Positions 1 through 64,000 of a DNA stretch of 64,000 bases are shown here, in pieces. The stretch spans positions 2,023,501 through 2,087,500 of the forward strand of contig NC_023035.1 of assembly GCF_000507245.1 (NCBI RefSeq). Direction: 5' to 3'. The notes under the pieces were generated by a model. It saw only the letters and a program-made list of their open reading frames with translations. It did not search any database and was not told the origin of the DNA. A program made the translations under genes and the position numbers. How positions within the stretch are numbered: position 1 is the stretch's first letter; every line of letters starts with the position of its first letter. This DNA comes from Salinispira pacifica. GTDB taxonomy: Bacteria; Spirochaetota; Spirochaetia; DSM-27196; Salinispiraceae.

Positions 1-475
1 GGAGCAATGCAGCAGCTTGATTATTCCCGGGGGGGAGAGCACCACCATCGCCATGATCATGAAGCGGAGAGGGCTGCACAATCAGATAAGCCGGAGAATC
101 CGGGAGGGTATGCCGGTGTTCGGCACCTGTGCGGGGATGATCCTTCTCTCCCGGCATATTGACGGCAGGTCGGAACACAGTTTTGCAGCGCTGGATGCAA
201 GCATTCTGCGGAATGCCTACGGCAGCCAGGTGCACAGCTTTGAAGCTGAAATTGATATTCAGGATGAAGACATGAGCATCCCCAATTTTCCCGCAGTATT
301 TATCCGGGCCCCGAAAATTGAAGAGCTGGGTCCCGAAGTGACGGTCCTTGCAGAGTTTAATTCTGCTCCGGTCCTGGTGAGGCAGGGAAAGGTGCTTGCA
401 TCCAGCTTCCACCCGGAACTTACCGATGACGGAAGAATTCATGAATATTTTATGCGCATGACGGAGGAAAAATGA
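1..475 (+). CDS. pdxT: Pyridoxal 5'-phosphate synthase glutaminase subunit PdxT (5' truncated by window edge)
   Basis: PdxT is the class I glutaminase that supplies ammonia to PdxS for pyridoxal phosphate synthesis. The reading frame is open from the window edge, so the true start lies upstream. The visible part holds the family landmarks: LIIPGGEST near the N-terminus, the nucleophile elbow GTCAGM with the catalytic Cys at about base 127, and the catalytic His-Glu pair in SSFHPELTDD near the C-terminus. The C-terminal length is normal for the family. The stop codon overlaps the ATG of the next gene by 4 bp (ATGA), so the two are probably co-transcribed. pdxS is not in view; it would be expected just upstream. 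Confidence 0.93.
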   Translation, partial: EQCSSLIIPGGESTTIAMIMKRRGLHNQISRRIREGMPVFGTCAGMILLSRHIDGRSEHSFAALDASILRNAYGSQVHSFEAEIDIQDEDMSIPNFPAVFIRAPKIEELGPEVTVLAEFNSAPVLVRQGKVLASSFHPELTDDGRIHEYFMRMTEEK

Positions 476-1350
476 ACCGGCGAACCAGAATCAAGCTGAT
501 TACCTACGGAGTGCTGATCGGGTTTATGCTGTTCCTTGCCCTGTTGTTTTACCTCACCACCTACTATGAATCGGAAGTATCCCTGGAAAAGGCGGCGGAA
601 CAGGCAGCCCAACAAGTCGCACAACGGTCGGCGGAAGAGACCATCCTTCCCGGCAATTTCAGCGAAGATGAACTTTTGATATATGAGGGGGATGATTTTA
701 CCGCACTCATACCCCGTTCGGCGTATTCGAAAAACCGTGAGCAGAGCACATTCGATCCCGCAGGGGTGAAGGCCGACAGAGGGTTGATGTTTTATCCTGG
801 AGCCAAGGTTGAAGGAATTGCCTATGGGCCCCTGCTTCTCCCCCTGGCAGCCCGGGGATATCCGGTGGTCATCCTGAAATTTCCCTTTCATTTCGCAATA
901 CTTGAACAGAACGCAGGACGCAGAGCAATGCCCCGCTTCCCTTCTGTGGAAAAATGGACGCTGTCGGGACACTCCTTGGGAGGAACCGTGGCGGGCTGGG
1001 AGGCACTGGATAACCATGAACAACGGAACCAAGACAATCCGCCGGATTTTACCGTTGACAGCATGATCTACCTTGCCTCATACAGCGATGCGCGGCATGA
1101 TCTCAGCGGCACTGATCTGAAGATTCTCAGCATTGCCGGGGAATCGGACGGACTCATATCCATGGAAGAAATACGGGAACGGATGCACCTATTCCCCGAA
1201 GACGCCAGACTGGTGAGCATTTACGGCGGTAATCACGCCCAATTCGGAAGCTACGGTCCCCAAGCAGGGGATGCGGCGGCGGGCATCTCCCGGGAAGCCC
1301 AGCAGGAGCGGACTGCCCGGCTGATGCTGGAGTTCCTGGAAGATCTTTGA
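472..1350 (+). CDS. Membrane-anchored alpha/beta hydrolase
   Basis: This 292-aa protein starts with a positively charged stretch and one hydrophobic segment (about residues 8-28), which predicts an N-terminal anchor with the rest outside the cytoplasmic membrane. The nucleophile elbow GHSLGG (about residue 165) is the hallmark of an alpha/beta hydrolase. An Asp in AGESDGLIS and a His in GGNHAQFG occupy the expected places for the other two triad residues. The substrate cannot be told from sequence; the closest described group is the Abhydrolase_5-type dienelactone-hydrolase-like family. It overlaps pdxT by 4 bp and is convergent with the prenyl synthase gene, with only 10 bp between the two stops. 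Confidence 0.8.
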   Translation: MNRRTRIKLITYGVLIGFMLFLALLFYLTTYYESEVSLEKAAEQAAQQVAQRSAEETILPGNFSEDELLIYEGDDFTALIPRSAYSKNREQSTFDPAGVKADRGLMFYPGAKVEGIAYGPLLLPLAARGYPVVILKFPFHFAILEQNAGRRAMPRFPSVEKWTLSGHSLGGTVAGWEALDNHEQRNQDNPPDFTVDSMIYLASYSDARHDLSGTDLKILSIAGESDGLISMEEIRERMHLFPEDARLVSIYGGNHAQFGSYGPQAGDAAAGISREAQQERTARLMLEFLEDL

Positions 1351-1360
1351 GGATCTTTGA

Positions 1361-2425
1361 TCAGCGGGATCGGGACATGTTGTAGTCAGTCAGCTTCTCC
1401 AGCCCCTGGCGGAGTTCGGCAACCTCTTCAGGAAGAGATGAAAGAATATCATCGATTTCCTTTCTGTACCTGAGGAGATCTGCTTCCACCTGTTCTCTGA
1501 TCCCGTGGGTGTTCATCAAATCCAGCACCCATTCCTGATCAGCCGGACCGCGGTACTCCTGAAGAATTCTGTCCAGTTTTTTCCGTTGTTCATCCTTCAA
1601 GAGATCCCTCAGCAGCTGAACATAGACGGTTTTCTTGCCTTCCCGAAGATCCGAGTCATTGGGTTTTCCGGTGCTCTCGGGATTCCCGAACAGCCCCAGT
1701 TCATCATCCTTGATCTGAAAAATAATACCGATCAGTTCGCCGGTTTTTTCCAGAATTTGCCTGATATCATGGCTGCTGCCCCGAAGAAGTCCGGCCAGAC
1801 TCATTGGAAGTGAAAACGTATATCGACCTGTCTTATACCTGTAGGTACGGATAATATCATCATAGCCTACCATTGAACCGTCTATCTGCCCGTGATGCAC
1901 ATCCTGCATCTGAGAGAGGCCCACCAGCATCAGCTCATCGGCAATAAACCGCTCCACGGACCTGACAAGGCCATCATCGGCCTCCATGGAGGCTACAATT
2001 CGCATTGCCAGGAAGGTGGCAACATCACCGGCGCATATTCCCAGGCTTTCGCCGTAATGGGCGGGATCTGTTACACCCAATGTTCTACCGTCATTCATGT
2101 ACAATGCATGAATGGCTGCTTTCCCCCTGCGCAATTCATCCTGATCCATAATATCATCGTGAATCAGCAGCATGCTCTGGAGAATTTCAAGGGCGGCGGC
2201 GACATCCGTAATTGCATCAAAGGAGACCTCCCGGCCGGGGAGTAATGCATAAGTGAACGGAACAAGGCTGCCCCTTATATGCTTTCCCCTCAATGCAAAG
2301 TCCGTAAGTCGGGTGACAAGCTGGGAACTGAACGAACTGACATGGCCGAATTTTTCCAGAAACTCCCGGGTGTGGCGGGTGATTTTCCCTTCGATCTCAT
2401 CCTTGCGGCTGTACAGTTCGTTCAT
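1361..2425 (-). CDS. Polyprenyl (probably geranylgeranyl) diphosphate synthase
   Basis: The protein belongs to the trans-isoprenyl diphosphate synthases, which condense isopentenyl diphosphate with an allylic diphosphate. The first aspartate-rich motif is DDIMD (about residues 88-92). The second is the variant KDDELGLFG (about residue 238), followed by GKPNDSDLREGK, a form common in archaeal and actinobacterial GGPP synthases. Length (354 aa) fits the family. It lies 64 bp downstream of crtI on the same strand, so the likely role is GGPP supply for carotenoids, although quinone or general prenyl synthesis is possible. The ATG is preceded by AGAGGAAA. Chain length is inferred from context, not read from the sequence. 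Confidence 0.88.
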   Translation of the reverse strand: MNELYSRKDEIEGKITRHTREFLEKFGHVSSFSSQLVTRLTDFALRGKHIRGSLVPFTYALLPGREVSFDAITDVAAALEILQSMLLIHDDIMDQDELRRGKAAIHALYMNDGRTLGVTDPAHYGESLGICAGDVATFLAMRIVASMEADDGLVRSVERFIADELMLVGLSQMQDVHHGQIDGSMVGYDDIIRTYRYKTGRYTFSLPMSLAGLLRGSSHDIRQILEKTGELIGIIFQIKDDELGLFGNPESTGKPNDSDLREGKKTVYVQLLRDLLKDEQRKKLDRILQEYRGPADQEWVLDLMNTHGIREQVEADLLRYRKEIDDILSSLPEEVAELRQGLEKLTDYNMSRSR

Positions 2426-2489
2426 CTACATTTCCTCTGTAAGTAATTTAATCCCATCGGGTCTGATTCCAGAGATACCGGAATATAGT

Positions 2490-3962
2490 TCACCCGCTGA
2501 TCTCTTTCCCGATCGCGCTGGAAACGATATCGGCTGCGATGAGAGTCATGGGAACCCCCACCCCCGGATGTGTATACTGCCCTGCGTAAAACACATTTTT
2601 CAAGTGCTTGTTCCGCATGGATGGTCTGAAGACCGCAGTCTGCCCCAGGGTATGTGCAAGCCCCAGGGCTGTTCCTTTAAGTGCGCCGTAATCTTCGGTA
2701 AAATCTTCACCGCTGTAATACCGCTGAACTTCTATGCTGTCCCGTATATTTTCTCCACAGAGATTTTCCAGATGCCTGATAATTTTATCGCCATACTCTT
2801 TGCGGAAATCCCGGTCCGCCGAGAGTCCGGGAGCCACAGGTACGAGAACAAACACATTTTCTTTACCTTCGGGGCTCATGCTGTCATCATCATCGCTGGT
2901 TACGCTGACATAGTATGAGGGATTGTCAGGCCAGGCCGGGTTTTTGAAGATCTCGTCGAAGTGGGTATTCCACTCCCGGGCAAAAAAGAGATTGTGATGT
3001 TTCAGACCTGGAAGCTTTTTTCCAACCCCCAGGTACATGATAAACATGGAGGGGGCAACTACAGCTTTCTCCCAGTATTTCGCCGAATAATTGCGTACTT
3101 CCTGATCCAGAAGTTTCTGTTCAATATGATGATAATCTCCGGTTGCAAGAACTACGTCTGCCTTAAATGTTCCGGCATCCGTTTCCACTCCGGTGGCCCT
3201 GCCGTCGGCATGAATAATCCGAGTGACATCAGTGTTCAGCCGGATATCCACTCCCATATCCTCAAGCAGACGATGCATACCCTCCACCATTTTGTTCATT
3301 CCGCCATGAGGGAAATATACACCCTGCACAAGGTCCACATGGCTCATGATGGAGTACAGCGCCGGTGCATTTGACGGGCTGTTGCCGAGGAACACCATCG
3401 CATATTCCAGGATTTTTTGAGCCCGGTGATCTTTGAAATATTTTTTCACATGAGAGTGCAGGTCCCCGAACACACCCAGCCGGCTACCCTGAAATACCAG
3501 CCGTGGGTTAATGAACTGGAAGATAGATCGGTATTCACGATACAAAAACTCTTCGATGGCCACCTTATACTTGTAGCTGGCCTTTTTCAGGTACTTTTCC
3601 AGCTTTTCACTGCCCTTCTTCTCCAAACCATCAAAAACGGCGTTAATACCGGAACGATCAGGACCGATATCGACGGACCCTTCATCTTCAAAAAACACCC
3701 GGTAATAGGGAGAGAGCTTCTTCAGGCTGTAATAATCAGCCCGATTTTTCCCCAGGTCATCAAAAAACTGCTCGAAAACCTCGGGCATCAGATACCATGA
3801 CGGGCCCATGTCGAAAGTATATCCCTGATCCTCCCAACTGCGGCCCCTGCCCCCCAAACGATCGTGACGCTCGAGGAGGGTAACATCCATACCCTGATGC
3901 TTCAATTTTGCTGCGCTTGCCATTCCGGCAAAACCGCCGCCGATTACCAACGCCTTTTTCAT
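2490..3962 (-). CDS. crtI: Phytoene desaturase family protein (CrtI-like)
   Basis: CrtI-type enzymes are FAD-dependent and desaturate or isomerise carotenoids at the membrane. The protein opens with a dinucleotide-binding motif, VIGGGFAGMASAAKL, followed by the FAD-family stretch LERHDRLGGRGRSW and TFDMGPSWYLMPEVF. The C-terminal signature GQYTHPGVGVPM is typical of CrtI/CrtN/CrtO. I start it at the ATG at 3962, because GGGAGA lies eight bases upstream and the Rossmann motif follows at once; the frame is open further upstream but that part looks non-coding. Length is 490 aa, normal for the family. With the downstream prenyl synthase it suggests pigment synthesis, as known for several free-living spirochaetes. 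The exact reaction is not determinable; no phytoene synthase or cyclase is in view. Confidence 0.88.
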   Translation of the reverse strand: MKKALVIGGGFAGMASAAKLKHQGMDVTLLERHDRLGGRGRSWEDQGYTFDMGPSWYLMPEVFEQFFDDLGKNRADYYSLKKLSPYYRVFFEDEGSVDIGPDRSGINAVFDGLEKKGSEKLEKYLKKASYKYKVAIEEFLYREYRSIFQFINPRLVFQGSRLGVFGDLHSHVKKYFKDHRAQKILEYAMVFLGNSPSNAPALYSIMSHVDLVQGVYFPHGGMNKMVEGMHRLLEDMGVDIRLNTDVTRIIHADGRATGVETDAGTFKADVVLATGDYHHIEQKLLDQEVRNYSAKYWEKAVVAPSMFIMYLGVGKKLPGLKHHNLFFAREWNTHFDEIFKNPAWPDNPSYYVSVTSDDDDSMSPEGKENVFVLVPVAPGLSADRDFRKEYGDKIIRHLENLCGENIRDSIEVQRYYSGEDFTEDYGALKGTALGLAHTLGQTAVFRPSMRNKHLKNVFYAGQYTHPGVGVPMTLIAADIVSSAIGKEISG

Positions 3963-4008
3963 GTAATTCTCCCATTCATTTGGTTTATTCTGATGCGGTA
4001 CTCTGGAC

Positions 4009-4037
4009 AATATAAAATCACAGTATGAAATATTCAA
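4009..4037 (-). promoter_or_regulatory. Predicted sigma70-type promoter of crtI
   Basis: On the minus strand there is a TTGAAT -35 box (4032-4037) and a TATATT -10 box (4009-4014) separated by exactly 17 bp, about 45 bp upstream of the crtI start. The spacing and AT-rich setting make it the best promoter candidate in the 346-bp crtI-ilvB intergenic region. The rest of that region is AT-rich; apart from this and the ilvB promoter I see no gene or structured RNA in it. Confidence 0.5.
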
Positions 4038-4253
4038 CACAAATTTCATTCCCTGCGAAAAGACGTTACCGCCGGTTCCCCCTCCTCTAAGACTGAACAT
4101 ATACTGCAATATTCACTATAAATATTTCAGACTCCTTTCCTGTACATGCATATATTTATGTCTTATATCGTGAGTTTTTTTGCCTTGCAGAAAATATTTG
4201 CTATATTTTTGCATATTTTTCGTAAGTTTTACGGGTTTTTCCGTTGTTTTGCA

Positions 4254-4283
4254 TTGACTTTGCGTTAATTTTCGTAATAATTA
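4254..4283 (+). promoter_or_regulatory. Predicted promoter of ilvBN
   Basis: A TTGACT -35 box lies at 4254-4259, and TAATAA (15-bp spacing) or TAATTA (18-bp spacing) could serve as the -10 box. The resulting leader to the ilvB ATG is about 20-30 nt, too short for an attenuator or T-box. A strong GGAGG Shine-Dalgarno sits at 4300-4304. Confidence 0.4.
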
Positions 4284-4308
4284 GAGGACATACAGAGCTG
4301 GAGGAACA

Positions 4309-6024
4309 ATGGATACTAAGACCAGAACAGGTGCAGAAGTAATTGTGGATGTTATACATCAGGAAGGCATCGAATACATCTTCGGATTGCCCGGAGGAGC
4401 CGCTATCCCCATCTTTGACGCTCTTGTGGATTCACCGGTTAAAATGATTCTCACCCGTCACGAGCAGGGAGCAACTCATATGGCCGACGGATACGCCCGG
4501 GCAACAGGTAAACCGGCGGTGGTTCTGGTTACCTCGGGTCCGGGGGCCACCAACACTATTACCGGTATTCTCACTGCTCAGATGGACTCCGTTCCGATGG
4601 TGATCATTACCGGACAAAACACCACATGGAATCTGGGACTGGATGCGTTCCAGGAAGCAGATGTTTCGGGTATTTCATTTCCCGTTGTAAAACACTCATA
4701 CCTGGTAAAGGACGGAAATGATCTTCCACGTATTATGCAGGAGGCCTTTCATATTTGTCAGTCCGGCAGACCGGGTCCTGTATTGGTTGATATTCCCAAA
4801 GATATCTCGTCCATGGTGGTTGAACCTGATTACGAACAGGATTTCCATTTGCCCGGATACCATATCCAGACTGAAGGGGATGAAAACTCAATTGCAACCG
4901 CAGCCCGGTTGCTTCAGAAAGCCAGTCGTCCTGTGCTTCTGGTGGGTCACGGCGCGGTAATTTCCGGTGCAGAGAAAGAAGTAATGGAGCTTGCCGAATC
5001 TCTCCGGATTCCGGTTACCAACACCCTTCTTGGAAAGGGCTGCTTTCCAGAAGACCATGAATTGAGCCTTGGAATGCTGGGAATGCATGGAACCGCCTAT
5101 GCCAATAAAGCAGTGGTGGACTGTGATCTGATTATGTCCATCGGTTCCCGCTGGGATGACCGGATTATCGGCAAACCCGAAGTGTTCTGCATGGATGCTA
5201 AAAAAATTCATGTGGATATTGATCCGGCGGAGTTCAACAAGATTCTCCAAATGGATGTGACCATTCAGGGAGATGCTAAAACCGTAATTTCCTCTCTCTT
5301 GAAATCCGTACAGCCCGGAGACACATCTGCATGGCTGAAACAAATACAGAAATGGAAGAAGGATCATCCCCTGAAATACCGCCGAACAGGAAAACTGTCA
5401 GCCCAGCATGTGATTGATGAAATGCATATCCAGTCCGGTGGAACCGCAATAGTAACCACAGACGTTGGTCAGCACCAGATGTGGGCCGCACAGTACTGCC
5501 GAACCAATGACCGCTTCCACTGGATCAGTTCCGGAGGTGCGGGCACCATGGGCTTCGGTTTTCCTGCTGCCATCGGCGCTCAGTTTGCCCATCCTGACAA
5601 GACGGTGGTTGCGGTGGTGGGTGACGGAGGGTTTCAAATGACCCTCAGCGAACTCTCCACGGCGGTAATTCATAAACTTCCTCTGAAAATAATTGTTGTG
5701 AACAACCGTTATCTGGGCATGGTACGTCAGTGGCAAAACCTCTTCTACGATAATCGGCTGTCAGGGGTGGATATGGAAGGAAATCCTGATTTCGTGAAAC
5801 TGGCGGAAAGCTACGGTGCAAAAGGTTTCAGGATTAAACGGAGTGCGGATGTAAAACGAATAATCCGCAGCTCCCTTGAATACAATCAGGGACCGGTTGT
5901 CATTGATGCAATGGTTGAAAAAGAAGGGAACGTATTTCCAATGATACCGGCCGGAGCGTCCCTCTCAGAAATGATTCTGGAGGAACCCAGGCACAAGATG
6001 GCCAAACCTGTGGGATCCACCTGA
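4309..6024 (+). CDS. ilvB: Acetolactate synthase large (catalytic) subunit
   Basis: This is the ThDP- and FAD-dependent enzyme that makes acetolactate or acetohydroxybutyrate, the first common step of branched-chain amino acid synthesis. It has the N-terminal ThDP Pyr domain with [16 protein letters not shown] and the catalytic Glu in [16 protein letters not shown] (about residue 50), the central FAD/Rossmann domain, and the C-terminal ThDP motif from [12 protein letters not shown] (about residue 438) to [14 protein letters not shown]. Its 571 aa match the family length. GGAGG lies five bases before the ATG. The small subunit follows 114 bp downstream on the same strand, which favours the anabolic AHAS over a catabolic acetolactate synthase. 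Confidence 0.96.
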
Positions 6025-6138
6025 TCACTCAGGCGGATTTTCCCGGGGGGATCGATGCATGAGCAGAGTATTTAATCCTGTACCGGATAAAGCCCCCCGC
6101 CCTATGATGCAGTCACAGCCAAACCCGAGGAGCAAAAA

Positions 6139-6678
6139 ATGAACAGTCCTGTTACAGCCAATGAGATCATGGAAGCAGCACAGGGAATGAAGCGGCATAC
6201 CATCAGCCTTTTCGTTGCCAACAAACCCGGGGTTCTCATACGAATTTCCCTGGTCTTTGCCAGGAGAGGATACAACATCGACAGTCTGGTGGTCTCCTCC
6301 GGGAGCGATCCCCGTTTTTCCACCATGAACATTGTGGCAAGGGGAGATGCCAAAGTATTGGACCAGATACTTAAACAGTTGAACAAACTGGTTGATGTGG
6401 TTTCCGCAAAAGATAGAACTGATGAAGATATTATCCAGAAGGAACTCGCCCTGTTCAAAGTCGGGTGCACAGGCGCTCCCAGATTCGAGGTGCTTCAACT
6501 TGCCGGATCCATGGAGTGCCAGGTGGTGGAGGTATCTGAAAACGCCGTAATCCTGGAGACCGTAGGGGACAGTGAACGGATTGATAGTGTATTCAAGGTG
6601 CTTGAAGGTTATGGTGTTATAGAATTGGTACGTACAGGGAAGGTGCTCATGTCCCGGGGATCTGAAATAACTTCCTGA
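6139..6678 (+). CDS. ilvN: Acetolactate synthase small (regulatory) subunit
   Basis: The 179-aa protein has an N-terminal ACT domain (about residues 14-85) with the typical opening HTISLFVANKPGVLIRIS and RRGYNIDSLVVS. A C-terminal ALS_ss_C-type domain follows (about residues 95-170). It would bind valine and activate and feedback-regulate IlvB. The ATG is preceded by GAGGAGCAAAAA. The first 15-20 residues form a short extension ahead of the ACT domain. Position directly behind ilvB supports the call. Confidence 0.95.
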   Translation: MNSPVTANEIMEAAQGMKRHTISLFVANKPGVLIRISLVFARRGYNIDSLVVSSGSDPRFSTMNIVARGDAKVLDQILKQLNKLVDVVSAKDRTDEDIIQKELALFKVGCTGAPRFEVLQLAGSMECQVVEVSENAVILETVGDSERIDSVFKVLEGYGVIELVRTGKVLMSRGSEITS

Positions 6679-6696
6679 TCGGCGGATTAGCCGATC
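6677..6696 (+). terminator. Hairpin overlapping the end of ilvN
   Basis: GATCGGC and GCCGATC form a perfect 7-bp stem around a 6-base loop, beginning in the ilvN stop codon. There is no T-run behind it, so it may be a weak or Rho-assisted terminator or an mRNA 3' stabiliser. Confidence 0.35.
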
Positions 6697-6748
6697 CCGG
6701 TTCCTGAAGAACCGAAGAAAATTTGAAGAACCCCGGTTCCTGAAGAAC
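6696..6748. repeat. Short direct repeat behind ilvN
   Basis: Two identical 17-base copies (6696-6712 and 6732-6748) sharing the core GGTTCCTGAAGAAC are separated by 19 bases, between the ilvN hairpin and the tRNA gene. I see no coding or known regulatory meaning. Confidence 0.5.
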
Positions 6749-6780
6749 TCCTGAAAAACAACGAAGGAAAACAAAAGGGT

Positions 6781-6854
6781 TGGGCGGTGGCGGACTCGAA
6801 CCGCCGACCCCCAGCGTGTCGAGCTGGTGCTCTAACCATCTGAGCTAACCGCCC
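6781..6854 (-). tRNA. tRNA-Val (anticodon GAC)
   Basis: Read on the minus strand, the sequence folds as a full cloverleaf. It has a 7-bp acceptor stem (GGGCGGT/ACCGCCC), a D-arm with GCTC/GAGC, an anticodon stem CCAGC/GCTGG enclosing the loop TCGACAC (anticodon GAC, valine), and a T-arm GGCGG-TTCGAGT-CCGCC. The discriminator base is A at 6781. CCA is not encoded directly behind it (ACCC follows), so the CCA end must be added by nucleotidyltransferase. A T-rich stretch follows the 3' end. Confidence 0.95.
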
Positions 6855-6915
6855 CTGATCCTGCCCCGTTATCCTGCGAAGGATATCATGTTTACCTCAT
6901 TACAAGACAGCGGGC

Positions 6916-6946
6916 AAAAAAAGAGACCCCCGGTGTACCGGGAGCC
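6916..6946 (-). terminator. Rho-independent terminator of the che operon
   Basis: On the minus strand a GC-rich stem (CTCCCGG / CCGGGGG, loop TACA, one or two G-U pairs) is followed by TCT and seven Ts. It lies about 55 bp behind the cheY stop and just before the tRNA-Val gene, so it separates the two transcripts. Confidence 0.75.
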
Positions 6947-6999
6947 TGCAAATTAAATCATAAAGTAATATGCGTGTCAATTACGATTTCGCGGATCTC

Positions 7000-7440
7000 T
7001 TAATCGGGAGTTATCGCACTGGAAATACGCTCGAGAACCTTCTTACGGTCCAGGGGCTTCACGATATAGTTCTTGGCTCCGATCATCAGACTCTGTTTAA
7101 CAAGATCCTGCTTTCCCAGAGCACTGATCATTACCACCCGTGCGTCCTTATCAAACTCAATAATCTTCTGAAGAGATGTTACCCCGTCCATTTTCGGCAT
7201 GGTAATATCCATGGTAACCAGATCAACGTTGGGATGCAGTTCCTTATACTTTTCATAGCCATCCTCACCGTTTTCAGCGGTGGCTACCACATCGAATCCT
7301 TCTGATGTGAGGATCTGGGTGATTTGCTTGGTTACAAACATAGAATCATCCACGACCAATACCTTATAGGCACGACCGGATGGATCCACGCCCGTAGCCT
7401 TTCGTTCATTGATATTTGGAAAATCGCCTTTTGATCTCAT
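7000..7440 (-). CDS. cheY: Chemotaxis response regulator CheY
   Basis: This is a single receiver domain. After a leader of about 24 residues it shows the acidic pocket VVDDS, the phosphoacceptor Asp in LVTMDITMPKMDG (about residue 77), the switch residue region VVMISALGK, and the conserved Lys in YIVKPLDRKKV. CheY-P binds the flagellar switch and sets motor rotation. It is the last gene of the cheA-cheW-cheX-cheY operon; this order is a spirochaete trademark known from Borrelia and Treponema. The unusual length (146 aa) comes from the N-terminal extension. It could start at a later codon, but the ATG at 7440 follows the cheX gene after 22 bp. Confidence 0.95.
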   Translation of the reverse strand: MRSKGDFPNINERKATGVDPSGRAYKVLVVDDSMFVTKQITQILTSEGFDVVATAENGEDGYEKYKELHPNVDLVTMDITMPKMDGVTSLQKIIEFDKDARVVMISALGKQDLVKQSLMIGAKNYIVKPLDRKKVLERISSAITPD

Positions 7441-7462
7441 GTATCATGACTCCTGTATGTGA

Positions 7463-7939
7463 TTAACTGCGTTCCCGGACGGCTACGTTGATTTCAATTT
7501 TACCCAGATCCATGTCCATAGGAACGATGAGAGCCTCAACTTTGTTATCACTTATCTCCATATCCTTACCGGTGAGGATTGCCGGAGGGGTAAGGTCAAA
7601 ACTGAAACCCAGGTTGTGTAATTTGGTCACTGCCTGACCGGTGATCATGTTGGCCATCTCGGTAATTGTTGCTTTGGCCATATCATTCATTTCTGTAACC
7701 GGATCCATTCCCATTGACTCAAGCATAACAGATGTAATGCCCAAGGCAGTTTCTTTTGACATATCGAAAAGAACCCGTCCTTCCACATCACCTGCCAGCC
7801 CCACAATGGCTGCAACGCCGAGAACCGACATACTTGTTGATTTCAGGTACAGTTCCCCGCGTTTCACCTCGGTGCCCAAAACTTCAGTGAGGACATTATA
7901 GGCAGATTCAACAAAGGGGTTAATGTATTCTACGCGCAT
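7463..7939 (-). CDS. cheX: CheY-P phosphatase CheX
   Basis: The 158-aa protein belongs to the CheC/CheX/FliY phosphatases that dephosphorylate CheY-P. It begins RVEYINPFVESAYNVL and carries the single E-x2-N type active-site helix in TITEMANMITG (about residues 90-100). Spirochaetes use CheX in place of CheZ. It lies between the CheW fusion gene (17 bp upstream) and cheY (22 bp downstream) on the same strand. Confidence 0.93.
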   Translation of the reverse strand: MRVEYINPFVESAYNVLTEVLGTEVKRGELYLKSTSMSVLGVAAIVGLAGDVEGRVLFDMSKETALGITSVMLESMGMDPVTEMNDMAKATITEMANMITGQAVTKLHNLGFSFDLTPPAILTGKDMEISDNKVEALIVPMDMDLGKIEINVAVRERS

Positions 7940-7956
7940 AGATTAAGACTCCTATT

Positions 7957-9390
7957 TCAGCTTGATTTCTTTCTGTAAAACCGTAATTCTTTATCTGCTT
8001 GTTCTTCCCAGGGATATGCCGACGGTATTCGCTCATGATCCCCCAATATAACAATTCCCCCCGCCTTCATCCGTTCATCCAGTTCATTCAGCAGGCGGCT
8101 TGAATCTTCCCGGCTAAGATAGGATAAGAGATCCCGTGCCACTAGTAACTGGATAGGCGGCATTGCATGAGCGTGGGCTATATCGTGATATTCGAACAGA
8201 ATTGCATCCTTTATTTCCTGGTTGAAGCTGAGTCCGTTTGGACCGCTGACCATATGCTCGCGGTAAATATCGGGAACCGCTTTTTCATCAAAAATCATAT
8301 TGGGGGCACTGGATACAGAAAGCAAATCTTTATCGCTGGCCCAAATTTTTAATCTGGCTGCAGGATACTTTGTCTTCAGCAATACTGCAAGGGAGTATGT
8401 TTCATACCCTTTTCCGCAGCCGGGATTCCAGATGTGGAGTTGGTTATCAACATCATCCGGAAGAGCCGTATACAGTGCATCAAAAAGATCTTTCTCCCAG
8501 AGTCTGGATGTATATCGCGATGAGAATCCGGTGAGAAACTGATTTGCATCGGATTTGTTGGAAAGCTGAAGATTGTCCTTTGATCGCTCGTTCTTCCACT
8601 CCTGAAAACGCTGCTCGAACCAGTCCCTGTTGATGTCGCTTACGAAAAAATGTTCAAACGTTTCCAGAGTTTCAATAATAAACTGCTTATTTACTGACTC
8701 ACTGTCCTCGGATTTTACCGGTTTTTTCCCGGGCGAAGAGGCGGTAGTTTCGCCAGACTGTTGAGAGCCTTTTTTCTTTTGGGAACTCTGTTGAGTACTC
8801 CGGGATTCGGATGATTGCTCCTGACTATAGTTCTGTCTGCGGACCTGACGCTGAAGCTCATCCTGCTGATCCTTGTCTTTTTCCTCTTCAGGTTTACCGA
8901 GTATTCGTTCAACATCCAGGATGATGTACAGGCGGCCGTCATTTTCCACCACGCCGCTGATATATTTGATGTTAATATCACCGAAAATGGGGTGAGGCGG
9001 CTGAATGGTTTCCTTCGAAATTCCCACTACCTTGTCAATCTTATCTACCACCACCCCGATCATATTCGATTCAAGACGGAGAATCAGGCCGTTTTCTTCA
9101 TCCAGATTTTCATCGTCTTCGTGAGGAAGGTTGAACATTTCCCGGAGATCAATAATGGAGATGATCTCGCCTCTCAGGTTGTATACACCCCGTACAAACG
9201 GCGGAGTGTTGGGTACATAGGTGAAATTAATAAACTTGGCTATCTCTTTCACCTTCATGATATCGATGCCGTAATCTTTCCCGCCCAGGGTGAAGGTTAC
9301 CATCTTATAATCGATATTTTCGACCTTGGCATCCTGATCTTCAGCGGCCCGGGCATGTGCTGATTTCTTTGACTTGCTTAGAATTTTCAT
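7957..9390 (-). CDS. cheW: CheW coupling protein fused to a CheR-like methyltransferase domain
   Basis: Residues about 25-170 are a CheW domain (MVTFTLGGKDYGIDIMKVKE ... VRGVYNLRGEIISIIDLR) that links receptors to CheA. A low-complexity Gln/Ser/Lys linker (about 175-230) leads to a C-terminal CheR-like SAM methyltransferase fold (about 237-477). This has a motif I equivalent, IWNPGCGKGYETYSLAVLL, and the CheR-like stretch LLVARDLLSYLS, where CheR proper usually has C/R-N-x-L. Such CheW-CheR-like fusions are, to my knowledge, a feature of the spirochaete F2 chemotaxis class, where the CheR-like part is thought to be structural. SAM binding looks possible but is unproven. SD GAGGAA lies upstream of the ATG; the gap to cheA is 12 bp. 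Confidence 0.9.
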   Translation of the reverse strand: MKILSKSKKSAHARAAEDQDAKVENIDYKMVTFTLGGKDYGIDIMKVKEIAKFINFTYVPNTPPFVRGVYNLRGEIISIIDLREMFNLPHEDDENLDEENGLILRLESNMIGVVVDKIDKVVGISKETIQPPHPIFGDINIKYISGVVENDGRLYIILDVERILGKPEEEKDKDQQDELQRQVRRQNYSQEQSSESRSTQQSSQKKKGSQQSGETTASSPGKKPVKSEDSESVNKQFIIETLETFEHFFVSDINRDWFEQRFQEWKNERSKDNLQLSNKSDANQFLTGFSSRYTSRLWEKDLFDALYTALPDDVDNQLHIWNPGCGKGYETYSLAVLLKTKYPAARLKIWASDKDLLSVSSAPNMIFDEKAVPDIYREHMVSGPNGLSFNQEIKDAILFEYHDIAHAHAMPPIQLLVARDLLSYLSREDSSRLLNELDERMKAGGIVILGDHERIPSAYPWEEQADKELRFYRKKSS

Positions 9391-9402
9391 GCATATTCCT
9401 CA

Positions 9403-11880
9403 CTACCTGGGTGATACTTCCCTTCTCTGCCGCGCTTCCATTTCCATCTTCTGACCAAGCTCCAATAACTGGCTCACATCGATAATCAGTGAGACTGTTC
9501 CGTCACCGGTGATATTGGCGCCGGCAATTCCCGGTGCGTTGGTGTAGTGATCTCTCAGAGGCTTGATCACCACATCTTCTTCACCGATAAGCTGATCCAC
9601 AATCAGCCCCATTTTTTTGTCTCCGCTGCCGACTATGACCACAAAGAAGTGTTCCTTATCCTCGTCGGTGGGAATATTAAAAATCCTGTTCAGACGCATG
9701 AGACTCACAACATCTTCCCGGACATTGAACACTTCGTAGTTATCGATTTTCCTGATCTCTTCAGGTTTGATACGGTGACTGTCAAGAACTGCGGTAATCG
9801 GAATGGCGTAGAGCTCTTTGCCCACCCGTACAAGCAGGCCCTGAATAATTGCAAGTGTAAGGGGGATCTTTATGGTGAACCTGGATCCTTTCCCCTGAGC
9901 TGACCAGACTGAAACATTACCATTCAGTTTTTCGATCTGTTTTTTCACCACATCCAGACCCACACCCCGACCGCTGATATTGGTAATGGATTTCGCTGTG
10001 GAGAATCCCGGTTCAAAAATAAGATTGTAGGCTTCTATGTCCGTTAAAGCCTTATTAGGATGGATGATTCCTCTGTCAATTGCCTTCTTCTTAACTTTAT
10101 TGACATCAATCCCCCGTCCGTCGTCGAAGATCTCAATAAGAATCATGTTTCCTTCATTGCTTGCTTTGAGATGGATTTTTCCTTCGGGAGGCTTGCCGCT
10201 CTTTTTACGCTCTTCGGCGGTTTCAATTCCATGATCAAGGGAGTTTCTCACACAATGAATCAGAGGATCCAGAAGATCCTCAATAACGCTTTTATCAAGC
10301 TCTGTATCTTCCCCTTCAATTTCCAGCTTCACCTTTTTATCCAGTGACCGGCTGAGATCACGCACCAGGCGGGGAAACCGGGAGAATATCTGGGAAATGG
10401 GAACCATACGGATTCTCATTACCCCTTCCTGCAACTCTGAAGTGATGCGTCCAAGATTCTGGGCGGTGTTTCGGAACTTTGCGATGGAGGTTTTTATGGA
10501 ACCGTGAAAGCCGTCAAAGAATGAGGTGAGCTGACCGAATTGTTCCAGCATATCCCGTTTCACATCTTTGATTCCTTTACCGTTTTGTATCTCTTCCAGA
10601 TACTCGGGGAGTGAGTCAAAGAGCTCTTTGATCAGTTGGCGGTATTGGGTCTGTACCTGCTGGAGGTCACTGAGGTTTTCGGTGAACTGATTGCTCACCT
10701 GATTAAACGTAGCCTTGTTAATAACGGTTTCACTTACCAGGTTCAGCAGGTCATCGATCCGCTTACTCTCAACCCGGAGAATGGAGCTGGATGCCGTCTT
10801 GCGGGGCTCCTGTATTTCTTTCGGAGCCGGTTCGCTGTCTTTCATGCCGGCCTTGGCTGAATCAATCACTTCCTGAATGTCAGCCTCTTCTTCGTCATCT
10901 GAATCCTGGTCGTACAGGTCAGAATCTTCGGCGTCATAGGGCTCTTCGCTGCTGTAGATATTGTCTGTTTCCTCTTCAGTAGATGCTGGAGAATCAGATT
11001 CGCCGGCGGCATCCTGCAGCTGGATGTTGGGTTCGGAATCCACCTCGGACAGCGGGCGAATTTCCATGGTTGTGGTAACATCCGGAATCTGCAGAATTTT
11101 TTCGAGACGGCTTGCATCCGCTTTGGATGCAACGTAATAGACCACCTGAGGATAAAAATTATCTTCATACAGCGCTTCAAACTGTGGTCTGGTGGAGAGC
11201 ACCTTTCCTTCAGCCTTCAATGCAGCGAATACCTGTATTCCTCCCACCGTGTTCATGGGATTGTCAGGGTTAAAGTTAATAATCACCTGATAAACAGTTT
11301 CGCCCTCATCGGCATTTTCCTGAAGTTCCAGCAGATCATATTCGGAAAGCTTGACCCGGGTATTTGTATCCCCGTCTTCATCGGCTGTCTTTCCTGGGGA
11401 TTTTTTCTCAGTCTTCCCGGCAGATGCCTTTTTCGGTTTCCTGGAAGCAGGTTTACCCTTCCCTGATTTTGAAGCCCCTGTGCTGCCCTTGAGAAAACCT
11501 CTCAGGGTTTCCTCGGTGGAACTGATATCTTCTTCATATACACTGCCGTGGGAACGTTCGGACAGCATGGCTTTGATAATATCTATTGAATCCAGAAGAG
11601 TATCGATAATGGTTTCATTGATAGAGAGCTTTCCTGCGCGGATATCGTCCAGGACATCTTCCACAATATGGGTAAACTCCGACAGTTCTGACATCTGTAC
11701 GGTGGCGGAGGCGCCTTTCAGGGTATGTGCGGCCCGGAAAATTTCATCTATCGAGTCCTGATTTGACTGGTCGTTTTCCAGTACAAGAATATTCTGCTCA
11801 AGCAGATCCACCTGCATTTCCGCTTCAACAAAATAATCTTTCAGCAACTCTTCATTATTTGGATCTAGGTAATCGCTCAT
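9403..11880 (-). CDS. cheA: Chemotaxis histidine kinase CheA
   Basis: CheA is the cytoplasmic kinase that phosphorylates CheY. Domains in order are: P1/HPt (residues 1-110, phospho-His in HTLKGASATVQM near residue 52), a Lys/Pro-rich linker, a P2-like domain (about 195-280, VYQVIINFNPDNPM ... DVTTTMEIRPL), an acidic linker, P3 dimerisation (about 365-480), P4 ATPase (about 480-660; N-box in HCVRNSLDHGIE, DDGRGIDVNKVKKKA, and SGRGVGLDVVKKQIE) and P5/CheW-like (660-820). Length is 825 aa. The ATG fits the usual CheA opening (SDYLDPNNEELLKDYF) but has no Shine-Dalgarno and sits seven bases behind a -10 box, so the mRNA looks leaderless. Confidence 0.96.
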   Translation of the reverse strand: MSDYLDPNNEELLKDYFVEAEMQVDLLEQNILVLENDQSNQDSIDEIFRAAHTLKGASATVQMSELSEFTHIVEDVLDDIRAGKLSINETIIDTLLDSIDIIKAMLSERSHGSVYEEDISSTEETLRGFLKGSTGASKSGKGKPASRKPKKASAGKTEKKSPGKTADEDGDTNTRVKLSEYDLLELQENADEGETVYQVIINFNPDNPMNTVGGIQVFAALKAEGKVLSTRPQFEALYEDNFYPQVVYYVASKADASRLEKILQIPDVTTTMEIRPLSEVDSEPNIQLQDAAGESDSPASTEEETDNIYSSEEPYDAEDSDLYDQDSDDEEEADIQEVIDSAKAGMKDSEPAPKEIQEPRKTASSSILRVESKRIDDLLNLVSETVINKATFNQVSNQFTENLSDLQQVQTQYRQLIKELFDSLPEYLEEIQNGKGIKDVKRDMLEQFGQLTSFFDGFHGSIKTSIAKFRNTAQNLGRITSELQEGVMRIRMVPISQIFSRFPRLVRDLSRSLDKKVKLEIEGEDTELDKSVIEDLLDPLIHCVRNSLDHGIETAEERKKSGKPPEGKIHLKASNEGNMILIEIFDDGRGIDVNKVKKKAIDRGIIHPNKALTDIEAYNLIFEPGFSTAKSITNISGRGVGLDVVKKQIEKLNGNVSVWSAQGKGSRFTIKIPLTLAIIQGLLVRVGKELYAIPITAVLDSHRIKPEEIRKIDNYEVFNVREDVVSLMRLNRIFNIPTDEDKEHFFVVIVGSGDKKMGLIVDQLIGEEDVVIKPLRDHYTNAPGIAGANITGDGTVSLIIDVSQLLELGQKMEMEARQRREVSPR

Positions 11881-11887
11881 ATTTTAA

Positions 11888-11915
11888 ATCATATACTAAT
11901 GAAATGGTAAGTCAA
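11888..11915 (-). promoter_or_regulatory. Predicted che operon promoter giving a leaderless mRNA
   Basis: On the minus strand TTGACT (11910-11915) and TATGAT (11888-11893) are 16 bp apart, and only seven bases lie between the -10 box and the cheA ATG at 11880. A transcript starting at the usual distance would begin at or next to the start codon. No GGAG-like sequence is present. Confidence 0.55.
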
Positions 11916-11993
11916 TATTAAATTGTAAATATTTGACCCCGATTTGAAAAAAATACTGAATACGCTTTGTTTATTAAATCTTTCCAAACTATA

Positions 11994-12021
11994 AAACGGC
12001 AGACCCGAAGGCCTGCCGTTT
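11994..12021 (-). terminator. Strong terminator behind flaA
   Basis: A 12-bp stem (AAACGGCAGGCC paired with GGTCTGCCGTTT, one G-U pair) closes a TTCG tetraloop and runs into TTTTATAG on the minus strand, 30 bp after the flaA stop. It insulates the divergently placed che promoter region from flaA transcription. Confidence 0.8.
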
Positions 12022-12050
12022 GGTGTTTCAATTAATCTGTAGCTGTGAGC

Positions 12051-13067
12051 TTACTGCTGCTCTTCCTCAGCTTCACGCTCAGCGGGATTGTCCATTTTCT
12101 GGCTTTCGAGATAGCGCAGAACCTGGAGGTTACCAAGGCGTTCAACTTCAGCGTTTCGCCGTGATTCTTCACGCTGCTGAAGAATACCCCAGATAGCTTC
12201 ATCATCAATGTCCCGTTCGAGGGTAAGAACGGCTTTGTCATACACAACGCTTACATCTTTAATGTAGGTTACGAAGTCGCCGCCTTCCTGTGCCGCATCA
12301 CGATACACCCGGAAACCCACAAGCTTAACCATTGGGGCAAGTTTGGGATAAAGGGGATAAGTGCGGAGTTCACGGTTCCGTACTTCTTCGATATACGCAG
12401 GGTTACTCCATGTCATGGTTCTCCAACCGTCGAAGTCAAGATAACCCAGGAAATATTCCCGTTCACGATTTTCATGATCCTGAAGAATCACACTGAGGCC
12501 CTGGGGAAAATTCAGGCCGTGTACGTTTACAGAAATGCTTTTTACAACTGCAACATTCTTCAGAACACCGTATCCGTCAAACTGTTCGCCCCGGCCCTGA
12601 TCGGCGGGATCAACACTGAGGGTACCATCGGCGTTTACTGTTTTCACATCAGAATAAGCCGGGATTTCGAAAGGAGGCTGAACAATACCCCATGCATTGA
12701 AGGGTTCGGTGGGAAAATGGATCCGCACACCGAGAGTTGTTTCGCCGGGATACTGTACCGCATCATCCCGAACGGGTGCTGCAGCTGTGTATGATCTGGA
12801 CTGGTTTTCAACAGAACGTGCCGAAGAGTTCAGAATAACTTCCCAGTTTTCTACATAAAGTGAAGTTTTCATCTGAGCCTTTTCTTCTTCTGTGAAACTT
12901 GACCCTGCAGCAGTGCTGAAGTCTATCAGTGTAGCTTCATTCTGTGCGGGATTATCAGCAGGATAATCCGCAGTCAGGGTGTTAAAATCAATGAGTGTCG
13001 CTTCCTCGGCAAACACGAATGTGCCTGCGATTATTGCTACCAGAATAAGAATGAAGAACCTTTTCAT
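12051..13067 (-). CDS. flaA: Flagellar filament outer layer (sheath) protein FlaA
   Basis: FlaA coats the FlaB core of spirochaete periplasmic flagella. The 338-aa precursor has a typical signal peptide (MKRFFILILVAIIAGTFVFA, cleavage before EEATL). The mature part matches FlaA in layout: TLGVRIHFPTEPFNAWGIVQ, then VAVVKSISVNVHGLNFPQGL, then GYLDFDGWRTMTWSNPAYI, and a charged C-terminus. The motif EATLIDF occurs twice close together near the mature N-terminus (EEATLIDFNTL, NEATLIDFSTA). I place the start at 13067, because AAAGGAG lies six bases upstream; an in-frame TTG seven codons earlier lacks one. It has its own promoter and terminator. Confidence 0.93.
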   Translation of the reverse strand: MKRFFILILVAIIAGTFVFAEEATLIDFNTLTADYPADNPAQNEATLIDFSTAAGSSFTEEEKAQMKTSLYVENWEVILNSSARSVENQSRSYTAAAPVRDDAVQYPGETTLGVRIHFPTEPFNAWGIVQPPFEIPAYSDVKTVNADGTLSVDPADQGRGEQFDGYGVLKNVAVVKSISVNVHGLNFPQGLSVILQDHENREREYFLGYLDFDGWRTMTWSNPAYIEEVRNRELRTYPLYPKLAPMVKLVGFRVYRDAAQEGGDFVTYIKDVSVVYDKAVLTLERDIDDEAIWGILQQREESRRNAEVERLGNLQVLRYLESQKMDNPAEREAEEEQQ

Positions 13068-13116
13068 TCTGCGCTCCTTTATTTTCAAGCCTTATTCGAT
13101 GTACTCGCTATATCAA

Positions 13117-13144
13117 ATTATATCTATACCCAATTCTTTGTCAA
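13117..13144 (-). promoter_or_regulatory. Consensus sigma70 promoter of flaA
   Basis: Both hexamers match the sigma70 consensus perfectly (TTGACA at 13139-13144, TATAAT at 13117-13122 on the minus strand) with a 16-bp spacer, about 50 bp upstream of the flaA start. This predicts high, housekeeping-type expression, unlike sigma28-driven flagellin genes. Confidence 0.8.
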
Positions 13145-13206
13145 ATCTTTTTACTGAATTCCCGGGACTTCATGGAAAAATCATGAATAAACCCCCCAAG
13201 TGTCCG

Positions 13207-13713
13207 CTATTCGGCGGCTGCAGGCAGGGAATACGGCGGTATAAAGGGCTCCTGACCATCCAGCAGAAATACTACCCGGCGTACCGCAGGAAAGTTGGAT
13301 GTAATACCGTTCTCAAGAATAGAAAAGGATTCTTGAAGAGTAAGATCCTTACCGGGTATCCGTTTCATGGCATTCCTGTCCAGATCCACCACCAGCTCAC
13401 CGCCTCCGGGAAGGAACAGGGAACGCAGGGAAGTGTCCCTCTGGAAGATATGATAGTTTCGAATATTGGCGGGCCCGAGAATGCATTCTTCCACGTACTG
13501 GGCGATCCGGTCACGCCGCCCCCTCTCCCTGGGAAGGGTGCGGTACTCGGCGATTATTTTTCCCTCCACGGAATCGGGAAAATACAGAATCACCTTCTCC
13601 CGGCGGAAATTTGAAACACCGTACAACAGCGCAGAGAGAAAAAACACTGCGACAATCATCATGAGCCATTTATGATCTTTAAAAAGACTGTTTTTTAATT
13701 TACTGAGATACAC
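13207..13713 (-). CDS. Membrane-anchored GerMN-domain protein
   Basis: The 168-aa protein has an N-terminal transmembrane segment (about residues 16-33) and an extracytoplasmic domain resembling GerMN: KVILYFPDSVEGKIIAEYR, then a line like VEECILGPANIRNYHIFQRD, then ELVVDLDRNAMKRIPG and SILENGITSNFPAVRRVVFL. GerMN domains often occur beside cell-wall amidases. Here the gene overlaps the amidase gene by 14 bp, so the pair probably acts together in peptidoglycan remodelling. The exact molecular role of GerMN is not settled. Confidence 0.8.
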   Translation of the reverse strand: MYLSKLKNSLFKDHKWLMMIVAVFFLSALLYGVSNFRREKVILYFPDSVEGKIIAEYRTLPRERGRRDRIAQYVEECILGPANIRNYHIFQRDTSLRSLFLPGGGELVVDLDRNAMKRIPGKDLTLQESFSILENGITSNFPAVRRVVFLLDGQEPFIPPYSLPAAAE

Positions 13714-14743
13714 TTTCGAAATCCTGAATAAAGTCGGTTATCCCATTATAAATTCCCTTGCTGATGTTCTGCAAGTAGAGAGGGTTGTTCAGCAGTTCAA
13801 CCTCTTCAGGATTTGTGACAAAACCCACTTCAACCAGCACCGAAGGCATATGGGCTTTTCGGACAACGTACCAGTCCATTTCCTTCAAACCCCTGGAGCG
13901 GGTGTACCCTCCCAGCTCGGCCATCATTCCCCGCTCGATATTCTGGGCAAGAATGATGCTCTCCACCGTGTACTCTTCCTCAAGAATGCTGTTCAGGATG
14001 GGAAGCACCGATGAATTTTCCGAATCCACGTCGTCCGGCTCCAGCAGCTGTCGGCGGTATTCCGGCGGCAGGTACCACACCTCAATACCTTTGGCCCTGG
14101 AATTCAGGGCGGCATTGGCATGAATGCTGATAAAGACGATTTTTTCATCCGGTCCGCTGCTCAGTCCGTTTGCCAGTGCGGTTCGCTGCTCAAGGGTGAG
14201 ATACCTGTCGTCTTCCCTGGAGATTACAATCTCCTTGCCGGGATAGCGGTCTCCCAGACGCCGGGCGAGATCTCTGGCAACTTCCATTACGATATGCTTT
14301 TCGTAGATCGGTTCTCCGCTGGCAAGGGTACCGATGGTCCCCGGATCCTTGCCTCCGTGTCCGGGATCGATAAATATTGTGGATATTTCCCGGGTATCGG
14401 CGGATTCCGGCCTGACAAACAGAGCCTGTATCCGGTCTGCGGTGCTGTCGGGAAAATAGAGGGTGCCGTCCTGAAAATACGGCGGACTGATTACCGATGT
14501 ATTGAGAAAGTTATGGGTCATCAGAGGAACCTCCGGCATGAAGGTGAGCACCTCATCACCCCGCCATATCATTCCTCGGTTAAGAATATCGTCCCAGTAC
14601 AGGTCAAGTTCATTTTCCTTCAGCAGCCCCTCCAGAGAGATATCACCATGAATCGGAACAGCGGCCAGAAGAAAACACAGCAGCCCCGCCTTGAGTACAA
14701 CGGAGAAAAATCGATTTTTGACCTGTGCTGTTTTCACTTCCAA
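13700..14743 (-). CDS. N-acetylmuramoyl-L-alanine amidase (Amidase_3 family)
   Basis: The enzyme cleaves the lactyl-amide bond between MurNAc and the peptide stem. The zinc site is visible: His in FIDPGHGGKDPGT, Glu in the EKHIVMEVARDLA helix, His in FISIHANAALNSRAKGIE, and the C-terminal VLVEVGFVTNPEEVELL. I place the start at the TTG at 14743. The upstream gene stops at 14745, an AGGAG lies six bases before this TTG, and a signal peptide follows at once (FFSVVLKAGLLCFLLAAVPIHG). The ATG at 14797 is the alternative; it lacks a good Shine-Dalgarno and would lie inside the upstream gene. The region between signal peptide and catalytic domain (about 80 aa) is unassigned. Confidence 0.88.
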   Translation of the reverse strand: MEVKTAQVKNRFFSVVLKAGLLCFLLAAVPIHGDISLEGLLKENELDLYWDDILNRGMIWRGDEVLTFMPEVPLMTHNFLNTSVISPPYFQDGTLYFPDSTADRIQALFVRPESADTREISTIFIDPGHGGKDPGTIGTLASGEPIYEKHIVMEVARDLARRLGDRYPGKEIVISREDDRYLTLEQRTALANGLSSGPDEKIVFISIHANAALNSRAKGIEVWYLPPEYRRQLLEPDDVDSENSSVLPILNSILEEEYTVESIILAQNIERGMMAELGGYTRSRGLKEMDWYVVRKAHMPSVLVEVGFVTNPEEVELLNNPLYLQNISKGIYNGITDFIQDFESVSQ

Positions 14744-14744
14744 C

Positions 14745-16540
14745 TCACTCTCCTGAGAGTGCACTGTACTCTTGAATGATATTCCGGATCGCTTCATCTC
14801 TACTAATGTCGGTAGAATTGTGATGATTTTGAGAGTTCTCTGCTTCAAGATAGTAGCATAATCCCTGATATCCGGCTCTAAGCAGGCAAAACAGCATTTC
14901 CGGGTTATCCCCGGCGCTACCGCCGGCTGCCCATGAGAAATCCTGATGTATGCGGCGGGTATCCCGGAGAGATTGAGACAAACTTCGGTAGTTCCAATCC
15001 TGTTCCCCATACTCCAGATAGGCCTGCGGAATTGTAAACTCATCGACTTTCCGGTAGCTGTCTTCACTGATTAGCCGGTCTGAATCTAGGGACAGGGCGG
15101 CATAATCCTTCAGGAACAGCGACATCAGACGGGGATATGCCGGGGGAAAATCGCTTCCCAGAATATGCTGCAGCCGGGAAGGTTTTACCGGGGCAAGCCT
15201 GAAAAGGTAGGCTGCGACACCTGCTTCAGCCCGCTGAGCGGAGGTCGCTCCTCCTGAACCCTGCTCTTCCCGGCAGATAATGTTGCCGCATTTTTCCACA
15301 TTATTTCTGGGGAACCTCAGTTCGTCCCCTGACCTGACGGTAATAAAATGGAATTCCCCCGCCTCCTCCCGGGATCCCGGAGCGGCACCGGCGGGAATAA
15401 TCCTGCGGTCGAAAATCACATCCTTCAGCGTACCGGGAATGGATACCATGCCCCGTTCAGACACCCCGATACGGCTCTGCGGAGTAAAATACTCTTCATA
15501 CTTCCCTGGGTTCTCACCCAGGGCAATGAGCACGGCACCCACTGCTGGGTGAACCCCGCTGTGAAGAGGATATGTCCATCCCGACATGTAGCCTCCCGAA
15601 AGGCGTGCGGCAACTTCGCCGATCACCGGGCCCCGTTCTGTCATGAAAACATCCCCTTTGGCTGCCCCCCTGCTGATGCCCAGGGCGGCGGCGGCCCGGA
15701 AGAGGGTGTCAAACATTTCATGGGCGGACTCTTCACTGAGACCGCTGGGAAAATCATGACCCCGCTCAATATAATATGGAGGATAATCGATGCTTCGCCG
15801 TGCAATACCCATGGGCATGGCTGTATCATCTGAAATAAGCGAGTCAAGACTGTACTCTACGCCCCGGATCTCCTCTTCCAGCACCAGGGTCAGTCCGGGG
15901 GAATAGCGCAGCGCCTCCGCGGCAGCGGGGCCGAGCTCCCGGGGCCCGGAAATTTTCCGTACACCCCGGGCACCCATGTTATCTCCGGGCTTCACCACCA
16001 GTGGATACTCCAGCCCTTCCCGGCTGATCTTTTCCAGCAGTACTTCAGCAGGCTTTTCGGGGTACCGGAGGTCTTCGGCCCCTGGGGTGAGGGATACGAA
16101 GCCGGGACAGGGAATTTGATGTTCCCGGAGTACCTTGCGCATGCGGTCCTTCCTGCTGGCGTTCAGAGCGGCTTCATAGGAGATTCCCGGAAGATTGTGA
16201 GCCTGGGCCACCCATGCCACCGAGGCTGAAAAATCGGTGCCCACCGTGAGCACGCCATCCAGACCTCCCCGGTCCCGAATATCAGCTGCTGCAGCGGTGA
16301 GTCCCGGTAAATCCTTCAGGTCGATATGATAAAACCCGCTGGAGCTTCCGGCACCGGGAGCATCTGCATTGCCGTCGGCAATGAACAGCTGTATGCCCAT
16401 GGCCTGGGCAATATGGATTGCCGGCAGTTGCATGGTGTTGGCCCCAGAAACAGCATCCGCCGGCCTCCGGGGGACTGAGCCTTCCACGATTCAATAAAAG
16501 ATCTGGTACGGGCGTTAAGAGCAAGATCAGGATGATACAT
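14745..16540 (-). pseudogene. ATP-grasp carboxylate-amine ligase-like protein, interrupted by a one-base frameshift
   Basis: ATP-grasp enzymes join a carboxylate to an amine or thiol through an acyl phosphate. The long frame (stop at 14745) has the ATP-grasp core: YPLVVKPGDNMGARGVRKI, VLEEEIRGVEYSLDSLI, and VIGEVAARLSGGYMSGW. Its N-terminus lies in another frame. From an ATG at 16540 (GAGG five bases upstream) one reads residues ending in GGRRMLFLG; adding one G to the GGGG run (plus-strand C4 at 16442-16445) joins this to ANTMQLPAIHIAQAMGIQL, a normal first strand and helix. The true product would be about 598 aa. It sits in the sugar/cell-wall operon, 17 bp behind the PseG-like fusion gene. 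A homopolymer sequencing error is as likely as a real mutation. Confidence 0.75.
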
Positions 16541-16557
16541 AAAAACCTCACAGGCTG

Positions 16558-18450
16558 TTATTCTTGTTCGGGAATATTGATGAAATAGGCTTCAAAACTG
16601 TCGCCTAAATCCATGGCACGGCTGGCTGCCATGCTCAGCCCCTTCAACCAGGGTAATGAAAAGGGAGAAGGAAAGCGCTCGGGGTGATGCCCGGTGGAGC
16701 GGCTTTCTGCAAGCATGAAACTGTAAAATCTGCCCAGCTCATCGGCCTGCCGGGGATTCCACACACTGTAATGATCCTCAGGTCCATTCTGAAGAAATGC
16801 GGAAAGATTCATGCGTCCGCTGATTCCCCGGTTGCTGGGGGTGGAAATTGCAAAAATCCCCCAGGGCTTCAATATCTTCCGAATCCAGCCAAGAATGTCT
16901 CCCAATTCGGGAAAATGTTCAATCACATACCACATGGTAACCGCAGAAAACTGATTTTCGCCGAAGCTGTTCCGGAATTCGGGATCTGAGATATCACCGC
17001 TTTGGGCGGGAATCTGTAACACAGAGTTCACATACTCAACGGCGTCGGGGCTGATATCTATGCCGCTGCACAAAAACCCCGCCTCCCGGGCCGCCTGGAG
17101 AAATGGACCGTAGGCGCAGCCGATATCCAGGATTGAAGGCTGTTCTTCCCCTGGGTGCAGCTGCTTCTGAATATGCTTCAGCCGCTCTTCGCCCATGCTT
17201 TTGATATGCTGAAAGTCCTCAATATAGGTTTTCCCGTACTGCTCCCTGTACTGGCTGAAAAAATAGCTCTCATCGTAGGTAAAACTGTCGGATGTTACAC
17301 GGAAAAGATACACCGTACCGCAGCGGGAGCATGCCGAATAGCTGCGGTTCCTGGAGCGGGATATAATAGGGTTCGGTCCCATGTTGCCGCAGCAGGGGCA
17401 GCAGGAGTTACCATGGGGACGGATGCTGCGGATGGTCTCTCCCAGGGATGATGCAGGAATTGCGGCAACCCGGTCAGCCTGGGATCTGAGCTGTTCCCTG
17501 AGCGCAGGAAACCTGAGCTGGTCCGCTGCGGTTTCAAGGCTGTCCGGAGGGACTGAGAGAAAGCCCGAAAGTACCGAAAGCCTGCGATGATAATCCGAGG
17601 CGTCCAGAATCAGAACAGGCAACCCGCTGAACTGGGCCTCCCAGGCGCTGAGACCGTAGGCACAGATCAACAGGTCATATCGGGGAAAACGGGTGCTGAG
17701 ATCATCCACCGGTTCCATCCAGCTCCAGCCCCGTGGAAGATCCGGGAGAGCGCTGTCCTTCAGTCTGCGGGGATAAATTATGCTTCCTGTGACCGAGCGC
17801 AGGAATTCATGTGTCTGGAGAAGGTTCACAAAACTCCGGGTGAGATTTCCCGGATCGCTTCCTCCGAAGCTTACCAGAATGTTTTCCAATCCCTGTTCTT
17901 CACTCTTCCGGTCAGCTGAACGGCGAACAGAGGTATTTTCCGAACCCGCTGGTTTGGGCCGGAGTAATCCGGGATCGTAGAAGTTCGCTGCTTCCCCGTT
18001 GACGAAGGATGACAGCGCCCCCAGGCCCGGGATTCGGGGAAGCGACGGATATGAGGCCTTTCCGTTCCCGAAGTACTTTCTGTGATGCCGGGTCCCGGGG
18101 TATGGGAGGGTGTCCAGAAGATAATCGGCGTAGCTGCGCCCTTCCCCGCCGAGATCCACCGCCACAACCGGTGCCCGCTCCTTCAGTTTCATCAGATATG
18201 AATATTCAATTTCCGGCATATCTATGACATACAGTTCCGGCGCCGGAAGATTCGGCTCTTCCAGGTCACCGATGCTTCTGCACTCTTTCAGCTCAGGAAA
18301 CTGCTTCTGAAGATTCTCCTGCATTGTGTGTGGAATATACAGCAGGGAGTTTTCCAGTTCCATATGCAGGCGGATCATCCGGGCAAGATGACCGCTACCG
18401 TTGCGAAGCTCCAGAGCAGGGATGAGAATTACGCCGTTGGTCTGTTCCAT
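16558..18450 (-). CDS. PseG-like glycosyl hydrolase/transferase fused to a SAM methyltransferase
   Basis: The N-terminal half (about residues 1-345) has the GT-B-like pattern of PseG, which removes UDP in nonulosonic acid synthesis: GSGHLARMIRLHMEL near the start, VAVDLGGEGRSYADYLLDT in the middle, then NILVSFGGSDPGNLTR and YDLLICAYGLSAWEAQFSGLP. A four-Cys zinc-ribbon-like linker (CPCCGN ... CSRCGT, about 350-378) leads to a class I methyltransferase (ILDIGCAYGPFLQAAREAG, SAVTMWYVIEHFPE, LKPWGIFAISTPSNRG). The 630-aa fusion lies 2 bp behind the SpsF-like gene. Together they suggest synthesis and modification of an activated sugar. The substrate is unknown. Confidence 0.75.
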   Translation of the reverse strand: MEQTNGVILIPALELRNGSGHLARMIRLHMELENSLLYIPHTMQENLQKQFPELKECRSIGDLEEPNLPAPELYVIDMPEIEYSYLMKLKERAPVVAVDLGGEGRSYADYLLDTLPYPGTRHHRKYFGNGKASYPSLPRIPGLGALSSFVNGEAANFYDPGLLRPKPAGSENTSVRRSADRKSEEQGLENILVSFGGSDPGNLTRSFVNLLQTHEFLRSVTGSIIYPRRLKDSALPDLPRGWSWMEPVDDLSTRFPRYDLLICAYGLSAWEAQFSGLPVLILDASDYHRRLSVLSGFLSVPPDSLETAADQLRFPALREQLRSQADRVAAIPASSLGETIRSIRPHGNSCCPCCGNMGPNPIISRSRNRSYSACSRCGTVYLFRVTSDSFTYDESYFFSQYREQYGKTYIEDFQHIKSMGEERLKHIQKQLHPGEEQPSILDIGCAYGPFLQAAREAGFLCSGIDISPDAVEYVNSVLQIPAQSGDISDPEFRNSFGENQFSAVTMWYVIEHFPELGDILGWIRKILKPWGIFAISTPSNRGISGRMNLSAFLQNGPEDHYSVWNPRQADELGRFYSFMLAESRSTGHHPERFPSPFSLPWLKGLSMAASRAMDLGDSFEAYFINIPEQE

Positions 18451-18452
18451 GT

Positions 18453-19211
18453 TCAGACCGCCAGTGTATAGATGTTTTTGAGAATGGAAGGGAGGTCCGG
18501 CAGAGAATCCATATCCTGGTTTCGGAACAGACCGGCGAGATAGCGATAATCCTCCCGGGTATCCAAAGTGAGCCGAAGGTCGGCTCCCTGAAATTCACGG
18601 GGAGCCGCCAGAGTGCGTATGTGGAACTTGTGAGGATGTTTGTAGATATACGGACACACATGCTCGTGATCATAGGGATCCACCGAGTCAATAAAGGCCT
18701 GCTCAAGGGCTTCAGAGCTCACGCATTCAACCCCGCAGCCGTATGGTATGCCGCTGTGGGCCAGGTAATCAGGGAGCCTGCTGCCGGAGTTTCGGGGAAC
18801 TCCCGTGTTGGAAGTTCTCTCGGTCTTCCCGGGCTCGTCAGCTCCGCGGTACTCGAGTAACAGATTAGCCAGTCGAAAGCTTACCAGCGGATTATCGGCG
18901 GTGGCGCGAATGATGGTATCCACCGCAAAATGCCTGGCCGCAAATACATACCTGGCCAGAACATCCTCGGCGGGGCCCTCAAAACATTCCCAGCCGGGAA
19001 CTGAACTGCAGATTTTATTGAGAACCGGGTAACTGTGGCTGTCGGTGAGCACTGCATGAACGTCTGCATGTACCAGAGACAGCCGGCGCATGGCATGCTC
19101 CAGGACTGTACGGCCCTGCAGGTCCAGAAGTATTTTATGAGGCAGCCGGCTTGAACCCAGGCGGGCCTGGAGAAAAACTCCGCTGCGACGATTCAGAGTA
19201 TCAGAAAACAT
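18453..19211 (-). CDS. SpsF-like cytidylyltransferase / NTP-transferase family protein
   Basis: The 252-aa protein opens with VFLQARLGSSRLPHKILLDL, the signature of the SpsF/NeuA-like nucleotidyltransferases, and continues with GPAEDVLARYVFAARHFAVD and IIRATADNPLVSF, which match the FRGSEDDVL and RITxDCPL motifs of the family. Such enzymes activate acidic sugars as CMP derivatives. It overlaps the upstream gene by 11 bp and is 2 bp from the downstream PseG-like fusion, so it belongs to the same operon. SpsF annotations also occur in Treponema, where the product is unknown. Confidence 0.82.
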   Translation of the reverse strand: MFSDTLNRRSGVFLQARLGSSRLPHKILLDLQGRTVLEHAMRRLSLVHADVHAVLTDSHSYPVLNKICSSVPGWECFEGPAEDVLARYVFAARHFAVDTIIRATADNPLVSFRLANLLLEYRGADEPGKTERTSNTGVPRNSGSRLPDYLAHSGIPYGCGVECVSSEALEQAFIDSVDPYDHEHVCPYIYKHPHKFHIRTLAAPREFQGADLRLTLDTREDYRYLAGLFRNQDMDSLPDLPSILKNIYTLAV

Positions 19212-20217
19212 GGTTTTCTCCCCATAATTCTATCATTTGACGGGCATCCCAGCGATAGTTATAGCGGTGTTGGCGAACCCATCTGCGCAGCCGCCTGAAT
19301 TGATCCAGAGCCTGGAAAAAGTTGATTCTCCCGGCCCGGTAAAACTGCCAGAATTTCCCCACAGGAAGTTCCGCCCGATCACCGGTGTACCTCACCGCCA
19401 GAGTTTTCACATAAAACCTCAGGTAATCCTCGTCGGGAGTACTCTCCTCCGGCGAGATAGCCTCAAGATACTGAAAGCGCAGGGAATTCAGGGAAACAAA
19501 GCGCTCCCCCCAGAGCCTGCTGCGGAATCCGAACTCAAGCTTTTGCCAGTGCTGATTTGTCAGCTCCTCGTCGTAGCCGCCGCTTCTGATGAACCGCTGC
19601 CGGTTATATACCCCGCAGTAGTCGGCTGCAAGAAGGCTCTCATGTTCCCTGCCGTCGGGAAGAATGCCCAGGGGCTCCCGAAAGGTGATGCTCTTCATGG
19701 AAGGACTGCCGGCGGGTACAAAGAGGCTGGGAACCGGATTGCCTTTTGAATCCTTTAAAAGAGGCAGAAAACAGAGTACAGAGGGATCCAGTCCGCTGAC
19801 GGCAGCGGCGGAAAGGTGAAGCTCCATATCGTTCCAGATAACACAGACAAGATCCCGTTTCGCCTCGCCCATGCTGATATTGATAAGACTCCCCACAGAC
19901 GCCGTGCCATAGTACATTTCCCGGGGAAAGAGAATTATCCGCAGATGGGGAAACTCAGATGTGAGATCATCCAGCGGAAGGGAAGCATCACGGGGCATGA
20001 CCACGATGGTGTCTGCGATTTTTTTCGCCGCCAGGCGGCGGATATCTTCCACACGCTGATATTTCCGTCCGCGGATCAGCTGTATTACGGAAATATTCAC
20101 ATCCATGTGACTGTCCCGGCCCGCAGGCCCCCGGCCCAGCACGGTGTAATTTCTCGACGTGTTAAAAGTTGAAGGTATACCACTCATCACATTTTCGGCA
20201 CACTTCCGGCAGATCAT
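19201..20217 (-). CDS. Glycosyltransferase-like protein (uncertain)
   Basis: This protein of up to 338 aa has alternating beta/alpha segments like a GT-A glycosyltransferase: ADTIVVMPRDASLPLDDL, DLVCVIWNDMELHL (a DxE near a DxD position), RSGGYDEELTNQHWQKLEFG (compare the FDE motif of GT2 acceptor sites) and a basic C-terminus. No clear family match is visible. The start is uncertain: the frame is open to 20217, which overlaps the upstream gene by 56 bp, and a start near 20142 (GTG) or 20106 (ATG) would remove most of the overlap. It lies within the sugar operon. Confidence 0.6.
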   Translation of the reverse strand: MICRKCAENVMSGIPSTFNTSRNYTVLGRGPAGRDSHMDVNISVIQLIRGRKYQRVEDIRRLAAKKIADTIVVMPRDASLPLDDLTSEFPHLRIILFPREMYYGTASVGSLINISMGEAKRDLVCVIWNDMELHLSAAAVSGLDPSVLCFLPLLKDSKGNPVPSLFVPAGSPSMKSITFREPLGILPDGREHESLLAADYCGVYNRQRFIRSGGYDEELTNQHWQKLEFGFRSRLWGERFVSLNSLRFQYLEAISPEESTPDEDYLRFYVKTLAVRYTGDRAELPVGKFWQFYRAGRINFFQALDQFRRLRRWVRQHRYNYRWDARQMIELWGENHVF

Positions 20218-21841
20218 CTTCCAGATGCCGGAGATACAGATGCCTGCCTGCCTCCCATATGCTGTTCATATTGTCGGTATACACATTGCCGAAATTGAAT
20301 GTTTCCTCTCCGGGTATGAGAGCATGATTCGGGCAGGCAAACACCTCACCATCCAGTCTGATGTATAGTTCCCGCTTCAGATGCCAGCATTCATGACGGT
20401 TCAGCGGAGACAGATCCGTCACCTTCCGGTCAGGAAGAGTTTGAGAAAAATCGTTGTATTTCTGGATAATCACCTCCACATCCCTTCCCTTCCAGTGATT
20501 ATAGAAATTCATGAGATGCTCTTCATTATCCTTCATCCGCACAGCCTGAACATACAAACCGCAATTCAGTTCACGAATGCACAGATCGATGAATCCCATT
20601 GCCTCTTCATAGCCGCTGCCTCTCAGGGCTGCATAGAGCTGAGGGTCCACGGCGTCCAGACAGACGATGAGATTCACGGATTCCCGGGGCAGCCCGTTAA
20701 GAGCTTCCACGGCCCGGGGGGTCCACCCGATACCCGAAGTTTCAATGACAAACGATACTTTATCGGTATATTCGGCGGCAGCGGAAAGAATCCCGGGGAA
20801 GTCCCGGTGAAGTGCCGGTTCGTTCCGGGCGCCTAATGTGATCACCGGATCTTCCACAAGCTTCACAATTGAATCCAGAATGCTGCGGAAGTTCTTCACG
20901 CTCACATCTTCGGCGGCCGCCGTAGGGTCACCCGCAGAAGCGTCGCTCTCCGGTACGGAGTCATTACCGCCGGATGGGAGATACGAGGGATGCTGCCTCC
21001 GGCTTCCGCTTATTTCAAGCATGATGTGGGCAGGGAGGCTGCGGTAGGCGCTGCGGTTTTCTTCAATTACCGCGCACAGATCTTCAGCCGTGGTGTGCTC
21101 ATTCAGGAAGGGGCTCAGGGAATCGCAGATCAGCGAATTCAGGGTTCGATCCCGATAGAGCTCAAGTCTGAGCATCCGCAGATCCGCCGGGGATACCACG
21201 GTTTCAATATCGTATGCGTTAATATCCTTAAGAATCACGTTGAAAAACCCGTCCCGTGTTGCCGGAAGCTCTCCGGCATCCTGAATCAGCTTGGGAAATA
21301 TCTCCCTGCTCACCAGAACCCCGGAAACTCCGCCGGGAAACCCTTCGGCAAACACATATTCGCTCAGGTAGGTTTCATGAAGCCCGAGAATCTCCGAGTT
21401 CACCTGGAGGTTCAGAAAGGCTGCGTCCGCCCAGAAATGAAAAACCGCCGGGGGCAGCTCTTCGCTTTCCGGGGAATAGCCCTCCCCGACGTGATGCTCC
21501 ATGGTCTTGAGAAGTGAGCTCATGGGAGCCTTTTTCCCCGTATGCCGTCCGGCAGCCTCATTTTCGGCTGTGCCGGGTATTGGAGCCGTTTTTACACTCA
21601 ATCCGTCAATGGTGGAAATAAGCGTTTCAAATTCGGTAATTTCCGCCTGTTCCCTGGAGCTCCGGATTTCTTCCGGCGAGACAATAAGGATGAGACGGGG
21701 GTGAACCGAATCATGGCTCTCCACAAAGCGCCGGAGGAATGTAGCCAGCTTCTGTAAATGCGCCGTGTCCAGTTTCACGGTTCGGGGATGGGAAAAGTTT
21801 ACAACGGGGAAGACCCTCTGAGACGGGCCGGAGTTTTTCAT
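20162..21841 (-). CDS. Spiro-SPASM protein: radical-SAM/SPASM-like protein lacking the CxxxCxxC motif
   Basis: The first ~270 residues contain a nucleotidyltransferase-like stretch (PPAVFHFWADAAFLN, YLSEYVFAEGFPGGVSGVLV). The second half reads like a radical SAM barrel (LPAHIMLEISGS, VITLGARNEPALHRDFPGIL, VSFVIETSGIGW, VNLIVCLDAVDPQLY) with a C-terminal SPASM-like Cys set (HECWH, FACPNH, EVCRKCDEW). Where radical SAM enzymes carry CxxxCxxC, this protein reads GSRRQHPSY, without any Cys, so an active 4Fe-4S/SAM centre is unlikely. The family is, as far as I recall, restricted to spirochaetes. It is the first gene of the sugar/cell-wall operon. ATG at 21841 follows AAGGAAGG. Confidence 0.75.
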   Translation of the reverse strand: MKNSGPSQRVFPVVNFSHPRTVKLDTAHLQKLATFLRRFVESHDSVHPRLILIVSPEEIRSSREQAEITEFETLISTIDGLSVKTAPIPGTAENEAAGRHTGKKAPMSSLLKTMEHHVGEGYSPESEELPPAVFHFWADAAFLNLQVNSEILGLHETYLSEYVFAEGFPGGVSGVLVSREIFPKLIQDAGELPATRDGFFNVILKDINAYDIETVVSPADLRMLRLELYRDRTLNSLICDSLSPFLNEHTTAEDLCAVIEENRSAYRSLPAHIMLEISGSRRQHPSYLPSGGNDSVPESDASAGDPTAAAEDVSVKNFRSILDSIVKLVEDPVITLGARNEPALHRDFPGILSAAAEYTDKVSFVIETSGIGWTPRAVEALNGLPRESVNLIVCLDAVDPQLYAALRGSGYEEAMGFIDLCIRELNCGLYVQAVRMKDNEEHLMNFYNHWKGRDVEVIIQKYNDFSQTLPDRKVTDLSPLNRHECWHLKRELYIRLDGEVFACPNHALIPGEETFNFGNVYTDNMNSIWEAGRHLYLRHLEDDLPEVCRKCDEWYTFNF

Positions 21842-21885
21842 CACAGACCTTCCTTAGTCCAAAATTCACAGTGATTGAAGGATGA

Positions 21886-21906
21886 TCAAAAATCTTTGAT
21901 TTTTGA
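21886..21906. promoter_or_regulatory. Perfect 9-bp inverted repeat between divergent spiro-SPASM and xseA genes
   Basis: TCAAAAATC and GATTTTTGA flank TTT. The repeat overlaps the proposed xseA -35 box (21896-21901), so it could be an operator; it could also be a transcribed hairpin of the minus-strand operon. Confidence 0.4.
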
Positions 21907-21924
21907 AATTGCCTCATGTATCAT
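21896..21924 (+). promoter_or_regulatory. Predicted xseA promoter giving a leaderless mRNA
   Basis: TTGATT (21896-21901) and TATCAT (21919-21924) are separated by 17 bp. The xseA ATG follows after only seven bases (AACCGCA) and has no Shine-Dalgarno, the same geometry as at cheA. Confidence 0.5.
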
Positions 21925-21931
21925 AACCGCA

Positions 21932-23251
21932 ATGAATGAAACTGTACAACGGCCGTACACGGTCTCGCAACTCACCAGAGAAATCAAGCTGATGCTGGAA
22001 GGCTCCTATCCTCAGGTTCTCCTTGAGGGGGAGATCAGCAATTTCCGTCCCGCATCCAGCGGACACTGGTATTTCAGCATCAAGGATGAAGACGCCATGA
22101 TTCAGGCCGTGATGTTCCGGGGGGCTCAGCGTTCGGTGAGCATGATGCCCTCCGACGGTCAGATGGTAAAGGTGCGGGGAAATATCTCCGTATATGCAAA
22201 ACGGGGAAACTACCAGATTATCTGCACATCCCTGGAAGCGTCCGGCGAAGGCCGGATTCTCCAAATGCTGGAGGAACGGAAACGCAGGCTGGCCGCCGAA
22301 GGACTGTTCAGTCAGGAGGAGAAGAAGCCGCTGCCGGGATTTCCCCGGCGGGTTGCCGTTCTCAGCTCCGAGTCCGGGGCTGCGGTGAGGGATATTATCA
22401 GGGTGATCCGCCGGAGAGCACCATGGATGGATGTGGTGGTAATCAATATTCCGGTGCAGGGGGAAAAAGCCGCCGAGACCATATGCCGGCAGCTGGCCAT
22501 GGCCGATGAGCACACCCTGGGGGATGTGATCATCATCGGCCGGGGCGGAGGAAGCCTGGAGGACCTTCTGCCCTTCAGCGACGAGGCGGTGGTCCGCAGT
22601 ATCCGGGCCTGTTCCACGCCGGTAATTTCCGCCGTGGGCCACGAAATCGACTGGGCTCTGTCGGATTTTGCCGCGGATGTGCGGGCTCCCACTCCTTCGG
22701 CAGCGGCGGAGATGCTCTGCGTGAACGCCGAGGAGCTGCGCAGCAGGGTCCTCACCGCCGGACGGGTGATCATACAGTCCTTCGGTGAACTCCGGCGGCG
22801 GATGATCATCGCCCTGAAACCGTTCCGTCCCGAACTCCTGGAGGACAGTTTCCGCAGGCTCACCCAGCCCCACCAGCTTGCCCTGGACGATAACCGTGAA
22901 CGGCTCCTGGAGGGGATGCAGCGCTATCTTGAACGGCGCAAAACCCGGCTGGAGGGGGCTTTCCGGGAGTTGAAGGCCTGTGACCCCTATGATGTACTGA
23001 ACCGCGGCTACGCCATCGTCAGAGATCATGAGAACCGGGTGGTTTCCCGGGCGGGAGCATTGAAAACCGGCAGCGACATCCGGGTTCAGTTCCGGGACGG
23101 CATGGCTGAGGGAAATATCCGAAACATCAATACAAACGCCGGAATCAACACTGAAACAACTGCCACAAAAAATGCCAGAAAAACCGACAGAAAAACCGAC
23201 AGAAAAACTGCCAAAAAAACTGACAGAAACAAAACAGAGGACAACGAATGA
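21932..23251 (+). CDS. xseA: Exodeoxyribonuclease VII large subunit
   Basis: XseA with XseB degrades single-stranded DNA to oligonucleotides. The N-terminal OB fold is clear (VSQLTREIKLMLEGSYPQVL, GEISNFRPASSGHWYFSIKD). The catalytic domain shows RVAVLSSESGAAVRDI, IIIGRGGGSLEDLLPFSDE and SAVGHEIDWALSDFAADVRA. I begin at the ATG at 21932; the frame is open 19 codons further but that part is not family-like. The C-terminus ends in a low-complexity tail of KTDR-type repeats encoded by a 12-bp DNA repeat. The stop overlaps the xseB start (ATGA). Confidence 0.94.
   Translation: MNETVQRPYTVSQLTREIKLMLEGSYPQVLLEGEISNFRPASSGHWYFSIKDEDAMIQAVMFRGAQRSVSMMPSDGQMVKVRGNISVYAKRGNYQIICTSLEASGEGRILQMLEERKRRLAAEGLFSQEEKKPLPGFPRRVAVLSSESGAAVRDIIRVIRRRAPWMDVVVINIPVQGEKAAETICRQLAMADEHTLGDVIIIGRGGGSLEDLLPFSDEAVVRSIRACSTPVISAVGHEIDWALSDFAADVRAPTPSAAAEMLCVNAEELRSRVLTAGRVIIQSFGELRRRMIIALKPFRPELLEDSFRRLTQPHQLALDDNRERLLEGMQRYLERRKTRLEGAFRELKACDPYDVLNRGYAIVRDHENRVVSRAGALKTGSDIRVQFRDGMAEGNIRNINTNAGINTETTATKNARKTDRKTDRKTAKKTDRNKTEDNE
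23177..23224 (+). repeat. Four tandem 12-bp units inside the xseA 3' end
   Basis: Two exact copies of AGAAAAACCGAC are followed by two diverged copies. They encode a run of basic KTDR-like tetrads at the XseA C-terminus. Because the unit is a multiple of three, copy-number changes would keep the frame. Confidence 0.7.
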
Positions 23252-23499
23252 AATCATTTGAAGAACGCCTTGAGCGCCTTGAGCAGATAAGCAATACCAT
23301 CCGAACAGGGGATGTGGAACTCCAGGAAGCAACCAAGCTATTTGAGGAAGGCATAGAACTGGCCAAGGGACTGGAAAAAGAACTTTCCGCAGTGGAGGGG
23401 AAAATCGAGAAGCTGGTGAAAGCTCCCGCAGGAAAAGACGAACCCGCCGTATTGGATCTCTTTCCCGAGCTGGATAACTTTACCGGTGAAGAAGAATAG
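23248..23499 (+). CDS. xseB: Exodeoxyribonuclease VII small subunit
   Basis: The 83-aa protein has the XseB helical pattern: SFEERLERLEQISNTIRTG, then LQEATKLFEEGIELAKGLEKEL. It overlaps xseA by 4 bp. The C-terminal tail (about 20 aa, acidic) is longer than in many homologues. Confidence 0.93.
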   Translation: MKSFEERLERLEQISNTIRTGDVELQEATKLFEEGIELAKGLEKELSAVEGKIEKLVKAPAGKDEPAVLDLFPELDNFTGEEE

Positions 23500-23619
23500 C
23501 ACTTCCGCCGGAGAGCTGACCCGTGCCGGCGGGAGACGGTTCCGCTACGCTGCCCCCTTAATTCAGAGATTCAGCAGTCCGGCATTTCTCTGTTCAGCAT
23601 TTCTTAGGTCGGCTGTTTC

Positions 23620-24066
23620 TCAGTTGAGGGGGATGGTGGAAAAATCAACTGAATCTCCCGGGAAAATGCCGTTTTCATCGAAGGCACCCTGGCGGAGTTC
23701 CAGTGCGTACTGAACCTCCGTGGAGCTGCGGACCGAAGCTTCGCTGAGAGCCTCCATGTCCAGAATATCGATAATCACCCCGTCTGAATCGATATAGGCG
23801 ATGCTCAAATCGATATAGGTGTTTTTCATCCAGAATGACAGCTGCTGCGGTTCTTCGAATATAAAAAGCATGCCCTTGTCTGGGTCCAGTTCCCGCCGGA
23901 ACATCAGGCCCTGGGCCCGTTCCTCGGGCGTGCGGGCAAGTTCCACCTGGAACACCGTGTCTCCCACCTTCAAGGGGTAATATTCCTGGGTGTCGCCGGC
24001 ACAGGAAACGGATATCAGGGTAATGAATACAAAAGCTGCCGCAGAAGCGGCGAAGTGGGGTTTCAT
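23620..24066 (-). CDS. DUF192 family lipoprotein
   Basis: The 148-aa protein has a signal peptide ending in a lipobox (LISVSCAG), so it is probably a lipoprotein. The rest is a DUF192 domain: VELARTPEERAQGLMFRREL, GMLFIFEEPQQLSFWMKNTY, IDLSIAYIDSDGVIIDI, and SVRSSTEVQYALELRQGAF. The family occurs widely in secreted form; its function is unknown. It is the last gene of the long minus-strand series and is convergent with xseB. Confidence 0.9.
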   Translation of the reverse strand: MKPHFAASAAAFVFITLISVSCAGDTQEYYPLKVGDTVFQVELARTPEERAQGLMFRRELDPDKGMLFIFEEPQQLSFWMKNTYIDLSIAYIDSDGVIIDILDMEALSEASVRSSTEVQYALELRQGAFDENGIFPGDSVDFSTIPLN

Positions 24067-24149
24067 GGATAATCTCCCGGATCATGTTCTTTGGGCATTA
24101 TATCTCAAATGCCTGTAACTGCAATGCAACTTGGGTATTGAACTTCAAT

Positions 24150-24782
24150 TCAAAAATTATCGAGGAACAGCTCCCGCGACAGTTCGCCCAGGCTTTCTCT
24201 GGCGGCACCGTCTTCACGGATCTGATCGAACACCTGCATGTCTATGTATTTCACCGAAAGGGGTTTTTCCAGCACCATCCGGACGCCCGACCCCTCCCAG
24301 TAGCTGAGCTGGGGATCCAGATAATCCGGTTCTCCATACTTATTTTGAAGATCCCGGAACATGGTGAAGTAATCCATCTGCTCTGTGTCGATATTCAGGG
24401 TTATGGAGAACAACCGATCTTCATGAAACTGAAACACCCCCGATTCCATGAAGCCACGGCCGTCGGTTCTGATGAGAGCCTGTTCGCTTGAAGGACTGAA
24501 GCTCACATCCGGGTCGCCGCGGTAATCGAATTGGCGGTTTGCCTCAAGGCGGCGTTTCAGCTCTTCAAGTTCAGTGCCAAGCATGAGGTCGGTAAAGCCT
24601 CCGGGCAAAGGCATAACTTCCGGTTCCCCTTCTTCAGCAGGATCAATGGAGTTCTCCCGGGGAACGGCTTCGCCGTCTTCGGGAGAAGGGGCTTCCTGGG
24701 CGGCGAGACTGAGGGGGGAGAGAAATACCGGAATAGACAGGAGGATGAAAAGTTTGCATGATCGTTTCAAGGCAGAATTCAT
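24150..24782 (-). CDS. Secreted protein of unknown function
   Basis: The 210-aa protein has a signal peptide (hydrophobic core LFILLSIPVFLSPLSLAA, cleavage after AQ). An acidic Pro-rich linker and a domain with GFTDLMLGTELEELKRRLEA, FQFHEDRLFSITLNIDTEQ and FRDLQNKYGEPDYLDP follow. The last part resembles small periplasmic proteins that monitor substrate (compare 'DLxxKYGxPxxxxP'), but I do not recognise the family. It lies 9 bp behind the CNBD gene and probably shares its transcript. Confidence 0.7.
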   Translation of the reverse strand: MNSALKRSCKLFILLSIPVFLSPLSLAAQEAPSPEDGEAVPRENSIDPAEEGEPEVMPLPGGFTDLMLGTELEELKRRLEANRQFDYRGDPDVSFSPSSEQALIRTDGRGFMESGVFQFHEDRLFSITLNIDTEQMDYFTMFRDLQNKYGEPDYLDPQLSYWEGSGVRMVLEKPLSVKYIDMQVFDQIREDGAARESLGELSRELFLDNF

Positions 24783-24791
24783 CTTGCCTCC

Positions 24792-25313
24792 TTATGTTCT
24801 GGAGAGGGCGATGCTCAAGGCAGTGGTGAGCTTCAGCACATCCTCATTGCCCTTGCGGACATTGCGGCTCAACACCTGGGAAATTCTTCTGAGCATTTTC
24901 AAGCCCACCGCAGGATGCTGATCACAAATATCCTCGAAATCTTCCTTGTTGATTTCCAGCAAAAGACAGTCGGTGGATGCGGTCACATTGGCGCTCCGGG
25001 TTGATTCTTCGATAAGGGCCATTTCCCCGAAAAAGGAAACCACATTGGAATCCAGCTTGATCATGGACTTCTCCACGTTTTCGAATCCCTTCCGATCGAT
25101 CTTCAGGGTGAGGGATTTGGTAATATCCACAACGCCGTTCACGAAGAAATACATGGTATCTCCCATGCTTCCCTCTTCCATAATCACCATTCCCGATGGG
25201 GCTTCCACTCTCCGGGTCCGGTCTATTACGATTTTCAGCTCTTCCTCATCCAGGTCTTTCAGAATATTGATTTTCTTCAGGGTCTGGAATTCAGACCTGC
25301 TTACCTTGGTCAT
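24792..25313 (-). CDS. Stand-alone cyclic nucleotide-binding domain protein
   Basis: The 173-aa protein is one CNBD. It has the N-terminal helices (LKDLDEEELKIVIDRTRRVE), GMVIMEEGSMGDTMYFFVNG, and a phosphate-binding cassette with FGEMALIEESTRSANVTAST, including the conserved Gly-Glu and the Arg that contacts the cyclic phosphate. A C-terminal helical stretch follows; there is no DNA-binding or catalytic domain. Its stop-side neighbour is secreted, and the upstream gene is an RCK ion-channel half overlapping by 4 bp. A role as a cyclic-nucleotide sensor coupled to the channel is plausible. A class III cyclase gene lies at 46 kb. Confidence 0.85.
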   Translation of the reverse strand: MTKVSRSEFQTLKKINILKDLDEEELKIVIDRTRRVEAPSGMVIMEEGSMGDTMYFFVNGVVDITKSLTLKIDRKGFENVEKSMIKLDSNVVSFFGEMALIEESTRSANVTASTDCLLLEINKEDFEDICDQHPAVGLKMLRRISQVLSRNVRKGNEDVLKLTTALSIALSRT

Positions 25314-25984
25314 TCCAGACCTCCTATAACGAAGGCCGAATCATCGGGATGTATTTTGTAGCCGGGGTCGGGATTTACATTGATCTGAAGAGTGACTTCC
25401 TGTTCGTTTTCCAGGTTGATCTCCGCCTCTGTGAACTTCTTCTTGATAAATGCATCGATGCCCGAAGAGTCTTCGCTGAGAATATCCACCAGGCTCATGG
25501 ATTTCTCTTCGCTGAGAACTCCGATGCAAATTCCCCTGTCCTCTTCCAGATAATTCATGGCAAACTCTTTAAAACTTTTTCCTGAATAGGATACAGGGAT
25601 GGGTTCAAGGTGAAGCCGCTTGCTGGAATTGGGATCCAGCAGTTCTTTCAGAAGGCCGGGGATGCCGTGCATTACCGTACTGCTGCTGATAATATGCCTG
25701 AGAATTTCATCTCCGAATATAATCTCGTCCACCTGGGCACGCTGCAGATGGGTGGAATTTTGATCATGGATCACCTGCGCACTGAGGGGTAGTTCCGGAT
25801 GTATGCTTTTCACCGCAAGAGCCGAAAGAATGGTTTTGTCATCCGCTGCGAGAAACGACTTACCTCCGGATTCATCGGGGATGATAATGCAGCTTCGGGC
25901 CGCCAGGATATTACTTCTTCGAAGAATGATTTCGCTGGCGATATCTCCCCGCACAAATTTCATATCTAGGTCGGGGAAACTCAC
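25310..25984 (-). pseudogene. RCK/TrkA-type regulatory region of an ion channel (3' half of a split gene)
   Basis: This 224-aa frame continues the RCK Rossmann fold whose first part is in the next ORF upstream: FPDLDMKFVRGDIASEIILRR, CIIIPDESGGKSFLAADDKT, AQVIHDQNSTHLQRAQVDEI. A TrkA-C-like domain follows. The proposed own start is a GTG overlapping the TGA of the upstream frame (GTGA). Adding one base to a GGGG run (26006-26009, plus strand) would instead fuse the frames through NEMTPEAFDELRVSFPDLD, a continuous RCK sequence. So it is most likely the second half of one protein of about 400 aa. True translational coupling cannot be excluded. Confidence 0.75.
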
Positions 25985-26514
25985 CCGGAGCTCGTCGAAT
26001 GCTTCGGGGTCATTTCGTTCACCAGAGCCACCCGCAGATCCTCCTGGGCGAACTGTGATGTCAGGGATTCTATGAGTCCCCGGGCATATCGGTTCCAGCC
26101 GAGAATAACGACATGATCCTTGTAGTTGATATCCTGCAAACCTTTACCCTCCCGTATTTTCCGTTCCACGTAGATGGATGCGATGGTACCCGACAATATG
26201 CTGGTGATCACCACTCCGGTGAGCATCATCAGCACCGCCAGCAGTCGGGCCGGAATGGATGCCGGGGCATAGTCTCCGTACCCTACGGTGGTAAGGGTTA
26301 CTATTCCCCACCACAAAGCGTCGAAGGGCGAATCGTAGCTTTCCGCATCCATGAACCTCTCGGTAAAAAAAACCAGAATTCCGCCGAAAATTACCACCGC
26401 AAAGAACACCATGAGCAGGGAGAACAGACGCTCCCTTCGAAAATCGTGGAAGAGACCGCGGACAGTCTGTAAAAATGCCTTGAGATCCACTATTTTACGA
26501 TTCCGTCCTGCCAT
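25981..26514 (-). pseudogene. Potassium-type ion channel pore with start of RCK domain (5' half of a split gene)
   Basis: The frame encodes a two-TM pore module: TM1 around LLMVFFAVVIFGGILVFF, the pore helix and selectivity filter TLTTVGYGDYAPAS, and TM2 around LLAVLMMLTGVVITSILSG. The linker IASIYVERKIREGKG and the RCK opening DHVVILGWNRYARGLIESL follow. The ILGWN form recalls CASTOR/POLLUX-type channels. The frame then breaks inside the Rossmann fold, ending in a short unrelated tail (KHSTSSG). Filter TVGYGD predicts K+ selectivity. RCK domains bind ions or nucleotides and gate the pore. Confidence 0.85.
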
Positions 26515-26642
26515 CTCTTCCCCCGGTTCCTTCCGTTGTCAGGCCATTGCTTCATTCTGTTGCTCACAATACGCTACATCCAGTGTAATGGAAAACGCTT
26601 CATCTCGGAGCTTCTTTCATGCATTTCAACTTTAGAGGAATA

Positions 26643-26990
26643 TTATCGGGTAACCATGTATACAATCACCAGGCCGACAAATGCGGCTAGAAACAGCACT
26701 CCCACAAGGGCGAACACCCAATCCGGGATAGGGCTTGATGATTTCTTTAAATATCCCGGTGTCTTTTTCTTCATCTCACTGAGCTCCACATCCTCGTAGA
26801 CGGCTTCGATTTTGCCGTGTCCGCTGTAACCGCATTGAGGACAGCCCATAATAAAATGCTCCGCCGGTCCCTGATAATCACATTCAGGACACCTGACCTG
26901 GGAGAAAAACTTTCCGCAATGAGGGCAGACCTTATCCCTGGCTTTTACCTCTTTACCGCAATGTTCGCAGAAAAAATGAACCTTCGACAC
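26643..26990 (-). CDS. Zinc-ribbon protein with C-terminal membrane anchor
   Basis: The 115-aa protein has several Cys pairs that form zinc ribbons: FFCEHCGK, VCPHCGKFF, RCPECDYQG and GCPQCGYSG. A Lys-rich linker and one transmembrane helix (WVFALVGVLFLAAFVGLVIV) complete it. It would be tail-anchored with the ribbons in the cytoplasm. Function is unknown; such proteins often act as adaptors. It lies between the secreted-protein gene and the channel gene, all on the minus strand. Confidence 0.75.
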   Translation of the reverse strand: MSKVHFFCEHCGKEVKARDKVCPHCGKFFSQVRCPECDYQGPAEHFIMGCPQCGYSGHGKIEAVYEDVELSEMKKKTPGYLKKSSSPIPDWVFALVGVLFLAAFVGLVIVYMVTR

Positions 26991-27002
26991 ATTCCCTCCC
27001 CT

Positions 27003-27608
27003 TTACCGGGATATCAAATCGACAGCAGATATGCTGGAAAACATGAATTCCTCGTATACCTGACCGTCGGTGAATCCGGTGCTGATGTCAAAACTGCCCT
27101 GGCCGTTTCCCTGAAGACTGCGGGTAATCTGACCCGGAAGCAATTCCCGGGTTATCTGAAACTCAAGGAAAAACTCTCCCCGCTGATAACTGCCTGCAAT
27201 TTCCACAGACCCGTCCTGACCCCACAATACGACATGTCCGCTGCTCCCTGCAACCGGAACCTCAATAGTGTAGATGTTGCTGTCCCGGCCGCTTCGATCG
27301 GCGTAAAAATACATGATAAAACTCATGCCGTCCACGATCTGCTGATGAGTTGTGAACATGCCGTACAGCCCAAGATCATCAGAGATGAATTTCACCCGGT
27401 CCAGGCCTGTGCCTCCCCGGGAAAGAAACAGGGAATCCTCCGGTGGAATGCCGGTGTTGGTTCCGGGACTCTCCCGGCGAATTCTCCGCGGGGTGACGGC
27501 CGCCGGGAACCGGAGAGTGTCGGGCACTTGAATCCAGTCCACCACTCTGCCGTCTATTTTCTGTGATCCGATACCCGGCAGGGCGTCATCCATGCTGCTG
27601 ACGGTCAC
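27003..27608 (-). pseudogene. Hypothetical secreted protein, 3' part of a probably split gene
   Basis: The 201-aa frame is beta-rich and contains RVKFISDDLGLYGMFTTHQQ, MSFIMYFYADRSGRDSNIYT and VVLWGQDGSVEIAGSY, but matches no family I know. As annotated it would start at a GTG overlapping the upstream stop. One extra base in the C5 run at 27613-27617 would instead join it to the preceding frame through RDESGGVVTVSSMDDALPG. It is therefore probably the C-terminal part of one secreted protein of about 350 aa. Confidence 0.6.
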
Positions 27609-28057
27609 AACTCCCCCGATTCATCCCGGACAAAACTGGAATCGTCAAGCTGAAATATGCGGCCCGCTGAATCTGCGGGAATTCGCATGAGGATGAGAGG
27701 ATGCCGGAGGCTGCCGCTGCGGTGAAGATATCCGGTAATCAGGCTTTCCTGGCGATAGGAGGGAACCATCCGTGATATTCCCCCTGAAGGGATTGAAATT
27801 ACCTGCCCGCTGTTCTGCCGAATAAGTCCCGGCAGATCCAGGGGAGAATCCTGTAGAGACTGATACTGCCGTGAATCGGTGGGCAGGGAAATAATGTATG
27901 CGGTTCCCCGGGTGGTATTCACAATTCCCGCACTTCCCGACTGGGCGTAAAGACCGGTGGAGAGGGTCAGAGCGGCTACAATAGCCGCAGCTGTTCGAAA
28001 CAGCCTCCGGGTTTCGGTCCGGGCCGTACTGTATGTCTTGGATGTTTCCCTTTTCAT
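27605..28057 (-). pseudogene. Hypothetical secreted protein, 5' part of a probably split gene
   Basis: After the ATG at 28057 (GGGGAG three bases upstream) a signal peptide is visible (RLFRTAAAIVAALTLSTGLYA). The mature part includes GTAYIISLPTDSRQYQSL and ESLITGYLHRSGSLRHPLIL. No family is recognised. The frame ends in SGEL and a TGA that disappears if one G is added to a G5 run. It follows the SpoIIE phosphatase gene after about 85 bp, a gap that holds several TTCTTC-like pyrimidine repeats. Confidence 0.6.
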
Positions 28058-28141
28058 AAACTCCCCTGCGTTTTCCTGCATTTCTTCACTTTCCACTTCT
28101 TCTTTATTTCTTCTTTACTTCTTCTTTACGGTTTCTCTGCT

Positions 28142-31100
28142 TCACTTCTTTTCCACTGCCAGAATTGTCAAATCGTCATACTGGGAATCCTCTTTAATAT
28201 GGCTGAAGCGCTGGTACAGACTGTTTTCATCGGTTTCCATGGGATGATTGAAGTACCGGCTGTACTGGAGAAAATACTTCTTCAGAAACTCATCGATTTT
28301 TTTGTCCACATTTATGCGGTCTTCATGGGTGAGCCCCGGTATTGGCACCAGCCGGAACACCTTTTCCACGGACATAAGGGCAAGAATCAGATTTTCTAGA
28401 TTCGGCTCCATTGCGCTGAAATCGAATAGGAGATCTTCATCCCCCGCAGGATTCCTGAATTTGGTGAGACGGTACATCTGGCGGTTCATCACCGCTTCCA
28501 CCACGTCATGAATCCGGGGAATGCTGAAAGCTTCTCCCAGACCGTCCTCATCCTGTCCCATAATAAAGGGCTTCATTTCCTCTTCCAGCGCTTCCAGCTC
28601 CTTCTTCCCGTCCTCACCGGCGAAATCATCGGCCTTGTACACGTTCCAGTCCTCATAGCGGAGGTATCGTCTGGCTTCCTCATACCCGTCGGTGAACAGC
28701 AGCATAATATCGCCCTTTTCCAGCCTGGCTGTCTCTTCGGGAAATTCGATGGGCATCCCCATGACCCGTTCGCTCACCGCACCTGCTGCGGGCGTCTGTT
28801 TCAGCTGGATCTGCACCACCTTTTTCTGACTCCGGCGGTAGAGATGAACAATATTATCGCCGGCGTTGCAGAAGGTGATCTCTCCGCTCTTCTCATCCAG
28901 GGTAAGCATGTTGAAGGCGGCGAATTTCCCCTTGAATTCACGGGCGTAAATGATCTCATTGATATTGGTTGCCAGCTGGGAAAGCCGGGCTCCGCTTTGA
29001 ACCTTCTGCTTCAGTGCATGGGCGATCCGCCGCTCCCTGAGCTGCTTGTCCTGCCAGCTGTCGAAATGCTGGAGAAAAAGGGTTGCAACGGTAACCATGA
29101 TCAGGGCTGCCTCAATATCCTTTCCGGAAACGTCGCACTTGATCATGGCATATTTCCGGTCATCAATTTTCTGATAATAATAGTAGTCGCCGGACACACC
29201 CTTTGCACCTTCATAATAGCCGAAGAACTCCACCTCATCGGTGATTTCATGTCTGGTGGTTGCCTTGGTTTTGGCATCGTGGGGGTTGGGATCCAGGGTA
29301 ATGAACATCTTCTGAACGTCTTTCCCCATCATAACCGACTTGTTGGCAGCCTCCGCTTTGATCAGGCCTGCGGTCATCTGGTTGATGGTTTCAGAGAGGA
29401 AGTTCAATTCGTCGCGGGTTTTGACAACAATGGGAGAACCCTTGAGGTCCGATTTTTTCTCGGTATCCCGAATCCTTTCCACTCCCGCAACAAGCTGTTT
29501 AATGGGGTTTACGGTAATTGATGCCAGAAGAAGCGCCCCGGCAACACCTGCGGCAACGGCTATGGCTGCGAAAATTCCCACCTGTATGAGAATGGTTCGG
29601 CGGGTGCTCTGGATCCGGGTGTTGATGGATTCAGTGGATATTCCCAACCTGACGGTGCCCTGATACTGAAAGGAAAAATCGTTTTCTATCCAGTACACCG
29701 GATAAAAGAAGGTGTAATACTGGGAATCCAGATCGTAATTCTGCACACTGAATGAAGGTTCGCTCAGGATTTCAGCTTCCTGCTCCAGTTCCGAAGAGAG
29801 TCTGTCCAGAAGAATTTCTTCCTGGTTCAGAAGCTGTTGAAACTCTTCATCACTTGCCCCGGAACGGGCCTCCTGAAGGCTCCGTAAATCGCTGACAATC
29901 TGGCGAATTTCCGGATCTTCAAAAGATTCATTGAAGCCGGGAATCACCTCATCGACGATCTGTTCACTCACCGAATCCCTGATCCGAAGCCGGCCGGCTA
30001 TGAGATTCTCAGCCCGGGGCTCTGTGTCTCGGCTGAAGTACCGGTCACCCTGATACTCGGCGGAAATACGGTTCAGATATTCTTCCCGCTGGGTGTCACT
30101 CATGAAAAGATATTCATCGGTTGTTGCCCAGATAAATTCCCGAGCGTCCTGATCAAGCTCCAGATCATTGGGTCTGGATGTAATGGTTACATATTCGATT
30201 TCAGACATGGCAGAGACCTGGTTCGTCAGATCCCCCAATCCCCGGATAATATTCAGGGCACTGGAATCATCCAGAACTCCCGCCGCTCCGGTGGAAAGGC
30301 TTCTGATCATCACCTCAATCCGGTCTTCCAGTCCCTGGGCCAGAGTTTCCTGCTGATTGGTGAGAATAAAGGTGCTCAGAGGAAGGGACACAACTGCCAC
30401 CACTGCGATAACCAGTATTAGCATAAATATGGTGAACTTGGCCCTCAAGCCCATGCCCTGCTTTTGCATAGTAGAAACTTTTTCCTCCAAAACCCTGGAT
30501 GAAGGGCTCTGACTGCCCTCAATCAGGGCCAGCACTTCCTGCTGAATTGCCCTGTTATCACGTATTATCGACCGCATCCGGAACAGACTTATGAAAATCA
30601 CCAAAATCAGCAGGGGTATGATAAGTATAACAGAGATCTGCATGGCTGAAAGCCTGCGTACCTCCTCCCCGGTCATGGAAACTTCCGGAGGCGGAGTGAG
30701 CTCGTAACGTCCAAGCTTCACCGCACCGGTGGCATCCAAAGCGAGATTTCTGGAATGGAAATACCAGCCCCGGTCTTCATGGAACATTCCGATCTGATAT
30801 TCGCCGCTGCTCACATCCCGAAGGGATATGCCGCTGATCCGCCTGTCCGAAAGGATCCGGTAATCACCGTCGGATAGAAGGAGCTCATGATCCCAGGGGG
30901 CCGATCCGTTCCTGTCGAACACGATTCGGGAGATTCTGCCGTTGGCGGTGTAACCCCGGCCCTGGAATTCAAGAATCTTCTCTCCCAGAATGTTTTCTTC
31001 CAGGGTAATCAGGTTCAGAAGGGTTACCGGAACATACTTATTCATCCGGATGAGTGCCACGGCGGGTTCACTGCTGTTACCCACACGGTCAACCGCCCGC

Positions 31101-33001
31101 ACCGCCAGGGCCCACAGACCGTTATCTTCATTGAACAGCCGCAGGCTGTTTTCTTCCCGGAAGATGGACACCCTGCTGGAGAAGTTTTCCGCCACCCGCT
31201 GCCTCACTTCTTCAGGATTTTCCAGTTCCGCATCCGCATCAGCAATATATTCCAGCCTGAGCCGGTAGCCTGCCAGGTCGTCGGCCTGGCTTTCAAGCCA
31301 TGGGATGCTGATGCTGTTGGACTCCAGATATCCCTGGTCATCCAGGGGCAGCGGGGGGAACTCCACCTTCGGAGGGGGCACCAGATCCAGCTCATAGGAA
31401 ATTCGGCTGATATCCGATGAGTTGCCGGCGCCGTCTCTGACGCTGAGAAATAGATTCCAGGTTCCGTGACGGTTGGCGTTGAGAATAATATTTTCGGTGA
31501 GCCCGACGGATTGAAGATCACGGGGGTCGGCATCCTCATCCTGAGTCCAGAGATAGGAAACGGAACGGATACCCGCCGGATCATCGGGAAGCTGAATATC
31601 GAAGGCGAGCTCCTGAATGTTATCCGGTACAGCTGGCTGAAAATTCAGGGGCCGGGCAATGGGCGGCTCCACCGACTGGTCGGGTTCCCGGTACGCCAGG
31701 GAACCAGGACCTCCTTCCTGAAGATTTCTGCGAAGCCACAAAATATGCAGACGCCCGTTGTGCACGGCAAAGCGGGGAAACACCCCGGAAAACCCTGAGG
31801 TGAGCTCGAACGTATCCCATTCGGGCACATCCCTGCGGGCAAGATATACGCGGCTTTGGCCCAAGGGATCGTAGTAAAAGAGCACATATTCCTCACCCCG
31901 GAAAAGAATGTGCCGGGGAGCTCCCGAGGCCCGGTTCTCCGGGCTGATATACACATTCCGGCGGTTCCGCTCCACCCTTACCAGCCCGGAACGGTCAAGC
32001 CGGGAGATGCTGATCCGGGCATTCAGTCCCAGCCGGTTGCGTTCGTAGAGGAGGACCGGCAGACCGTCCTCTCCAAGGGAAAGACGGGGGTTCTGATTTG
32101 TGTAGTTCTGGTACACGATTGAACTGTTGGTACTGTCTTCGAAGTCCACGAAATCGGTGATATTCACCGGTTCGCTCCAGCTCTCGCCGTTATCCCGGCT
32201 CACCATGCTGTACAGCTGATTGTACGCTCCGAATTCCGCAGAAATGTTTCTGGCCTCATATACCAGATATTCACGGTCCCCGGTGTCCAGAAACGCCGGG
32301 TTGAAAATCTGACGCTGATTTTCCGGAGTATTCAGGGTTCGGATATCGCTCCATCCCCGGCCGGATGTTCGCAGACTGTATACAATATTGAACACTTCTG
32401 CGGCGATCACTGCATCCTGGGAGAGACGCTGGCTTCTGCGGGAAAGAAAGAGAATAAAACCGTCGTCCCTTGGACGGAGAACGGGATTTACCACCGGATT
32501 GGAAGATATGATTTCTTCTTCAAGGATCAGCGGCCGTCCCCGTCGGGCATGGTAGAGTTCCACATCGTTTTCCGATACGGTGACCGCAACCGCAATCTCC
32601 CCTTCACCCACGGCGACCGAATACACCGGAGGAATGGAATCACTCTCAAGGGGGATATTCTCCCGGAGAACCCGCTCATCCGACCATTCCATTCCGTCTT
32701 CACTGGTGATATAGGCTACGGAGAGACTGCCCTGTTCACCTCCGATCACCCGTTGAAAAAACACGTAAAGTCTGTCATCGAAGGATACAAGCTCGGGAAC
32801 CCGCACATCATCCTGCAGCAGCTGCCGTGGAGGCTCCAGATATATCCGGGTATTTCCCACTTCCTGGGAGAACAGGGCGGCGGGGGATGATACAGCCAGG
32901 AGAAACAGCACAAGCAGCGGAAGCTGCGCTCTGCGGGGAGAAATACAACTCTGTGGATGCCCGTTATCTGTGCTGGTAAATCTGTTTTGTTTCCGCCGCA
33001 T
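28142..33001 (-). CDS. Large membrane sensor with SpoIIE-type PP2C phosphatase domain
   Basis: This 1619-aa protein runs as follows. A signal/TM segment (about 25-45) leads to a sialidase-like beta-propeller region with Asp-box motifs (SEDGMEW about residue 100, SRDNGESW about 267), then Ig-like beta regions. One TM follows (about 782-805), then a Ser-rich cytoplasmic loop, a second TM (about 854-876), an extracytoplasmic sensor (about 880-1135) and a third TM (about 1137-1160). HAMP (NPIKQLVAGVERIRDTEKK) and a C-terminal SpoIIE phosphatase (about 1237-1619; GAKGVSGDYYYYQKID, IKCDVSGKDIEAAL, LLFTDGYEEARR) end it. The metal-binding Asp residues are present. It should dephosphorylate an anti-sigma antagonist or other phosphoprotein in response to an envelope signal. 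No partner gene is in view. Confidence 0.9.
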   Translation of the reverse strand: MRRKQNRFTSTDNGHPQSCISPRRAQLPLLVLFLLAVSSPAALFSQEVGNTRIYLEPPRQLLQDDVRVPELVSFDDRLYVFFQRVIGGEQGSLSVAYITSEDGMEWSDERVLRENIPLESDSIPPVYSVAVGEGEIAVAVTVSENDVELYHARRGRPLILEEEIISSNPVVNPVLRPRDDGFILFLSRRSQRLSQDAVIAAEVFNIVYSLRTSGRGWSDIRTLNTPENQRQIFNPAFLDTGDREYLVYEARNISAEFGAYNQLYSMVSRDNGESWSEPVNITDFVDFEDSTNSSIVYQNYTNQNPRLSLGEDGLPVLLYERNRLGLNARISISRLDRSGLVRVERNRRNVYISPENRASGAPRHILFRGEEYVLFYYDPLGQSRVYLARRDVPEWDTFELTSGFSGVFPRFAVHNGRLHILWLRRNLQEGGPGSLAYREPDQSVEPPIARPLNFQPAVPDNIQELAFDIQLPDDPAGIRSVSYLWTQDEDADPRDLQSVGLTENIILNANRHGTWNLFLSVRDGAGNSSDISRISYELDLVPPPKVEFPPLPLDDQGYLESNSISIPWLESQADDLAGYRLRLEYIADADAELENPEEVRQRVAENFSSRVSIFREENSLRLFNEDNGLWALAVRAVDRVGNSSEPAVALIRMNKYVPVTLLNLITLEENILGEKILEFQGRGYTANGRISRIVFDRNGSAPWDHELLLSDGDYRILSDRRISGISLRDVSSGEYQIGMFHEDRGWYFHSRNLALDATGAVKLGRYELTPPPEVSMTGEEVRRLSAMQISVILIIPLLILVIFISLFRMRSIIRDNRAIQQEVLALIEGSQSPSSRVLEEKVSTMQKQGMGLRAKFTIFMLILVIAVVAVVSLPLSTFILTNQQETLAQGLEDRIEVMIRSLSTGAAGVLDDSSALNIIRGLGDLTNQVSAMSEIEYVTITSRPNDLELDQDAREFIWATTDEYLFMSDTQREEYLNRISAEYQGDRYFSRDTEPRAENLIAGRLRIRDSVSEQIVDEVIPGFNESFEDPEIRQIVSDLRSLQEARSGASDEEFQQLLNQEEILLDRLSSELEQEAEILSEPSFSVQNYDLDSQYYTFFYPVYWIENDFSFQYQGTVRLGISTESINTRIQSTRRTILIQVGIFAAIAVAAGVAGALLLASITVNPIKQLVAGVERIRDTEKKSDLKGSPIVVKTRDELNFLSETINQMTAGLIKAEAANKSVMMGKDVQKMFITLDPNPHDAKTKATTRHEITDEVEFFGYYEGAKGVSGDYYYYQKIDDRKYAMIKCDVSGKDIEAALIMVTVATLFLQHFDSWQDKQLRERRIAHALKQKVQSGARLSQLATNINEIIYAREFKGKFAAFNMLTLDEKSGEITFCNAGDNIVHLYRRSQKKVVQIQLKQTPAAGAVSERVMGMPIEFPEETARLEKGDIMLLFTDGYEEARRYLRYEDWNVYKADDFAGEDGKKELEALEEEMKPFIMGQDEDGLGEAFSIPRIHDVVEAVMNRQMYRLTKFRNPAGDEDLLFDFSAMEPNLENLILALMSVEKVFRLVPIPGLTHEDRINVDKKIDEFLKKYFLQYSRYFNHPMETDENSLYQRFSHIKEDSQYDDLTILAVEKK

Positions 33002-33027
33002 CTGAATCTTCAGTATATTCTCCCCGC

Positions 33028-36000
33028 CTAGTTTAATGGAAGCCCGAGACTGATATAAATTTCCTCCCTGAGTTCACGGAGAGGAGGATAGCGGCGGTTT
33101 TCTTCATCCTGCCACAGTTGGTCCACAATATTCCGGGCCCGGACCTGCTGATTATTCACATACCAATCGGTGGTGGCCTGCTCCAGAAGCGAACTGTCCA
33201 CCGATGACAGACTCACCGTGGTGGGGCGGCCCAGCTCGTAGAGAATATCGTCGATGAGATTGCCTGCCTGGAGGTTCGCAGGATACACCTGCTGGGCATC
33301 CTCGGCCAGGGCAAGGGCATTCTCAAGCCGGTTCACCGCCTCCTGCTCACTGCCGGCAGCTGAGGCGCTGGTGTAGAACTGTCGTGCCTGGCTCAGCAGA
33401 TTCTCCGATCGGTTCCGGTTGGCCACCTCCTGGGGAGATTCACGAATTCCCAGATCCACCTCCAGCTGCTGAATGGCCGATGTGATCCGGGAATTTCCCG
33501 GGGAAATCTCATCCAGGGCTTCAAGCCGGGTCAGGGAAACCTCCCGGAACTGCTGAAGACTCTGTCCCGGCTCGGTGTTTTCTTCCTGTACATCCTGAAT
33601 GATCTCATCAACCTGATCGTTGAAATAGCGTTGGAAATCATCAGGATTCTGCAGCCGCTGCAGCTCCAGGCGCAGCAGTTCGGCCTGGAAGTTTGATGGT
33701 TTCAGCTGGGTTACACTCACCAGATTTGACTCTGCAGAACTGATATTTCTTCTGAGCGTCTGATCATCCCCCCGCTCCGCAGCAGCCCTGGCCCGGGAAA
33801 CCGCCGACGACGCCAGGTTCAGGTATGAGCTCACCGTGGGATACAATGGATCGGTTTCGCTGAGTTCACGCTCCTGGGCAAGACTGTTGGCCGCAACGAT
33901 CAGCTCTTCCAGATATTCAATTGAGGGATCGGGTTCATCGGGACTGATCACCTCATGGTACTCCCGGGCGTCCGCAAGGAAGTTGAGAGCCGGTGCATAA
34001 TCCCCGTCATCGTAGCTTTCCTTGGCAGACGCAAGGGCTTCCCTCTTCCGGTCTGTGCTGATTCTCACAAGAAGATCGCCGATCTCTTCGCCCAGCTCAT
34101 CGCTGAGGTTCTCCCGCTCCTGCCGGATATCCGCATCCGCCTGAATGGCCAGAGAATCATCGTAACTTTCTATCATCAGGTCGAACTGACTCTGAGCCTG
34201 CTCATACTGGCTGTTGGCTATGGCAGAACGGGTCTCCTGTTCGGCAAAGCGGGCATCCTGAAGAAGATCCGATGCCTCATCAACCTGACGGGAGGCAATG
34301 CTGATTTTCGGTTCCAACTCATCAATCTCCTGCCGGGCCTCTTCAATGACTTCGGAGGATACATTCTGCAGTTCCCTCAGTTCAGCTGCATTCCTGACAA
34401 AGTCGGGGCTGGAATCTATTTGAGCGTTCAGGTCACGGGAAATATTTACAATATTTTCAAGCTCATCCAGAGCGTCGGTATATGCCTGGAGAGCATCTTC
34501 AGGATAGTAATAGATGAGCCCGTTATCCTGTTCGATTCCTTCCAGCCGCCGGTTCGCCACATCGATCTGATCCACCGCTTCAGCAAGGCGCTGGGGGGCA
34601 TCCTCCTGGCGGAACACCAGATAATCGTTGAAATAGCCGGTAACCGCAGTGCGGAGACGGGAGGCAATACGGTCTCTGTCGCTGTCATGCTGCTCCACTG
34701 CGGATACGCCCCGGGTGGATATTTCTTCAGGAATATCCTCAAACAGTCTTCCGGGCAAACTGTCCAGAGATGCAGCAAAGGGCCGGCTGAACTCGTCCAG
34801 GCTGCGAAGAGTATCCAGACCGGAATTGTATGCGGAAAGGGCCTCCTGGGCGGAAAGGGGATTCAGTCCTTCAAGATCGCGGTAATCCAATGCGAATGAT
34901 GCCAGCCCCAACCTTCCTGCCAGACGACGGAGGGTGATCAGAATATCTCCGGCTGATATTTCGTCTTCCGGGGGAACATATTCCATAACCTCCGGCGTCA
35001 GCCCGGACAGAAGGGCATTGCTTCCCTCAGTGTATATTCGCCAGATCTGGAAGCCCAGGACACTCAACTCCTGCACGGGAACCAGACTTTGGGAAACCTG
35101 CGCATATTCCTCTGCTGCATAGAGTGCGTCGCTCTGGTCTGCGTATTCCTGAATCCGGGGAATAATCAGATCGAAAACACGGGTCTTCTGTTCTCTGATG
35201 TACCGTTCTGCTGCGCCCCGTATTCCCTCGTTATCGTACTGCTGCGGCCCGTGGATAAACTGCTGGAGATACAGAAGGTATTCCGAATCATCACCCGGGT
35301 TCGCCTGAGATACATTCGAGGGGAAAATCTCTCTCAATTCACGGGAGCGCTGAGCCGACTGCACAAGCCGTTCTCTCAATGCTGCCTGGATTGAAAGGTT
35401 TTCGTACAGAGCTGCTACCGCTTCTTCGCCGCTGTAGGCCCCGGCGAGTTGAGCCGTGGCCCGGGCTGAACCGGGAACATCAATATCCGGCTGGTTTTCA
35501 TCAGGCTCCTGACCGTTCTCCGGGGTCGCCGGAGCACCGTTTTCCCCTCCGATTGCAGTTGTATTTTCTTCCGAGGCCGCCTCCCCGCTTTGGTTCCCGC
35601 CGAGAAATACCTGAAAATTTCCGGATTCCGATGCCCGAAGCGCGTCCGAGGAATCCGGGGGGAATATCCGGGCGAACTCGCCGCTGAAACCGCCGATACT
35701 CCCTCCGGTTTCATCAGCCTGGCTGATGTAGGAACGGCTGGTTTCGGTTACGCTTGAGAGGAGATTATCAACCTGATTCAAATACAGATCGCCGGGGCCG
35801 GTTGCAAGGAATTCCTCCCGCTGAAGATCGAAACTCCGGGTATAAAACCCCTTTTCATCGATATCATCAATGGTGAGATACCGGTCTATTGCGGCAAGAT
35901 ATTCCCCCTGAAGGATCAGATCGTGGGCCTGTTCGATGATCCGGTCCCGATACCCGCGGTCAACCGCCAGCTTTACCCGGGCCTTGTTATCGGCAATCTG

Positions 36001-36555
36001 GCGGGCGGTTCCCGGATCAGGATCGGGGAACAGGGATTCCATCCGGCTGATAATTTCAAGAGCTTCTTCTTCGTCAAAAGGATCATCGGGATCGTTGGGA
36101 TCCTTCCGCAGTTCCGCCAGAAGGCTGTTGAGAAGGGTATTGTATTCACTGCGTACATTCCGAATTACCCCGATCTTCTGCTCTGCTTCATCGAAGCGCT
36201 GGGGGTGAAAGGCCATAACCTGAGTGAGCATTTCGATGGAGGCGTTGTACTCCTTGGCCTGAAACAGGGCATCTGCCAACAGCATTCGTACATCGGCAAT
36301 TTCTGAATCGGAGCGGTCCGGCTGGGTGATAAAATCTTCCAGAAGCCCCCGGAGAATGCGGGATGCCTCCCGGGCATTTTCAACCCGGCCTTCTTCTTCA
36401 AGATTCCGCTCCCGCAGCAGTGAGCGGGCCTGACCGTAGCGTTCTTCGGACACACCTCCGGCGTACAGGAATCCCGGGACTCTAACGGCGAACAGAGTGA
36501 GAAGAATGAGAAATATCAGCTTCCTAGAGCCTGCACACAGATTCAAAACCTCCAA
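33028..36555 (-). CDS. Giant secreted helical-repeat (TPR-like) protein
   Basis: The 1175-aa protein has an N-terminal signal sequence (LIFLILLTLFAVRVPGFLYAGG) and is almost wholly alpha-helical and acidic. It has TPR-like repeats near the N-terminus (ADALFQAKEYNASIEMLTQVM; EYLAAIDRYLTIDDI) and long coiled-coil-like stretches later. A disordered Gly/Glu-rich linker lies near residues 340-370. It ends 26 bp before the SpoIIE sensor gene, so the two are probably co-expressed and may interact outside the membrane. The start is uncertain: in-frame TTG at 36555, TTG at 36546 and CTG at 36540 surround a GGAGG. No family is recognised beyond TPR-like. Confidence 0.75.
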   Translation of the reverse strand: MEVLNLCAGSRKLIFLILLTLFAVRVPGFLYAGGVSEERYGQARSLLRERNLEEEGRVENAREASRILRGLLEDFITQPDRSDSEIADVRMLLADALFQAKEYNASIEMLTQVMAFHPQRFDEAEQKIGVIRNVRSEYNTLLNSLLAELRKDPNDPDDPFDEEEALEIISRMESLFPDPDPGTARQIADNKARVKLAVDRGYRDRIIEQAHDLILQGEYLAAIDRYLTIDDIDEKGFYTRSFDLQREEFLATGPGDLYLNQVDNLLSSVTETSRSYISQADETGGSIGGFSGEFARIFPPDSSDALRASESGNFQVFLGGNQSGEAASEENTTAIGGENGAPATPENGQEPDENQPDIDVPGSARATAQLAGAYSGEEAVAALYENLSIQAALRERLVQSAQRSRELREIFPSNVSQANPGDDSEYLLYLQQFIHGPQQYDNEGIRGAAERYIREQKTRVFDLIIPRIQEYADQSDALYAAEEYAQVSQSLVPVQELSVLGFQIWRIYTEGSNALLSGLTPEVMEYVPPEDEISAGDILITLRRLAGRLGLASFALDYRDLEGLNPLSAQEALSAYNSGLDTLRSLDEFSRPFAASLDSLPGRLFEDIPEEISTRGVSAVEQHDSDRDRIASRLRTAVTGYFNDYLVFRQEDAPQRLAEAVDQIDVANRRLEGIEQDNGLIYYYPEDALQAYTDALDELENIVNISRDLNAQIDSSPDFVRNAAELRELQNVSSEVIEEARQEIDELEPKISIASRQVDEASDLLQDARFAEQETRSAIANSQYEQAQSQFDLMIESYDDSLAIQADADIRQERENLSDELGEEIGDLLVRISTDRKREALASAKESYDDGDYAPALNFLADAREYHEVISPDEPDPSIEYLEELIVAANSLAQERELSETDPLYPTVSSYLNLASSAVSRARAAAERGDDQTLRRNISSAESNLVSVTQLKPSNFQAELLRLELQRLQNPDDFQRYFNDQVDEIIQDVQEENTEPGQSLQQFREVSLTRLEALDEISPGNSRITSAIQQLEVDLGIRESPQEVANRNRSENLLSQARQFYTSASAAGSEQEAVNRLENALALAEDAQQVYPANLQAGNLIDDILYELGRPTTVSLSSVDSSLLEQATTDWYVNNQQVRARNIVDQLWQDEENRRYPPLRELREEIYISLGLPLN

Positions 36556-36638
36556 TTGGATGAAACCGGCATCTTACTTTGTAAATCGGAAGAATCGCAT
36601 AGAATCTTACCGATATCATCGCTATAATATCAAATGGA

Positions 36639-37949
36639 ATGAAAAAATTTTTCCCCATATTAATGACAATTCTAATGTACAGCTGTTTCACCGGCTTTTC
36701 CGCATGGTCTCAGGAATACCAGGATTATCTGTCGGATATTTTTGACACATTTCCCGGCCTGCAGAATCCGGAAAACACCGGGCTCACCACCCTCCCCGTA
36801 CTGGAAATCTCCGCCGGTGGTGAACAGCGAAACCTGGGGAACGCATACACGGCGGTGGCCAGGGATGTTTCATTTATGGAGGCGAATGCCGCCGCAAGTT
36901 CCATCCTTGAGTTCACAGAGCTGGCCTTTTATCACCGGAACATCATCAGCGACGTAAGCCTGGACTCGGTATTCTTCACCCGCCGGCACAACAACTTCGG
37001 CTACGGTTTTGCGGGAAAATTCCTTCATTTCGAGTTTACCAGGATGGACAGCCGGGGGAACCAGGTTGCCGCAGCCAATCCCAGCGAGATGGTGTTCGCC
37101 GCCAATGCCTCCTATAACTTCCTGGATAATTTTTACTCAAGCGGCCTGGCCCTGGGAGTGAACCTTAAACTGGCTCACCGGAATGTTCCCGGTCAATTAT
37201 ACCGCGGAGTTCTGGATCCCGATGAGTACAATCAGAATCTCTTTGCCTTCATGGGCGACATCGGCCTGCTCTCCCGGTTCAATTTTCTCAAGGGATATGC
37301 CGCCCGGGACAAGAACTTCTCCGTGGGCGCCACCGTACTCAATCTCGGCCCTCCGGTTAAGGGAGACGCCCTTCCCACCGAGGCTGTTGCAGGAATCTCC
37401 TACCGGCCCCTGCGGTTTATCATGATCAGCTCGGATATAAATTACATGATGAACCTGGTGGATTTCACCAAATCCGAGGGACTGGGTTTTGCCCTGGGTG
37501 CGGATTTCCGGTTCGTTGATTTTTTCTCCATTCAAACCGGTCTTGACTGGAAGGGGTACAACCCCTCGCTGAGTTTCGGAGCGGATGTTAATCTTGAACC
37601 GGTGAGCTTTCAGGTGAACTATACCCTGGATCTCAGCACTTCGGTAAACAGTGTGGATAATTTTTCCGTGGCAGCTTCAGTCAATTTCGGCGATGAAGGC
37701 AGGGAAGCGCTTCAGAACATGGTGGATGAATTATATATTCAGGCCCTCAGCGCATTAAGCAACGGGGAATTCCGCAGAGTAATTGAACTTTGCGACAGAA
37801 TTATCGACCGGGAAACAGGACTTGATCCCAGTTTCACCCCCGCTTACCGCACCCGTGAAGTTGCCCTGACCACCCTGGAACGGGAGGCGGAGTTCAGGGA
37901 CTTTGAACAGAATCGGACAGAGGAAGATCAGAACGAAGCAGACGAATAA
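36639..37949 (+). CDS. UPF0164 family predicted outer-membrane beta-barrel protein
   Basis: The 436-aa protein has a signal peptide (ILMTILMYSCFTGFSAWSQ). The family pattern follows: LEISAGGEQRNLGNAYTAVA, EANAAASSILEFTELAFYHR, then alternating beta strands with aromatic ends (NNFGYGFAGKFLHFEFTRM). UPF0164 proteins occur in several copies in Treponema and are modelled as FadL-like porins for hydrophobic substrates. The last ~75 residues are helical and charged (TPR-like) after the barrel. It is divergent from the giant helical protein. TATAAT at 36623-36628 lies only ten bases before the ATG, so the leader would be very short. Confidence 0.85.
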   Translation: MKKFFPILMTILMYSCFTGFSAWSQEYQDYLSDIFDTFPGLQNPENTGLTTLPVLEISAGGEQRNLGNAYTAVARDVSFMEANAAASSILEFTELAFYHRNIISDVSLDSVFFTRRHNNFGYGFAGKFLHFEFTRMDSRGNQVAAANPSEMVFAANASYNFLDNFYSSGLALGVNLKLAHRNVPGQLYRGVLDPDEYNQNLFAFMGDIGLLSRFNFLKGYAARDKNFSVGATVLNLGPPVKGDALPTEAVAGISYRPLRFIMISSDINYMMNLVDFTKSEGLGFALGADFRFVDFFSIQTGLDWKGYNPSLSFGADVNLEPVSFQVNYTLDLSTSVNSVDNFSVAASVNFGDEGREALQNMVDELYIQALSALSNGEFRRVIELCDRIIDRETGLDPSFTPAYRTREVALTTLEREAEFRDFEQNRTEEDQNEADE

Positions 37950-38709
37950 GGGCGTACAGCTGCTCGTCCCTGCTTGAATAGATTGCCGGCGACACGGCGG
38001 AATTGGAATGTCCGTCAGCCCTGTTTCTCACACTCCGCTCAATCGCCTTATCGATCCGCTTTTTCTTCCGGGGTTTCAGCATATCCCCCAGCTGCTGCTG
38101 AAGAATTCTCAATTCATCCACGGCGCCCTGTTCAGCTTCATCCGCTGCCAAATCCCTGCGCAGCTGCCCGAAAAGATCTTCAGGTATGGCAGCGCCGCTT
38201 TCGCCGGCACCGCTTATCTGCTGAAAAATCCTCTCCAGCTTTACCAGATGGACGCTCTGGGAAAAATTAATCCGGTCCACCTTCTTTTTGAGAAGAATCT
38301 TCCGTTCCAGGGCAGGTTTGCTCAACTGTCCTTTCCGGTCCATTACCAGGTAGGTGGTTACCGCCGCAGCACTTGCCACCAGCAATTCATCCACCAGGGG
38401 GATCATATCCCGGATGGCGAAGGAGAGCATGAAAAAGACCACAAAGAACACTCCCAGGGAAAGGAGAAAACGGGGGATAAAGCGGTGTTCAGCCATCCAC
38501 TCCCTGACCTCCCGGTCAACTTCACCGTACAGGGTATTGCGCACAAGGGCCATGGCTTCCACTTCGGGATCGGATCCATAGCGTCCTTCTATGGCCGCAT
38601 CATCGGGGATGCTGCCGATTCGGCTGCCCTCGGAGAAGGGATGGATAATAAATGGCAGATTCCGGCCGTCGGCCAGAAGAAATATTAATCGTCGGCTGCT
38701 GTTCTTCAT
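37894..38709 (-). CDS. Two-TM membrane protein of unknown function
   Basis: The 271-aa protein has an N-terminal cytoplasmic part (about 85 aa), two close transmembrane helices (FLLSLGVFFVVFFMLSFAI and LLVASAAAVTTYLVMD) and a long charged helical C-terminal region. No known family is evident. Its 3' end overlaps the 3' end of the convergent UPF0164 gene by 56 bp. It directly abuts the TIR-like/ankyrin gene (stop and start adjacent), so it belongs to the DnaE-led operon. Confidence 0.7.
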   Translation of the reverse strand: MKNSSRRLIFLLADGRNLPFIIHPFSEGSRIGSIPDDAAIEGRYGSDPEVEAMALVRNTLYGEVDREVREWMAEHRFIPRFLLSLGVFFVVFFMLSFAIRDMIPLVDELLVASAAAVTTYLVMDRKGQLSKPALERKILLKKKVDRINFSQSVHLVKLERIFQQISGAGESGAAIPEDLFGQLRRDLAADEAEQGAVDELRILQQQLGDMLKPRKKKRIDKAIERSVRNRADGHSNSAVSPAIYSSRDEQLYALIRLLRSDLPLSDSVQSP

Positions 38710-39621
38710 CTATTCAAATAAACTAACGATTTCCGGGCTATTAAACAAGCGGGCATATTTTTCTGCGGTCATTCCCAGCTGGTCGGTTACACTCAAATCG
38801 CAGCCGGCTTCGATGAACAGGGAAGATATCTGAGCGAATCCCTCACCCACCGCCATCATGAGTCCGGTCTGGCCGCTTTTACTCTGCACATCCGGATCAG
38901 CGCCGGCGGCCAAAAGCAGACGCACCAGCTCGGTCTGACCGGTGGATGCGGCATCCATTACCGGAGTATTCCCCCGGTCACCGCTCACCGCATTGGGATC
39001 GGCTCCGTTTTCCAGAAGCAGAACAATAATATCATCATGGCCTCCCCGAACCGCATGGTTGAGAAGGGCAACATCTTTCGAATCACAGGTGTCCGGGGAA
39101 AATCCTACGGTGAGAAAAAGCTCCACCACATCCCGGCGGTTATCCGCCACCGCATCCACAAACACCTGATCATTCAGACCGAAGCCTCTGCCGATGAGCT
39201 CTTCCCTGGCCTCTTCAACCCGGCAATAGATCTGGTGACGCTCCACTTCCTCGTGAAGAGCATCCATGAGTGCAGGGGCGTCTCCGTATACGGGAAATGT
39301 ATTCAGATAATGGGGAAACTTCTTTTCACTTTCACGGTAGAACAGGAGCACGCTCCGGTTCCCCATGGCGTAACCGGCAAGATAACTCAGCCAGCGGGAT
39401 CCGGGAGAACGTTCATCGAGAATCATGACAATATGGGAATAGCGGCGCAGCTGAAATGCAAGCTCGCCGCCGTCCAGCTCCTCCCAGTTGCTTCCTATCT
39501 CCAGCCCCTGAATGTTCGAAAATTCCGAGGCCAGTCGCTTCAAGAGGGCATTCCCCTGTTCCGATGCGCTGCTTAGAAATATTAAACCCAACAGTATGTG
39601 ATCACCCGACTTTTCGGCCAC
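38710..39621 (-). CDS. TIR-like N-terminal domain with ankyrin repeats
   Basis: Residues 1-125 look like a TIR- or related nucleotide-binding alpha/beta fold: LGLIFLSSASEQGNALLKRL, YSHIVMILDERSPGSRWLSY (compare the S-x-W box of TIR domains), and SVLLFYRESEKKFPHYL. From about residue 150 there are four to five ankyrin repeats (DVALLNHAVRGGHDDIIVLL, NTPVMDAASTGQTELVRLLL, QTGLMMAVGEGFAQISSLFI). There is no signal peptide. The start is a GTG with GGGGGAG six bases upstream; it overlaps the polymerase reading frame by 20 bp, so translation is probably coupled. The ankyrin call is firm. The TIR-like call is tentative, as no catalytic Glu could be fixed by eye. Confidence 0.72.
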   Translation of the reverse strand: MAEKSGDHILLGLIFLSSASEQGNALLKRLASEFSNIQGLEIGSNWEELDGGELAFQLRRYSHIVMILDERSPGSRWLSYLAGYAMGNRSVLLFYRESEKKFPHYLNTFPVYGDAPALMDALHEEVERHQIYCRVEEAREELIGRGFGLNDQVFVDAVADNRRDVVELFLTVGFSPDTCDSKDVALLNHAVRGGHDDIIVLLLENGADPNAVSGDRGNTPVMDAASTGQTELVRLLLAAGADPDVQSKSGQTGLMMAVGEGFAQISSLFIEAGCDLSVTDQLGMTAEKYARLFNSPEIVSLFE

Positions 39622-40111
39622 TACACGCTCCCCCAGCTCCTTCAGTATACAAGGAATCGGAAAAATATCTACTCTTCACATATCGGCGGTTCAGAGGATA
39701 AAGATGAGTGATATGTATGCTCACCGCACCAAGATCCTCTTTCACATCTCCCTGAATAATATATGCCATGGCAAGATCCAGCAAAGGGGCGAGGCGCTCA
39801 TACGCCCGGGGGAAAAACACCGTCTCAAACAGACCGAAACGGTCTTCGAAACTGATAAACGACATTGCCTTCTGATGCTTTGTGTACACCTCCTTTCCGC
39901 TCACCAGATACCCGGCGATATACACCTCCCGATTGCAGAACTCCATCAGCTGCCGGGAAACGATGAAGGGTGAAAACCCCCTGCGGCGGGCGATCTTTTC
40001 GGCACGGGGGAGAAAAATGGTAAGTGGATGCATGGTGACAAACAGGCCCAGGGTCTCCCCCTCGTCCCGGATCTTCCGGGCAGGGCCGTAGTCCCCGGCC
40101 TCCCCCCCCAC
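39602..40111 (-). pseudogene. C-terminal part of DnaE, separated by a frameshift
   Basis: This frame carries the end of a DnaE polymerase: GLFVTMHPLTIFLPRAEKIA, REVYIAGYLVSGKEVYTKHQ and the OB fold FISFEDRFGLFETVFFPRAY. The upstream frame holds the rest of the enzyme and runs out of phase at a C8 run (40102-40109, plus strand). One extra C there, or in the C4 run at 40111-40114, joins QDMPVQG directly to GGEAGDYGPARK. It should be read as the last ~165 residues of the polymerase. Confidence 0.85.
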
Positions 40112-42960
40112 CCCTGCACCGGCATATCCTGAAAGAGCTCCTCCCCTGCGCCGCCGTGGCGAAGATCCCGCAGGCGCTTCATTCCCAAACTCAGCCGCCA
40201 GAACATTCCCGGCCGGGTAAGCCCGTCTTCCAGGCCGTCCAGGGCGCCGCTTTTGATCAACGCCCGGGTCTGGAGAATATCCGTGGGCACCCGGATCTGG
40301 AAGTCTTCAAACGACCTGAAGGGCCCGGAATTCTCCCTTGAGGATACAATCCGCTCCATGCTGTTCACCGAAAGTCCGGATATCTGCATGAGCCCGGTCC
40401 TCAATGCCCTGGGCGCCGCCGTGTTCGAATGTCCGCCGGGGCGGGGAGTCAGATGATCCGACTCCCCGGTCTGTTCCACACTGTAGAGAATTTCCGAACG
40501 GTTGACGTGGGGAAGAAGCACCGGATGCCCCAGACGGCGAACGGCGTTCACATAGGTCTGGCGGCTGTAGTAGCCTCCCCCGTTGTTGATCACTGCGGTA
40601 AAAAACTCCAGGGGATATCGCCTTTTCAGCCAGGCAAGTTTATAGGATACCAGGGCATAGGAGGCCGAATGGGGCTTGCAGAAAGAGTAGCCGCTGAACG
40701 AAAGCACCATCTCCCAGAGCAGATCCATTTTCTCTTGGGATATGCCCCGCTGCAGTCCTCCCTGAACAAAGCTCTGCCGCCAGTCTTCCAGCTTGAGACT
40801 CCGGTCTTTCCGGCTGAGAACCTTCCGCAGTGTGTCCGCCTCTCCTGGGGTGAACCCGCTGACGGAAATGGCCACCCGGGACACATCCTCCTGATACACC
40901 ATGATTCCCCGGGTCTCCCCAAGAACATCCTTCACCTCAGGAACCAGGGGCTCCCAGCTCTTGCCGTGAAGACGCTCCACGAATTCATTGATATAGCGGT
41001 TTGCCGCCGGGCGGATAATGGAGCTTGCGATCACCAGATGTTCATAATCCCCCCGGCGCATCTTCCGCAAAAGCTGCCGGGTGGCCGGACTCTCCACGTA
41101 AAAGACGCCCAGGGTGTTCCCTCCCTCAATAAACTGCCGGGTCTCGGCATCTCTCAGGGGCTTGAGATTATTCCAGCTCAGGGACCGGCCGTGGAGGCGG
41201 TTCACCATGGAGATACAGTCCCGGAGCACACCAAGACTGCGGTTGCCCAGAATATCGATCTTGATGAGCCCTGCATCTTCTGCGGCATCTTTCTCCCAGG
41301 CAATCACCGGCCATCCCAGGGGGGAAATCTGGGTGTGCACATAGCTGCTGATGGGCCCGGGGGTGATCACCACCCCTCCGGGGTGGGTTCCCATATAGCG
41401 GGGAATGCCCCGGATGGCGGATGCCTCCCGCTGCAGCCATTGGGGAAGACGGTCCCGCTGCCCCAACTTCCACATCCGGATAAACCGGCCGATCTCCTCA
41501 TCGTCCACACCCATTGCCTTGGCCGGTTCCCGTATGGAAGAACGGGGACCGAAGGTCACATGGTCTGCCACCATGGCGGACTGTCCGGGGTAGGTCCGGA
41601 AAACATATGAAAGGGTTTTCTCCCGTTCATCCCAGGGGAAGTCCACGTCGATATCCGGAGGATCCTCTCTGTCCATGTTCAAAAACCGCTCAAAAAAGAG
41701 ATTATGCTCCAGGGGATCCACGTGGGTGATGCCCAGGGTGTAGCTCACAATGCTGGCCGCAGCGCTTCCCCTCCCGCAGGTTCGGGGGGTCTGGCGGACA
41801 ATATCGTGCACCACCAGGAAGTAGGTCGCGAACCCCTTCCGCCGGATAATATCCAGTTCATAGTCCAGCCGTTCCTGCACCTCCGGCCCCGGGCTCCCGT
41901 AGCGCTTCAGCGCCCCCCTGCGGCAGAGCCCGGAAAGCCGCCGCCAGGCCTGATCCTCGTTCAGCCCCCGAAAACCCGGAAAAATGACCCGTCCGGGCAT
42001 GAGAAAATCCGCCGAACCTGCACCCAGAATCGCGGCGCTCTGTTCCCTCTCGGCGGCGAACATGGCGAAGCGGCTTTCCGCTTCCTCCCGGGAAATGAGG
42101 CGCTGGGAGAGAGGGGTGCGCTCACTCTCATCCAGCCTGGCTTTGGTGGTGCACAGGTCTATGGCCCGCAGAAGGTCAATACGCTCACGCTCTTCGGGGG
42201 TCTGCCAGCTCCCCCAGCAGATGCTCACGGCCTTCATGCCCCGGCGGGCGGCCCGGCTGCGCAGCTCTCTGGGGGAAACATCCGGGAACATGCCCGGGAA
42301 AATGTTCAGGGGGGCGGGGTTCGCCGGCAGCCCCCCCAGTGATGCCCGGGATAGCGAATGGGCCGGCGGCATCGGAATGACCGACGGAAGGACCGGCGGA
42401 AGGCCCGCCGGCATCGGATGAGCCTGTGCAGCCGGAGAGACAGGAGAGGCCGGCTGTTCCCGGCCCTGCAGCAGTTTGTCCAGATGTTCCAGCCTGGATG
42501 GATGAATGATAATGCTCAGATCAGCAAGCTCCCGGGGAGATTCGGCCAGTTCAAGCAGGGCGGCCAGGTTCTCAAGGGGGGCGGGAAAGGCGGAGGTTTT
42601 CCCGCCCGGTTTGTGCTTTGTGTTTGGGTGCGGATTTTGGTTTGGAGTACTGCCGGGGGGCGGGATCTGCCGCCCTCCGTTTCGGATAATCAGCCGGTTC
42701 AGCAGGGCAAAGCCCGCCCTGCTGTGAAACAGCACCGGCAGGGGTACTGCGGGGTCAGAGGAAATATCAACCGCCACGTGGGGGGCAATTCCCGCCCGTC
42801 TGCATGCCGCCACAAAGCGCAGTGCGCCGTACATGTTCATCCAGTCGCAGATCACCGCATCTTTGCAGCCCCGGGACCGGGCAATGGCGGCAATATCTTC
42901 CGGACTTTTGCATCCCCGCAGAAGGGAAAAATAGCTTCGCATCATCAACATACTAATCAT
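39946..42960 (-). CDS. DNA polymerase III alpha subunit, second (DnaE2-like) type; 3' end frameshifted
   Basis: The PHP-like N-terminus (YFSLLRGCKSPEDIAAIARS) lacks the HxH metal motif, as in DnaE2/ImuC enzymes. The polymerase core has DPPDIDVDFPWDEREKTL with the catalytic aspartates, MGTHPGGVVI, and YSFCKPHSASYALVSYKLAW, a variant typical of accessory rather than replicative DnaE. A helix-hairpin-helix region (ALRTGLMQISGLSVNSMERI) follows. Real coding sequence ends near 40110, and the last ~55 residues of this frame are out of phase. The whole protein would be about 1115 aa. Start options are ATG 42960, 42951 or 42942, all inside or next to a 22-bp palindrome. No imuA/imuB neighbours are present. 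Likely role: translesion or repair synthesis. Confidence 0.85.
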   Translation of the reverse strand: MISMLMMRSYFSLLRGCKSPEDIAAIARSRGCKDAVICDWMNMYGALRFVAACRRAGIAPHVAVDISSDPAVPLPVLFHSRAGFALLNRLIIRNGGRQIPPPGSTPNQNPHPNTKHKPGGKTSAFPAPLENLAALLELAESPRELADLSIIIHPSRLEHLDKLLQGREQPASPVSPAAQAHPMPAGLPPVLPSVIPMPPAHSLSRASLGGLPANPAPLNIFPGMFPDVSPRELRSRAARRGMKAVSICWGSWQTPEERERIDLLRAIDLCTTKARLDESERTPLSQRLISREEAESRFAMFAAEREQSAAILGAGSADFLMPGRVIFPGFRGLNEDQAWRRLSGLCRRGALKRYGSPGPEVQERLDYELDIIRRKGFATYFLVVHDIVRQTPRTCGRGSAAASIVSYTLGITHVDPLEHNLFFERFLNMDREDPPDIDVDFPWDEREKTLSYVFRTYPGQSAMVADHVTFGPRSSIREPAKAMGVDDEEIGRFIRMWKLGQRDRLPQWLQREASAIRGIPRYMGTHPGGVVITPGPISSYVHTQISPLGWPVIAWEKDAAEDAGLIKIDILGNRSLGVLRDCISMVNRLHGRSLSWNNLKPLRDAETRQFIEGGNTLGVFYVESPATRQLLRKMRRGDYEHLVIASSIIRPAANRYINEFVERLHGKSWEPLVPEVKDVLGETRGIMVYQEDVSRVAISVSGFTPGEADTLRKVLSRKDRSLKLEDWRQSFVQGGLQRGISQEKMDLLWEMVLSFSGYSFCKPHSASYALVSYKLAWLKRRYPLEFFTAVINNGGGYYSRQTYVNAVRRLGHPVLLPHVNRSEILYSVEQTGESDHLTPRPGGHSNTAAPRALRTGLMQISGLSVNSMERIVSSRENSGPFRSFEDFQIRVPTDILQTRALIKSGALDGLEDGLTRPGMFWRLSLGMKRLRDLRHGGAGEELFQDMPVQGWGGRPGTTALPGRSGTRGRPWACLSPCIHLPFFSPVPKRSPAAGGFHPSSFPGS

Positions 42961-42971
42961 ATGTTTAGTAT
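42950..42971. promoter_or_regulatory. 22-bp palindrome over the DnaE start (operator candidate)
   Basis: Half sites ATACTAA and TTAGTAT surround a CATATG centre. Ten of eleven base pairs are symmetrical. It overlaps the first possible dnaE start codon. The position and symmetry suggest a repressor site; an SOS (LexA-type) role would fit the polymerase class but the motif is not one I know. Confidence 0.5.
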
Positions 42972-43210
42972 TAATAGCCGGGAGAATCAATATCTATTCC
43001 GCCGGAAAATCAGGAAATCCGACCACACACCGGCACCGGGCTTGTCTGTCCGGCTGCTGTCTCCGCCTCCCCCACAACGGCCTGGAAAAGCTTGCCAATT
43101 CCTGAATGGTGATATAGTTTGATACTGATGATGCAGGAGGCGACGGACCGCTTCGGCCCCGTGACAGCTGAGCCCCTGATCTGCGGAGAACGGAAAAACG
43201 GAGACAAGAT

Positions 43211-44116
43211 ATGCAGCCCTTCAAGACCCCCGGAAACACCAGAATTCTCGACTGCTCCCGCCCCCTCTTTCACAAAGGCGGGACAGGGAAACCGGGCGTA
43301 CTGCTCATTCACGGCTTTACCGGAAGCCCCCACGACATGGGCTATCTGTTTGAGCGGCTGACGCAGGAAGGGTACACGGTAAGCGTACCCCGTCTGCCGG
43401 GTCACGGCACCAACGGAGAGGACTTCCAAAGCTGCAGATGGACCGACTGGTACCGCAGTGCAAGCGAAGCCTTGCTGGAACTGCGCTCGGAGCTTGAAGG
43501 CGGATCCGGGAAAATCATGATCGCCGGCTTATCCATGGGAGGCATTATTGCCGCCTTGCTGGCTGCCCAGTTCAAGGCGGATGACCTGATCCTCCATGCC
43601 CCGGGCTTCCTGTTCACCCCGGGTTCCGGAGCATCCTGGCTCTGGGCGTCCAAATACTTTGCGCCCTTTATTTCATCCCTGGGCGCCGGGGCGGAAGAAC
43701 GCAGCGCAGGGATGAAAAATTCCAAACGGAGAGACCACATGGGCAGGCCCATCAGCGGAGACAGAGTTATTCTGGACAATGAATACAAAAACCGTTCGTG
43801 GATCCGCCAAGGCAACGAACTGATGAAAATGCGCAGAAGGGCAATCCGCCGGCTGAAAGATATCAGCTGTCCGGTGCAGATCGTGGTTTCCAGAAACGAC
43901 AGTACCGTCCATTACAGCACCGGAACCTTTCTGAAAAAGCGGATGTCCAATGCATTGTCGGTGGAAGTTGTCGAGCTGAAAGACAGCGAACACATCGTTG
44001 TGGACGACAGCGAGCGGGAAATTGTGGCCGACAGCCTCCTGGGGCGGCTGAGCCGATTGCACGGCACCGGAACCGGCAGGCAGCGGGATGAGGCGGCGGC
44101 CGGCTCGCACACATGA
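43211..44116 (+). CDS. Alpha/beta hydrolase, carboxylesterase/monoacylglycerol lipase-like
   Basis: The 301-aa protein has HGFTGSPHDM (oxyanion region), the nucleophile elbow IAGLSMGGIIAALLA, an acid residue in VVSRNDSTVHYST and the catalytic His in DSEHIVVDDSERE. The spacing matches Est30-type carboxylesterases. A middle insertion of about 60 residues (KYFAPFISSLGAGAEERSAG onwards) forms the cap. There is no signal peptide, so it is cytoplasmic. GGAGA lies seven bases before the ATG. It is divergent from the DnaE operon with about 250 bp between, where I see only the palindrome. Confidence 0.87.
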   Translation: MQPFKTPGNTRILDCSRPLFHKGGTGKPGVLLIHGFTGSPHDMGYLFERLTQEGYTVSVPRLPGHGTNGEDFQSCRWTDWYRSASEALLELRSELEGGSGKIMIAGLSMGGIIAALLAAQFKADDLILHAPGFLFTPGSGASWLWASKYFAPFISSLGAGAEERSAGMKNSKRRDHMGRPISGDRVILDNEYKNRSWIRQGNELMKMRRRAIRRLKDISCPVQIVVSRNDSTVHYSTGTFLKKRMSNALSVEVVELKDSEHIVVDDSEREIVADSLLGRLSRLHGTGTGRQRDEAAAGSHT

Positions 44117-44256
44117 TGCGCTGAGGGATTCACCGGGATTCCCGGAGGAACTGTATACACGCCGCTCGGCTATCACATAGAATACAACGGTATTCAACAC
44201 TCTTTCGGGCACTACCAATCACCGGAAGAAAACAGAATCGATGATAAGGAATAACA

Positions 44257-45033
44257 ATGTTCGGATTTATGCTTAAAAAATGGTTCTTCAATTACTGGGA
44301 TAATTTTTTCACCTTCGTAATATTAAATATGTTTTTCGTGTTTTCTGTGGCCCTGGCCTTCGGAATTCCCGGGTGGATTGCATCCTTTTCTCCGGTTCTC
44401 TCTCTCATCGTGATGATCGGCGGCATCCTGTGGCTGGGTGCGTACACGGCGGCGGCTTCTCTGTACATCAACGAGATAGCACAGGAGCGAAGCGTGGAAC
44501 CCAAGCAGTTCTTCCGGTTTCTGAAAGAATCGTGGCTGCTGGGGATTTTTTACAGCATCTTCTGGGCCCTGATTATCTTCACTTTCTCGTTTATCGTCCC
44601 CTTCTACGGCAACATGGGAAATCTCTGGAGCGTGGCGGCCCTGGCCTTTCTGTTCTGGACACTGGTGATATTTATTCTGGCCGTACAGTGGTTCTTTCCC
44701 ATCCGCGCTCAGCTGGACAGAAAACTCTCAAAGATTCTGAAGAAGATGTTCATTCTCTTTTTTGATAACGCCGGCTTCTCCATTTTTTTGCTGATTACTT
44801 CCCTCTCCATTTTTATCGTGTCGGGATTCACCGCATTTCTGCTCTTCGGTCCCGGGGGATTTCTCTTGATGCAGCATGTGGCGCTGAAACTCCGTCTGTA
44901 CAAGTACGATTACTTTGAAGAGCACCCCGATGCGAAACGCAAGCATGTGCCCTGGAAGGCTCTGGTGTATGAAGATTCCCAGCGCATCGGCAAACGCACC
45001 CTCAAGGGGATGATCTTTCCCTGGAAGGAGTAA
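44257..45033 (+). CDS. Polytopic membrane protein (YesL/DUF624-like)
   Basis: The 258-aa protein has about six hydrophobic helices: near residues 20-38, 44-70, 92-115, 120-145, 165-190 and 190-212. It begins MFGFMLKKWFFNYWDNFF and ends in a charged tail. The opening and layout resemble the DUF624/YesL family common in spirochaetes and Firmicutes, often near sugar transport genes; I infer this from topology only. It is convergent with the queuosine-precursor transporter gene. Confidence 0.7.
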   Translation: MFGFMLKKWFFNYWDNFFTFVILNMFFVFSVALAFGIPGWIASFSPVLSLIVMIGGILWLGAYTAAASLYINEIAQERSVEPKQFFRFLKESWLLGIFYSIFWALIIFTFSFIVPFYGNMGNLWSVAALAFLFWTLVIFILAVQWFFPIRAQLDRKLSKILKKMFILFFDNAGFSIFLLITSLSIFIVSGFTAFLLFGPGGFLLMQHVALKLRLYKYDYFEEHPDAKRKHVPWKALVYEDSQRIGKRTLKGMIFPWKE

Positions 45034-45102
45034 CAGCCTGACAGGAGCCGCAGCCTGGAAGGAGCCGCAGCTCTTTTGCTGCCGGAAAGGCGGGTTCGGC
45101 TT

Positions 45103-45130
45103 CTGCGGCAGCCCTGAACGGGTGCCGCAG
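45103..45130. other. Hairpin in the convergent intergenic region
   Basis: CTGCGGCA and TGCCGCAG pair over eight bases with a further CCC/GGG inside. Upstream, GGAGCCGCAGC occurs twice (about 45051-45072). No T-run is present; it may still slow converging transcription. Confidence 0.4.
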
Positions 45131-45146
45131 AGGTTCCGGATCTGAA

Positions 45147-45860
45147 TCAGTACCGTTCTTCCAGTTCCTGGATTTTCCCCTTACGCTTCATAATAGATGC
45201 TGCATAGAGAAACGGGGTGTCCAGAATGGCTACCAGGAATTTCAGCACATATGTGGAGAGAAAAAGCAGCAGGAACTCCTCCCATGGAAATACTCCGAAG
45301 AGGGTTGCCACCAGGGTGAAAATCAGACTGTCCAGCAGCTGGCTTACCATGGTACTCAGGTTGTTCCGCAGCCAGATAAACTTGATTTCCGGCTTCCGCT
45401 GTTTCCAGAAATTGTAGGACCAGATATCGTGAAGCTGGCTTACCCCGAAAGCCAGAAGACTTGCAAAGACCAGGGCCGGGAAAAAGCCGAATATGGCTTC
45501 AATATGACTCTGGGCGATATCGAAACTGTTGGGTTCGAACCAGATGGCCAGATTCATGAGAAAGGTTGTGACAATGAGGGTGAAAAAGCCGAAAAACACT
45601 GCGTTCCGGGCGGTTTTCTTGCCGTAGTTTTCGCTCATGATGTCCGTCACCAGAAAGCTGGTGGCGTACACGATGTTCCCAAGGGTTGCCGGTATGCCGA
45701 ACAGGTCGATGGTTTTCAACACCTGAATGTTCGCCAGGATGGCAGCTATGGGAATCCAGACGAAGAGCCCCACCCGGCCGAAAAACCGGTACAGCAGCAG
45801 AATTGACCCGAAATTTACAAGCAGCAGAACAAGCCACAGTAATTCGTTGTGTAATAACAT
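45147..45860 (-). CDS. yhhQ: Queuosine precursor transporter (YhhQ / VUT family)
   Basis: The protein has six or so hydrophobic helices and the family marks: ATLGNIVYATSFLVTDIMSE (charged TDIxSExYGKKxAR), IWFEPNSFDIAQ, FGVSQLHDIWSYNFWK and LDTPFLYAASI. YhhQ imports queuine or preQ0/preQ1 for tRNA modification. I start at the ATG at 45860 with AAGGAT six bases upstream; an upstream TTG would add six residues. A hairpin lies just ahead of the ribosome site, but I could not match it to a preQ1 riboswitch. Confidence 0.88.
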   Translation of the reverse strand: MLLHNELLWLVLLLVNFGSILLLYRFFGRVGLFVWIPIAAILANIQVLKTIDLFGIPATLGNIVYATSFLVTDIMSENYGKKTARNAVFFGFFTLIVTTFLMNLAIWFEPNSFDIAQSHIEAIFGFFPALVFASLLAFGVSQLHDIWSYNFWKQRKPEIKFIWLRNNLSTMVSQLLDSLIFTLVATLFGVFPWEEFLLLFLSTYVLKFLVAILDTPFLYAASIMKRKGKIQELEERY

Positions 45861-45882
45861 GGATAATCCTTTTTCCAAAGCT

Positions 45883-45899
45883 CCGGTCCTTATGACCGG
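45883..45899 (-). promoter_or_regulatory. Hairpin in the yhhQ leader
   Basis: CCGGTC and GACCGG form a 6-bp stem with a 5-base loop, ending about ten bases before the Shine-Dalgarno of yhhQ. It could influence translation. It lacks the pseudoknot-forming A-rich tail of preQ1-I riboswitches. Confidence 0.35.
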
Positions 45900-46077
45900 G
45901 CAGTAATGTACGGCAAGCTATCCTGTTTTCCGTTCTTTTTCAATAATGGTCTGCGCCGAAAGCATATATATCGCGAAAGCGAGCGGCAGAGATCCGTCGG
46001 TAGCAAAACACGGCATATTTTCGTAATATATACTATGAAGATCTCCGGGGTTTCGGGGAACAGATGAGGAAGCAGCT

Positions 46078-47550
46078 GTGAAACACTTGGAAGAATACTG
46101 CAGCGAGACATCGCCCTACGAGCTATTTGAACATCTCTATACCAAGATCATCAACCGGGAAATTCTCCGCATTTCTCAACTCATGGATTATGTCCAGGAT
46201 CTGCCCCGCAGCAGCCAGCTTGATGCGGTGTACGCCAAGGCGTTCGGTCTCATCCGGGAGCTGAACTGGGGAAGGTTCGCCCCGTTGAGCCCCCAACGCT
46301 ATCCTGCGCTGTGGAAGGAGTTGGTTGTTCCCCATCGGGGGATATCCGGCGCCGGAGAGCTGAAACGGAATACGTCAATTTCTTCGGTCTACACCGCCAT
46401 CGTGGACATTCACGGATACTCCGCCTTCTGCTATAAATTCCGGCGAAACCCCTCCATGCTTCAGCTATTGGATGATTGTATCCGGGATGATATTCACCGC
46501 CTGTGCGCCGAACAGCAGGTGCTCTCCTGGCGCATCGAAGGGGACAGCCTGGTCCTGCTGGCCGCCGATGCGAGGGGCATTGCCCGGACGGTGGTCAAGA
46601 TCATCGAGTATTTTTCCCGCCAACGGGTAATCAAGGGTGCGGAGGTGTTCCGCAGCAATGTAAGCAACAAGATTATTCTCCCGGATATGGCGGTTTCTGC
46701 GGGAATCGCTGGAGGGAAAACCTATACATCCATGGTGATCACCTCCGACGGAGATATTTCCGGAGATATTGTGAACACCGCAGCCAGGCTGCAGAGCTTC
46801 GCCAACCGGCTGGATCCCCACCGAACCCGGGTGCTGCTGAGCAACCACCTGGCGCATCAGATAAAAAAACGCCCGGCCGGAAATCCTGATGATGTTTTAT
46901 CGGGTACGGATGTGTTCTTTTCAGGACGGTTTCGTTTCAAGGGCATGGAACTGACGGTATTTGAGCTGCTGTACCGTCCGGATCAGCAGGTAAAGCTTAC
47001 TTATCAGAAGGATCTGGTGCGGCTCATCAATGCCCTGCGCAAGGGGCTGTGGCGGGATCAAGTGTTTACTTCAATGATCGGGGTAATCAGACAGGCCCTG
47101 CATCAAACCAAGGCGAAGTCCGTAGCAGATATCAGCCGACAGGATCTGCTTTCCAGCTGCGATATTGCTCTTGAGCGCTACAATTCCGGCCGGGAATATC
47201 GAGAGGCCGTGAATATGCTGGAGACCCTCTTGTCTGCAATGGAACAGATCCGCGGACTGGACGGTGTCATTTCCATATACGGAAAACAGGTCCTCCGGGG
47301 CTACCAAATGATCAGCCGGCGTTTTTATCAGAATCTGGAGAATGAGTTTGAAGAATCCCTGCAGCGCTATTTGGATATGAGTCAGCGGGACCTGTATAAA
47401 AAGGCCGGTCAAAGCAGCACTGTACACCAGCGCATCAAGGAACAGGGACTTCGGCAGATGATGGATGCAAGCCAGAAATATGCGTGGCACCGTCTTATTG
47501 ATGAGGAATTTCATTCCCTGGAGCAGGAGATTTACATTCCGAAGAATTGA
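46078..47550 (+). CDS. Class III adenylate/guanylate cyclase domain protein
   Basis: The 490-aa protein carries a class III cyclase catalytic domain in the middle (about residues 100-310). The first metal Asp lies in TAIVDIHGYSAFC, the second in WRIEGDSLVLLA, and the transition-state residues in DIVNTAARLQSF (Asn and Arg spaced as in active enzymes). FSGRFRFKGMELTVFELLY is the usual end. The N-terminal ~100 residues and the C-terminal ~170 are helical and unassigned. No transmembrane segment is seen, so it is cytoplasmic. The start is a GTG with GAGG about nine bases upstream. The product (cAMP or cGMP) cannot be told; the CNBD protein at 24.8 kb is a possible receptor. Confidence 0.82.
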   Translation: MKHLEEYCSETSPYELFEHLYTKIINREILRISQLMDYVQDLPRSSQLDAVYAKAFGLIRELNWGRFAPLSPQRYPALWKELVVPHRGISGAGELKRNTSISSVYTAIVDIHGYSAFCYKFRRNPSMLQLLDDCIRDDIHRLCAEQQVLSWRIEGDSLVLLAADARGIARTVVKIIEYFSRQRVIKGAEVFRSNVSNKIILPDMAVSAGIAGGKTYTSMVITSDGDISGDIVNTAARLQSFANRLDPHRTRVLLSNHLAHQIKKRPAGNPDDVLSGTDVFFSGRFRFKGMELTVFELLYRPDQQVKLTYQKDLVRLINALRKGLWRDQVFTSMIGVIRQALHQTKAKSVADISRQDLLSSCDIALERYNSGREYREAVNMLETLLSAMEQIRGLDGVISIYGKQVLRGYQMISRRFYQNLENEFEESLQRYLDMSQRDLYKKAGQSSTVHQRIKEQGLRQMMDASQKYAWHRLIDEEFHSLEQEIYIPKN

Positions 47551-47655
47551 CTTCATGCAAGGCACTCGCCAATTCGGTATTTTGCCGTTCATCCGGCTGC
47601 CCTGGGTTGCCTTTGTTTGCCCTTGGTTACCGCTGGTGGGGTGAAAAGAACGAAG

Positions 47656-47687
47656 GCACGGATCAGGGAGTTGTTTAAGACCACAGA
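47656..47687 (+). repeat. Dispersed 32-bp repeat, copy A
   Basis: This 32-base stretch, containing AGTTGTTTAAGACCACAGA, recurs at 53818-53849 with two mismatches, in the same orientation. Copy A marks the point where the core-genome side gives way to the accessory region. Confidence 0.8.
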
Positions 47688-47780
47688 AACGCACGGATTG
47701 TCACGTATTGTCTGAGGTCTAAAAATAGAGCGGCATTTCAAGCAGATTCTATAAACAGTAATAAAACACGTTGAATAAAT

Positions 47781-47796
47781 GTATCAATGTTGATAC
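47781..47796. promoter_or_regulatory. Palindromic operator candidate of the toxin-antitoxin genes
   Basis: GTATCAA and TTGATAC are perfect inverted repeats with a 2-bp centre, eight bases before the toxin ATG. HigA/XRE antitoxins usually bind such palindromes over their own promoter, so autoregulation is likely. Confidence 0.65.
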
Positions 47797-47804
47797 GTTT
47801 ATAT

Positions 47805-48164
47805 ATGGCATCTAACAAAGTAATTCAAGTTAGGTTTTACCGGTTAAAGGGATCTGGAAAGGAACCTGTTAGAGATTGGTTACGATCTCTTACTGTCGAA
47901 GAGAAGAAGCGTATTGGAGAAGACATAAAAGCTGTGGAAATGAGATGGCCACAAGGTTAACCTTTGGTTCGTAAAATGGAGAAAGATTTATGGGAAATCA
48001 GAACTACTCTCTCTAATAGGAAATGCAGGGTGTTTTTCACTGTTTGGGAGTCTTATTTGATTCTTCTACATGGTTTTATTAAGAAAGATCAAAAAACACC
48101 GAAAGAAGATTTGTCTATTGCAAGGAAACGTAGAGACGATGTCCTTGGTGGAGATAAAAAATGA
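47805..48164 (+). pseudogene. HigB/RelE-type (Gp49-like) toxin gene with an in-frame stop
   Basis: The frame from the ATG at 47805 reads FYRLKGSGKEPVRDWLRSL ... MRWPQG, then a TAA at 47958-47960. It continues in the same frame as PLVRKMEKDLWEIRTTL and VFFTVWESYLILLHGFIKK, ending at 48164. This is a complete toxin of the HigB/phage Gp49 family broken by a single stop codon in the conserved G-x-PLVRK segment. The intact product would be about 119 aa. The last bases overlap the antitoxin ATG by 4 bp. The DNA is AT-rich compared with the neighbours. A nonsense mutation would silence a toxin whose antitoxin is retained. Confidence 0.85.
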
Positions 48165-48442
48165 AAAACGAATATATTGGTAGTTCTTTTAGCTCTTTTC
48201 TGGAAGAAGATGGTATTAAAGAAGATGTAAATGCTGGAGCCGTAAAACTTATCATCGCCTATCAACTTCAGGAAGAACTGAAAGAAAAGCATATGACCAA
48301 AACCGAGTTAGCCCAATTACTTGAAACATCCAGGGCAGCAGTCAATCGTTTATTGGATCCCAATAATGATGCGGTTACCCTCCATACGTTGAAGAAAGCT
48401 GCGACATTACTTGGAAAGCATATCCGTTTAGAACTTGTATAG
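48161..48442 (+). CDS. XRE-family antitoxin (HigA-like)
   Basis: The 93-aa protein has a helix-turn-helix of the XRE type (LQEELKEKHMTKTELAQLLE, TSRAAVNRLLDPNNDAVTLH) and the usual HigA ending. It overlaps the toxin reading frame by 4 bp. It would neutralise the toxin and repress the operon at the upstream palindrome. It appears intact although its toxin partner is interrupted. Confidence 0.88.
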   Translation: MKNEYIGSSFSSFLEEDGIKEDVNAGAVKLIIAYQLQEELKEKHMTKTELAQLLETSRAAVNRLLDPNNDAVTLHTLKKAATLLGKHIRLELV

Positions 48443-48500
48443 TGCTTTAATGATCATTTCAGCAATAAGCCGGAAAGAAGGAATTATATGAAAAATCGTA

Positions 48501-48649
48501 CGGTCAGCTGACCTATGTCAAAGATCAGGGGTACTCAAAGCTCCCATAAGTTTCCATTCGAGGCAGACCCGGGTCGTTGGTATACAGTGCCGGGATGACC
48601 CGGAGTCACGTGAAGTGAACGGCGGGCTGCTCAACGGTGACTTATGGGA
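48501..48649 (+). repeat. ~150-bp dispersed repeat with 9-bp inverted ends, copy E1
   Basis: This stretch matches 53996-54146 closely. It begins with a palindrome, GGTCAGCTGACC. From 48542 it forms a 108-bp unit bounded by TCCCATAAG and CTTATGGGA. A CCGGG-ATGA-CCCGG hairpin lies inside. The most conserved part is 48543-48626; the sequence before the right end differs between copies. The right end lies 10 bp from the stop of the minus-strand gene at 48660. No reading frame is conserved. Confidence 0.85.
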
Positions 48650-48659
48650 TTAAGGAAAT

Positions 48660-49541
48660 CTAGAAATAATCAATCGAACGCTCTAAAATCGAGATAACAT
48701 CGCCTTCTTCATTCTTGATAACAGCTTGTGTCCAATTGTTATTATTGTCAAAATCACTAAAAAAATAATGCTGCTCAGTCCCATTCTGCCCATATATTGT
48801 ACGTTGTGCTTCGGTAACTTTACCTTCTTCATTATGAAACTCGATATACTCTCTTAATTCAAAGCGTCGAGACTGTTGCTCAGAATCTGGACCTGCCGTA
48901 ACTAAATCCTTTTTCGACATTGTATGAATGCCCCGATTAGGTATATAGGTGAATGTAATTTCAGATATTGAATCATCAAGCCAAGGCATATCCTTTGAAA
49001 ATTCAGTAACTATATCAATCTGCATAAGAGTACCATCCAAATATCTATACCTTTCTGAAACTGGCAAATCACCTCCACGCATAAAATCAACCAAAATTTC
49101 ATCATCCCTCACTAAAAACTCTTGTAAGCGATTAGCACTTTGATCGTTACTAAAGAATATTTGTTGGGTATATCCGTTCTGAAGGGGCTGATAGCTTACT
49201 TCATATTCTGAAAATTCATCGGAATTTTGAATTTCCTTTGTTACTAGATGACCAGATTCATACCCATAAACAATTGAGCGTCGCCCATTCATTGAAAACG
49301 TAGAAAATTTTACAACACGCTTTTCGGAATCGTAATATATCTCTTCTGAAAAATTCCTGTGTCTCTCTCCTGGATAGATTAAGTCAACCTCAATTTGCAT
49401 TACATCTCCAGAGGCAAATAAATGATTAGTTGGGATTGGCATTAATAACTGTAATCGATTTTCAGCATCAATATGAATATTCTCATGATATAAGTCATCT
49501 CCAAAAACAAGAAAGGCCATAAATGCCATTAAAACCAACAT
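48660..49541 (-). CDS. Secreted protein, candidate immunity partner of the RHS toxin tip
   Basis: The protein (about 293 aa from the ATG at 49541) has a short signal-like N-terminus (LVLMAFMAFLVFG) and a long beta-rich region with repeated tyrosine/aspartate motifs (SDEFSEYEVSYQPLQ, EISEITF-like strands, NNNNWTQAVIKNEEGDVISI) similar to YwqK/MORN-like or RHS-like repeats. Upstream codons in the open frame belong to the inserted IS element. If the IS is removed, this ATG lies only about 10 bp behind the stop of the RHS toxin-tip gene, the usual place of an immunity gene. The function is inferred from position only. Confidence 0.6.
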   Translation of the reverse strand: MLVLMAFMAFLVFGDDLYHENIHIDAENRLQLLMPIPTNHLFASGDVMQIEVDLIYPGERHRNFSEEIYYDSEKRVVKFSTFSMNGRRSIVYGYESGHLVTKEIQNSDEFSEYEVSYQPLQNGYTQQIFFSNDQSANRLQEFLVRDDEILVDFMRGGDLPVSERYRYLDGTLMQIDIVTEFSKDMPWLDDSISEITFTYIPNRGIHTMSKKDLVTAGPDSEQQSRRFELREYIEFHNEEGKVTEAQRTIYGQNGTEQHYFFSDFDNNNNWTQAVIKNEEGDVISILERSIDYF

Positions 49542-49551
49542 TGCAATTCTT

Positions 49552-51430
49552 GACTCCCCTGAAAAAAGGTAGGGAATTCCCAAAATTTTGTTGATAGGGT
49601 AAAATTCCGCATCGGGGGGAGCGGATGTTTCGAAAGAACGAAGGACATAAGCAGCAGAGAATGTTTACATCGGTGGACCAACTTCCTGAGACTGCAAGAA
49701 AACACCTTGAACAGTCCTGGGCACAGGTTTTCTACCATGAATATTTCTGCAGGATTAACGAGGAGGTCTTCTCCGTTCTCTACAGTGATAAGCATTCACG
49801 GCCCAACACGCCTATCAATATTCTGGTAGGCTTTGAAACCCTCAAATCCGGATTCGGCTTAAGTGACGAGCGACTCTATGATCATTTCATGTTTGATCTG
49901 AAGTTCCGCTACGCCCTGGGCTTGAAGGACTTTGACGAAGGAAACTTTGAGCTGCGTACTATCTACAACTTCCGCTCAGCGGTGAGTGCCTATGAAGAGG
50001 AACACAGGGTTAATCTGATTCACAAGGCAAGTGAACAGATAACCGACGAGCAATTGAAACAGTTTCAGATAAAAACCGGCCTACAGCGGATGGATTCAAC
50101 CATGGTGCAGAGTAACATCCGCAAGATGAGCCGTCTGCAGCTGTTGGTAGAAATCATCCATCGCTTTTACCGTATGCTCAGTGAAGAAGAACAGAAAGCG
50201 TATGAGCAGCTGTTTGCCAGGTATGTGAAAGAAGACTCCCTGCACTATTGCTGCCGGGTGAAACGGGACGAGATGGACGGGCGACTTGAGCAGCTTGGAA
50301 AAGATCTATCGACTATGCTGGAATGTTTTGAAGACGTGCACGGAGATGAAAAAGCGTACCAGCAGGCCTTCAGGGTTTTTGGTGAACACTTTCGTTTTGA
50401 ACAGGAATCTATCGTTGTGCGAGAAAGTAAAGAACTCGGTGGTAGCACCTTGCAGTCTCCTGATGATGAAGAGGCCACCTTCAGGACGAAAAGCAGAGAA
50501 AGCTCCCGGGGGTATGGTGCAAATATCACGGAAACTTGCGATGAAGATAATAATCTCCAACTCATCAGCAGGGTAAGTGTGGCGCCAAACATAACCGATG
50601 ACCAGCAATTTCTGGCCGAAGATATTGAGAACCTGAAAGAGCGGGAGGGAATCGATGAAGTGTATACCGATGCGGGGTATACGGGAGAGGCGGCAGCCAA
50701 GGCAACAGCAACATATCAGGTAAGCCAGCACGTGAGTGCCATCAAGGGAAGGAAAAAAGAGAAGACGAGAGTGGGCCTGGAAGATTTCACCGTCACTCGA
50801 ACCAGTGAAGGAAAGGTGACTGCTATCATCTGTCCAAATGGCCAGGGCGGGGAGCTGCGGGAAAGTAAAAAAGCAGCAGACCGCTATACCGCCGGGTTTT
50901 CTGCCGACGGCTGTCAGGCTTGCCCCTTTGTCAACCAGTGCCCGGCAAAGCGGCTGAAAAAGCGACCAAGTTATGTTCTTCATTTTACTGCGACCGATTT
51001 GCGGGTTGCCGCCACCAGGAAGCAGGTAGCAGAAACAGGAAAAGAGATTACCAATAAGCGGGCATCAATAGAGAGTACCGTTCGAAGTGTTATTCACCCC
51101 TTTGGTGGCCATCTCTGTAAACTACCAGTGCGGGGCAGGCATCGGGTTACCACCATGATGGTCTTGAGTGCCATGATGGTTAACATTCGCAGAATCAGGG
51201 GATACCTGTTTCCCGAAGATGGGTCAAAACCAATTCCGGATGGATATGCACTCTGTTAGAAGCGAAAAGGGGAAAGGGAAAGCCCTTCGGGGTGGGGGTA
51301 CAGATAAATAGCCGGTAAAGAAAGTGGCGGGGGCCCTCCCATAGGGTTATCTCCCCCTATGGGGCTGGATTCCCCGACCAATTTTTCCGGGTTTTTTTGA
51401 ATTTACCATCAAGCTTTTTTCAGGGGAGTC
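49552..51430 (+). mobile_element. Complete IS1182-like insertion sequence
   Basis: The 1879-bp element has perfect 17-bp terminal inverted repeats (GACTCCCCTGAAAAAAG at 49552-49568 and its complement at 51414-51430). It is flanked by a 6-bp direct repeat, ATTCTT (49546-49551 and 51431-51436), which I read as the target duplication. One transposase gene fills it. Intact ends and frame suggest recent insertion. It sits between the RHS tip gene and its neighbour. Confidence 0.93.
49625..51259 (+). CDS. IS1182 family transposase
   Basis: The 544-aa protein has the IS1182/DDE layout: an N-terminal domain with NTPINILVGFETLKSGFGLS and RYALGLKDFDEGNFELRTIY, the first Asp in LQRMDSTMVQSNIRKMSR, the second in VYTDAGYTGE, a Cys-rich zinc-like insert (GCQACPFVNQCPAKR) and the catalytic Glu in RASIESTVRSVIHPFGG. 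The frame is complete, so the element could be active. Confidence 0.93.
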   Translation: MFRKNEGHKQQRMFTSVDQLPETARKHLEQSWAQVFYHEYFCRINEEVFSVLYSDKHSRPNTPINILVGFETLKSGFGLSDERLYDHFMFDLKFRYALGLKDFDEGNFELRTIYNFRSAVSAYEEEHRVNLIHKASEQITDEQLKQFQIKTGLQRMDSTMVQSNIRKMSRLQLLVEIIHRFYRMLSEEEQKAYEQLFARYVKEDSLHYCCRVKRDEMDGRLEQLGKDLSTMLECFEDVHGDEKAYQQAFRVFGEHFRFEQESIVVRESKELGGSTLQSPDDEEATFRTKSRESSRGYGANITETCDEDNNLQLISRVSVAPNITDDQQFLAEDIENLKEREGIDEVYTDAGYTGEAAAKATATYQVSQHVSAIKGRKKEKTRVGLEDFTVTRTSEGKVTAIICPNGQGGELRESKKAADRYTAGFSADGCQACPFVNQCPAKRLKKRPSYVLHFTATDLRVAATRKQVAETGKEITNKRASIESTVRSVIHPFGGHLCKLPVRGRHRVTTMMVLSAMMVNIRRIRGYLFPEDGSKPIPDGYALC

Positions 51431-51436
51431 ATTCTT

Positions 51437-52165
51437 TTATTCCTGAACATAAAAATAGTCCACACGTATGAGCTCCTCATCTCTTTCAGCACCTACAGCT
51501 TCTCTGTTTGTAGGGCTAGTATCATCAATAGGTTGTTGATCTATTCCCATGATGTAGTCTCCAACATCAAGAGATTCTGTGATATTTACTGTATGACCAT
51601 ACTCTTGGCTTCCGTCTGCAGATTCTGTATTTAACCTTCCTGTAACGTAGTTCTCACGATCCATTTCGCTCAAATAATTTGCATTTATTTGCAAAGTTTG
51701 CTCAGGACCTACATATGAGCCATAACCAATTTCTTTCCCTGTCAGAGCACTAATTAATTCCGCACCGGCTGCAACACTTAGCAAATTTTGGTTTTCTCCC
51801 GAAAATAAACCTAGCTTTATCGCAACACTGTTTGCACGTTCTAAAGAAATCTCGTTTCCCGCTATCGCACTAGCAATTCTTGTATAGGCGGTTAAAACAC
51901 ACCCAACATTACTGATGAGCTCCTCTGACCCACCAAGAGTAGAGTTAGCAGATGCACTAGACATCAAAAGCCCAGTGTTGACTGGCATAAGTTTAAATCC
52001 CGTAGGATCCACATACTTCACCGGATTATTCGACACATAACTATAATGATTCAACGACTCAATAATGCTGAAGTTCTGCCGCGGTTTGCCATCACTCCCC
52101 ATAGGACTGGCCAACATCGCCCCTGCCGGATCACTCGATATCCACCTGCTGGTCCGCGGATCCAT
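51437..52165 (-). pseudogene. RHS C-terminal toxin tip (C39/papain-like peptidase candidate), cut off from its core
   Basis: The frame holds the end of the RHS core (MDPRTSRWISSDPAGAM, NHYSYVSNNPVKYVDPTGF) and, after the DPTG junction, a variable tip of about 185 aa. The coding frame continues upstream to about 52282 (PYGELWIERTRDN, FRFTGKEFDEETNLYYYGAR) without a start codon. The tip shows NVGCVLTAYTRIASAIAGNE and a later YGHTVNITES. This Cys followed by His-x-Val pattern resembles C39/papain-like peptidases, so a peptidase toxin is possible. A 43-nt insertion puts this frame out of phase with the core. The next gene downstream was the putative immunity gene before the IS inserted. Confidence 0.75.
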
Positions 52166-52282
52166 ATACCGCGCACCGTAATAGTAGAGGTTGGTTTCTT
52201 CATCGAACTCTTTTCCAGTGAACCGGAACGGAAGTTCTACGGCGTTGTCACGGGTGCGTTCAATCCATAGCTCTCCATAGGG

Positions 52283-52325
52283 CCCTGGCCGGTGCCTTCG
52301 GCACCTGCTCGGGCATGCAGCCGGG
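52283..52325. mobile_element. 43-nt palindromic insertion inside the RHS gene
   Basis: The expected RHS reading EYTPYGELW is interrupted by 43 extra bases that contain the hairpin GGTGCC-TTC-GGCACC. GGG occurs on both sides (52280-52282 and 52323-52325), consistent with a 40-nt element plus a 3-bp duplication. Removing it restores the frame perfectly. It looks like a small REP-like palindromic element. Confidence 0.75.
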
Positions 52326-53817
52326 TGTGTATTCTATGTGCTCGTATTCTTCCCCCTCATAATCGGTGACCAGCTGGGCACTGCCCAGATGATCGGAATG
52401 ATAATAATAGGTGTTGTACTGTTCATAGACGGTATCATAATCAAAGGAGTCTTCCATTTTCAACCGGGTGGCAATGCGGGTTTCTCCCAGATATATGTGC
52501 AGGCTTAAGCGCAGGTCAGAGACGTCTATGTCGGTTGTGGCGCTGAACATGGAGTCGAAGTAGAGGGTTTCTTCGAAGGTTCCGCTTTTTTTGTGGGTTC
52601 TCTCTCCATCGGCATTGTAACGGAATTCGGTTAAGGCTTCGGGAGATTCAACGGCCATGAGGCGGTTTTCTTCGTTCCAGCGGTAGGTCCGCTGATACAC
52701 GTCGTCTTTATCGGCTTCTTCGCTTCGATCCAGACCCCAGCCGTAGCCTGTGGCGTTTACTCCGTCTTCCAGTTCCTGTACCCCGTATGCACTGCCGGTT
52801 TCGATGTTTCCGTGGCCTCCTTCTCGTTCCATGATGAGGTTTCCATTCGCATCGTACTGATAATAGCTATTCCCGATGATTTCTGCCTGGTTGGGGGCAT
52901 TTTCATAGTAAGAGTAATCGAGGCTGTAGTTGAGCTGCGCTCCGATTGCCTGGCTTTGGGAGGGGTTTACACTGGAGTTGCTGATTTTGGAGATGATGTT
53001 ACCCAGAGTATCGTAGCTGAATTGCTGGCGGTAGGTGCCGGTGTACTCTGTGTATCCGTGGGGCTTGGATGTATAGTTACCTTCGGCTGAGGTGAGCTGA
53101 TATAGTCCATCGTACCCATAGTTTTGGGTGGTGCTGTAGCGTCCTGCCTCGTTGGTCATTTGGGTGACGTTGCCCACAGAGTCAAAGCTGTAGTTCATGT
53201 CCTGGTATTTTTCCAGTCCTTTGACGGTATGTACGCTTTCCAGCCAGCGGCGTTCGGGGTCGTAGCTGTATTCGGTTTCCACACCGTTTCCGTATTTGAT
53301 GTAGACTCGCTGACCGTATTCATCGTAGCCGATGTCCTGTACATACTCGGTAACCAGGCTGTTGCGTTCTCCGGTAACTGAGGTTACTTGACCTCCTTCA
53401 TCATACCCGTAGCGGACAATTTCTCCGGTGGGGTAGATGATTTCCTGCATCCGTCCCAGGTAGTCGGAGGTATAGGAGAAGGAGACGGTTTTTTCTTCCG
53501 CATTGAGGGCCATGCGGTTGAGGGTTTGGGTTTTGCCGGTTTGTTCGCCCAGCAGACCGTAGCTGAAGCTGACTGTACCTGATTGGTCGGTTCTGCTTAG
53601 CAGCCTGCCAGCTGTGTTGTCTGTTGAACCCGGCTGACCGTAGGTGAGACTTACGTCTTGGCTGAAGGGGTAGTCGATTTCCACCATTCTGTTGAAGCCG
53701 TCGTAGGTGTATTTGATTACCCTTCCCTGTTGGCGGAGTACTGAGGTGGTTTTTTGGACCATGTTGCCTGCGCCGTCGTATTGGAATTCCTGGCGGCCTG
53801 ATTCGGGGGATGCTAAA

Positions 53818-53849
53818 GCACGTATCAGGAAGTTGTTTAAGACCACAGA
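53818..53849 (+). repeat. Dispersed 32-bp repeat, copy B
   Basis: This copy differs from 47656-47687 at two positions. It coincides with the place where RHS homology of the minus-strand gene stops, so it marks a recombination or insertion boundary. Confidence 0.8.
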
Positions 53850-53945
53850 TCTCCACACGATGGTCACGTATGGCGAAAGGTGATCTGTACGTAACATTGA
53901 ATGAATGAAAGAACCACAGATCTTTATTATTGATTAGATTTATTG

Positions 53946-53973
53946 AGGTGCGAGGTTTCGCACCTTTGTTTTT
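53946..53973 (+). terminator. Rho-independent terminator-like hairpin
   Basis: AGGTGCGA and TCGCACCT form a perfect 8-bp stem with a 4-base loop, followed by TTGTTTTT on the plus strand. No plus-strand gene ends here, so it may be a leftover of a lost gene. Confidence 0.55.
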
Positions 53974-53995
53974 GGTTCCTCTATATTCTCTACTG

Positions 53996-54146
53996 CGGTC
54001 ATCTGACCTATTTCAAAGATCAGTGGTTATTCAAGATTCCCATAAGTTTCCATTCGAGGCAGACCCGGGTGGTTGGTATACAGTGCCGGGATGACCCGGA
54101 GTCACGTGAAGTGAACGGCGGGCAGGTTAACAATCGTCTTATGGGA
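53996..54146 (+). repeat. ~150-bp dispersed repeat with 9-bp inverted ends, copy E2
   Basis: This second copy of the repeat at 48501-48649 is in the same orientation. Its core unit is 54038-54146 (109 bp) between TCCCATAAG and CTTATGGGA. As with E1, its right end lies close (31 bp) to the stop of a minus-strand cassette gene, here the lipoprotein at 54178. Confidence 0.85.
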
Positions 54147-54177
54147 GTAAATAAAACTTGTGAGAATAATACTTTCT

Positions 54178-54672
54178 CTACTCACTAATCTCCAATAAAA
54201 AAAGTACTATTTTATATTTATCGGATGTTTTTTTAAAAAACAGTGTTTCTAAAACCGACTGCCTTTGATAATCCCTTAAAATGGTAATCTTATATACATT
54301 TCTTAGAGAATAATCGTAAACATTCTTTTCGAATGAAACATTACTTATGGTTACGCTATTTGGTAATTTGTCTTTGTAAATTATTTCCTCAATTTTATCA
54401 ACAGCTAGCTGAGCATTGTTTAAAAACGCTCCCTCCCTTTTAAAATGATCAGAGAAGACTAATTTGACGTCGTTATGCTCAAATAGAGAGCCAAACGCAG
54501 AGGAGGAGATCGGTTTCGAATTAACGGTCTCCAAATAGTTAGCCAATAGTGTTTCTTTAACTATGCTATTCACCGTGTCAATATCCTCATTACAACCAAA
54601 CAATAAACACGAGCTTGCTATCAATATGTTAACGATGATGAAGTGGCTCAAAAATTTACCTAATATCCACAT
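54178..54672 (-). CDS. Lipoprotein, candidate immunity protein
   Basis: The 164-aa AT-rich gene encodes a signal peptide with lipobox (SSCLLFGCNED) and a domain with KLVFSDHFKREGAFLNNAQL and ISNVSFEKNVYDYSLRNVYK. No family is recognised. Its ATG overlaps the stop of the preceding frame (TAATG). That frame is the remnant of a larger protein, so the pair has the look of a toxin tip and immunity gene. Membrane-attached immunity lipoproteins are common for envelope-targeting toxins. The role is inferred from position. Confidence 0.6.
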   Translation of the reverse strand: MWILGKFLSHFIIVNILIASSCLLFGCNEDIDTVNSIVKETLLANYLETVNSKPISSSAFGSLFEHNDVKLVFSDHFKREGAFLNNAQLAVDKIEEIIYKDKLPNSVTISNVSFEKNVYDYSLRNVYKITILRDYQRQSVLETLFFKKTSDKYKIVLFLLEISE

Positions 54673-54920
54673 TATTTTGTCTCATTTTCAATAGTTTGAT
54701 TTTGAGCAATATTATCAAAAATAATAAGCTGACCTCGCTCCGAAGTAATATCCTCGTAATGATCTTCCCATGCAGCTTGAACACTAAAACCATAATTATC
54801 TATATTTTCTTCTGCTACCTTTGCCTTCCACAAAGCCTCATATTCTACCATAACGGCTGATGTAAAATCATTACAGTCATTGGAAAATATAGAATATAGA
54901 TCCTTAGCTTTTTCGTTATC
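54672..54920 (-). pseudogene. C-terminal remnant of a protein, probably an RHS/polymorphic toxin tip
   Basis: A reading frame without a start codon runs from 54920 to a TAA that overlaps the lipoprotein ATG. It reads DNEKAKDLYSIFSNDCNDFT, then VMVEYEALWKAKVAEENIDN and AWEDHYEDITSERGQLIIF. The composition is that of a real soluble protein. It is cut by an in-frame TGA at 54921-54923, exactly where the BrnT remnant on the other strand begins. It is easy to miss because it lacks a start. Confidence 0.6.
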
Positions 54921-55062
54921 TCAACTGGGCAGAATCGATTCCGGAATCGTTTGTGTCGTCGTCCATACGTTCAGGGATGCCGAAGGAGAAGAATGCATCC
55001 GCATCATCTCTGCCAGGCCGGCGACAAAACGGGAAGAAATGCAGTATTATAGTGGTGGGTGA
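54880..55062 (+). pseudogene. C-terminal remnant of a BrnT (DUF497) toxin
   Basis: The last ~45 residues match the BrnT end: DSGIVCVVVHTFRDAEGEEC, then IRIISARPATKREEMQYYSG. BrnT is a RelE-like ribonuclease toxin of about 90 aa. Here the first half is missing; homology begins around 54925 and the codons before it come from the other strand's gene. It is followed after one base by the BrnA-like start of the next gene, so the normal brnT-brnA order is kept. Confidence 0.75.
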
Positions 55063-55063
55063 T

Positions 55064-55336
55064 ATGAAGAAAGAATACGACTTTTCACAGGCAGTTCGCG
55101 GCAAGTTTTATCGACGAGATTCTCAAGCTAAAATTGTCGTCCATCTCAACAAGAATCCCAAACATCCTCGGTTTGAGGTCTATGAGGATGATGGCGGGTT
55201 CTTCCACTTTCGTCTGCAGGACGACAGGCATACGGTTTTTTCCAGCCAATCCTTCGAATCCAAGGAATCCTGCCTCAAAGCCCTTACTGAACTTAAACAG
55301 AATTCCATCATTGCGCCGACGGTGTTTGCATCCTGA
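55064..55336 (+). CDS. Chimeric small protein: BrnA-like N-terminus joined to a DUF1508 domain
   Basis: The first ~24 residues (MKKEYDFSQAVRGKFYRRDS) are the typical start of a BrnA/CopG antitoxin found behind BrnT. Instead of the ribbon-helix-helix part, the protein continues with RFEVYEDDGGFFHFRLQDDR and SSQSFESKESCLKALTEL, which match DUF1508 (YegP-like) repeats. The total is 90 aa. The BrnA start lies in its normal place behind brnT. The fusion could be a recombination product or a new antitoxin-like protein. Confidence 0.75.
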   Translation: MKKEYDFSQAVRGKFYRRDSQAKIVVHLNKNPKHPRFEVYEDDGGFFHFRLQDDRHTVFSSQSFESKESCLKALTELKQNSIIAPTVFAS

Positions 55337-55518
55337 GCCTGGTCTGTTCTGGATCGGTTTTCCTACGATAGCTGGCAAATTTCCTTGCATAATGATCAAG
55401 TTAAGCTGCAAGCGACCATAAGGGAGCTTGTCAGCTTGAACTTACTATTATGCACTTAAAAAATATCTGAGAACTAAACAAAAGCCTGAGGGAGTATGGG
55501 ACTCCGCCCTCCTGACGT

Positions 55519-55548
55519 CATCCCGCGATCGAATTCTTAGGCGGGATG
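55519..55548. other. Inverted repeat in the 215-bp gap behind the DUF1508 gene
   Basis: CATCCCGC and GCGGGATG form an 8-bp stem around 14 bases, 4 bp from the stop of the minus-strand membrane protein. It could act as its terminator, but no T-run follows on that strand. The rest of the gap 55337-55551 shows no gene. Confidence 0.4.
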
Positions 55549-55551
55549 GGG

Positions 55552-55974
55552 TTACCTTACTAAGAGTTTGTCACTTATAAGCGCAAAAACGAATGATACT
55601 CCAAGTGATACAAAATATATTGGGAAAAACTCAAAGTCAAATACACTGGTAATAATGAAAGCGAGTCCCCCTATTTGTGATAAAGATATGAGGAAACCGA
55701 AAATAATTTCATAGATTTTTTTTGCCGAAGGAACTCTTTTTCTATCTTTTCTTATATAGCTTAACACTTTGCCTTGGATCCATAGAAAAGGATATACTAT
55801 CAAGGATAGATATCCCATTGCCGTTAGTGACCCAACAATTTGCATTTCTGAATTTTTTTGCTCTGGTTCATTCAGTAATCCAATCACTAAGATTGCAATA
55901 ATCAGCAGAAAAGCTTGAGAAAACAAAATCACTTTATACTTATTATTGATTAAATATTCGAAGTATCGATTCAT
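55552..55974 (-). CDS. Four-TM membrane protein, candidate immunity protein of the orphan RHS tip
   Basis: The 140-aa protein has four hydrophobic helices (around residues 15-34, 45-63, 88-110 and 113-135) and basic loops. Its ATG overlaps the stop of the orphan RHS tip gene by 4 bp (ATGA). Small polytopic proteins in this position are commonly immunity proteins against membrane-acting tips. No family is recognised. Confidence 0.65.
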   Translation of the reverse strand: MNRYFEYLINNKYKVILFSQAFLLIIAILVIGLLNEPEQKNSEMQIVGSLTAMGYLSLIVYPFLWIQGKVLSYIRKDRKRVPSAKKIYEIIFGFLISLSQIGGLAFIITSVFDFEFFPIYFVSLGVSFVFALISDKLLVR

Positions 55975-56498
55975 TTTCCGTCTCCATCAATAAGTTCAAT
56001 CACTACTGTATACCCAGTATAAGCTCCGCCACCGACAGCAAGATCTATTGATAAATCTGTATCCGAGGGATTCTTTAAATCTTGAGATGCCCCGAGGATA
56101 ACATGGACTTCTGCGGTGCTTACGGGACCTTGAAAATCTTGAATAACACCATCAATTGTTGTGACTCCCATCGCATCTGAAGCTGCAGTGCTGAAAACAC
56201 CGGCTATCAACCCTGCAACATCGGGAAGATCAATATCAGCTTCGACTCCAACACCGACCTGACCAGTGATTGCAACACCTATATTTCCTTCAGTGTCCCA
56301 TAATGCAGCTATTTCTACGCCTCCCCCAACTACAACAGTCGCTCCTGCACCTACTATGGGTACCATTGTTGCTTGAGGGCCACTTCCAGAATCACTCTCA
56401 GCTACTGCATCCAACCCCAGCGGATCAACAAAGTTCACCGGATCATTCCCCACATACGCATACCAGTTTACGCCGTCTCGCACCGGATCCTCGCTCAC
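55971..56498 (-). CDS. Orphan RHS C-terminal tip (second toxin module)
   Basis: The protein starts with the end of an RHS core (SEDPVRDGVNWYAYVGNDPV, NFVDPLGL). In-frame codons further upstream (WYDAENGRFV) extend the match to about 56560 without a start codon. After the DPLG junction comes a Gly- and Val-rich, beta-like tip of about 145 aa (MVPIVGAGATVVVGGGVEIA, VGVGVEADIDLPDVAGLIAG). Orphan tips of this kind are known from RHS and CDI loci as displaced cassettes that can recombine with the main gene. The GTG at 56498 could allow independent expression. Its rich Gly/Ala segments and four-TM partner suggest a membrane target. Confidence 0.7.
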   Translation of the reverse strand: MSEDPVRDGVNWYAYVGNDPVNFVDPLGLDAVAESDSGSGPQATMVPIVGAGATVVVGGGVEIAALWDTEGNIGVAITGQVGVGVEADIDLPDVAGLIAGVFSTAASDAMGVTTIDGVIQDFQGPVSTAEVHVILGASQDLKNPSDTDLSIDLAVGGGAYTGYTVVIELIDGDGK

Positions 56499-56579
56499 AA
56501 ACCGCCCGTTCTCTGCATCATACCAACAGACCTCAGCCTGGATGTCCCCAACATCCGTGAATATCAGTGCTTTTCCGTG

Positions 56580-56621
56580 GTTTCATCTTTTGTGTTTCAT
56601 CTTTTGTGTTTCATCATTTGT
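56580..56621 (+). repeat. Three tandem 14-bp units
   Basis: GTTTCATCTTTTGT occurs twice exactly and once with one change, directly upstream of the orphan RHS tip. An ACCACGGA-type sequence related in style to repeats A and B lies beside it. Confidence 0.8.
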
Positions 56622-56665
56622 GTATCAACCTTTTAGATTAAAAGCGGCAACATTCCCTTTGCGGC

Positions 56666-56701
56666 AAAAAAAAGGCCGTCTGATCTGGGGATCAGACGGC
56701 C
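56666..56701 (-). terminator. Strong terminator of the nucleoside transporter operon
   Basis: A perfect 12-bp stem (GGCCGTCTGATC / GATCAGACGGCC, 4-base loop) is followed by eight Ts on the minus strand, 11 bp after the last permease gene. It marks the border between core genome and accessory region. Confidence 0.92.
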
Positions 56702-56712
56702 TGATTGTTCGC

Positions 56713-57657
56713 TCAGCGTTTATCCTGTTGGAATGGTTCGCCGATTGCTTTGGGAGCCTGGGAGGACTTGGAAAAGATGACCAGTGCCACCAGGGTTGCG
56801 AAGTACGGGAAGCTTTTGAGAAGCACCAGAGGGAATACCGCCAGCTCAGGAATTACCTGGCTTACGTTAGCCATTGTGGTGGCGAAGCCGAAGAAGAAGG
56901 TGGAGCCCAGAATCCCCAAGGGTTTCCATTGACCGAATATGAGGGAGGCCAGAGAGAGGAAGCCCAGCCCTGCTACAGTTCCGGTGAACTGACCGGAGTA
57001 TGTAACGATCATTATTCCTCCGCCCAGACCGGCGAAGGCGCCGGAGAATCCCACTCCCAGATACCGGGTCAGGCGAACATTAATCCCCGCTGCATCGGCT
57101 GCATGTGGATGGTCCCCGCAGGCCCGCAGGCGCAGACCCGGCGGTGTGTAGTAGAGCACGTAGTAGGCTCCGGCCAGAATGGCGAGAACCAGCCAGGTTG
57201 TGGCGTAGCTGTTGGTGAAGAACAGGGGTCCGATGAGGGGTATCCTGCTAAGTACGGGTATGTCGAAACGGGAGAGGTTGTTGATAATCTGAATGTTACC
57301 GCTTCCCAGCATGTTCCGGGCAAAGAATACGGTAACAGCCGCTGCGATCATGTTTATTGCCGTACCGGAGATGATCTGGTTCGCGTTGAGAGATACCGAT
57401 GCGAAGGCATGGAGCATGGAGAATGCAGCTCCGGCGATCATGGCGGCAACCAGGCCGATCCAGATGGCGCTTCCCCCCATGCTGGATTCCAGAACCCGGA
57501 TGGTGAACGCGCTGGCGAAGGAACCGATGATCATGAGCCCTTCAAGACCGATGTTGACTACCCCTGAGCGTTCGCTGAACAGTCCGCCCAGGGCGGTGAT
57601 GAGCAGAGGAATTGTGTATGCGATGGCGTAGGGAAATATCTGAATGATGATGTCCAT
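56713..57657 (-). CDS. ABC transporter permease, purine nucleoside type (second permease)
   Basis: The 314-aa membrane protein belongs to the BPD_transp_2 (branched-chain/sugar-like) permeases. It has about eight to ten TM helices and the marks ERSGVVNIGLEGLMIIGSFA and NANQIISGTAINMIAAAVTV, with ARYLGVGFSGAFAGLGG-like stretches later. This form is typical of the NupQ/YufQ/PnrE permease. GGAGG precedes the ATG, which abuts the stop of the first permease. It is the last gene of the operon. Confidence 0.9.
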   Translation of the reverse strand: MDIIIQIFPYAIAYTIPLLITALGGLFSERSGVVNIGLEGLMIIGSFASAFTIRVLESSMGGSAIWIGLVAAMIAGAAFSMLHAFASVSLNANQIISGTAINMIAAAVTVFFARNMLGSGNIQIINNLSRFDIPVLSRIPLIGPLFFTNSYATTWLVLAILAGAYYVLYYTPPGLRLRACGDHPHAADAAGINVRLTRYLGVGFSGAFAGLGGGIMIVTYSGQFTGTVAGLGFLSLASLIFGQWKPLGILGSTFFFGFATTMANVSQVIPELAVFPLVLLKSFPYFATLVALVIFSKSSQAPKAIGEPFQQDKR

Positions 57658-58710
57658 TTATTCCTCCTTCCCTTTCCGGCGGAATGAGTTGAGCATCCTG
57701 TCGAATAGAATGCTGGTCGCCGAACCGTAGATGATCACACCGATAATAATGTCGCCGATTTCCGGGGGTACGGCGGTCATAGACTGCATGAAGCCTTTTC
57801 CGTTCTGCAGCAGACCGAAGAAGATGGCAGAGAGCAGCGCTCCCACGGCGGTGTTAGCTCCCAGAAGGGCTACGGCGATACCGTCGAATCCCTGGGTGGG
57901 AAGCTTCCCGATTTCCATGTGGCTTGAGTATCCGGCGTAGTAGGTGAAGCCTGCAAGCCCGGCCAGGGCTCCGGCAATCACCATGGAGAGAACGATGTTC
58001 CGGTTCACGTTCATGCCCGCGTACTCGGAGGCGAAGCGGTTGTATCCGGCGGCTTTCAGCTGATACCCCAGCACGGTTTTGTTGATAATTACCCCGATGA
58101 TGATCACGATGATGATGGCAATAAACAGCCCCAGGTTCAAAAATGATCTGTCGGTAAGGCTGGTGAGCCACTCGGTTTGAAGGCTGGCCTGAAAGGGCAG
58201 TTTGGCCGACTGGGTTTCCTGTTCGGCGGTGAACCCGCCCTGGATGGTGTAATAGGTCACCCAGAGGGCAATGAAGTTCATCATAATGGTGGCCACAACT
58301 TCATGCACATTGAACTTTGCCTTCAGCAGTCCGGGAACGAAGCCCCAGAGAGCACCTCCCAGCATGGACGCAGTGAACATGATCGGCAGAAGCAGGGGCT
58401 TGGGCAGATCCAGGGTCAAACCCAGCATGGTGGCCATGAGGCCGCCGATGAGCATCTGACCTGACGCACCGATGTTGAACAGTCCGGTACGGAAAGCGAA
58501 GGCCACCGAGAGACCGGTGAGCATGAGGGTGGTGCCGTTTGCCAGAGTGTTGGCAAAGCGTTTGGTATTCATCAGTCCGCCCCGGAAGAGAGACCAGTAT
58601 GCGGAGATGGGATTGCTTCCTGTTATTAATATGAGAATCGCACCGATTATCAGACCGAAGGCTATGGCCATCAATGCGATTTTCAGCTGATGGGGAATGC
58701 GAAATTTCAC
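57658..58710 (-). CDS. ABC transporter permease, purine nucleoside type (first permease)
   Basis: The protein has about ten hydrophobic helices and the family marks TGLFNIGASGQMLIGGLMAT, GFVPGLLKAKFNVHEVVATI and GYNRFASEYAGMNVNRNIVL, as in YufP/NupP permeases. I begin at the GTG at 58710, because AGGAG lies six bases upstream and the ATPase gene stops at 58712. An in-frame TTG at 58728 is the alternative. It forms the transmembrane channel with the second permease. Confidence 0.9.
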   Translation of the reverse strand: MKFRIPHQLKIALMAIAFGLIIGAILILITGSNPISAYWSLFRGGLMNTKRFANTLANGTTLMLTGLSVAFAFRTGLFNIGASGQMLIGGLMATMLGLTLDLPKPLLLPIMFTASMLGGALWGFVPGLLKAKFNVHEVVATIMMNFIALWVTYYTIQGGFTAEQETQSAKLPFQASLQTEWLTSLTDRSFLNLGLFIAIIIVIIIGVIINKTVLGYQLKAAGYNRFASEYAGMNVNRNIVLSMVIAGALAGLAGFTYYAGYSSHMEIGKLPTQGFDGIAVALLGANTAVGALLSAIFFGLLQNGKGFMQSMTAVPPEIGDIIIGVIIYGSATSILFDRMLNSFRRKGKEE

Positions 58711-58711
58711 A

Positions 58712-60229
58712 TCAGGCTCCTTTTTCAATGCCGGCCATCATAAGGCCGACTTCGTTTTCATCGGTTTCACTGGTGATCACCTCGCCTACTTTCTGACCGT
58801 GGTTGATTACCACGATGCGGTCGGCCAGGTCCAATATTTCGTCCAGTTCAAGGCTCACAAGCAGAACCGCCTTACCGCTGTCCCGCTGTTCCACGAGCCG
58901 TTTATGAATGTACTCGATTGATCCCACATCAAGACCCCGGGTGGGCTGCACTGCAATAAGCAGGTTGGGATCGTGACTGATTTCCCGACCCACAATTGCT
59001 TTCTGCTGGTTACCGCCGGAGAGCGCCCGGGCTTTGGCAATGGCACCTTCACCGGAACGCACATCGAATTCCTGAATCAGCTTGTCGGCGTGCTTCCGGA
59101 TTTCATCAAACTGAAGAAACCCGTGACGTGAATAGGGCTCCTGCTCGTGGATCTCCAGGATCATGTTTTCCTGAATTGAGTAGTCAAGGACCAGTCCGCG
59201 TTTCTGCCGGTCTTCAGGGATATGCGCCAGCCCGGCTTCGAACCTTCCTTTAATGGATTTATGGGTGATATCCACACCGTCGAGATCGATGGTTCCCGAT
59301 TTTACCGGCCGCAGACCTGTAAGGGCTTCAACCAGCTCGGTCTGACCGTTGCCGTCCACCCCTGCAATGCCCAGGATTTCACCGTTATATAAATCGAAGC
59401 TGAACTTTTTCACCGCATCGTCGCCCCGGTTGCCTTCCACCACCAGATCTTTCACAGAGAGGGTGAGTTCTCCCCGCTTCTGCTCTTCCTTGTCCACGTG
59501 GAACGAGACTTCCCGGCCGACCATCATTCTGGCCATTTCTGCTTCGCTGGTTTCACCCACACCCACGGTTCCGATCACCTTTCCCCGCCGGATAACCGTG
59601 CAGCGGTCCGCCACTTCCTTGATCTCCTTGAGTTTATGGGTGATGAGTATAATGGATTTGCCTTCATTCAGGAGATTCCGCATAATCTTCATGAGATCCC
59701 GGATCTCCTGGGGGGTGAGAACTGCAGTGGGTTCGTCAAAAATCAGCACTTCCGCATCCCGGTAGAGCATCTTCAGAATTTCCACCCGCTGCTGCATTCC
59801 CACAGATATATCTTCAATTTTCGCATGAGGATCGACATTCAATCCGTAATGCTTGGAAAGTTTTGCAATCTTTTCCGCAGCCCCTTTCCGGTCGATTACC
59901 CCGCCGTTCATGGGCTCCATACCCAGAATAATATTCTCTGTCACGGTAAAGTTATGCACCAGCTTGAAGTGCTGATGAACCATACCAATACCGAGATTAT
60001 TCGCCTGAGTCGGGTTGCGGATATCAACTTCCTTGCCCCGGACCATAATTCTGCCCTTGTCAGGCTGATACAGACCGAAGAGAATGCTCATCAGAGTGGA
60101 TTTACCCGCACCGTTTTCACCAAGCAGTGCGTGCACTTCCCCCTGCTCCAGGGTCAGTGATATATCGTCATTTGCAACTATTCCCGGAAATTCCTTCCGG
60201 ATATTCTGCATTTCAATTATTGTACTCAT
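58712..60229 (-). CDS. ABC transporter ATPase (duplicated domains), purine nucleoside type
   Basis: The 505-aa protein has two ABC modules, as in the sugar and nucleoside (CUT2/BMP) importers. The first has LLGENGAGKSTLMSILFG, SVGMQQRVEILKMLYRDAEV and LIFDEPTAVLTPQE. The second has a diverged Walker A (IAGVDGNGQTELVEAL) and signature LSGGNQQKAIVGREI, with RGLDVGSIEYIHK. The ATG at 60229 follows GAGGACGGCA. It is the second gene after the binding protein. Confidence 0.93.
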   Translation of the reverse strand: MSTIIEMQNIRKEFPGIVANDDISLTLEQGEVHALLGENGAGKSTLMSILFGLYQPDKGRIMVRGKEVDIRNPTQANNLGIGMVHQHFKLVHNFTVTENIILGMEPMNGGVIDRKGAAEKIAKLSKHYGLNVDPHAKIEDISVGMQQRVEILKMLYRDAEVLIFDEPTAVLTPQEIRDLMKIMRNLLNEGKSIILITHKLKEIKEVADRCTVIRRGKVIGTVGVGETSEAEMARMMVGREVSFHVDKEEQKRGELTLSVKDLVVEGNRGDDAVKKFSFDLYNGEILGIAGVDGNGQTELVEALTGLRPVKSGTIDLDGVDITHKSIKGRFEAGLAHIPEDRQKRGLVLDYSIQENMILEIHEQEPYSRHGFLQFDEIRKHADKLIQEFDVRSGEGAIAKARALSGGNQQKAIVGREISHDPNLLIAVQPTRGLDVGSIEYIHKRLVEQRDSGKAVLLVSLELDEILDLADRIVVINHGQKVGEVITSETDENEVGLMMAGIEKGA

Positions 60230-60286
60230 TGCCGTCCTCGAATCATCATCCTGCATCCTCCGCAGAAATTACGAAGAAAAGCGGAG

Positions 60287-60313
60287 AAAAAAAAACAGGG
60301 GCATGCGCCCCCG
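60287..60313 (-). terminator. Internal terminator between the binding-protein and ATPase genes
   Basis: A 7-bp GC-rich stem (CGGGGGC / GCCCCTG, loop GCAT, one G-U pair) is followed by nine bases of T with one leading TG on the minus strand. It would let most transcripts end after the binding-protein gene, giving an excess of binding protein over transporter. Confidence 0.75.
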
Positions 60314-60330
60314 CTTTTTTGAACCAGTGA

Positions 60331-61395
60331 TTACTTGATGAGATTACCCTGCTCAGCACTTACGACAATGCTGCCGTCCATAACCTGAGCGAAAACTTCA
60401 TCAACCTGTGCCTGTACATCAGCATCCAGATTGGGGTTTTCTGCGGGGATACCTACACCGTTATTGGTGGAATCAAGAGTAAGAATCTGACCGCCGGGGA
60501 ACTCACCGTTCAGGTGTGCTTCGATCATGTCGTAGGCAGCCTGATCAATTTTCTTCACTGCAGAAGTGAGAATAATTGAGTTGTCACCCTCATAGATTCC
60601 GTCGGCATACTGGTCTACGTCAACACCCACAACCCATACATCTTCGCCAGAGCGTGCACGGCTCTTGGCTTCGTTGATGGCGCCAACGCCCACACCGCCT
60701 GCTGCACAGAAGATAGCATCAACACCCTTTTCGTACATCTGAGCGGCGATCTGCTGACCTGCTGCAACATTGTCGAAAGATCCCTGGTACAGAACGTTTT
60801 CTGCATTCAGAGTGATGTTTGTGCCCAGGTTTTCATTTGCATAGGTTACACCCTGCTGGAAACCCCAGTTGAACTTCTGTACCGGGGGAATTTCCATTCC
60901 GCCGATGAAGCCTGCTTCGCCTTCTTCAAGCTGCAGCGCTGTGGCAACCCCTGCCATAAAACCGGCTTCATGTTCTGCGAAGAAAATGGAAACGGTGTTG
61001 TCGGCAACTTCAACATTGAAATCTCCGGGGTGGGGACTTCCGTCGATAAGCACGAAACGTGCATCGGGGTATTCGCTCTGAGCCTGATAGATCGCAGTCT
61101 CAAACTTGAAACCGGGAGTTACGATAAACTTGTAACCGGCATCGTAAAGATTGCTGATTTCAAGAATGTAGTCCGCTTCAGTGGTTCCCACGGGCTTGAG
61201 ATACTTGATATCAAGATCAAAATCTTCCGCCGCCATCTGGATACCTTCCCAGGTTCCCTGGTTGAAGGACTTATCGTCAATGGTACCGGCGTCTGTAACC
61301 ATACCAACCTTCGTCTGTGCTCCTTCCTGAGATCCTTCGGCGAAAACCGCCATGCTCAGGAGGAGAACCATAAGTAAAAGTGCAATTTTTTTCAC
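60331..61395 (-). CDS. BMP-family substrate-binding protein (PnrA/TmpC-like purine nucleoside receptor)
   Basis: The 354-aa protein has the BMP-family opening VGMVTDAGTIDDKSFNQGTW, then EADYILEISNLYDAGYKFIV, TVSIFFAEHEAGFMAGVATA and GVDAIFCAAGGVGVGAINEA. PnrA of Treponema pallidum binds purine nucleosides. The signal peptide ends in SMAVFAEGSQEG, and no Cys follows, so unlike TmpC/PnrA it seems to be a soluble periplasmic protein, not a lipoprotein. I start at the GTG at 61395 with AAAGGAGAGG upstream; the longer frame (61473) lacks a signal-like start. Confidence 0.92.
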   Translation of the reverse strand: MKKIALLLMVLLLSMAVFAEGSQEGAQTKVGMVTDAGTIDDKSFNQGTWEGIQMAAEDFDLDIKYLKPVGTTEADYILEISNLYDAGYKFIVTPGFKFETAIYQAQSEYPDARFVLIDGSPHPGDFNVEVADNTVSIFFAEHEAGFMAGVATALQLEEGEAGFIGGMEIPPVQKFNWGFQQGVTYANENLGTNITLNAENVLYQGSFDNVAAGQQIAAQMYEKGVDAIFCAAGGVGVGAINEAKSRARSGEDVWVVGVDVDQYADGIYEGDNSIILTSAVKKIDQAAYDMIEAHLNGEFPGGQILTLDSTNNGVGIPAENPNLDADVQAQVDEVFAQVMDGSIVVSAEQGNLIK

Positions 61396-61429
61396 TTTTC
61401 CTCTCCTTTTTTTAAGGTTACTAATGCTA

Positions 61430-61458
61430 ATAGTAGAGCATGATTTCCAAAGGGTCAA
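61430..61458 (-). promoter_or_regulatory. Sigma70-type promoter of the nucleoside transporter operon
   Basis: TTGACC (61453-61458) and TACTAT (61430-61435) on the minus strand have a 17-bp spacer and lie about 35 bp upstream of the GTG start of the binding-protein gene. Confidence 0.65.
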
Positions 61459-61518
61459 AACTTTGTTGTTCAATTTCCTGAAAATCCTGTTCTCCGCTGC
61501 ATCTTTTTGTTCATTTCA

Positions 61519-62646
61519 TTACCAGTGAACCACCCGGCCGTTATCCTCAAGCCTGCGATTGATGTATTCCTGATCAAGACTCAGTTCCCCCGCCAGTTCC
61601 ACCAGGGTCTGTTCCCCGATGAGGTTCTGTTCAACAAAGAGGTAGATAAGCGCCCGTTCTGCAATATTGGGCACCAGCAGGGCCCTGCGGTTGGCGATGC
61701 CCGACTCGCTCTGGGGGTCGTATTTTTCATTGAAATGGCTGGCAAGTCCCGAGTTGGCAATATCCTCTTTCAGCAGGCTCAGTTCGCCTTTCAGGGGTTC
61801 CAGATTTCCCCGGGCCGCCTCCAGCCCCAGGGGTTTGAGGATAAGAAATGTATACTCTTTTCCCGGGAGATAATGGTGTTCCTCGCAGCGGGTGCAGTAA
61901 TTGGGTTCCCGGGGATCGTCTTTCACGTTGTCGCCACCGACGATTATGAGGGGATCAAAATACAGCGCCGGGCATTCCTGACCGTCCACCCGGTAGTAGC
62001 GGTAGGTAAAAAACGAATCGGCCATGCAGTCGGCATGCTCGCAGTATGCGGTGAGAGGGAACACATCCGTGGCGGTATCCAGAAGAAGACGGGCGCTGGA
62101 GTTGAAAATATCTTTCCTGAAATTCAGAATGAGTGTGGGAAATACAAACACCAGACCCCGCTCGATGCTGGCCTTTTTGGTTACATAGGCGATCCGCTCG
62201 TCGTAAAAGCTGGCCTCATCCAGAATCCAGGTGCCCGCCTCGGGATTATCCATGAGAACCTTCTCCAGACCGAAGGAATCGGAGATCCGGGCGATATTCT
62301 CCCCCAGCCTCTCGAATCCGCCCCGGTAGGCCAGAGCATCCTCGGGATAGTCGCTGAAACGCTGAAGATCCAGGATGGAGCGGATGAAAAACACATTCCG
62401 CCGGTCCGCGCCCTGGGTGACGGTGCTTTTGGCAAACTCTTTCGATTTGTTCAGGGCAACCCGGGCATCACGCCAGATCCGTGCGGAGTACTCGGTCTTC
62501 CCCGATCCCATGGGACCGATCACCAGAATTCGCCGGGAAGGTTTCGTGAAATCGAAATGATTTATGGCATGGTGTATTTGCACATTCGGAAGTCCCAGAC
62601 TCTTGAAAAACTCGCTGGCATCCGAAGAATGGCTGCTTGTTAGCAT
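61519..62646 (-). CDS. Thymidine-kinase-like P-loop protein, extended form
   Basis: The protein (375 aa) has a TK1-like core: P-loop ILVIGPMGSGKTEYSARI, the DEA box in TWILDEASFYDERIAY, and a zinc-binding part with CEHADCMADSFFTYR and NYCTRCEEHHYLPGKEY. Ordinary thymidine kinases are about 190-220 aa; here there are an extra N-terminal ~40 residues, inserted stretches and a C-terminal helical domain (~90 aa, NIAERALIYLFVEQNLIGEQ). Deoxythymidine phosphorylation is the likely family activity but may have changed. The start is the ATG at 62646 or a GTG one codon earlier. Confidence 0.72.
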   Translation of the reverse strand: MLTSSHSSDASEFFKSLGLPNVQIHHAINHFDFTKPSRRILVIGPMGSGKTEYSARIWRDARVALNKSKEFAKSTVTQGADRRNVFFIRSILDLQRFSDYPEDALAYRGGFERLGENIARISDSFGLEKVLMDNPEAGTWILDEASFYDERIAYVTKKASIERGLVFVFPTLILNFRKDIFNSSARLLLDTATDVFPLTAYCEHADCMADSFFTYRYYRVDGQECPALYFDPLIIVGGDNVKDDPREPNYCTRCEEHHYLPGKEYTFLILKPLGLEAARGNLEPLKGELSLLKEDIANSGLASHFNEKYDPQSESGIANRRALLVPNIAERALIYLFVEQNLIGEQTLVELAGELSLDQEYINRRLEDNGRVVHW

Positions 62647-62689
62647 CACGTTAAGAAACCCCTGTAATTGCCGTTCAATCTACACAGTT

Positions 62690-63457
62690 TTATGCGGTTC
62701 TGTAAACATGAATATCCCAGAAATCCATATCACTGCGGAACCCGTGAAGAGTTTCAAGAATTTCGCCCCCGGACTCCCGGATTTCCCCGGCCAGTTCCCC
62801 GGGCTGAAAGCAGTGCAGCGTAAAGGTATTGTGAAGATCATCAGCGTCGGATGTTTCAGCCTGGAAATACCAGTCCACCTGAATTGTGTCCTCCTCCAGC
62901 ATGCGGCTCTGTTCGAACACCTCAAACCTGTTTCCCCGGGAATCACTGCACTCCCCCATGGTCACCGGGGTGTTGAGAGAATCCTCATAGCCCCGGGAAG
63001 TCAGGACTGCGCACACTGCCAGACCGCCTGTACCCATGTGCCGGGAAATAGAATCATACACGTTCCTGCGATCCTCCCGGCTGAGAATGTGACTGAGACT
63101 GTTGGCCATGAGAAGAATGAGATCGTAGTGTTCGCCCAGGCGGAAGTCTCTCATATCAGTCTGATACAAGGCGGCATCGGGAACCAGACTCCGGGCCAGC
63201 TCAAGCATCCGGGGCGAGATATCCAGACCGCTGAGTCGGGTGCTGGATCCACGGTAGGCCAGCCCTTTGAGAATCCGGGCCTCACCGCAGGCCAACTCAA
63301 GTATCCGGGGATTCCGGGAGGGGAATCTGCTGGAAATTAACCGGGAAAGCCAGGTTATATCAACTTCATAGCGTTCAAACAGGGAACGGTACAGCTGTGC
63401 CTGCTCATAAATAAAAGCGGATTTGATATCAGGTTGATTATCGCCGTCAGCGTTCAT
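62690..63457 (-). CDS. Class I SAM-dependent methyltransferase
   Basis: The 255-aa protein has motif I (ILELACGEARILKGLA), motif II/acidic loop (LSGLDISPRMLELARSLVP), DMRDFRLGEHYDLILLMAN and a TLHCFQPGEL-type C-terminal part. It resembles small-molecule methyltransferases of the Methyltransf_25 type. The start overlaps the stop of the NIF3/PII-like gene by one base (TAATG), so they are translated together. The substrate is unknown. Confidence 0.85.
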   Translation of the reverse strand: MNADGDNQPDIKSAFIYEQAQLYRSLFERYEVDITWLSRLISSRFPSRNPRILELACGEARILKGLAYRGSSTRLSGLDISPRMLELARSLVPDAALYQTDMRDFRLGEHYDLILLMANSLSHILSREDRRNVYDSISRHMGTGGLAVCAVLTSRGYEDSLNTPVTMGECSDSRGNRFEVFEQSRMLEEDTIQVDWYFQAETSDADDLHNTFTLHCFQPGELAGEIRESGGEILETLHGFRSDMDFWDIHVYRTA

Positions 63458-63870
63458 TAGGAGCTTCTTTCGGCGGGAGATTCTTTCATTGAAGGCTGCT
63501 CTGCGGCGTCTGTACTATGGGGGTCTGCTCCGTGGGATTTTGTGAGGGGAAACTGCGTGGCGGGATCCTCCAGCCGAATAATCCCGAAAGCTGGTTCCTC
63601 ATAGGGATGGGTTCGGCGCAGGGCCTGAACAGCCCGGGCCGCATGCTTCTCTTCGCAGATCATCTCCACTCTGAACTCCCTCACCCTGCGCAGGGAAAAG
63701 CGCCTGCCGATTGCCGGTTGCGCCCCCTCACCGGGAAGAAACTGGCCCCGGCCGGCGGTCTCCCAGCAGGCCATGCTGTACTCCCCCTGCCGGCCGGCTC
63801 CAGCGGCGAACATGGCTTCCTTCACCGCTTCTTTCCATGGTTTGGGCACGAAGAAATAGATCAGCAGCAT
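63457..63870 (-). CDS. NIF3/YqfO-type PII-like domain protein
   Basis: The 137-aa protein matches the small CutA/PII-like domain inserted in NIF3 (YqfO) proteins: IYFFVPKPWKEAVKEAMFAA, AGRQGEYSMACWETAGRGQF and the ending RRTHPYEEPAFGIIRLED. Here it stands alone, without the metal-binding NIF3 halves. The C-terminal ~35 residues are a disordered tail. Function is unknown; PII-like folds often sense small molecules. It lies just behind the M18 peptidase gene and overlaps the methyltransferase gene. Confidence 0.8.
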   Translation of the reverse strand: MLLIYFFVPKPWKEAVKEAMFAAGAGRQGEYSMACWETAGRGQFLPGEGAQPAIGRRFSLRRVREFRVEMICEEKHAARAVQALRRTHPYEEPAFGIIRLEDPATQFPLTKSHGADPHSTDAAEQPSMKESPAERSS

Positions 63871-63873
63871 GGC

Positions 63874-64000
63874 TCAGTCCAGACTCTTCACTGAATCCCG
63901 GAAAAAGCTGAACAGCAGACGCTGACTGTCCATCTGATCCTCAAGGCCGGCTGTTTCCCGGGCACTGTGCATGGCAAGCATGGGAATCCCGATATCCACA
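63874..64000 (-). CDS. M18 family aminopeptidase, C-terminal end (cut by window edge)
   Basis: The last 41 codons read VDIGIPMLAMHSARETAGLE, then a helical ending and TGA at 63874-63876. The VGIPxLAMHSxRE segment with its zinc-ligand His is the hallmark of M18 aspartyl aminopeptidases. The gene continues beyond the window. It is followed after 3 bp by the NIF3/PII-like gene. Confidence 0.8.
   Translation of the reverse strand, partial: VDIGIPMLAMHSARETAGLEDQMDSQRLLFSFFRDSVKSLD

What the first reader, a model, noticed from the sequence alone, without database searches (positions are those of the whole stretch)
13700..21841. Seven-gene operon for an unknown activated sugar and envelope modification
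Spiro-SPASM protein, glycosyltransferase-like protein, SpsF-like cytidylyltransferase, PseG-like/methyltransferase fusion, ATP-grasp ligase, wall amidase and GerMN protein are packed with overlaps or gaps of at most 17 bp. SpsF + PseG-like + ATP-grasp suggests a CMP-sugar (nonulosonate-like) pathway with a methyl group and an amide-linked substituent. flaA lies directly behind, and flagellins of some treponemes carry an unusual glycan, so flagellar glycosylation is one possibility; a wall-linked polymer is another.
Basis: inference. Interest (0 to 1): 0.62.

Follow-up and report, generated by a model that had tools for sequence, protein, structure and literature searches.

The report
Spirochaete flagellin sugar pathway genes
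Several of these genes look like the shared spirochaete recipe for the unusual sugar placed on the flagellar core protein, found in almost every motile spirochaete examined except the Borrelia-like ones, while the neighbouring glycosyltransferase and wall genes are a separate unit.

Summary
The cluster is real and its order conserved: 12 of 39 other spirochaete loci carry the whole block from spiro-SPASM to flaA, and 33 of 39 keep spiro-SPASM beside SpsF/PseG-like genes. The proposed single seven-gene pathway does not hold; the block is two modules. Spiro-SPASM, methyltransferase and ATP-grasp (with SpsF and PseG-like genes beside them) track the Maf flagellin transferase and NeuB across 247 genomes: near-universal in 224 flagellated non-Borrelia-like genomes, absent from 16 Borrelia-like and 7 aflagellate ones. 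The glycosyltransferase, amidase and GerMN genes persist without that module there. Best reading: the module makes a CMP-pseudaminate-type sugar bearing an O-methylated acyl amide, which Maf puts on FlaB core flagellin, not FlaA. Outside class Spirochaetia the ATP-grasp is fused to an FMN 2-hydroxyacid dehydrogenase, and a T. pallidum-sized genome has that enzyme close downstream of SpsF-PseG-methyltransferase; this matches the methoxy-hydroxyacyl group I recall for the T. denticola glycan. Spiro-SPASM is an SpsF-like domain fused to a radical-SAM/SPASM core whose AdoMet-cluster cysteines are lost here. The window's ATP-grasp gene has an apparent frameshift. All chemistry is inferred.

The parts
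20162..21844 (-). spiro-SPASM protein (560 aa): N-terminal degenerate SpsF-like domain (about aa 105-245), radical-SAM-like barrel without CX3CX2C, SPASM domain with its four conserved Cys
   Evidence: TIGR04321 417 bits; PF13186; N-domain against SpsF hhalign 99.5%, E 4e-22; motif survey; AF2 pTM 0.81 with best PDB matches SuiB, SkfB, anSME
19201..20184 (-). GT-A-fold glycosyltransferase; conserved start ATG 20184 overlaps the last 23 bp of spiro-SPASM
   Evidence: No family hit; AF2 pLDDT 84, best PDB matches polypeptide GalNAc-transferases; orthologues throughout class Spirochaetia including Borrelia-like genomes
18453..19211 (-). SpsF-like cytidylyltransferase (putative CMP-nonulosonate synthetase)
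   Evidence: PF02348 E 5.5e-19; PDB 6oew cytidylyltransferase E 2.5e-21 with the ARxGSxRLPxK loop intact
17416..18450 (-). SpsG/PseG-like domain (putative UDP-sugar hydrolase), GSGH..R motif intact
   Evidence: TIGR03590 32 bits, below its cut-off of 153.55; invariant G18, G20, H21, R24, D77, D99, E271, H288 in 16 homologues
16558..17415 (-). SAM-dependent methyltransferase domain, fused to the PseG-like domain
   Evidence: PF13489 E 9.6e-19; same phylum-wide profile as Maf
14745..16540 (-). ATP-grasp amide ligase; apparent frameshift at the GGGG run 16445-16442
   Evidence: PF13535, PF02655; nearest solved relatives 4dim and L-amino-acid ligase 3vot; frames; 217 of 247 genomes
13700..14743 (-). 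Exported N-acetylmuramoyl-L-alanine amidase (Amidase_3), TTG start after a 1-nt gap
   Evidence: PF01520 E 3e-45; start read from the sequence
13207..13713 (-). GerMN-domain protein, GTG start, overlaps the amidase by 14 nt
   Evidence: PF10646 E 1.4e-6
13117..13144 (-). Consensus sigma-70 promoter in front of flaA (TTGACA-16-TATAAT)
   Evidence: 12 of 12 matches
12051..13067 (-). flaA, flagellar sheath protein; adjacent, with its own promoter-like site
   Evidence: PF04620 E 1.8e-79
11994..12021 (-). Terminator-like hairpin behind flaA
   Evidence: 12-bp stem

Best explanation
The spiro-SPASM, SpsF, PseG-like/methyltransferase and ATP-grasp genes are the spirochaete-specific part of a CMP-nonulosonate pathway that glycosylates the FlaB core flagellins. 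PseB and PseC (elsewhere in the genome) turn UDP-GlcNAc into a 4-amino sugar. The methyltransferase and the ATP-grasp ligase, helped in other lineages by an FMN 2-hydroxyacid dehydrogenase, attach an O-methylated hydroxyacyl group to the free amine. The PseG-like domain removes UDP, NeuB (elsewhere) condenses the product with PEP, SpsF activates it with CTP, and Maf proteins transfer it to FlaB. Shown: gene content, gene order, fusions and co-distribution. Inferred: every catalytic step, the order of steps, the acyl structure, and the role of spiro-SPASM (probably a scaffold or regulator here, since its nucleotidyltransferase loop and its AdoMet-cluster cysteines are both lost). The glycosyltransferase, amidase and GerMN genes are a separate envelope unit.
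For: Co-distribution over 247 spirochaete genomes, of which 224 are flagellated and not Borrelia-like, 16 are Borrelia-like and flagellated, and 7 lack flagellin. Maf 224/224, 0/16, 0/7; spiro-SPASM 221/224, 0/16, 0/7 apart from one sub-threshold hit; ATP-grasp 217/224, 0, 0; methyltransferase 217/224, 0, 0; NeuB 218/224, 0/16. A 1.14-Mb T. pallidum-sized genome keeps exactly one NeuB and one PseB-type dehydratase, plus spiro-SPASM, a SpsF-PseG-methyltransferase fusion, ATP-grasp and four Maf. Fusions: SpsF+PseG+methyltransferase in Treponema-like genomes, SpsF+PseG in family f17, ATP-grasp+FMN_dh outside Spirochaetia (E 4e-66); a homologue of that FMN_dh lies close behind SpsF-PseG-methyltransferase in the T. 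pallidum-sized genome. Spirochaete FlaB proteins carry a 450.2-Da glycan needed for filament assembly in T. denticola (PMC9481697) and apparent glycans on Ser/Thr of Leptospira FlaB1 (PMC13144727). SpsG and SpsF act in the B. subtilis legionaminate pathway (PMC7439481).
Against: The profile rests on few independent losses (at least two: the Borrelia-like family, and the aflagellate families f9 and f11), so co-loss by genome reduction is not excluded. The PseG-like domain is far below the PseG equivalog cut-off and no solved PseG came up. The window genome has no clear FMN_dh; its best hit is a 479-aa IMPDH-sized protein at E 2e-14. The window genome also holds a second NeuB with its own PF02348 cytidylyltransferase, so SpsF is not its only candidate CMP-nonulosonate synthetase. 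The T. denticola acyl structure is recalled from memory (Kurniyati 2017, not held).
Confidence: 0.74

Rival explanations
1. The SpsF/PseG/ATP-grasp genes make a CMP-sugar for a surface or wall polymer, and the amidase next door works with it.
For: Adjacency to a wall amidase and GerMN gene; the window genome has another NeuB/cytidylyltransferase locus among polysaccharide-type genes.
Against: The nonulosonate genes disappear where Maf disappears while walls remain; a T. pallidum-sized reduced genome keeps them, and T. pallidum has no LPS (general knowledge); Borrelia-like and f9 genomes keep GT-amidase-GerMN without them.
Confidence: 0.12
2. The seven genes form one pathway, with the GT-like protein as the transferase that puts the sugar on flagellin or on the wall, as first proposed.
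For: Twelve of 39 other loci keep the complete order including the GT, and the GT start is embedded in the spiro-SPASM 3' end, suggesting translational coupling.
Against: The GT persists in all 16 Borrelia-like genomes and in 6 of 7 aflagellate genomes that lack the module and Maf; Maf already supplies the flagellin transferase; outside class Spirochaetia the spiro-SPASM/SpsF/PseG core occurs without the GT.
Confidence: 0.07
3. Methyltransferase, ATP-grasp and spiro-SPASM modify a flagellar protein directly (for example methylation or an amino-acid tag) in parallel with an ordinary CMP-Pse pathway.
For: The ATP-grasp is close to L-amino-acid ligases, and SPASM proteins often act on peptides (SuiB, SkfB, anSME).
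Against: The methyltransferase is fused to PseG-like and SpsF domains, which ties it to sugar chemistry; the FMN_dh fusion points to a 2-hydroxy/2-keto acid and not an amino acid.
Confidence: 0.1

Closest known systems
CMP-pseudaminate pathway for flagellin (PseB, PseC, PseH, PseG, PseI, PseF) with Maf, as in Helicobacter, Campylobacter and Aeromonas
   Same: PseB-type dehydratase, PseC-type DegT aminotransferase, PseG-like domain, NeuB, a PF02348 cytidylyltransferase and Maf are all present.
   Different: SpsF in place of PseF; PseG-like domain fused to a methyltransferase; ATP-grasp ligase (fused to FMN_dh outside Spirochaetia) as putative acyl installer; a dedicated SpsF-like/SPASM protein; genes dispersed. 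PseH was not tested.
Bacillus subtilis sps legionaminate pathway (SpsM, C, D, G, E, F)
   Same: SpsF- and SpsG-type proteins serve one nonulosonate pathway (PMC7439481).
   Different: No methyltransferase, ATP-grasp or SPASM component in the pathway proposed there; the product goes to the spore surface and not to flagellin.
Treponema denticola FlaB 450.2-Da glycan
   Same: A flagellin sugar in a spirochaete group that carries this module; as I recall it (Kurniyati 2017, abstract from memory) a Pse-type sugar with a 2-methoxy-4,5,6-trihydroxyhexanoyl amide, matching methyltransferase + ligase.
   Different: I found no paper in the held library that assigns these genes to it; the window species' own glycan is unknown.
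Radical-SAM/SPASM enzymes (SuiB, SkfB, anSME)
   Same: Predicted fold and SPASM cysteines.
   Different: AdoMet-cluster CX3CX2C lost in the window protein; extra N-terminal SpsF-like domain.

Membership tests
spiro-SPASM (TIGR04321) | Score above curated cut-off of 250 bits | tested here: met
   417.2 bits
Radical SAM enzyme | CX3CX2C AdoMet [4Fe-4S] motif | tested here: not met
   Replaced by SRRQHPSYLP in the window; motif present in 84 of 152 homologue sequences, lost in 68
SPASM domain (PF13186) | Four cluster-binding Cys | tested here: met
   Kept in 149-150 of 152 sequences; Pfam hit in the window protein
PF02348 cytidylyltransferase / SpsF | Score above cut-off and nucleotide-binding loop ARxGSxRLPxK | tested here: met
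   69.3 bits against 22.6; LQARLGSSRLPHK
PseG equivalog (TIGR03590) | Score above 153.55 bits | tested here: not met
   32 bits only; G-x-GH..R motif conserved
NeuB-dependent CMP-nonulosonate pathway | NeuB, PseB-type dehydratase and PseC-type aminotransferase in the same genome | tested here: met
   NeuB+SAF at G000:2365153, PF02719 at 1131337, PF01041 next to it
NeuB-dependent CMP-nonulosonate pathway | PseH-type N-acetyltransferase, or its replacement by the ATP-grasp ligase | not tested
   No search for PseH was run; ATP-grasp as replacement is inference
Flagellin nonulosonate glycosylation | Maf-family transferase (PF01973) in the genome | tested here: met
   4 matches in the window genome; 224 of 224 flagellated non-Borrelia-like genomes
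Flagellin nonulosonate glycosylation | Sugar present on FlaB | not testable with these tools
   Needs mass spectrometry
N-acetylmuramoyl-L-alanine amidase (PF01520) | Score above cut-off | tested here: met
   154.8 bits against 27

The most novel reading that the evidence does not exclude
Spirochaetes use a distinct nonulosonate pathway in which an FMN 2-hydroxyacid dehydrogenase, an O-methyltransferase and an ATP-grasp ligase build and attach a methylated hydroxyacyl amide to the sugar, organised by a SpsF-like/SPASM protein that in many lineages has lost its nucleotidyltransferase loop and its AdoMet cluster while keeping the SPASM cluster, i.e. an iron-sulphur scaffold derived from two enzymes.
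Probability: 0.4. Interest if true: 0.72.

Novelty: new variant of a known kind. Interest (0 to 1): 0.6.

Why it matters
Flagellar glycosylation is required for filament assembly in T. denticola (PMC9481697) and appears to link sheath and core in Leptospira (PMC13144727), but I found no paper assigning the genes phylum-wide. This work names a testable gene set (spiro-SPASM, SpsF, PseG-like, methyltransferase, ATP-grasp, FMN_dh, NeuB, PseB/C, Maf), proposes a function for proteins kept even in a T. pallidum-sized genome, and makes Borrelia-like spirochaetes a natural comparison group: flagellated but without any of it. It also corrects the idea that the GT, amidase and GerMN genes belong to the same pathway.

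Tried and rejected
Considered that the absence of NeuB from the cluster would exclude a nonulosonate; rejected because NeuB, PseB and PseC are elsewhere in the genome. Took the GT-like protein as the flagellin sugar transferase; rejected after it turned up in Borrelia-like and aflagellate genomes. Suspected that the first SpsF/spiro-SPASM cross-hits (about 70-150 bits) were inflated because the iterated profile had absorbed spiro-SPASM; a clean SpsF profile gave some hit in 37 of 39 with filters off, best 36 bits but the window only -1.6 bits, and the profile-profile comparison gave 99.5%, so the homology stands for the family while the window copy alone is too degenerate to show it. The T. 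denticola glycan paper could not be read. PDB sequence searches with the GT and PseG-like profiles gave nothing useful. A first ATP-grasp alignment held divergent members and was remade. SpsF and PseG were followed by synteny only, not by their own phylum-wide search.
Full report
WHAT IS THERE. The window lies at 2,023,501-2,087,500 of a complete 3.78-Mb spirochaete genome. On the - strand the seven ORFs of the finding are present in the stated order. Families: spiro-SPASM (TIGR04321, 417 bits), a protein with no family hit (GT-like), PF02348 SpsF-like, PseG-like + Methyltransf_23, ATP-grasp, Amidase_3, Germane, followed by FlaA. Three refinements come from reading the sequence. (i) The GT starts at ATG 20184 inside the spiro-SPASM 3' end: the DNA for the conserved ending CDEWYTFNF* is read in another frame as MSGIPSTFN, and the same leader (MSTIPSTFN, MNTIPSIFN...) is seen in most homologues. 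(ii) The ATP-grasp start that gives the 17-bp gap (16540) is in a different frame from the body of the gene; the change falls at GGGG 16445-16442, a sequencing error or a recent frameshift. (iii) flaA has its own perfect sigma-70 site and a terminator-like hairpin, so it is a neighbour with probably separate transcription.

IS IT MORE THAN CHANCE. I fetched up to 20 kb around spiro-SPASM in 39 other spirochaete genomes and mapped the families with iterated profiles. Twelve of the 39 carry the whole block SPASM-GT-SpsF-PseG/MT-ATP-grasp-amidase-GerMN-FlaA, at about 30-40% identity to the window proteins. Treponema-like genomes fuse SpsF, PseG and methyltransferase into one protein of about 850 aa. 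Outside class Spirochaetia the usual unit is SPASM-SpsF-PseG; family f17 has SpsF and PseG fused. Six loci show spiro-SPASM without SpsF beside it (L045, L046, L061, L062, L063, L073; L062 is cut short).

THE TEST THAT SPLITS THE CLUSTER. For the 224 flagellated others / 16 Borrelia-like / 7 aflagellate the counts are: Maf (PF01973) 224/0/0; spiro-SPASM 221/0/0 apart from one aflagellate hit far below cut-off, with 201 above the curated cut-off; ATP-grasp 217/0/0 at E 1e-20; methyltransferase 217/0/0 at E 1e-25; NeuB 218/0/6, five of the six aflagellate hits weak and one strong. Most of the few missing cases are incomplete assemblies. The GT behaves differently: it is in all 16 Borrelia-like genomes and 6 of 7 aflagellate ones, and weak or absent outside the class. 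At those places GT-amidase-GerMN-flaA (L113), GT-amidase-GerMN (L114, L115) or GT-amidase (L116) stand without the other genes. So the block joins a nonulosonate module with a separate envelope module. The profile is strong but rests on few independent losses.

THE REST OF THE PATHWAY. In the window genome a NeuB with SAF domain lies at 2,365,153, and a PseB-type dehydratase at 1,131,337 has a PseC-type DegT aminotransferase beside it, behind a NusG-like gene and in front of three xanthine-dehydrogenase-like subunits; the dehydratase-aminotransferase-oxidoreductase order recurs in G056 (L096) and G130 (L122), where the second gene was placed by position and not by a family search. A second NeuB with its own PF02348 cytidylyltransferase at 3.39 Mb lies among polysaccharide-type genes and probably serves a surface sugar. 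G056 (1.14 Mb, T. pallidum-sized) has one NeuB, one PseB-type dehydratase, the fusion protein, ATP-grasp and four Maf: a near-minimal complete set.

CLUES TO THE CHEMISTRY. Outside Spirochaetia the ATP-grasp protein (about 750 aa) has a C-terminal FMN_dh domain (PF01070, E down to 4e-66). Stand-alone relatives of this domain occur in Treponema-like genomes, and in G056 one lies one gene downstream of SpsF-PseG-methyltransferase (L047:15341-16222; 35% identity to the L214 fused domain, E 2.5e-44). The window genome has no convincing copy. An FMN 2-hydroxyacid dehydrogenase, a methyltransferase and an amide-forming ATP-grasp ligase (closest solved relatives 4dim and L-amino-acid ligase 3vot) together fit making and attaching an O-methylated 2-hydroxyacyl group. 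From memory, the T. denticola FlaB glycan is a pseudaminate-type sugar with a 2-methoxy-4,5,6-trihydroxyhexanoyl amide (Kurniyati 2017; paper not held); the held literature confirms only the 450.2-Da mass and its need for filament assembly (PMC9481697). Wyss 1998 (title cited in PMC13144727) reports flagellins and not sheath proteins as glycosylated, so FlaB and not FlaA is the expected target. SpsG and SpsF roles are supported by the B. subtilis legionaminate work (PMC7439481).

SPIRO-SPASM. A clean SpsF profile against the spiro-SPASM N-domain gives 99.5% probability, E 4e-22, but the nucleotide-binding loop is not conserved. The C-terminal part models as a radical-SAM/SPASM fold (pTM 0.81; SuiB, SkfB, anSME). 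The AdoMet-cluster motif CX3CX2C is present in 84 of 152 homologue sequences and lost in 68, the window among them, while SPASM cysteines remain in 149-150 (the set includes some loci fetched twice). A scaffold or regulatory role is inferred for the window protein.

VERDICT. Observation confirmed; interpretation partly supported. Most likely a spirochaete variant of the CMP-nonulosonate flagellin pathway, beside a separate GT-amidase-GerMN envelope unit. All catalytic assignments are inferences; organism names for G-handles are mine.

Noticed in passing
window 16445-16442: GGGG run where the ATP-grasp reading frame changes: the conserved N-terminal glycine motif lies in a different frame from the rest, a sequencing error or a recent frameshift.
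   Followed up: partly
window 20162-20184: The GT N-terminus (MSGIPSTFN) is overprinted on the conserved spiro-SPASM C-terminus (CDEWYTFNF); the same leader is seen in most Spirochaetia homologues and is absent from the Borrelia-like GT.
   Followed up: partly
L113:7741-11373: Borrelia-like genome keeps GT-amidase-GerMN-flaA without any nonulosonate gene; function of this conserved GT is unknown.
   Followed up: no
L120:4242-11287, L096:4264-10589, L122:8486-13323: PseB and PseC genes are followed by xanthine-dehydrogenase-like genes (molybdopterin, FeS, FAD types), even in a T. pallidum-sized genome; possibly part of making the acyl group.
   Followed up: partly
L047:14438-16222: Behind SpsF-PseG-methyltransferase in the T. 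pallidum-sized genome: a HAD-like hydrolase (by sequence look only), then a stand-alone FMN_dh related to the domain fused to ATP-grasp in other spirochaetes.
   Followed up: yes
L086:9386-13347: Second NeuB and PF02348 cytidylyltransferase locus of the window genome at 3.39 Mb; the NeuB hit is split over two ORFs (13087-13347 and 12302-13093).
   Followed up: no
genomes searched: Spirochaetes mostly carry 3-4 Maf-family matches each, including the reduced T. pallidum-sized genome.
   Followed up: no

What the first reader, a model, noticed from the sequence alone, without database searches (positions are those of the whole stretch)
37894..42960. TIR-like/ankyrin protein coupled to an accessory polymerase and a two-TM protein
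The ankyrin gene starts inside the end of dnaE with a coupled GTG, and its stop abuts the start of the two-TM gene. Its N-terminal domain resembles TIR-type folds (SHIVMILDERSPGSRWLSY). TIR effectors are known in phage defence, and linking one to DNA-damage polymerase control plus a membrane protein could be a damage-triggered response or defence module.
Basis: inference. Interest (0 to 1): 0.52.

Follow-up and report, generated by a model that had tools for sequence, protein, structure and literature searches.

The report
Inactive TIR-like ankyrin pair in spirochaetes
An old, vertically inherited spirochaete gene pair (a cytoplasmic TIR-like/ankyrin protein and a small membrane protein) sits behind an accessory DNA polymerase gene; it looks like a housekeeping scaffold rather than a phage-defence weapon, because the residue that makes TIR enzymes toxic is missing in every relative examined.

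Summary
The gene layout is real. The 303-aa ankyrin protein (ANK) starts with GTG inside the end of an accessory dnaE, and its stop touches the ATG of the two-TM gene (TM2). The genome matches Salinispira pacifica exactly in size. Two corrections matter. This dnaE is split between two frames at a run of eight G. The N-domain is TIR-like (profile match 87%, best of seven tried; AlphaFold topology fits) but has a hydrophobic or small residue where TIR NADases carry their catalytic Glu: Glu/Asp in 0 of 58 relatives. The order is not unique. ANK-TM2 adjacency recurs in 20 of 40 order-level loci and in several other families. dnaE-ANK recurs in nine further loci, and those DnaEs form one clade. ANK also stands alone across the class, next to murG, rodA, a PBP or dnaX-ntrBC; one gene appears to be T. 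pallidum TP0502. Nothing in the nine proteins scanned points to defence beyond generic ankyrin repeats. Best reading: an ancient spirochaetal membrane-anchored scaffold with a dead TIR-like domain, possibly in envelope growth. The tie to the polymerase is real in some lineages and unexplained. The TIR resemblance is supported; the defence or damage-response role is not.

The parts
39602..42990 (-). accessory dnaE (C-family polymerase, DnaE2-like), in two frames: ORF 39946-42990 and ORF 39602-40111
   Evidence: Pfam DNA_pol3_alpha 2.5e-56, finger 4.3e-33, PHP, HHH_6; second ORF carries the OB fold; homology switches frame
40102..40109 (-). run of eight G (C on the + strand) where the dnaE frame changes
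   Evidence: sequence and BLASTP against L042, L050, L196
38710..39621 (-). ANK: TIR-like N-domain, long helix, ankyrin repeats; GTG start inside the dnaE end
39277..39594 (-). TIR-like domain, about residues 10-115 (b1 11-16, a1 17-31, b2 37-42, a2 51-58, b3 63-67, a3 76-87, b4 91-95)
   Evidence: AF2 model pLDDT 91.1; hhalign with TIR_2
39379..39381 (-). codon of Leu81, the place of the TIR catalytic Glu (W77+4)
   Evidence: Glu/Asp in 0 of 58 N-domains
38713..39180 (-). ankyrin repeats, about residues 148-303
   Evidence: Pfam Ank_2 4.2e-24; VIA-align Z 24.8 to DARPins over residues 148-303
37894..38709 (-). TM2: two-helix membrane hairpin, N- and C-terminal parts probably in the cytoplasm (inferred from charges)
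   Evidence: helices 77-98, 105-128; pLDDT 79.1
36639..37949 (+). UPF0164 protein, conserved convergent neighbour
   Evidence: PF03687 1.7e-46; neighbourhoods
33028..36555 (-). large TPR-like protein, conserved neighbour
   Evidence: only weak TPR hits in Pfam
43211..44116 (+). alpha/beta hydrolase, divergent conserved neighbour
   Evidence: Hydrolase_4 4.5e-18

Best explanation
ANK and TM2 are a spirochaete core gene pair, not a mobile defence module. ANK is a cytoplasmic adaptor: a TIR-like Rossmann-type domain that has lost the catalytic Glu, a long helix and about four ankyrin repeats. TM2 is an inner-membrane hairpin with cytoplasmic ends. Most likely the ankyrin surface or the TIR-like domain binds TM2, so the pair forms a membrane-anchored scaffold that gathers or senses a partner by protein binding, not NAD cleavage. 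The best guess for its field is envelope growth. Shown: adjacency and its recurrence, family spread, TIR-like similarity, missing Glu, DnaE clade. Inferred: binding of ANK to TM2, cytoplasmic topology, scaffold role, envelope link. Unexplained: why one DnaE2-like clade lies directly upstream of ANK in several families; common ancestry of the block with repeated loss of dnaE would fit.
For: TM2 in 42 of 46 genomes of the order. ANK directly before TM2, same strand, in 20 of the 40 order loci read (two of the other 20, L062 and L065, are cut by the contig end); 29 loci in all, none more than about 70 nt apart. N-domain in 67 of 392 and TM2 in 54 of 392 phylum genomes, nearly all in the class. 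Glu/Asp at the TIR catalytic place in 0 of 58; W46 in 53, W77 in 44 and G83 in 57 of 58. TIR_2 profile match 86.9% against control values of 0.2-12%. Neighbours: murG-cvpA-dnaX in f10 and f14, rodA with mreB, mreD and a PBP in G101, a PBP1A-like gene in G318 (one 71-aa ORF between), M23 peptidase after TM2 in f11 and f18, polysaccharide deacetylase in G288.
Against: No interaction, localisation or phenotype data. ANK and TM2 are often unlinked or alone (f11, f10, f14, f17). The envelope theme does not explain the dnaE link.
Confidence: 0.45

Rival explanations
1. Damage or replication module: ANK-TM2 tethers or regulates the accessory DnaE2-like polymerase at the membrane, and was later kept for another use where dnaE was lost.
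For: dnaE directly upstream of ANK, same strand, in nine loci besides the window, in f1, f3, f11, f25 and the B11_G9 genome; nine ANK-linked DnaEs form one clade (97/99), with the polymerase aspartates present in the eight of these that cover the PDxD motif and in all nine for the third Asp; the nearest rows G424 and G238 lie by an ImuB-like Y-family gene. ANK also lies near dnaX in f10, f14 and f23.
Against: ANK and TM2 persist in many genomes without this DnaE; the window genome and G373 have a broken dnaE but keep ANK; only one Y-family gene, not beside dnaE, in each of the ten ANK-linked genomes. Regulatory sites were not tested.
Confidence: 0.2
2. Phage-defence or abortive-infection module with a TIR effector and a membrane partner.
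For: TIR-like domain; PADLOC models PDC-M72A and MzaA match ANK.
Against: Catalytic Glu absent in all 58; PADLOC matches cover only ankyrin residues 153-294 or less; no defence hit in the eight other proteins of the block scanned; inheritance in conserved synteny.
Confidence: 0.06
3. Unrelated housekeeping genes kept together by slow rearrangement and shared transcription, with no joint function.
For: ANK and TM2 each occur without the other, and ANK has many different neighbours.
Against: Tight spacing and same-strand order in 29 loci over many families; PGM lies by ANK in f22 and by TM2 in f17.
Confidence: 0.25

Closest known systems
Pfam TIR_2 (PF13676) and ThsB_TIR (PF08937) domains
   Same: Order of strands and helices; the helix region after the third strand is aligned by profile (86.9% and 43%); weak hits of the N-domain profile to PDB 3hyn (0.11) and 9uv0 ThsB (0.19)
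   Different: No catalytic Glu (0 of 58); no Pfam hit for the window domain; fused to ankyrin repeats
PADLOC candidate system PDC-M72A
   Same: Ankyrin region matches (E 4e-22, residues 153-294)
   Different: Match restricted to generic ankyrin repeats; no other defence-model match in the block
T. pallidum TPASS_0502 / TP0502 'ankyrin repeat protein' (PMC5951579, passage seen)
   Same: G101 (1,139,633 bp, taken as T. pallidum by size, a recalled figure) has an ANK homologue after mreB, mreD, a PBP and rodA
   Different: No TM2 match and only one DnaE match in that genome
DnaE2-ImuA-ImuB mutagenesis cassette (PMC3919608, passages seen)
   Same: Polymerase clade is nearest to the DnaEs of G424 and G238, which lie by an ImuB-like gene; first PHP histidines lost, as the paper reports a missing metal site for most DnaE2
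   Different: ANK-linked DnaE has no ImuB-like gene beside it

Membership tests
TIR-domain NADase | TIR fold | tested here: inconclusive
   AF2 topology and hhalign 86.9% agree with TIR, but the fold search was filled by ankyrin matches and the domain was not folded alone
TIR-domain NADase | catalytic Glu in the W-x-x-x-E helix | tested here: not met
   L, V, A, I, F, M, T or S there in 58 of 58; Glu at W+5 in 3 of 58
TIR-domain NADase | sequence score over a TIR family cut-off | tested here: not met
   no Pfam hit for the window domain; TIR_2 in 2 of 19 members, best E 0.018; G000 has no TIR_2 or ThsB_TIR match
TIR-domain NADase | NAD cleavage | not testable with these tools
   needs an assay
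Known anti-phage system (PADLOC) | match of effector and partner genes to defence models | tested here: not met
   only ankyrin-repeat matches of ANK; none for the eight other proteins scanned
DnaE2-ImuAB cassette | imuB beside dnaE2 | tested here: not met
   single IMS gene in G000 at 1,687,653, far from dnaE at 2,063,449
DnaE2-ImuAB cassette | LexA-regulated | not tested
   no LexA or SOS-box search was made
Ankyrin-repeat protein | ankyrin repeats | tested here: met
   Ank_2 4.2e-24; Z 24.8, rmsd 1.4 over 155 residues

The most novel reading that the evidence does not exclude
A class-wide spirochaetal signalling scaffold in which a catalytically dead, possibly ligand-sensing TIR-like domain on ankyrin repeats is held at the inner membrane by TM2 and links cell-wall growth to an orphan DnaE2-like polymerase; its ANK part is retained even in the reduced genome of T. 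pallidum, where it follows rodA.
Probability: 0.15. Interest if true: 0.7.

Novelty: new variant of a known kind. Interest (0 to 1): 0.4.

Why it matters
It marks an uncharacterised protein family kept across many spirochaete families, including a genome taken to be that of the syphilis agent. It warns that TIR resemblance alone does not mean defence: no member examined has the catalytic residue. The steady pairing with a membrane protein, and with one polymerase clade, gives a concrete genetic test in cultivable spirochaetes.

Tried and rejected
Defence-module reading: rejected on the missing Glu, the neighbours and inheritance. Whole-model fold searches listed only ankyrin or DARPin-bearing chains; the N-domain was not tested by fold, and no TIR chain appeared in those lists. 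TM2 gave no Foldseek match below E 0.76. Single-sequence searches gave nothing for the N-domain in NCBIfam, Pfam or the PDB. c33 (the large protein before TM2 in f11 and f18) is not a detectable relative of the large TPR protein. Literature: 'TP0502' and 'TP_0502/TP0835' found no paper, and three combinations with ankyrin found none relevant; the search with defence terms found one paper, seen in the listing only. PMC5607219 was opened on an ankyrin hit that proved to be a rabbit gene.

Rows set aside: in the DnaE tree, G108acc and G417_C31 were wrong-frame ORFs and are not counted in the clade statement. Because of G108acc the tool scored the label ANKlinked as two changes. In one search I chose the 20 genomes: nine with dnaE by ANK already seen, the window, and ten without; so 'the clade is found only where ANK is next to it' (10 of 10, against 0 of 10) is partly circular. 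In G373 dnaE is in pieces and a 250-aa ORF lies between the piece that matches and ANK; I read that ORF as a DnaE end piece by eye, without a call. Of the 41 order genomes with TM2 besides G000, 40 were fetched (G029 left out).
Full report
What is there. The window lies in a single-contig genome of 3,782,798 bp. That is exactly the published length of Salinispira pacifica L21-RPul-D2, sequenced with PacBio and checked with Illumina and 454 reads (PMC4511686, passages seen). One thing was missed: dnaE changes frame at a run of eight G (40102-40109), while relatives L042 and L050 have it open. It may be a pseudogene, a slippage site or a sequencing error; coupling of ANK translation to dnaE depends on which.

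The N-domain. AlphaFold2 on 19 sequences gave pLDDT 91.1, with strands and helices in the order b-a-b-a-b-a-b, then a long helix and ankyrin repeats. Because the ankyrin part fills fold searches, the N-domain was tested by profile. The profile of 58 N-domains gave 86.9% (E 4e-6) against 11 TIR_2 domains, 43% against 9 ThsB_TIR domains, and 0.6 (receiver), 12 (MurG), 0.2 (KsgA), 0.4 (Sir2) and 1.2 (PGM) against five controls. These E-values are for single comparisons. Weak further signs point the same way: PDB 3hyn and ThsB 9uv0 (E 0.11, 0.19; the best PDB hit, E 0.0044, is a designed Rossmann protein), and TIR_2 in 2 of 19 members. That W-x-x-x-E holds the catalytic Glu of TIR NADases is recalled knowledge; the Glu is visible in the TIR_2 domains printed. 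In the ANK family that place is L 17, V 12, A 11, I 6, F 5, M 4, T 2, S 1: no Glu or Asp in 58. Three of 58 have Glu one place later.

Spread. TM2 was found in 42 of 46 genomes of the order. Of 40 order loci read, 20 have ANK directly before TM2; in 18 no ANK is recognised there, and in two the contig ends. Across the class, 29 loci (28 genomes) show the pair, always overlapping or within about 70 nt. In the phylum sample the N-domain was found in 67 of 392 genomes and TM2 in 54 of 392, almost all in the class. These are lower bounds: ANK was missed but seen by other profiles in L196, L199 and L238. The two are not always linked: in f11 they lie on different contigs, f10 and f14 have ANK without a TM2 match, and f17 has TM2 without a clear ANK (one weak N-domain match, E 3.3e-4, in G397).

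The polymerase link. dnaE precedes ANK on the same strand in nine loci besides the window: f1 (L042), f3 (L050), f25 (L196), f11 (L175, L208, L226, L230, L232) and MAG B11_G9 (L094). L042, L050, L196 and L094 also have TM2 next, so the three-gene order recurs. In a tree the nine usable ANK-linked DnaEs form one clade (97/99), nearest to DnaEs of G424 and G238, which lie beside an ImuB-like Y-family gene. The aspartates of the polymerase site are present (PDxD in the eight rows that cover it, the third Asp in all nine), and the first PHP histidines seen in the primary DnaEs are lost. The ten genomes with the ANK-linked form have one Y-family gene each, not beside it. So it is a real, old association with a DnaE2-like polymerase outside the usual mutagenesis cassette. 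Its meaning is open, since most genomes keep ANK or TM2 without it.

Neighbourhood. UPF0164 and a large TPR-like protein follow TM2 in most order loci outside f2 and in several other families. Elsewhere ANK precedes murG-cvpA-dnaX (f10, f14), follows ntrC (f20), follows rodA (G101) or a PBP1A-like gene with one short ORF between (G318), or lies by PGM, queA, Sir2, RF-1, polysaccharide deacetylase or cyclase genes. TM2 lies between a large unknown protein and an M23 peptidase in f11 and f18, and between PGM and comEC-ksgA in f17. This is a housekeeping setting. The envelope genes stand out, but without a base rate this is only a suggestion. PADLOC models match ANK through its ankyrin repeats alone, and match none of the eight other proteins of the block scanned.

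How it may work. Shown: gene layout, recurrence, missing Glu, DnaE clade. Inferred: ANK is an adaptor whose TIR-like domain binds proteins or a ligand; TM2, a hairpin with basic flanks (RFIPR before, KKK after), holds it at the inner membrane. The TM2 model (pLDDT 79.1) has no significant PDB match. The envelope reading is preferred over the polymerase reading because ANK and TM2 outlive dnaE, but both remain possible.

Verdict. The TIR-like fold is likely right, an active TIR effector is unlikely, defence is unlikely, and the gene order is conserved rather than unique. I found no functional study of the family in the searches; the library holds open-licence papers only.

Noticed in passing
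window 40102-40109: Run of eight G where the accessory dnaE changes frame; G373 also has this dnaE in pieces.
   Followed up: partly
L189 (G005) 3542-4822: In G005 the unlinked ANK gene is followed on the same strand by a tyrosine recombinase (Phage_integrase).
   Followed up: no
L251 (G424), L252 (G238): Accessory DnaE beside an ImuB-like Y-family gene: probable mutagenesis cassettes in spirochaetes.
   Followed up: no
L201 5918-9421; L204: A large protein of 900-1200 aa (the L201 copy has no Pfam match) lies directly before TM2 in f11 and f18, followed by an M23 peptidase.
   Followed up: partly
L002-L005 (G000:C1:1665049-1666497): A second ankyrin-rich open frame (616 aa) elsewhere in the genome, without a match to the TIR-like domain.
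   Followed up: no
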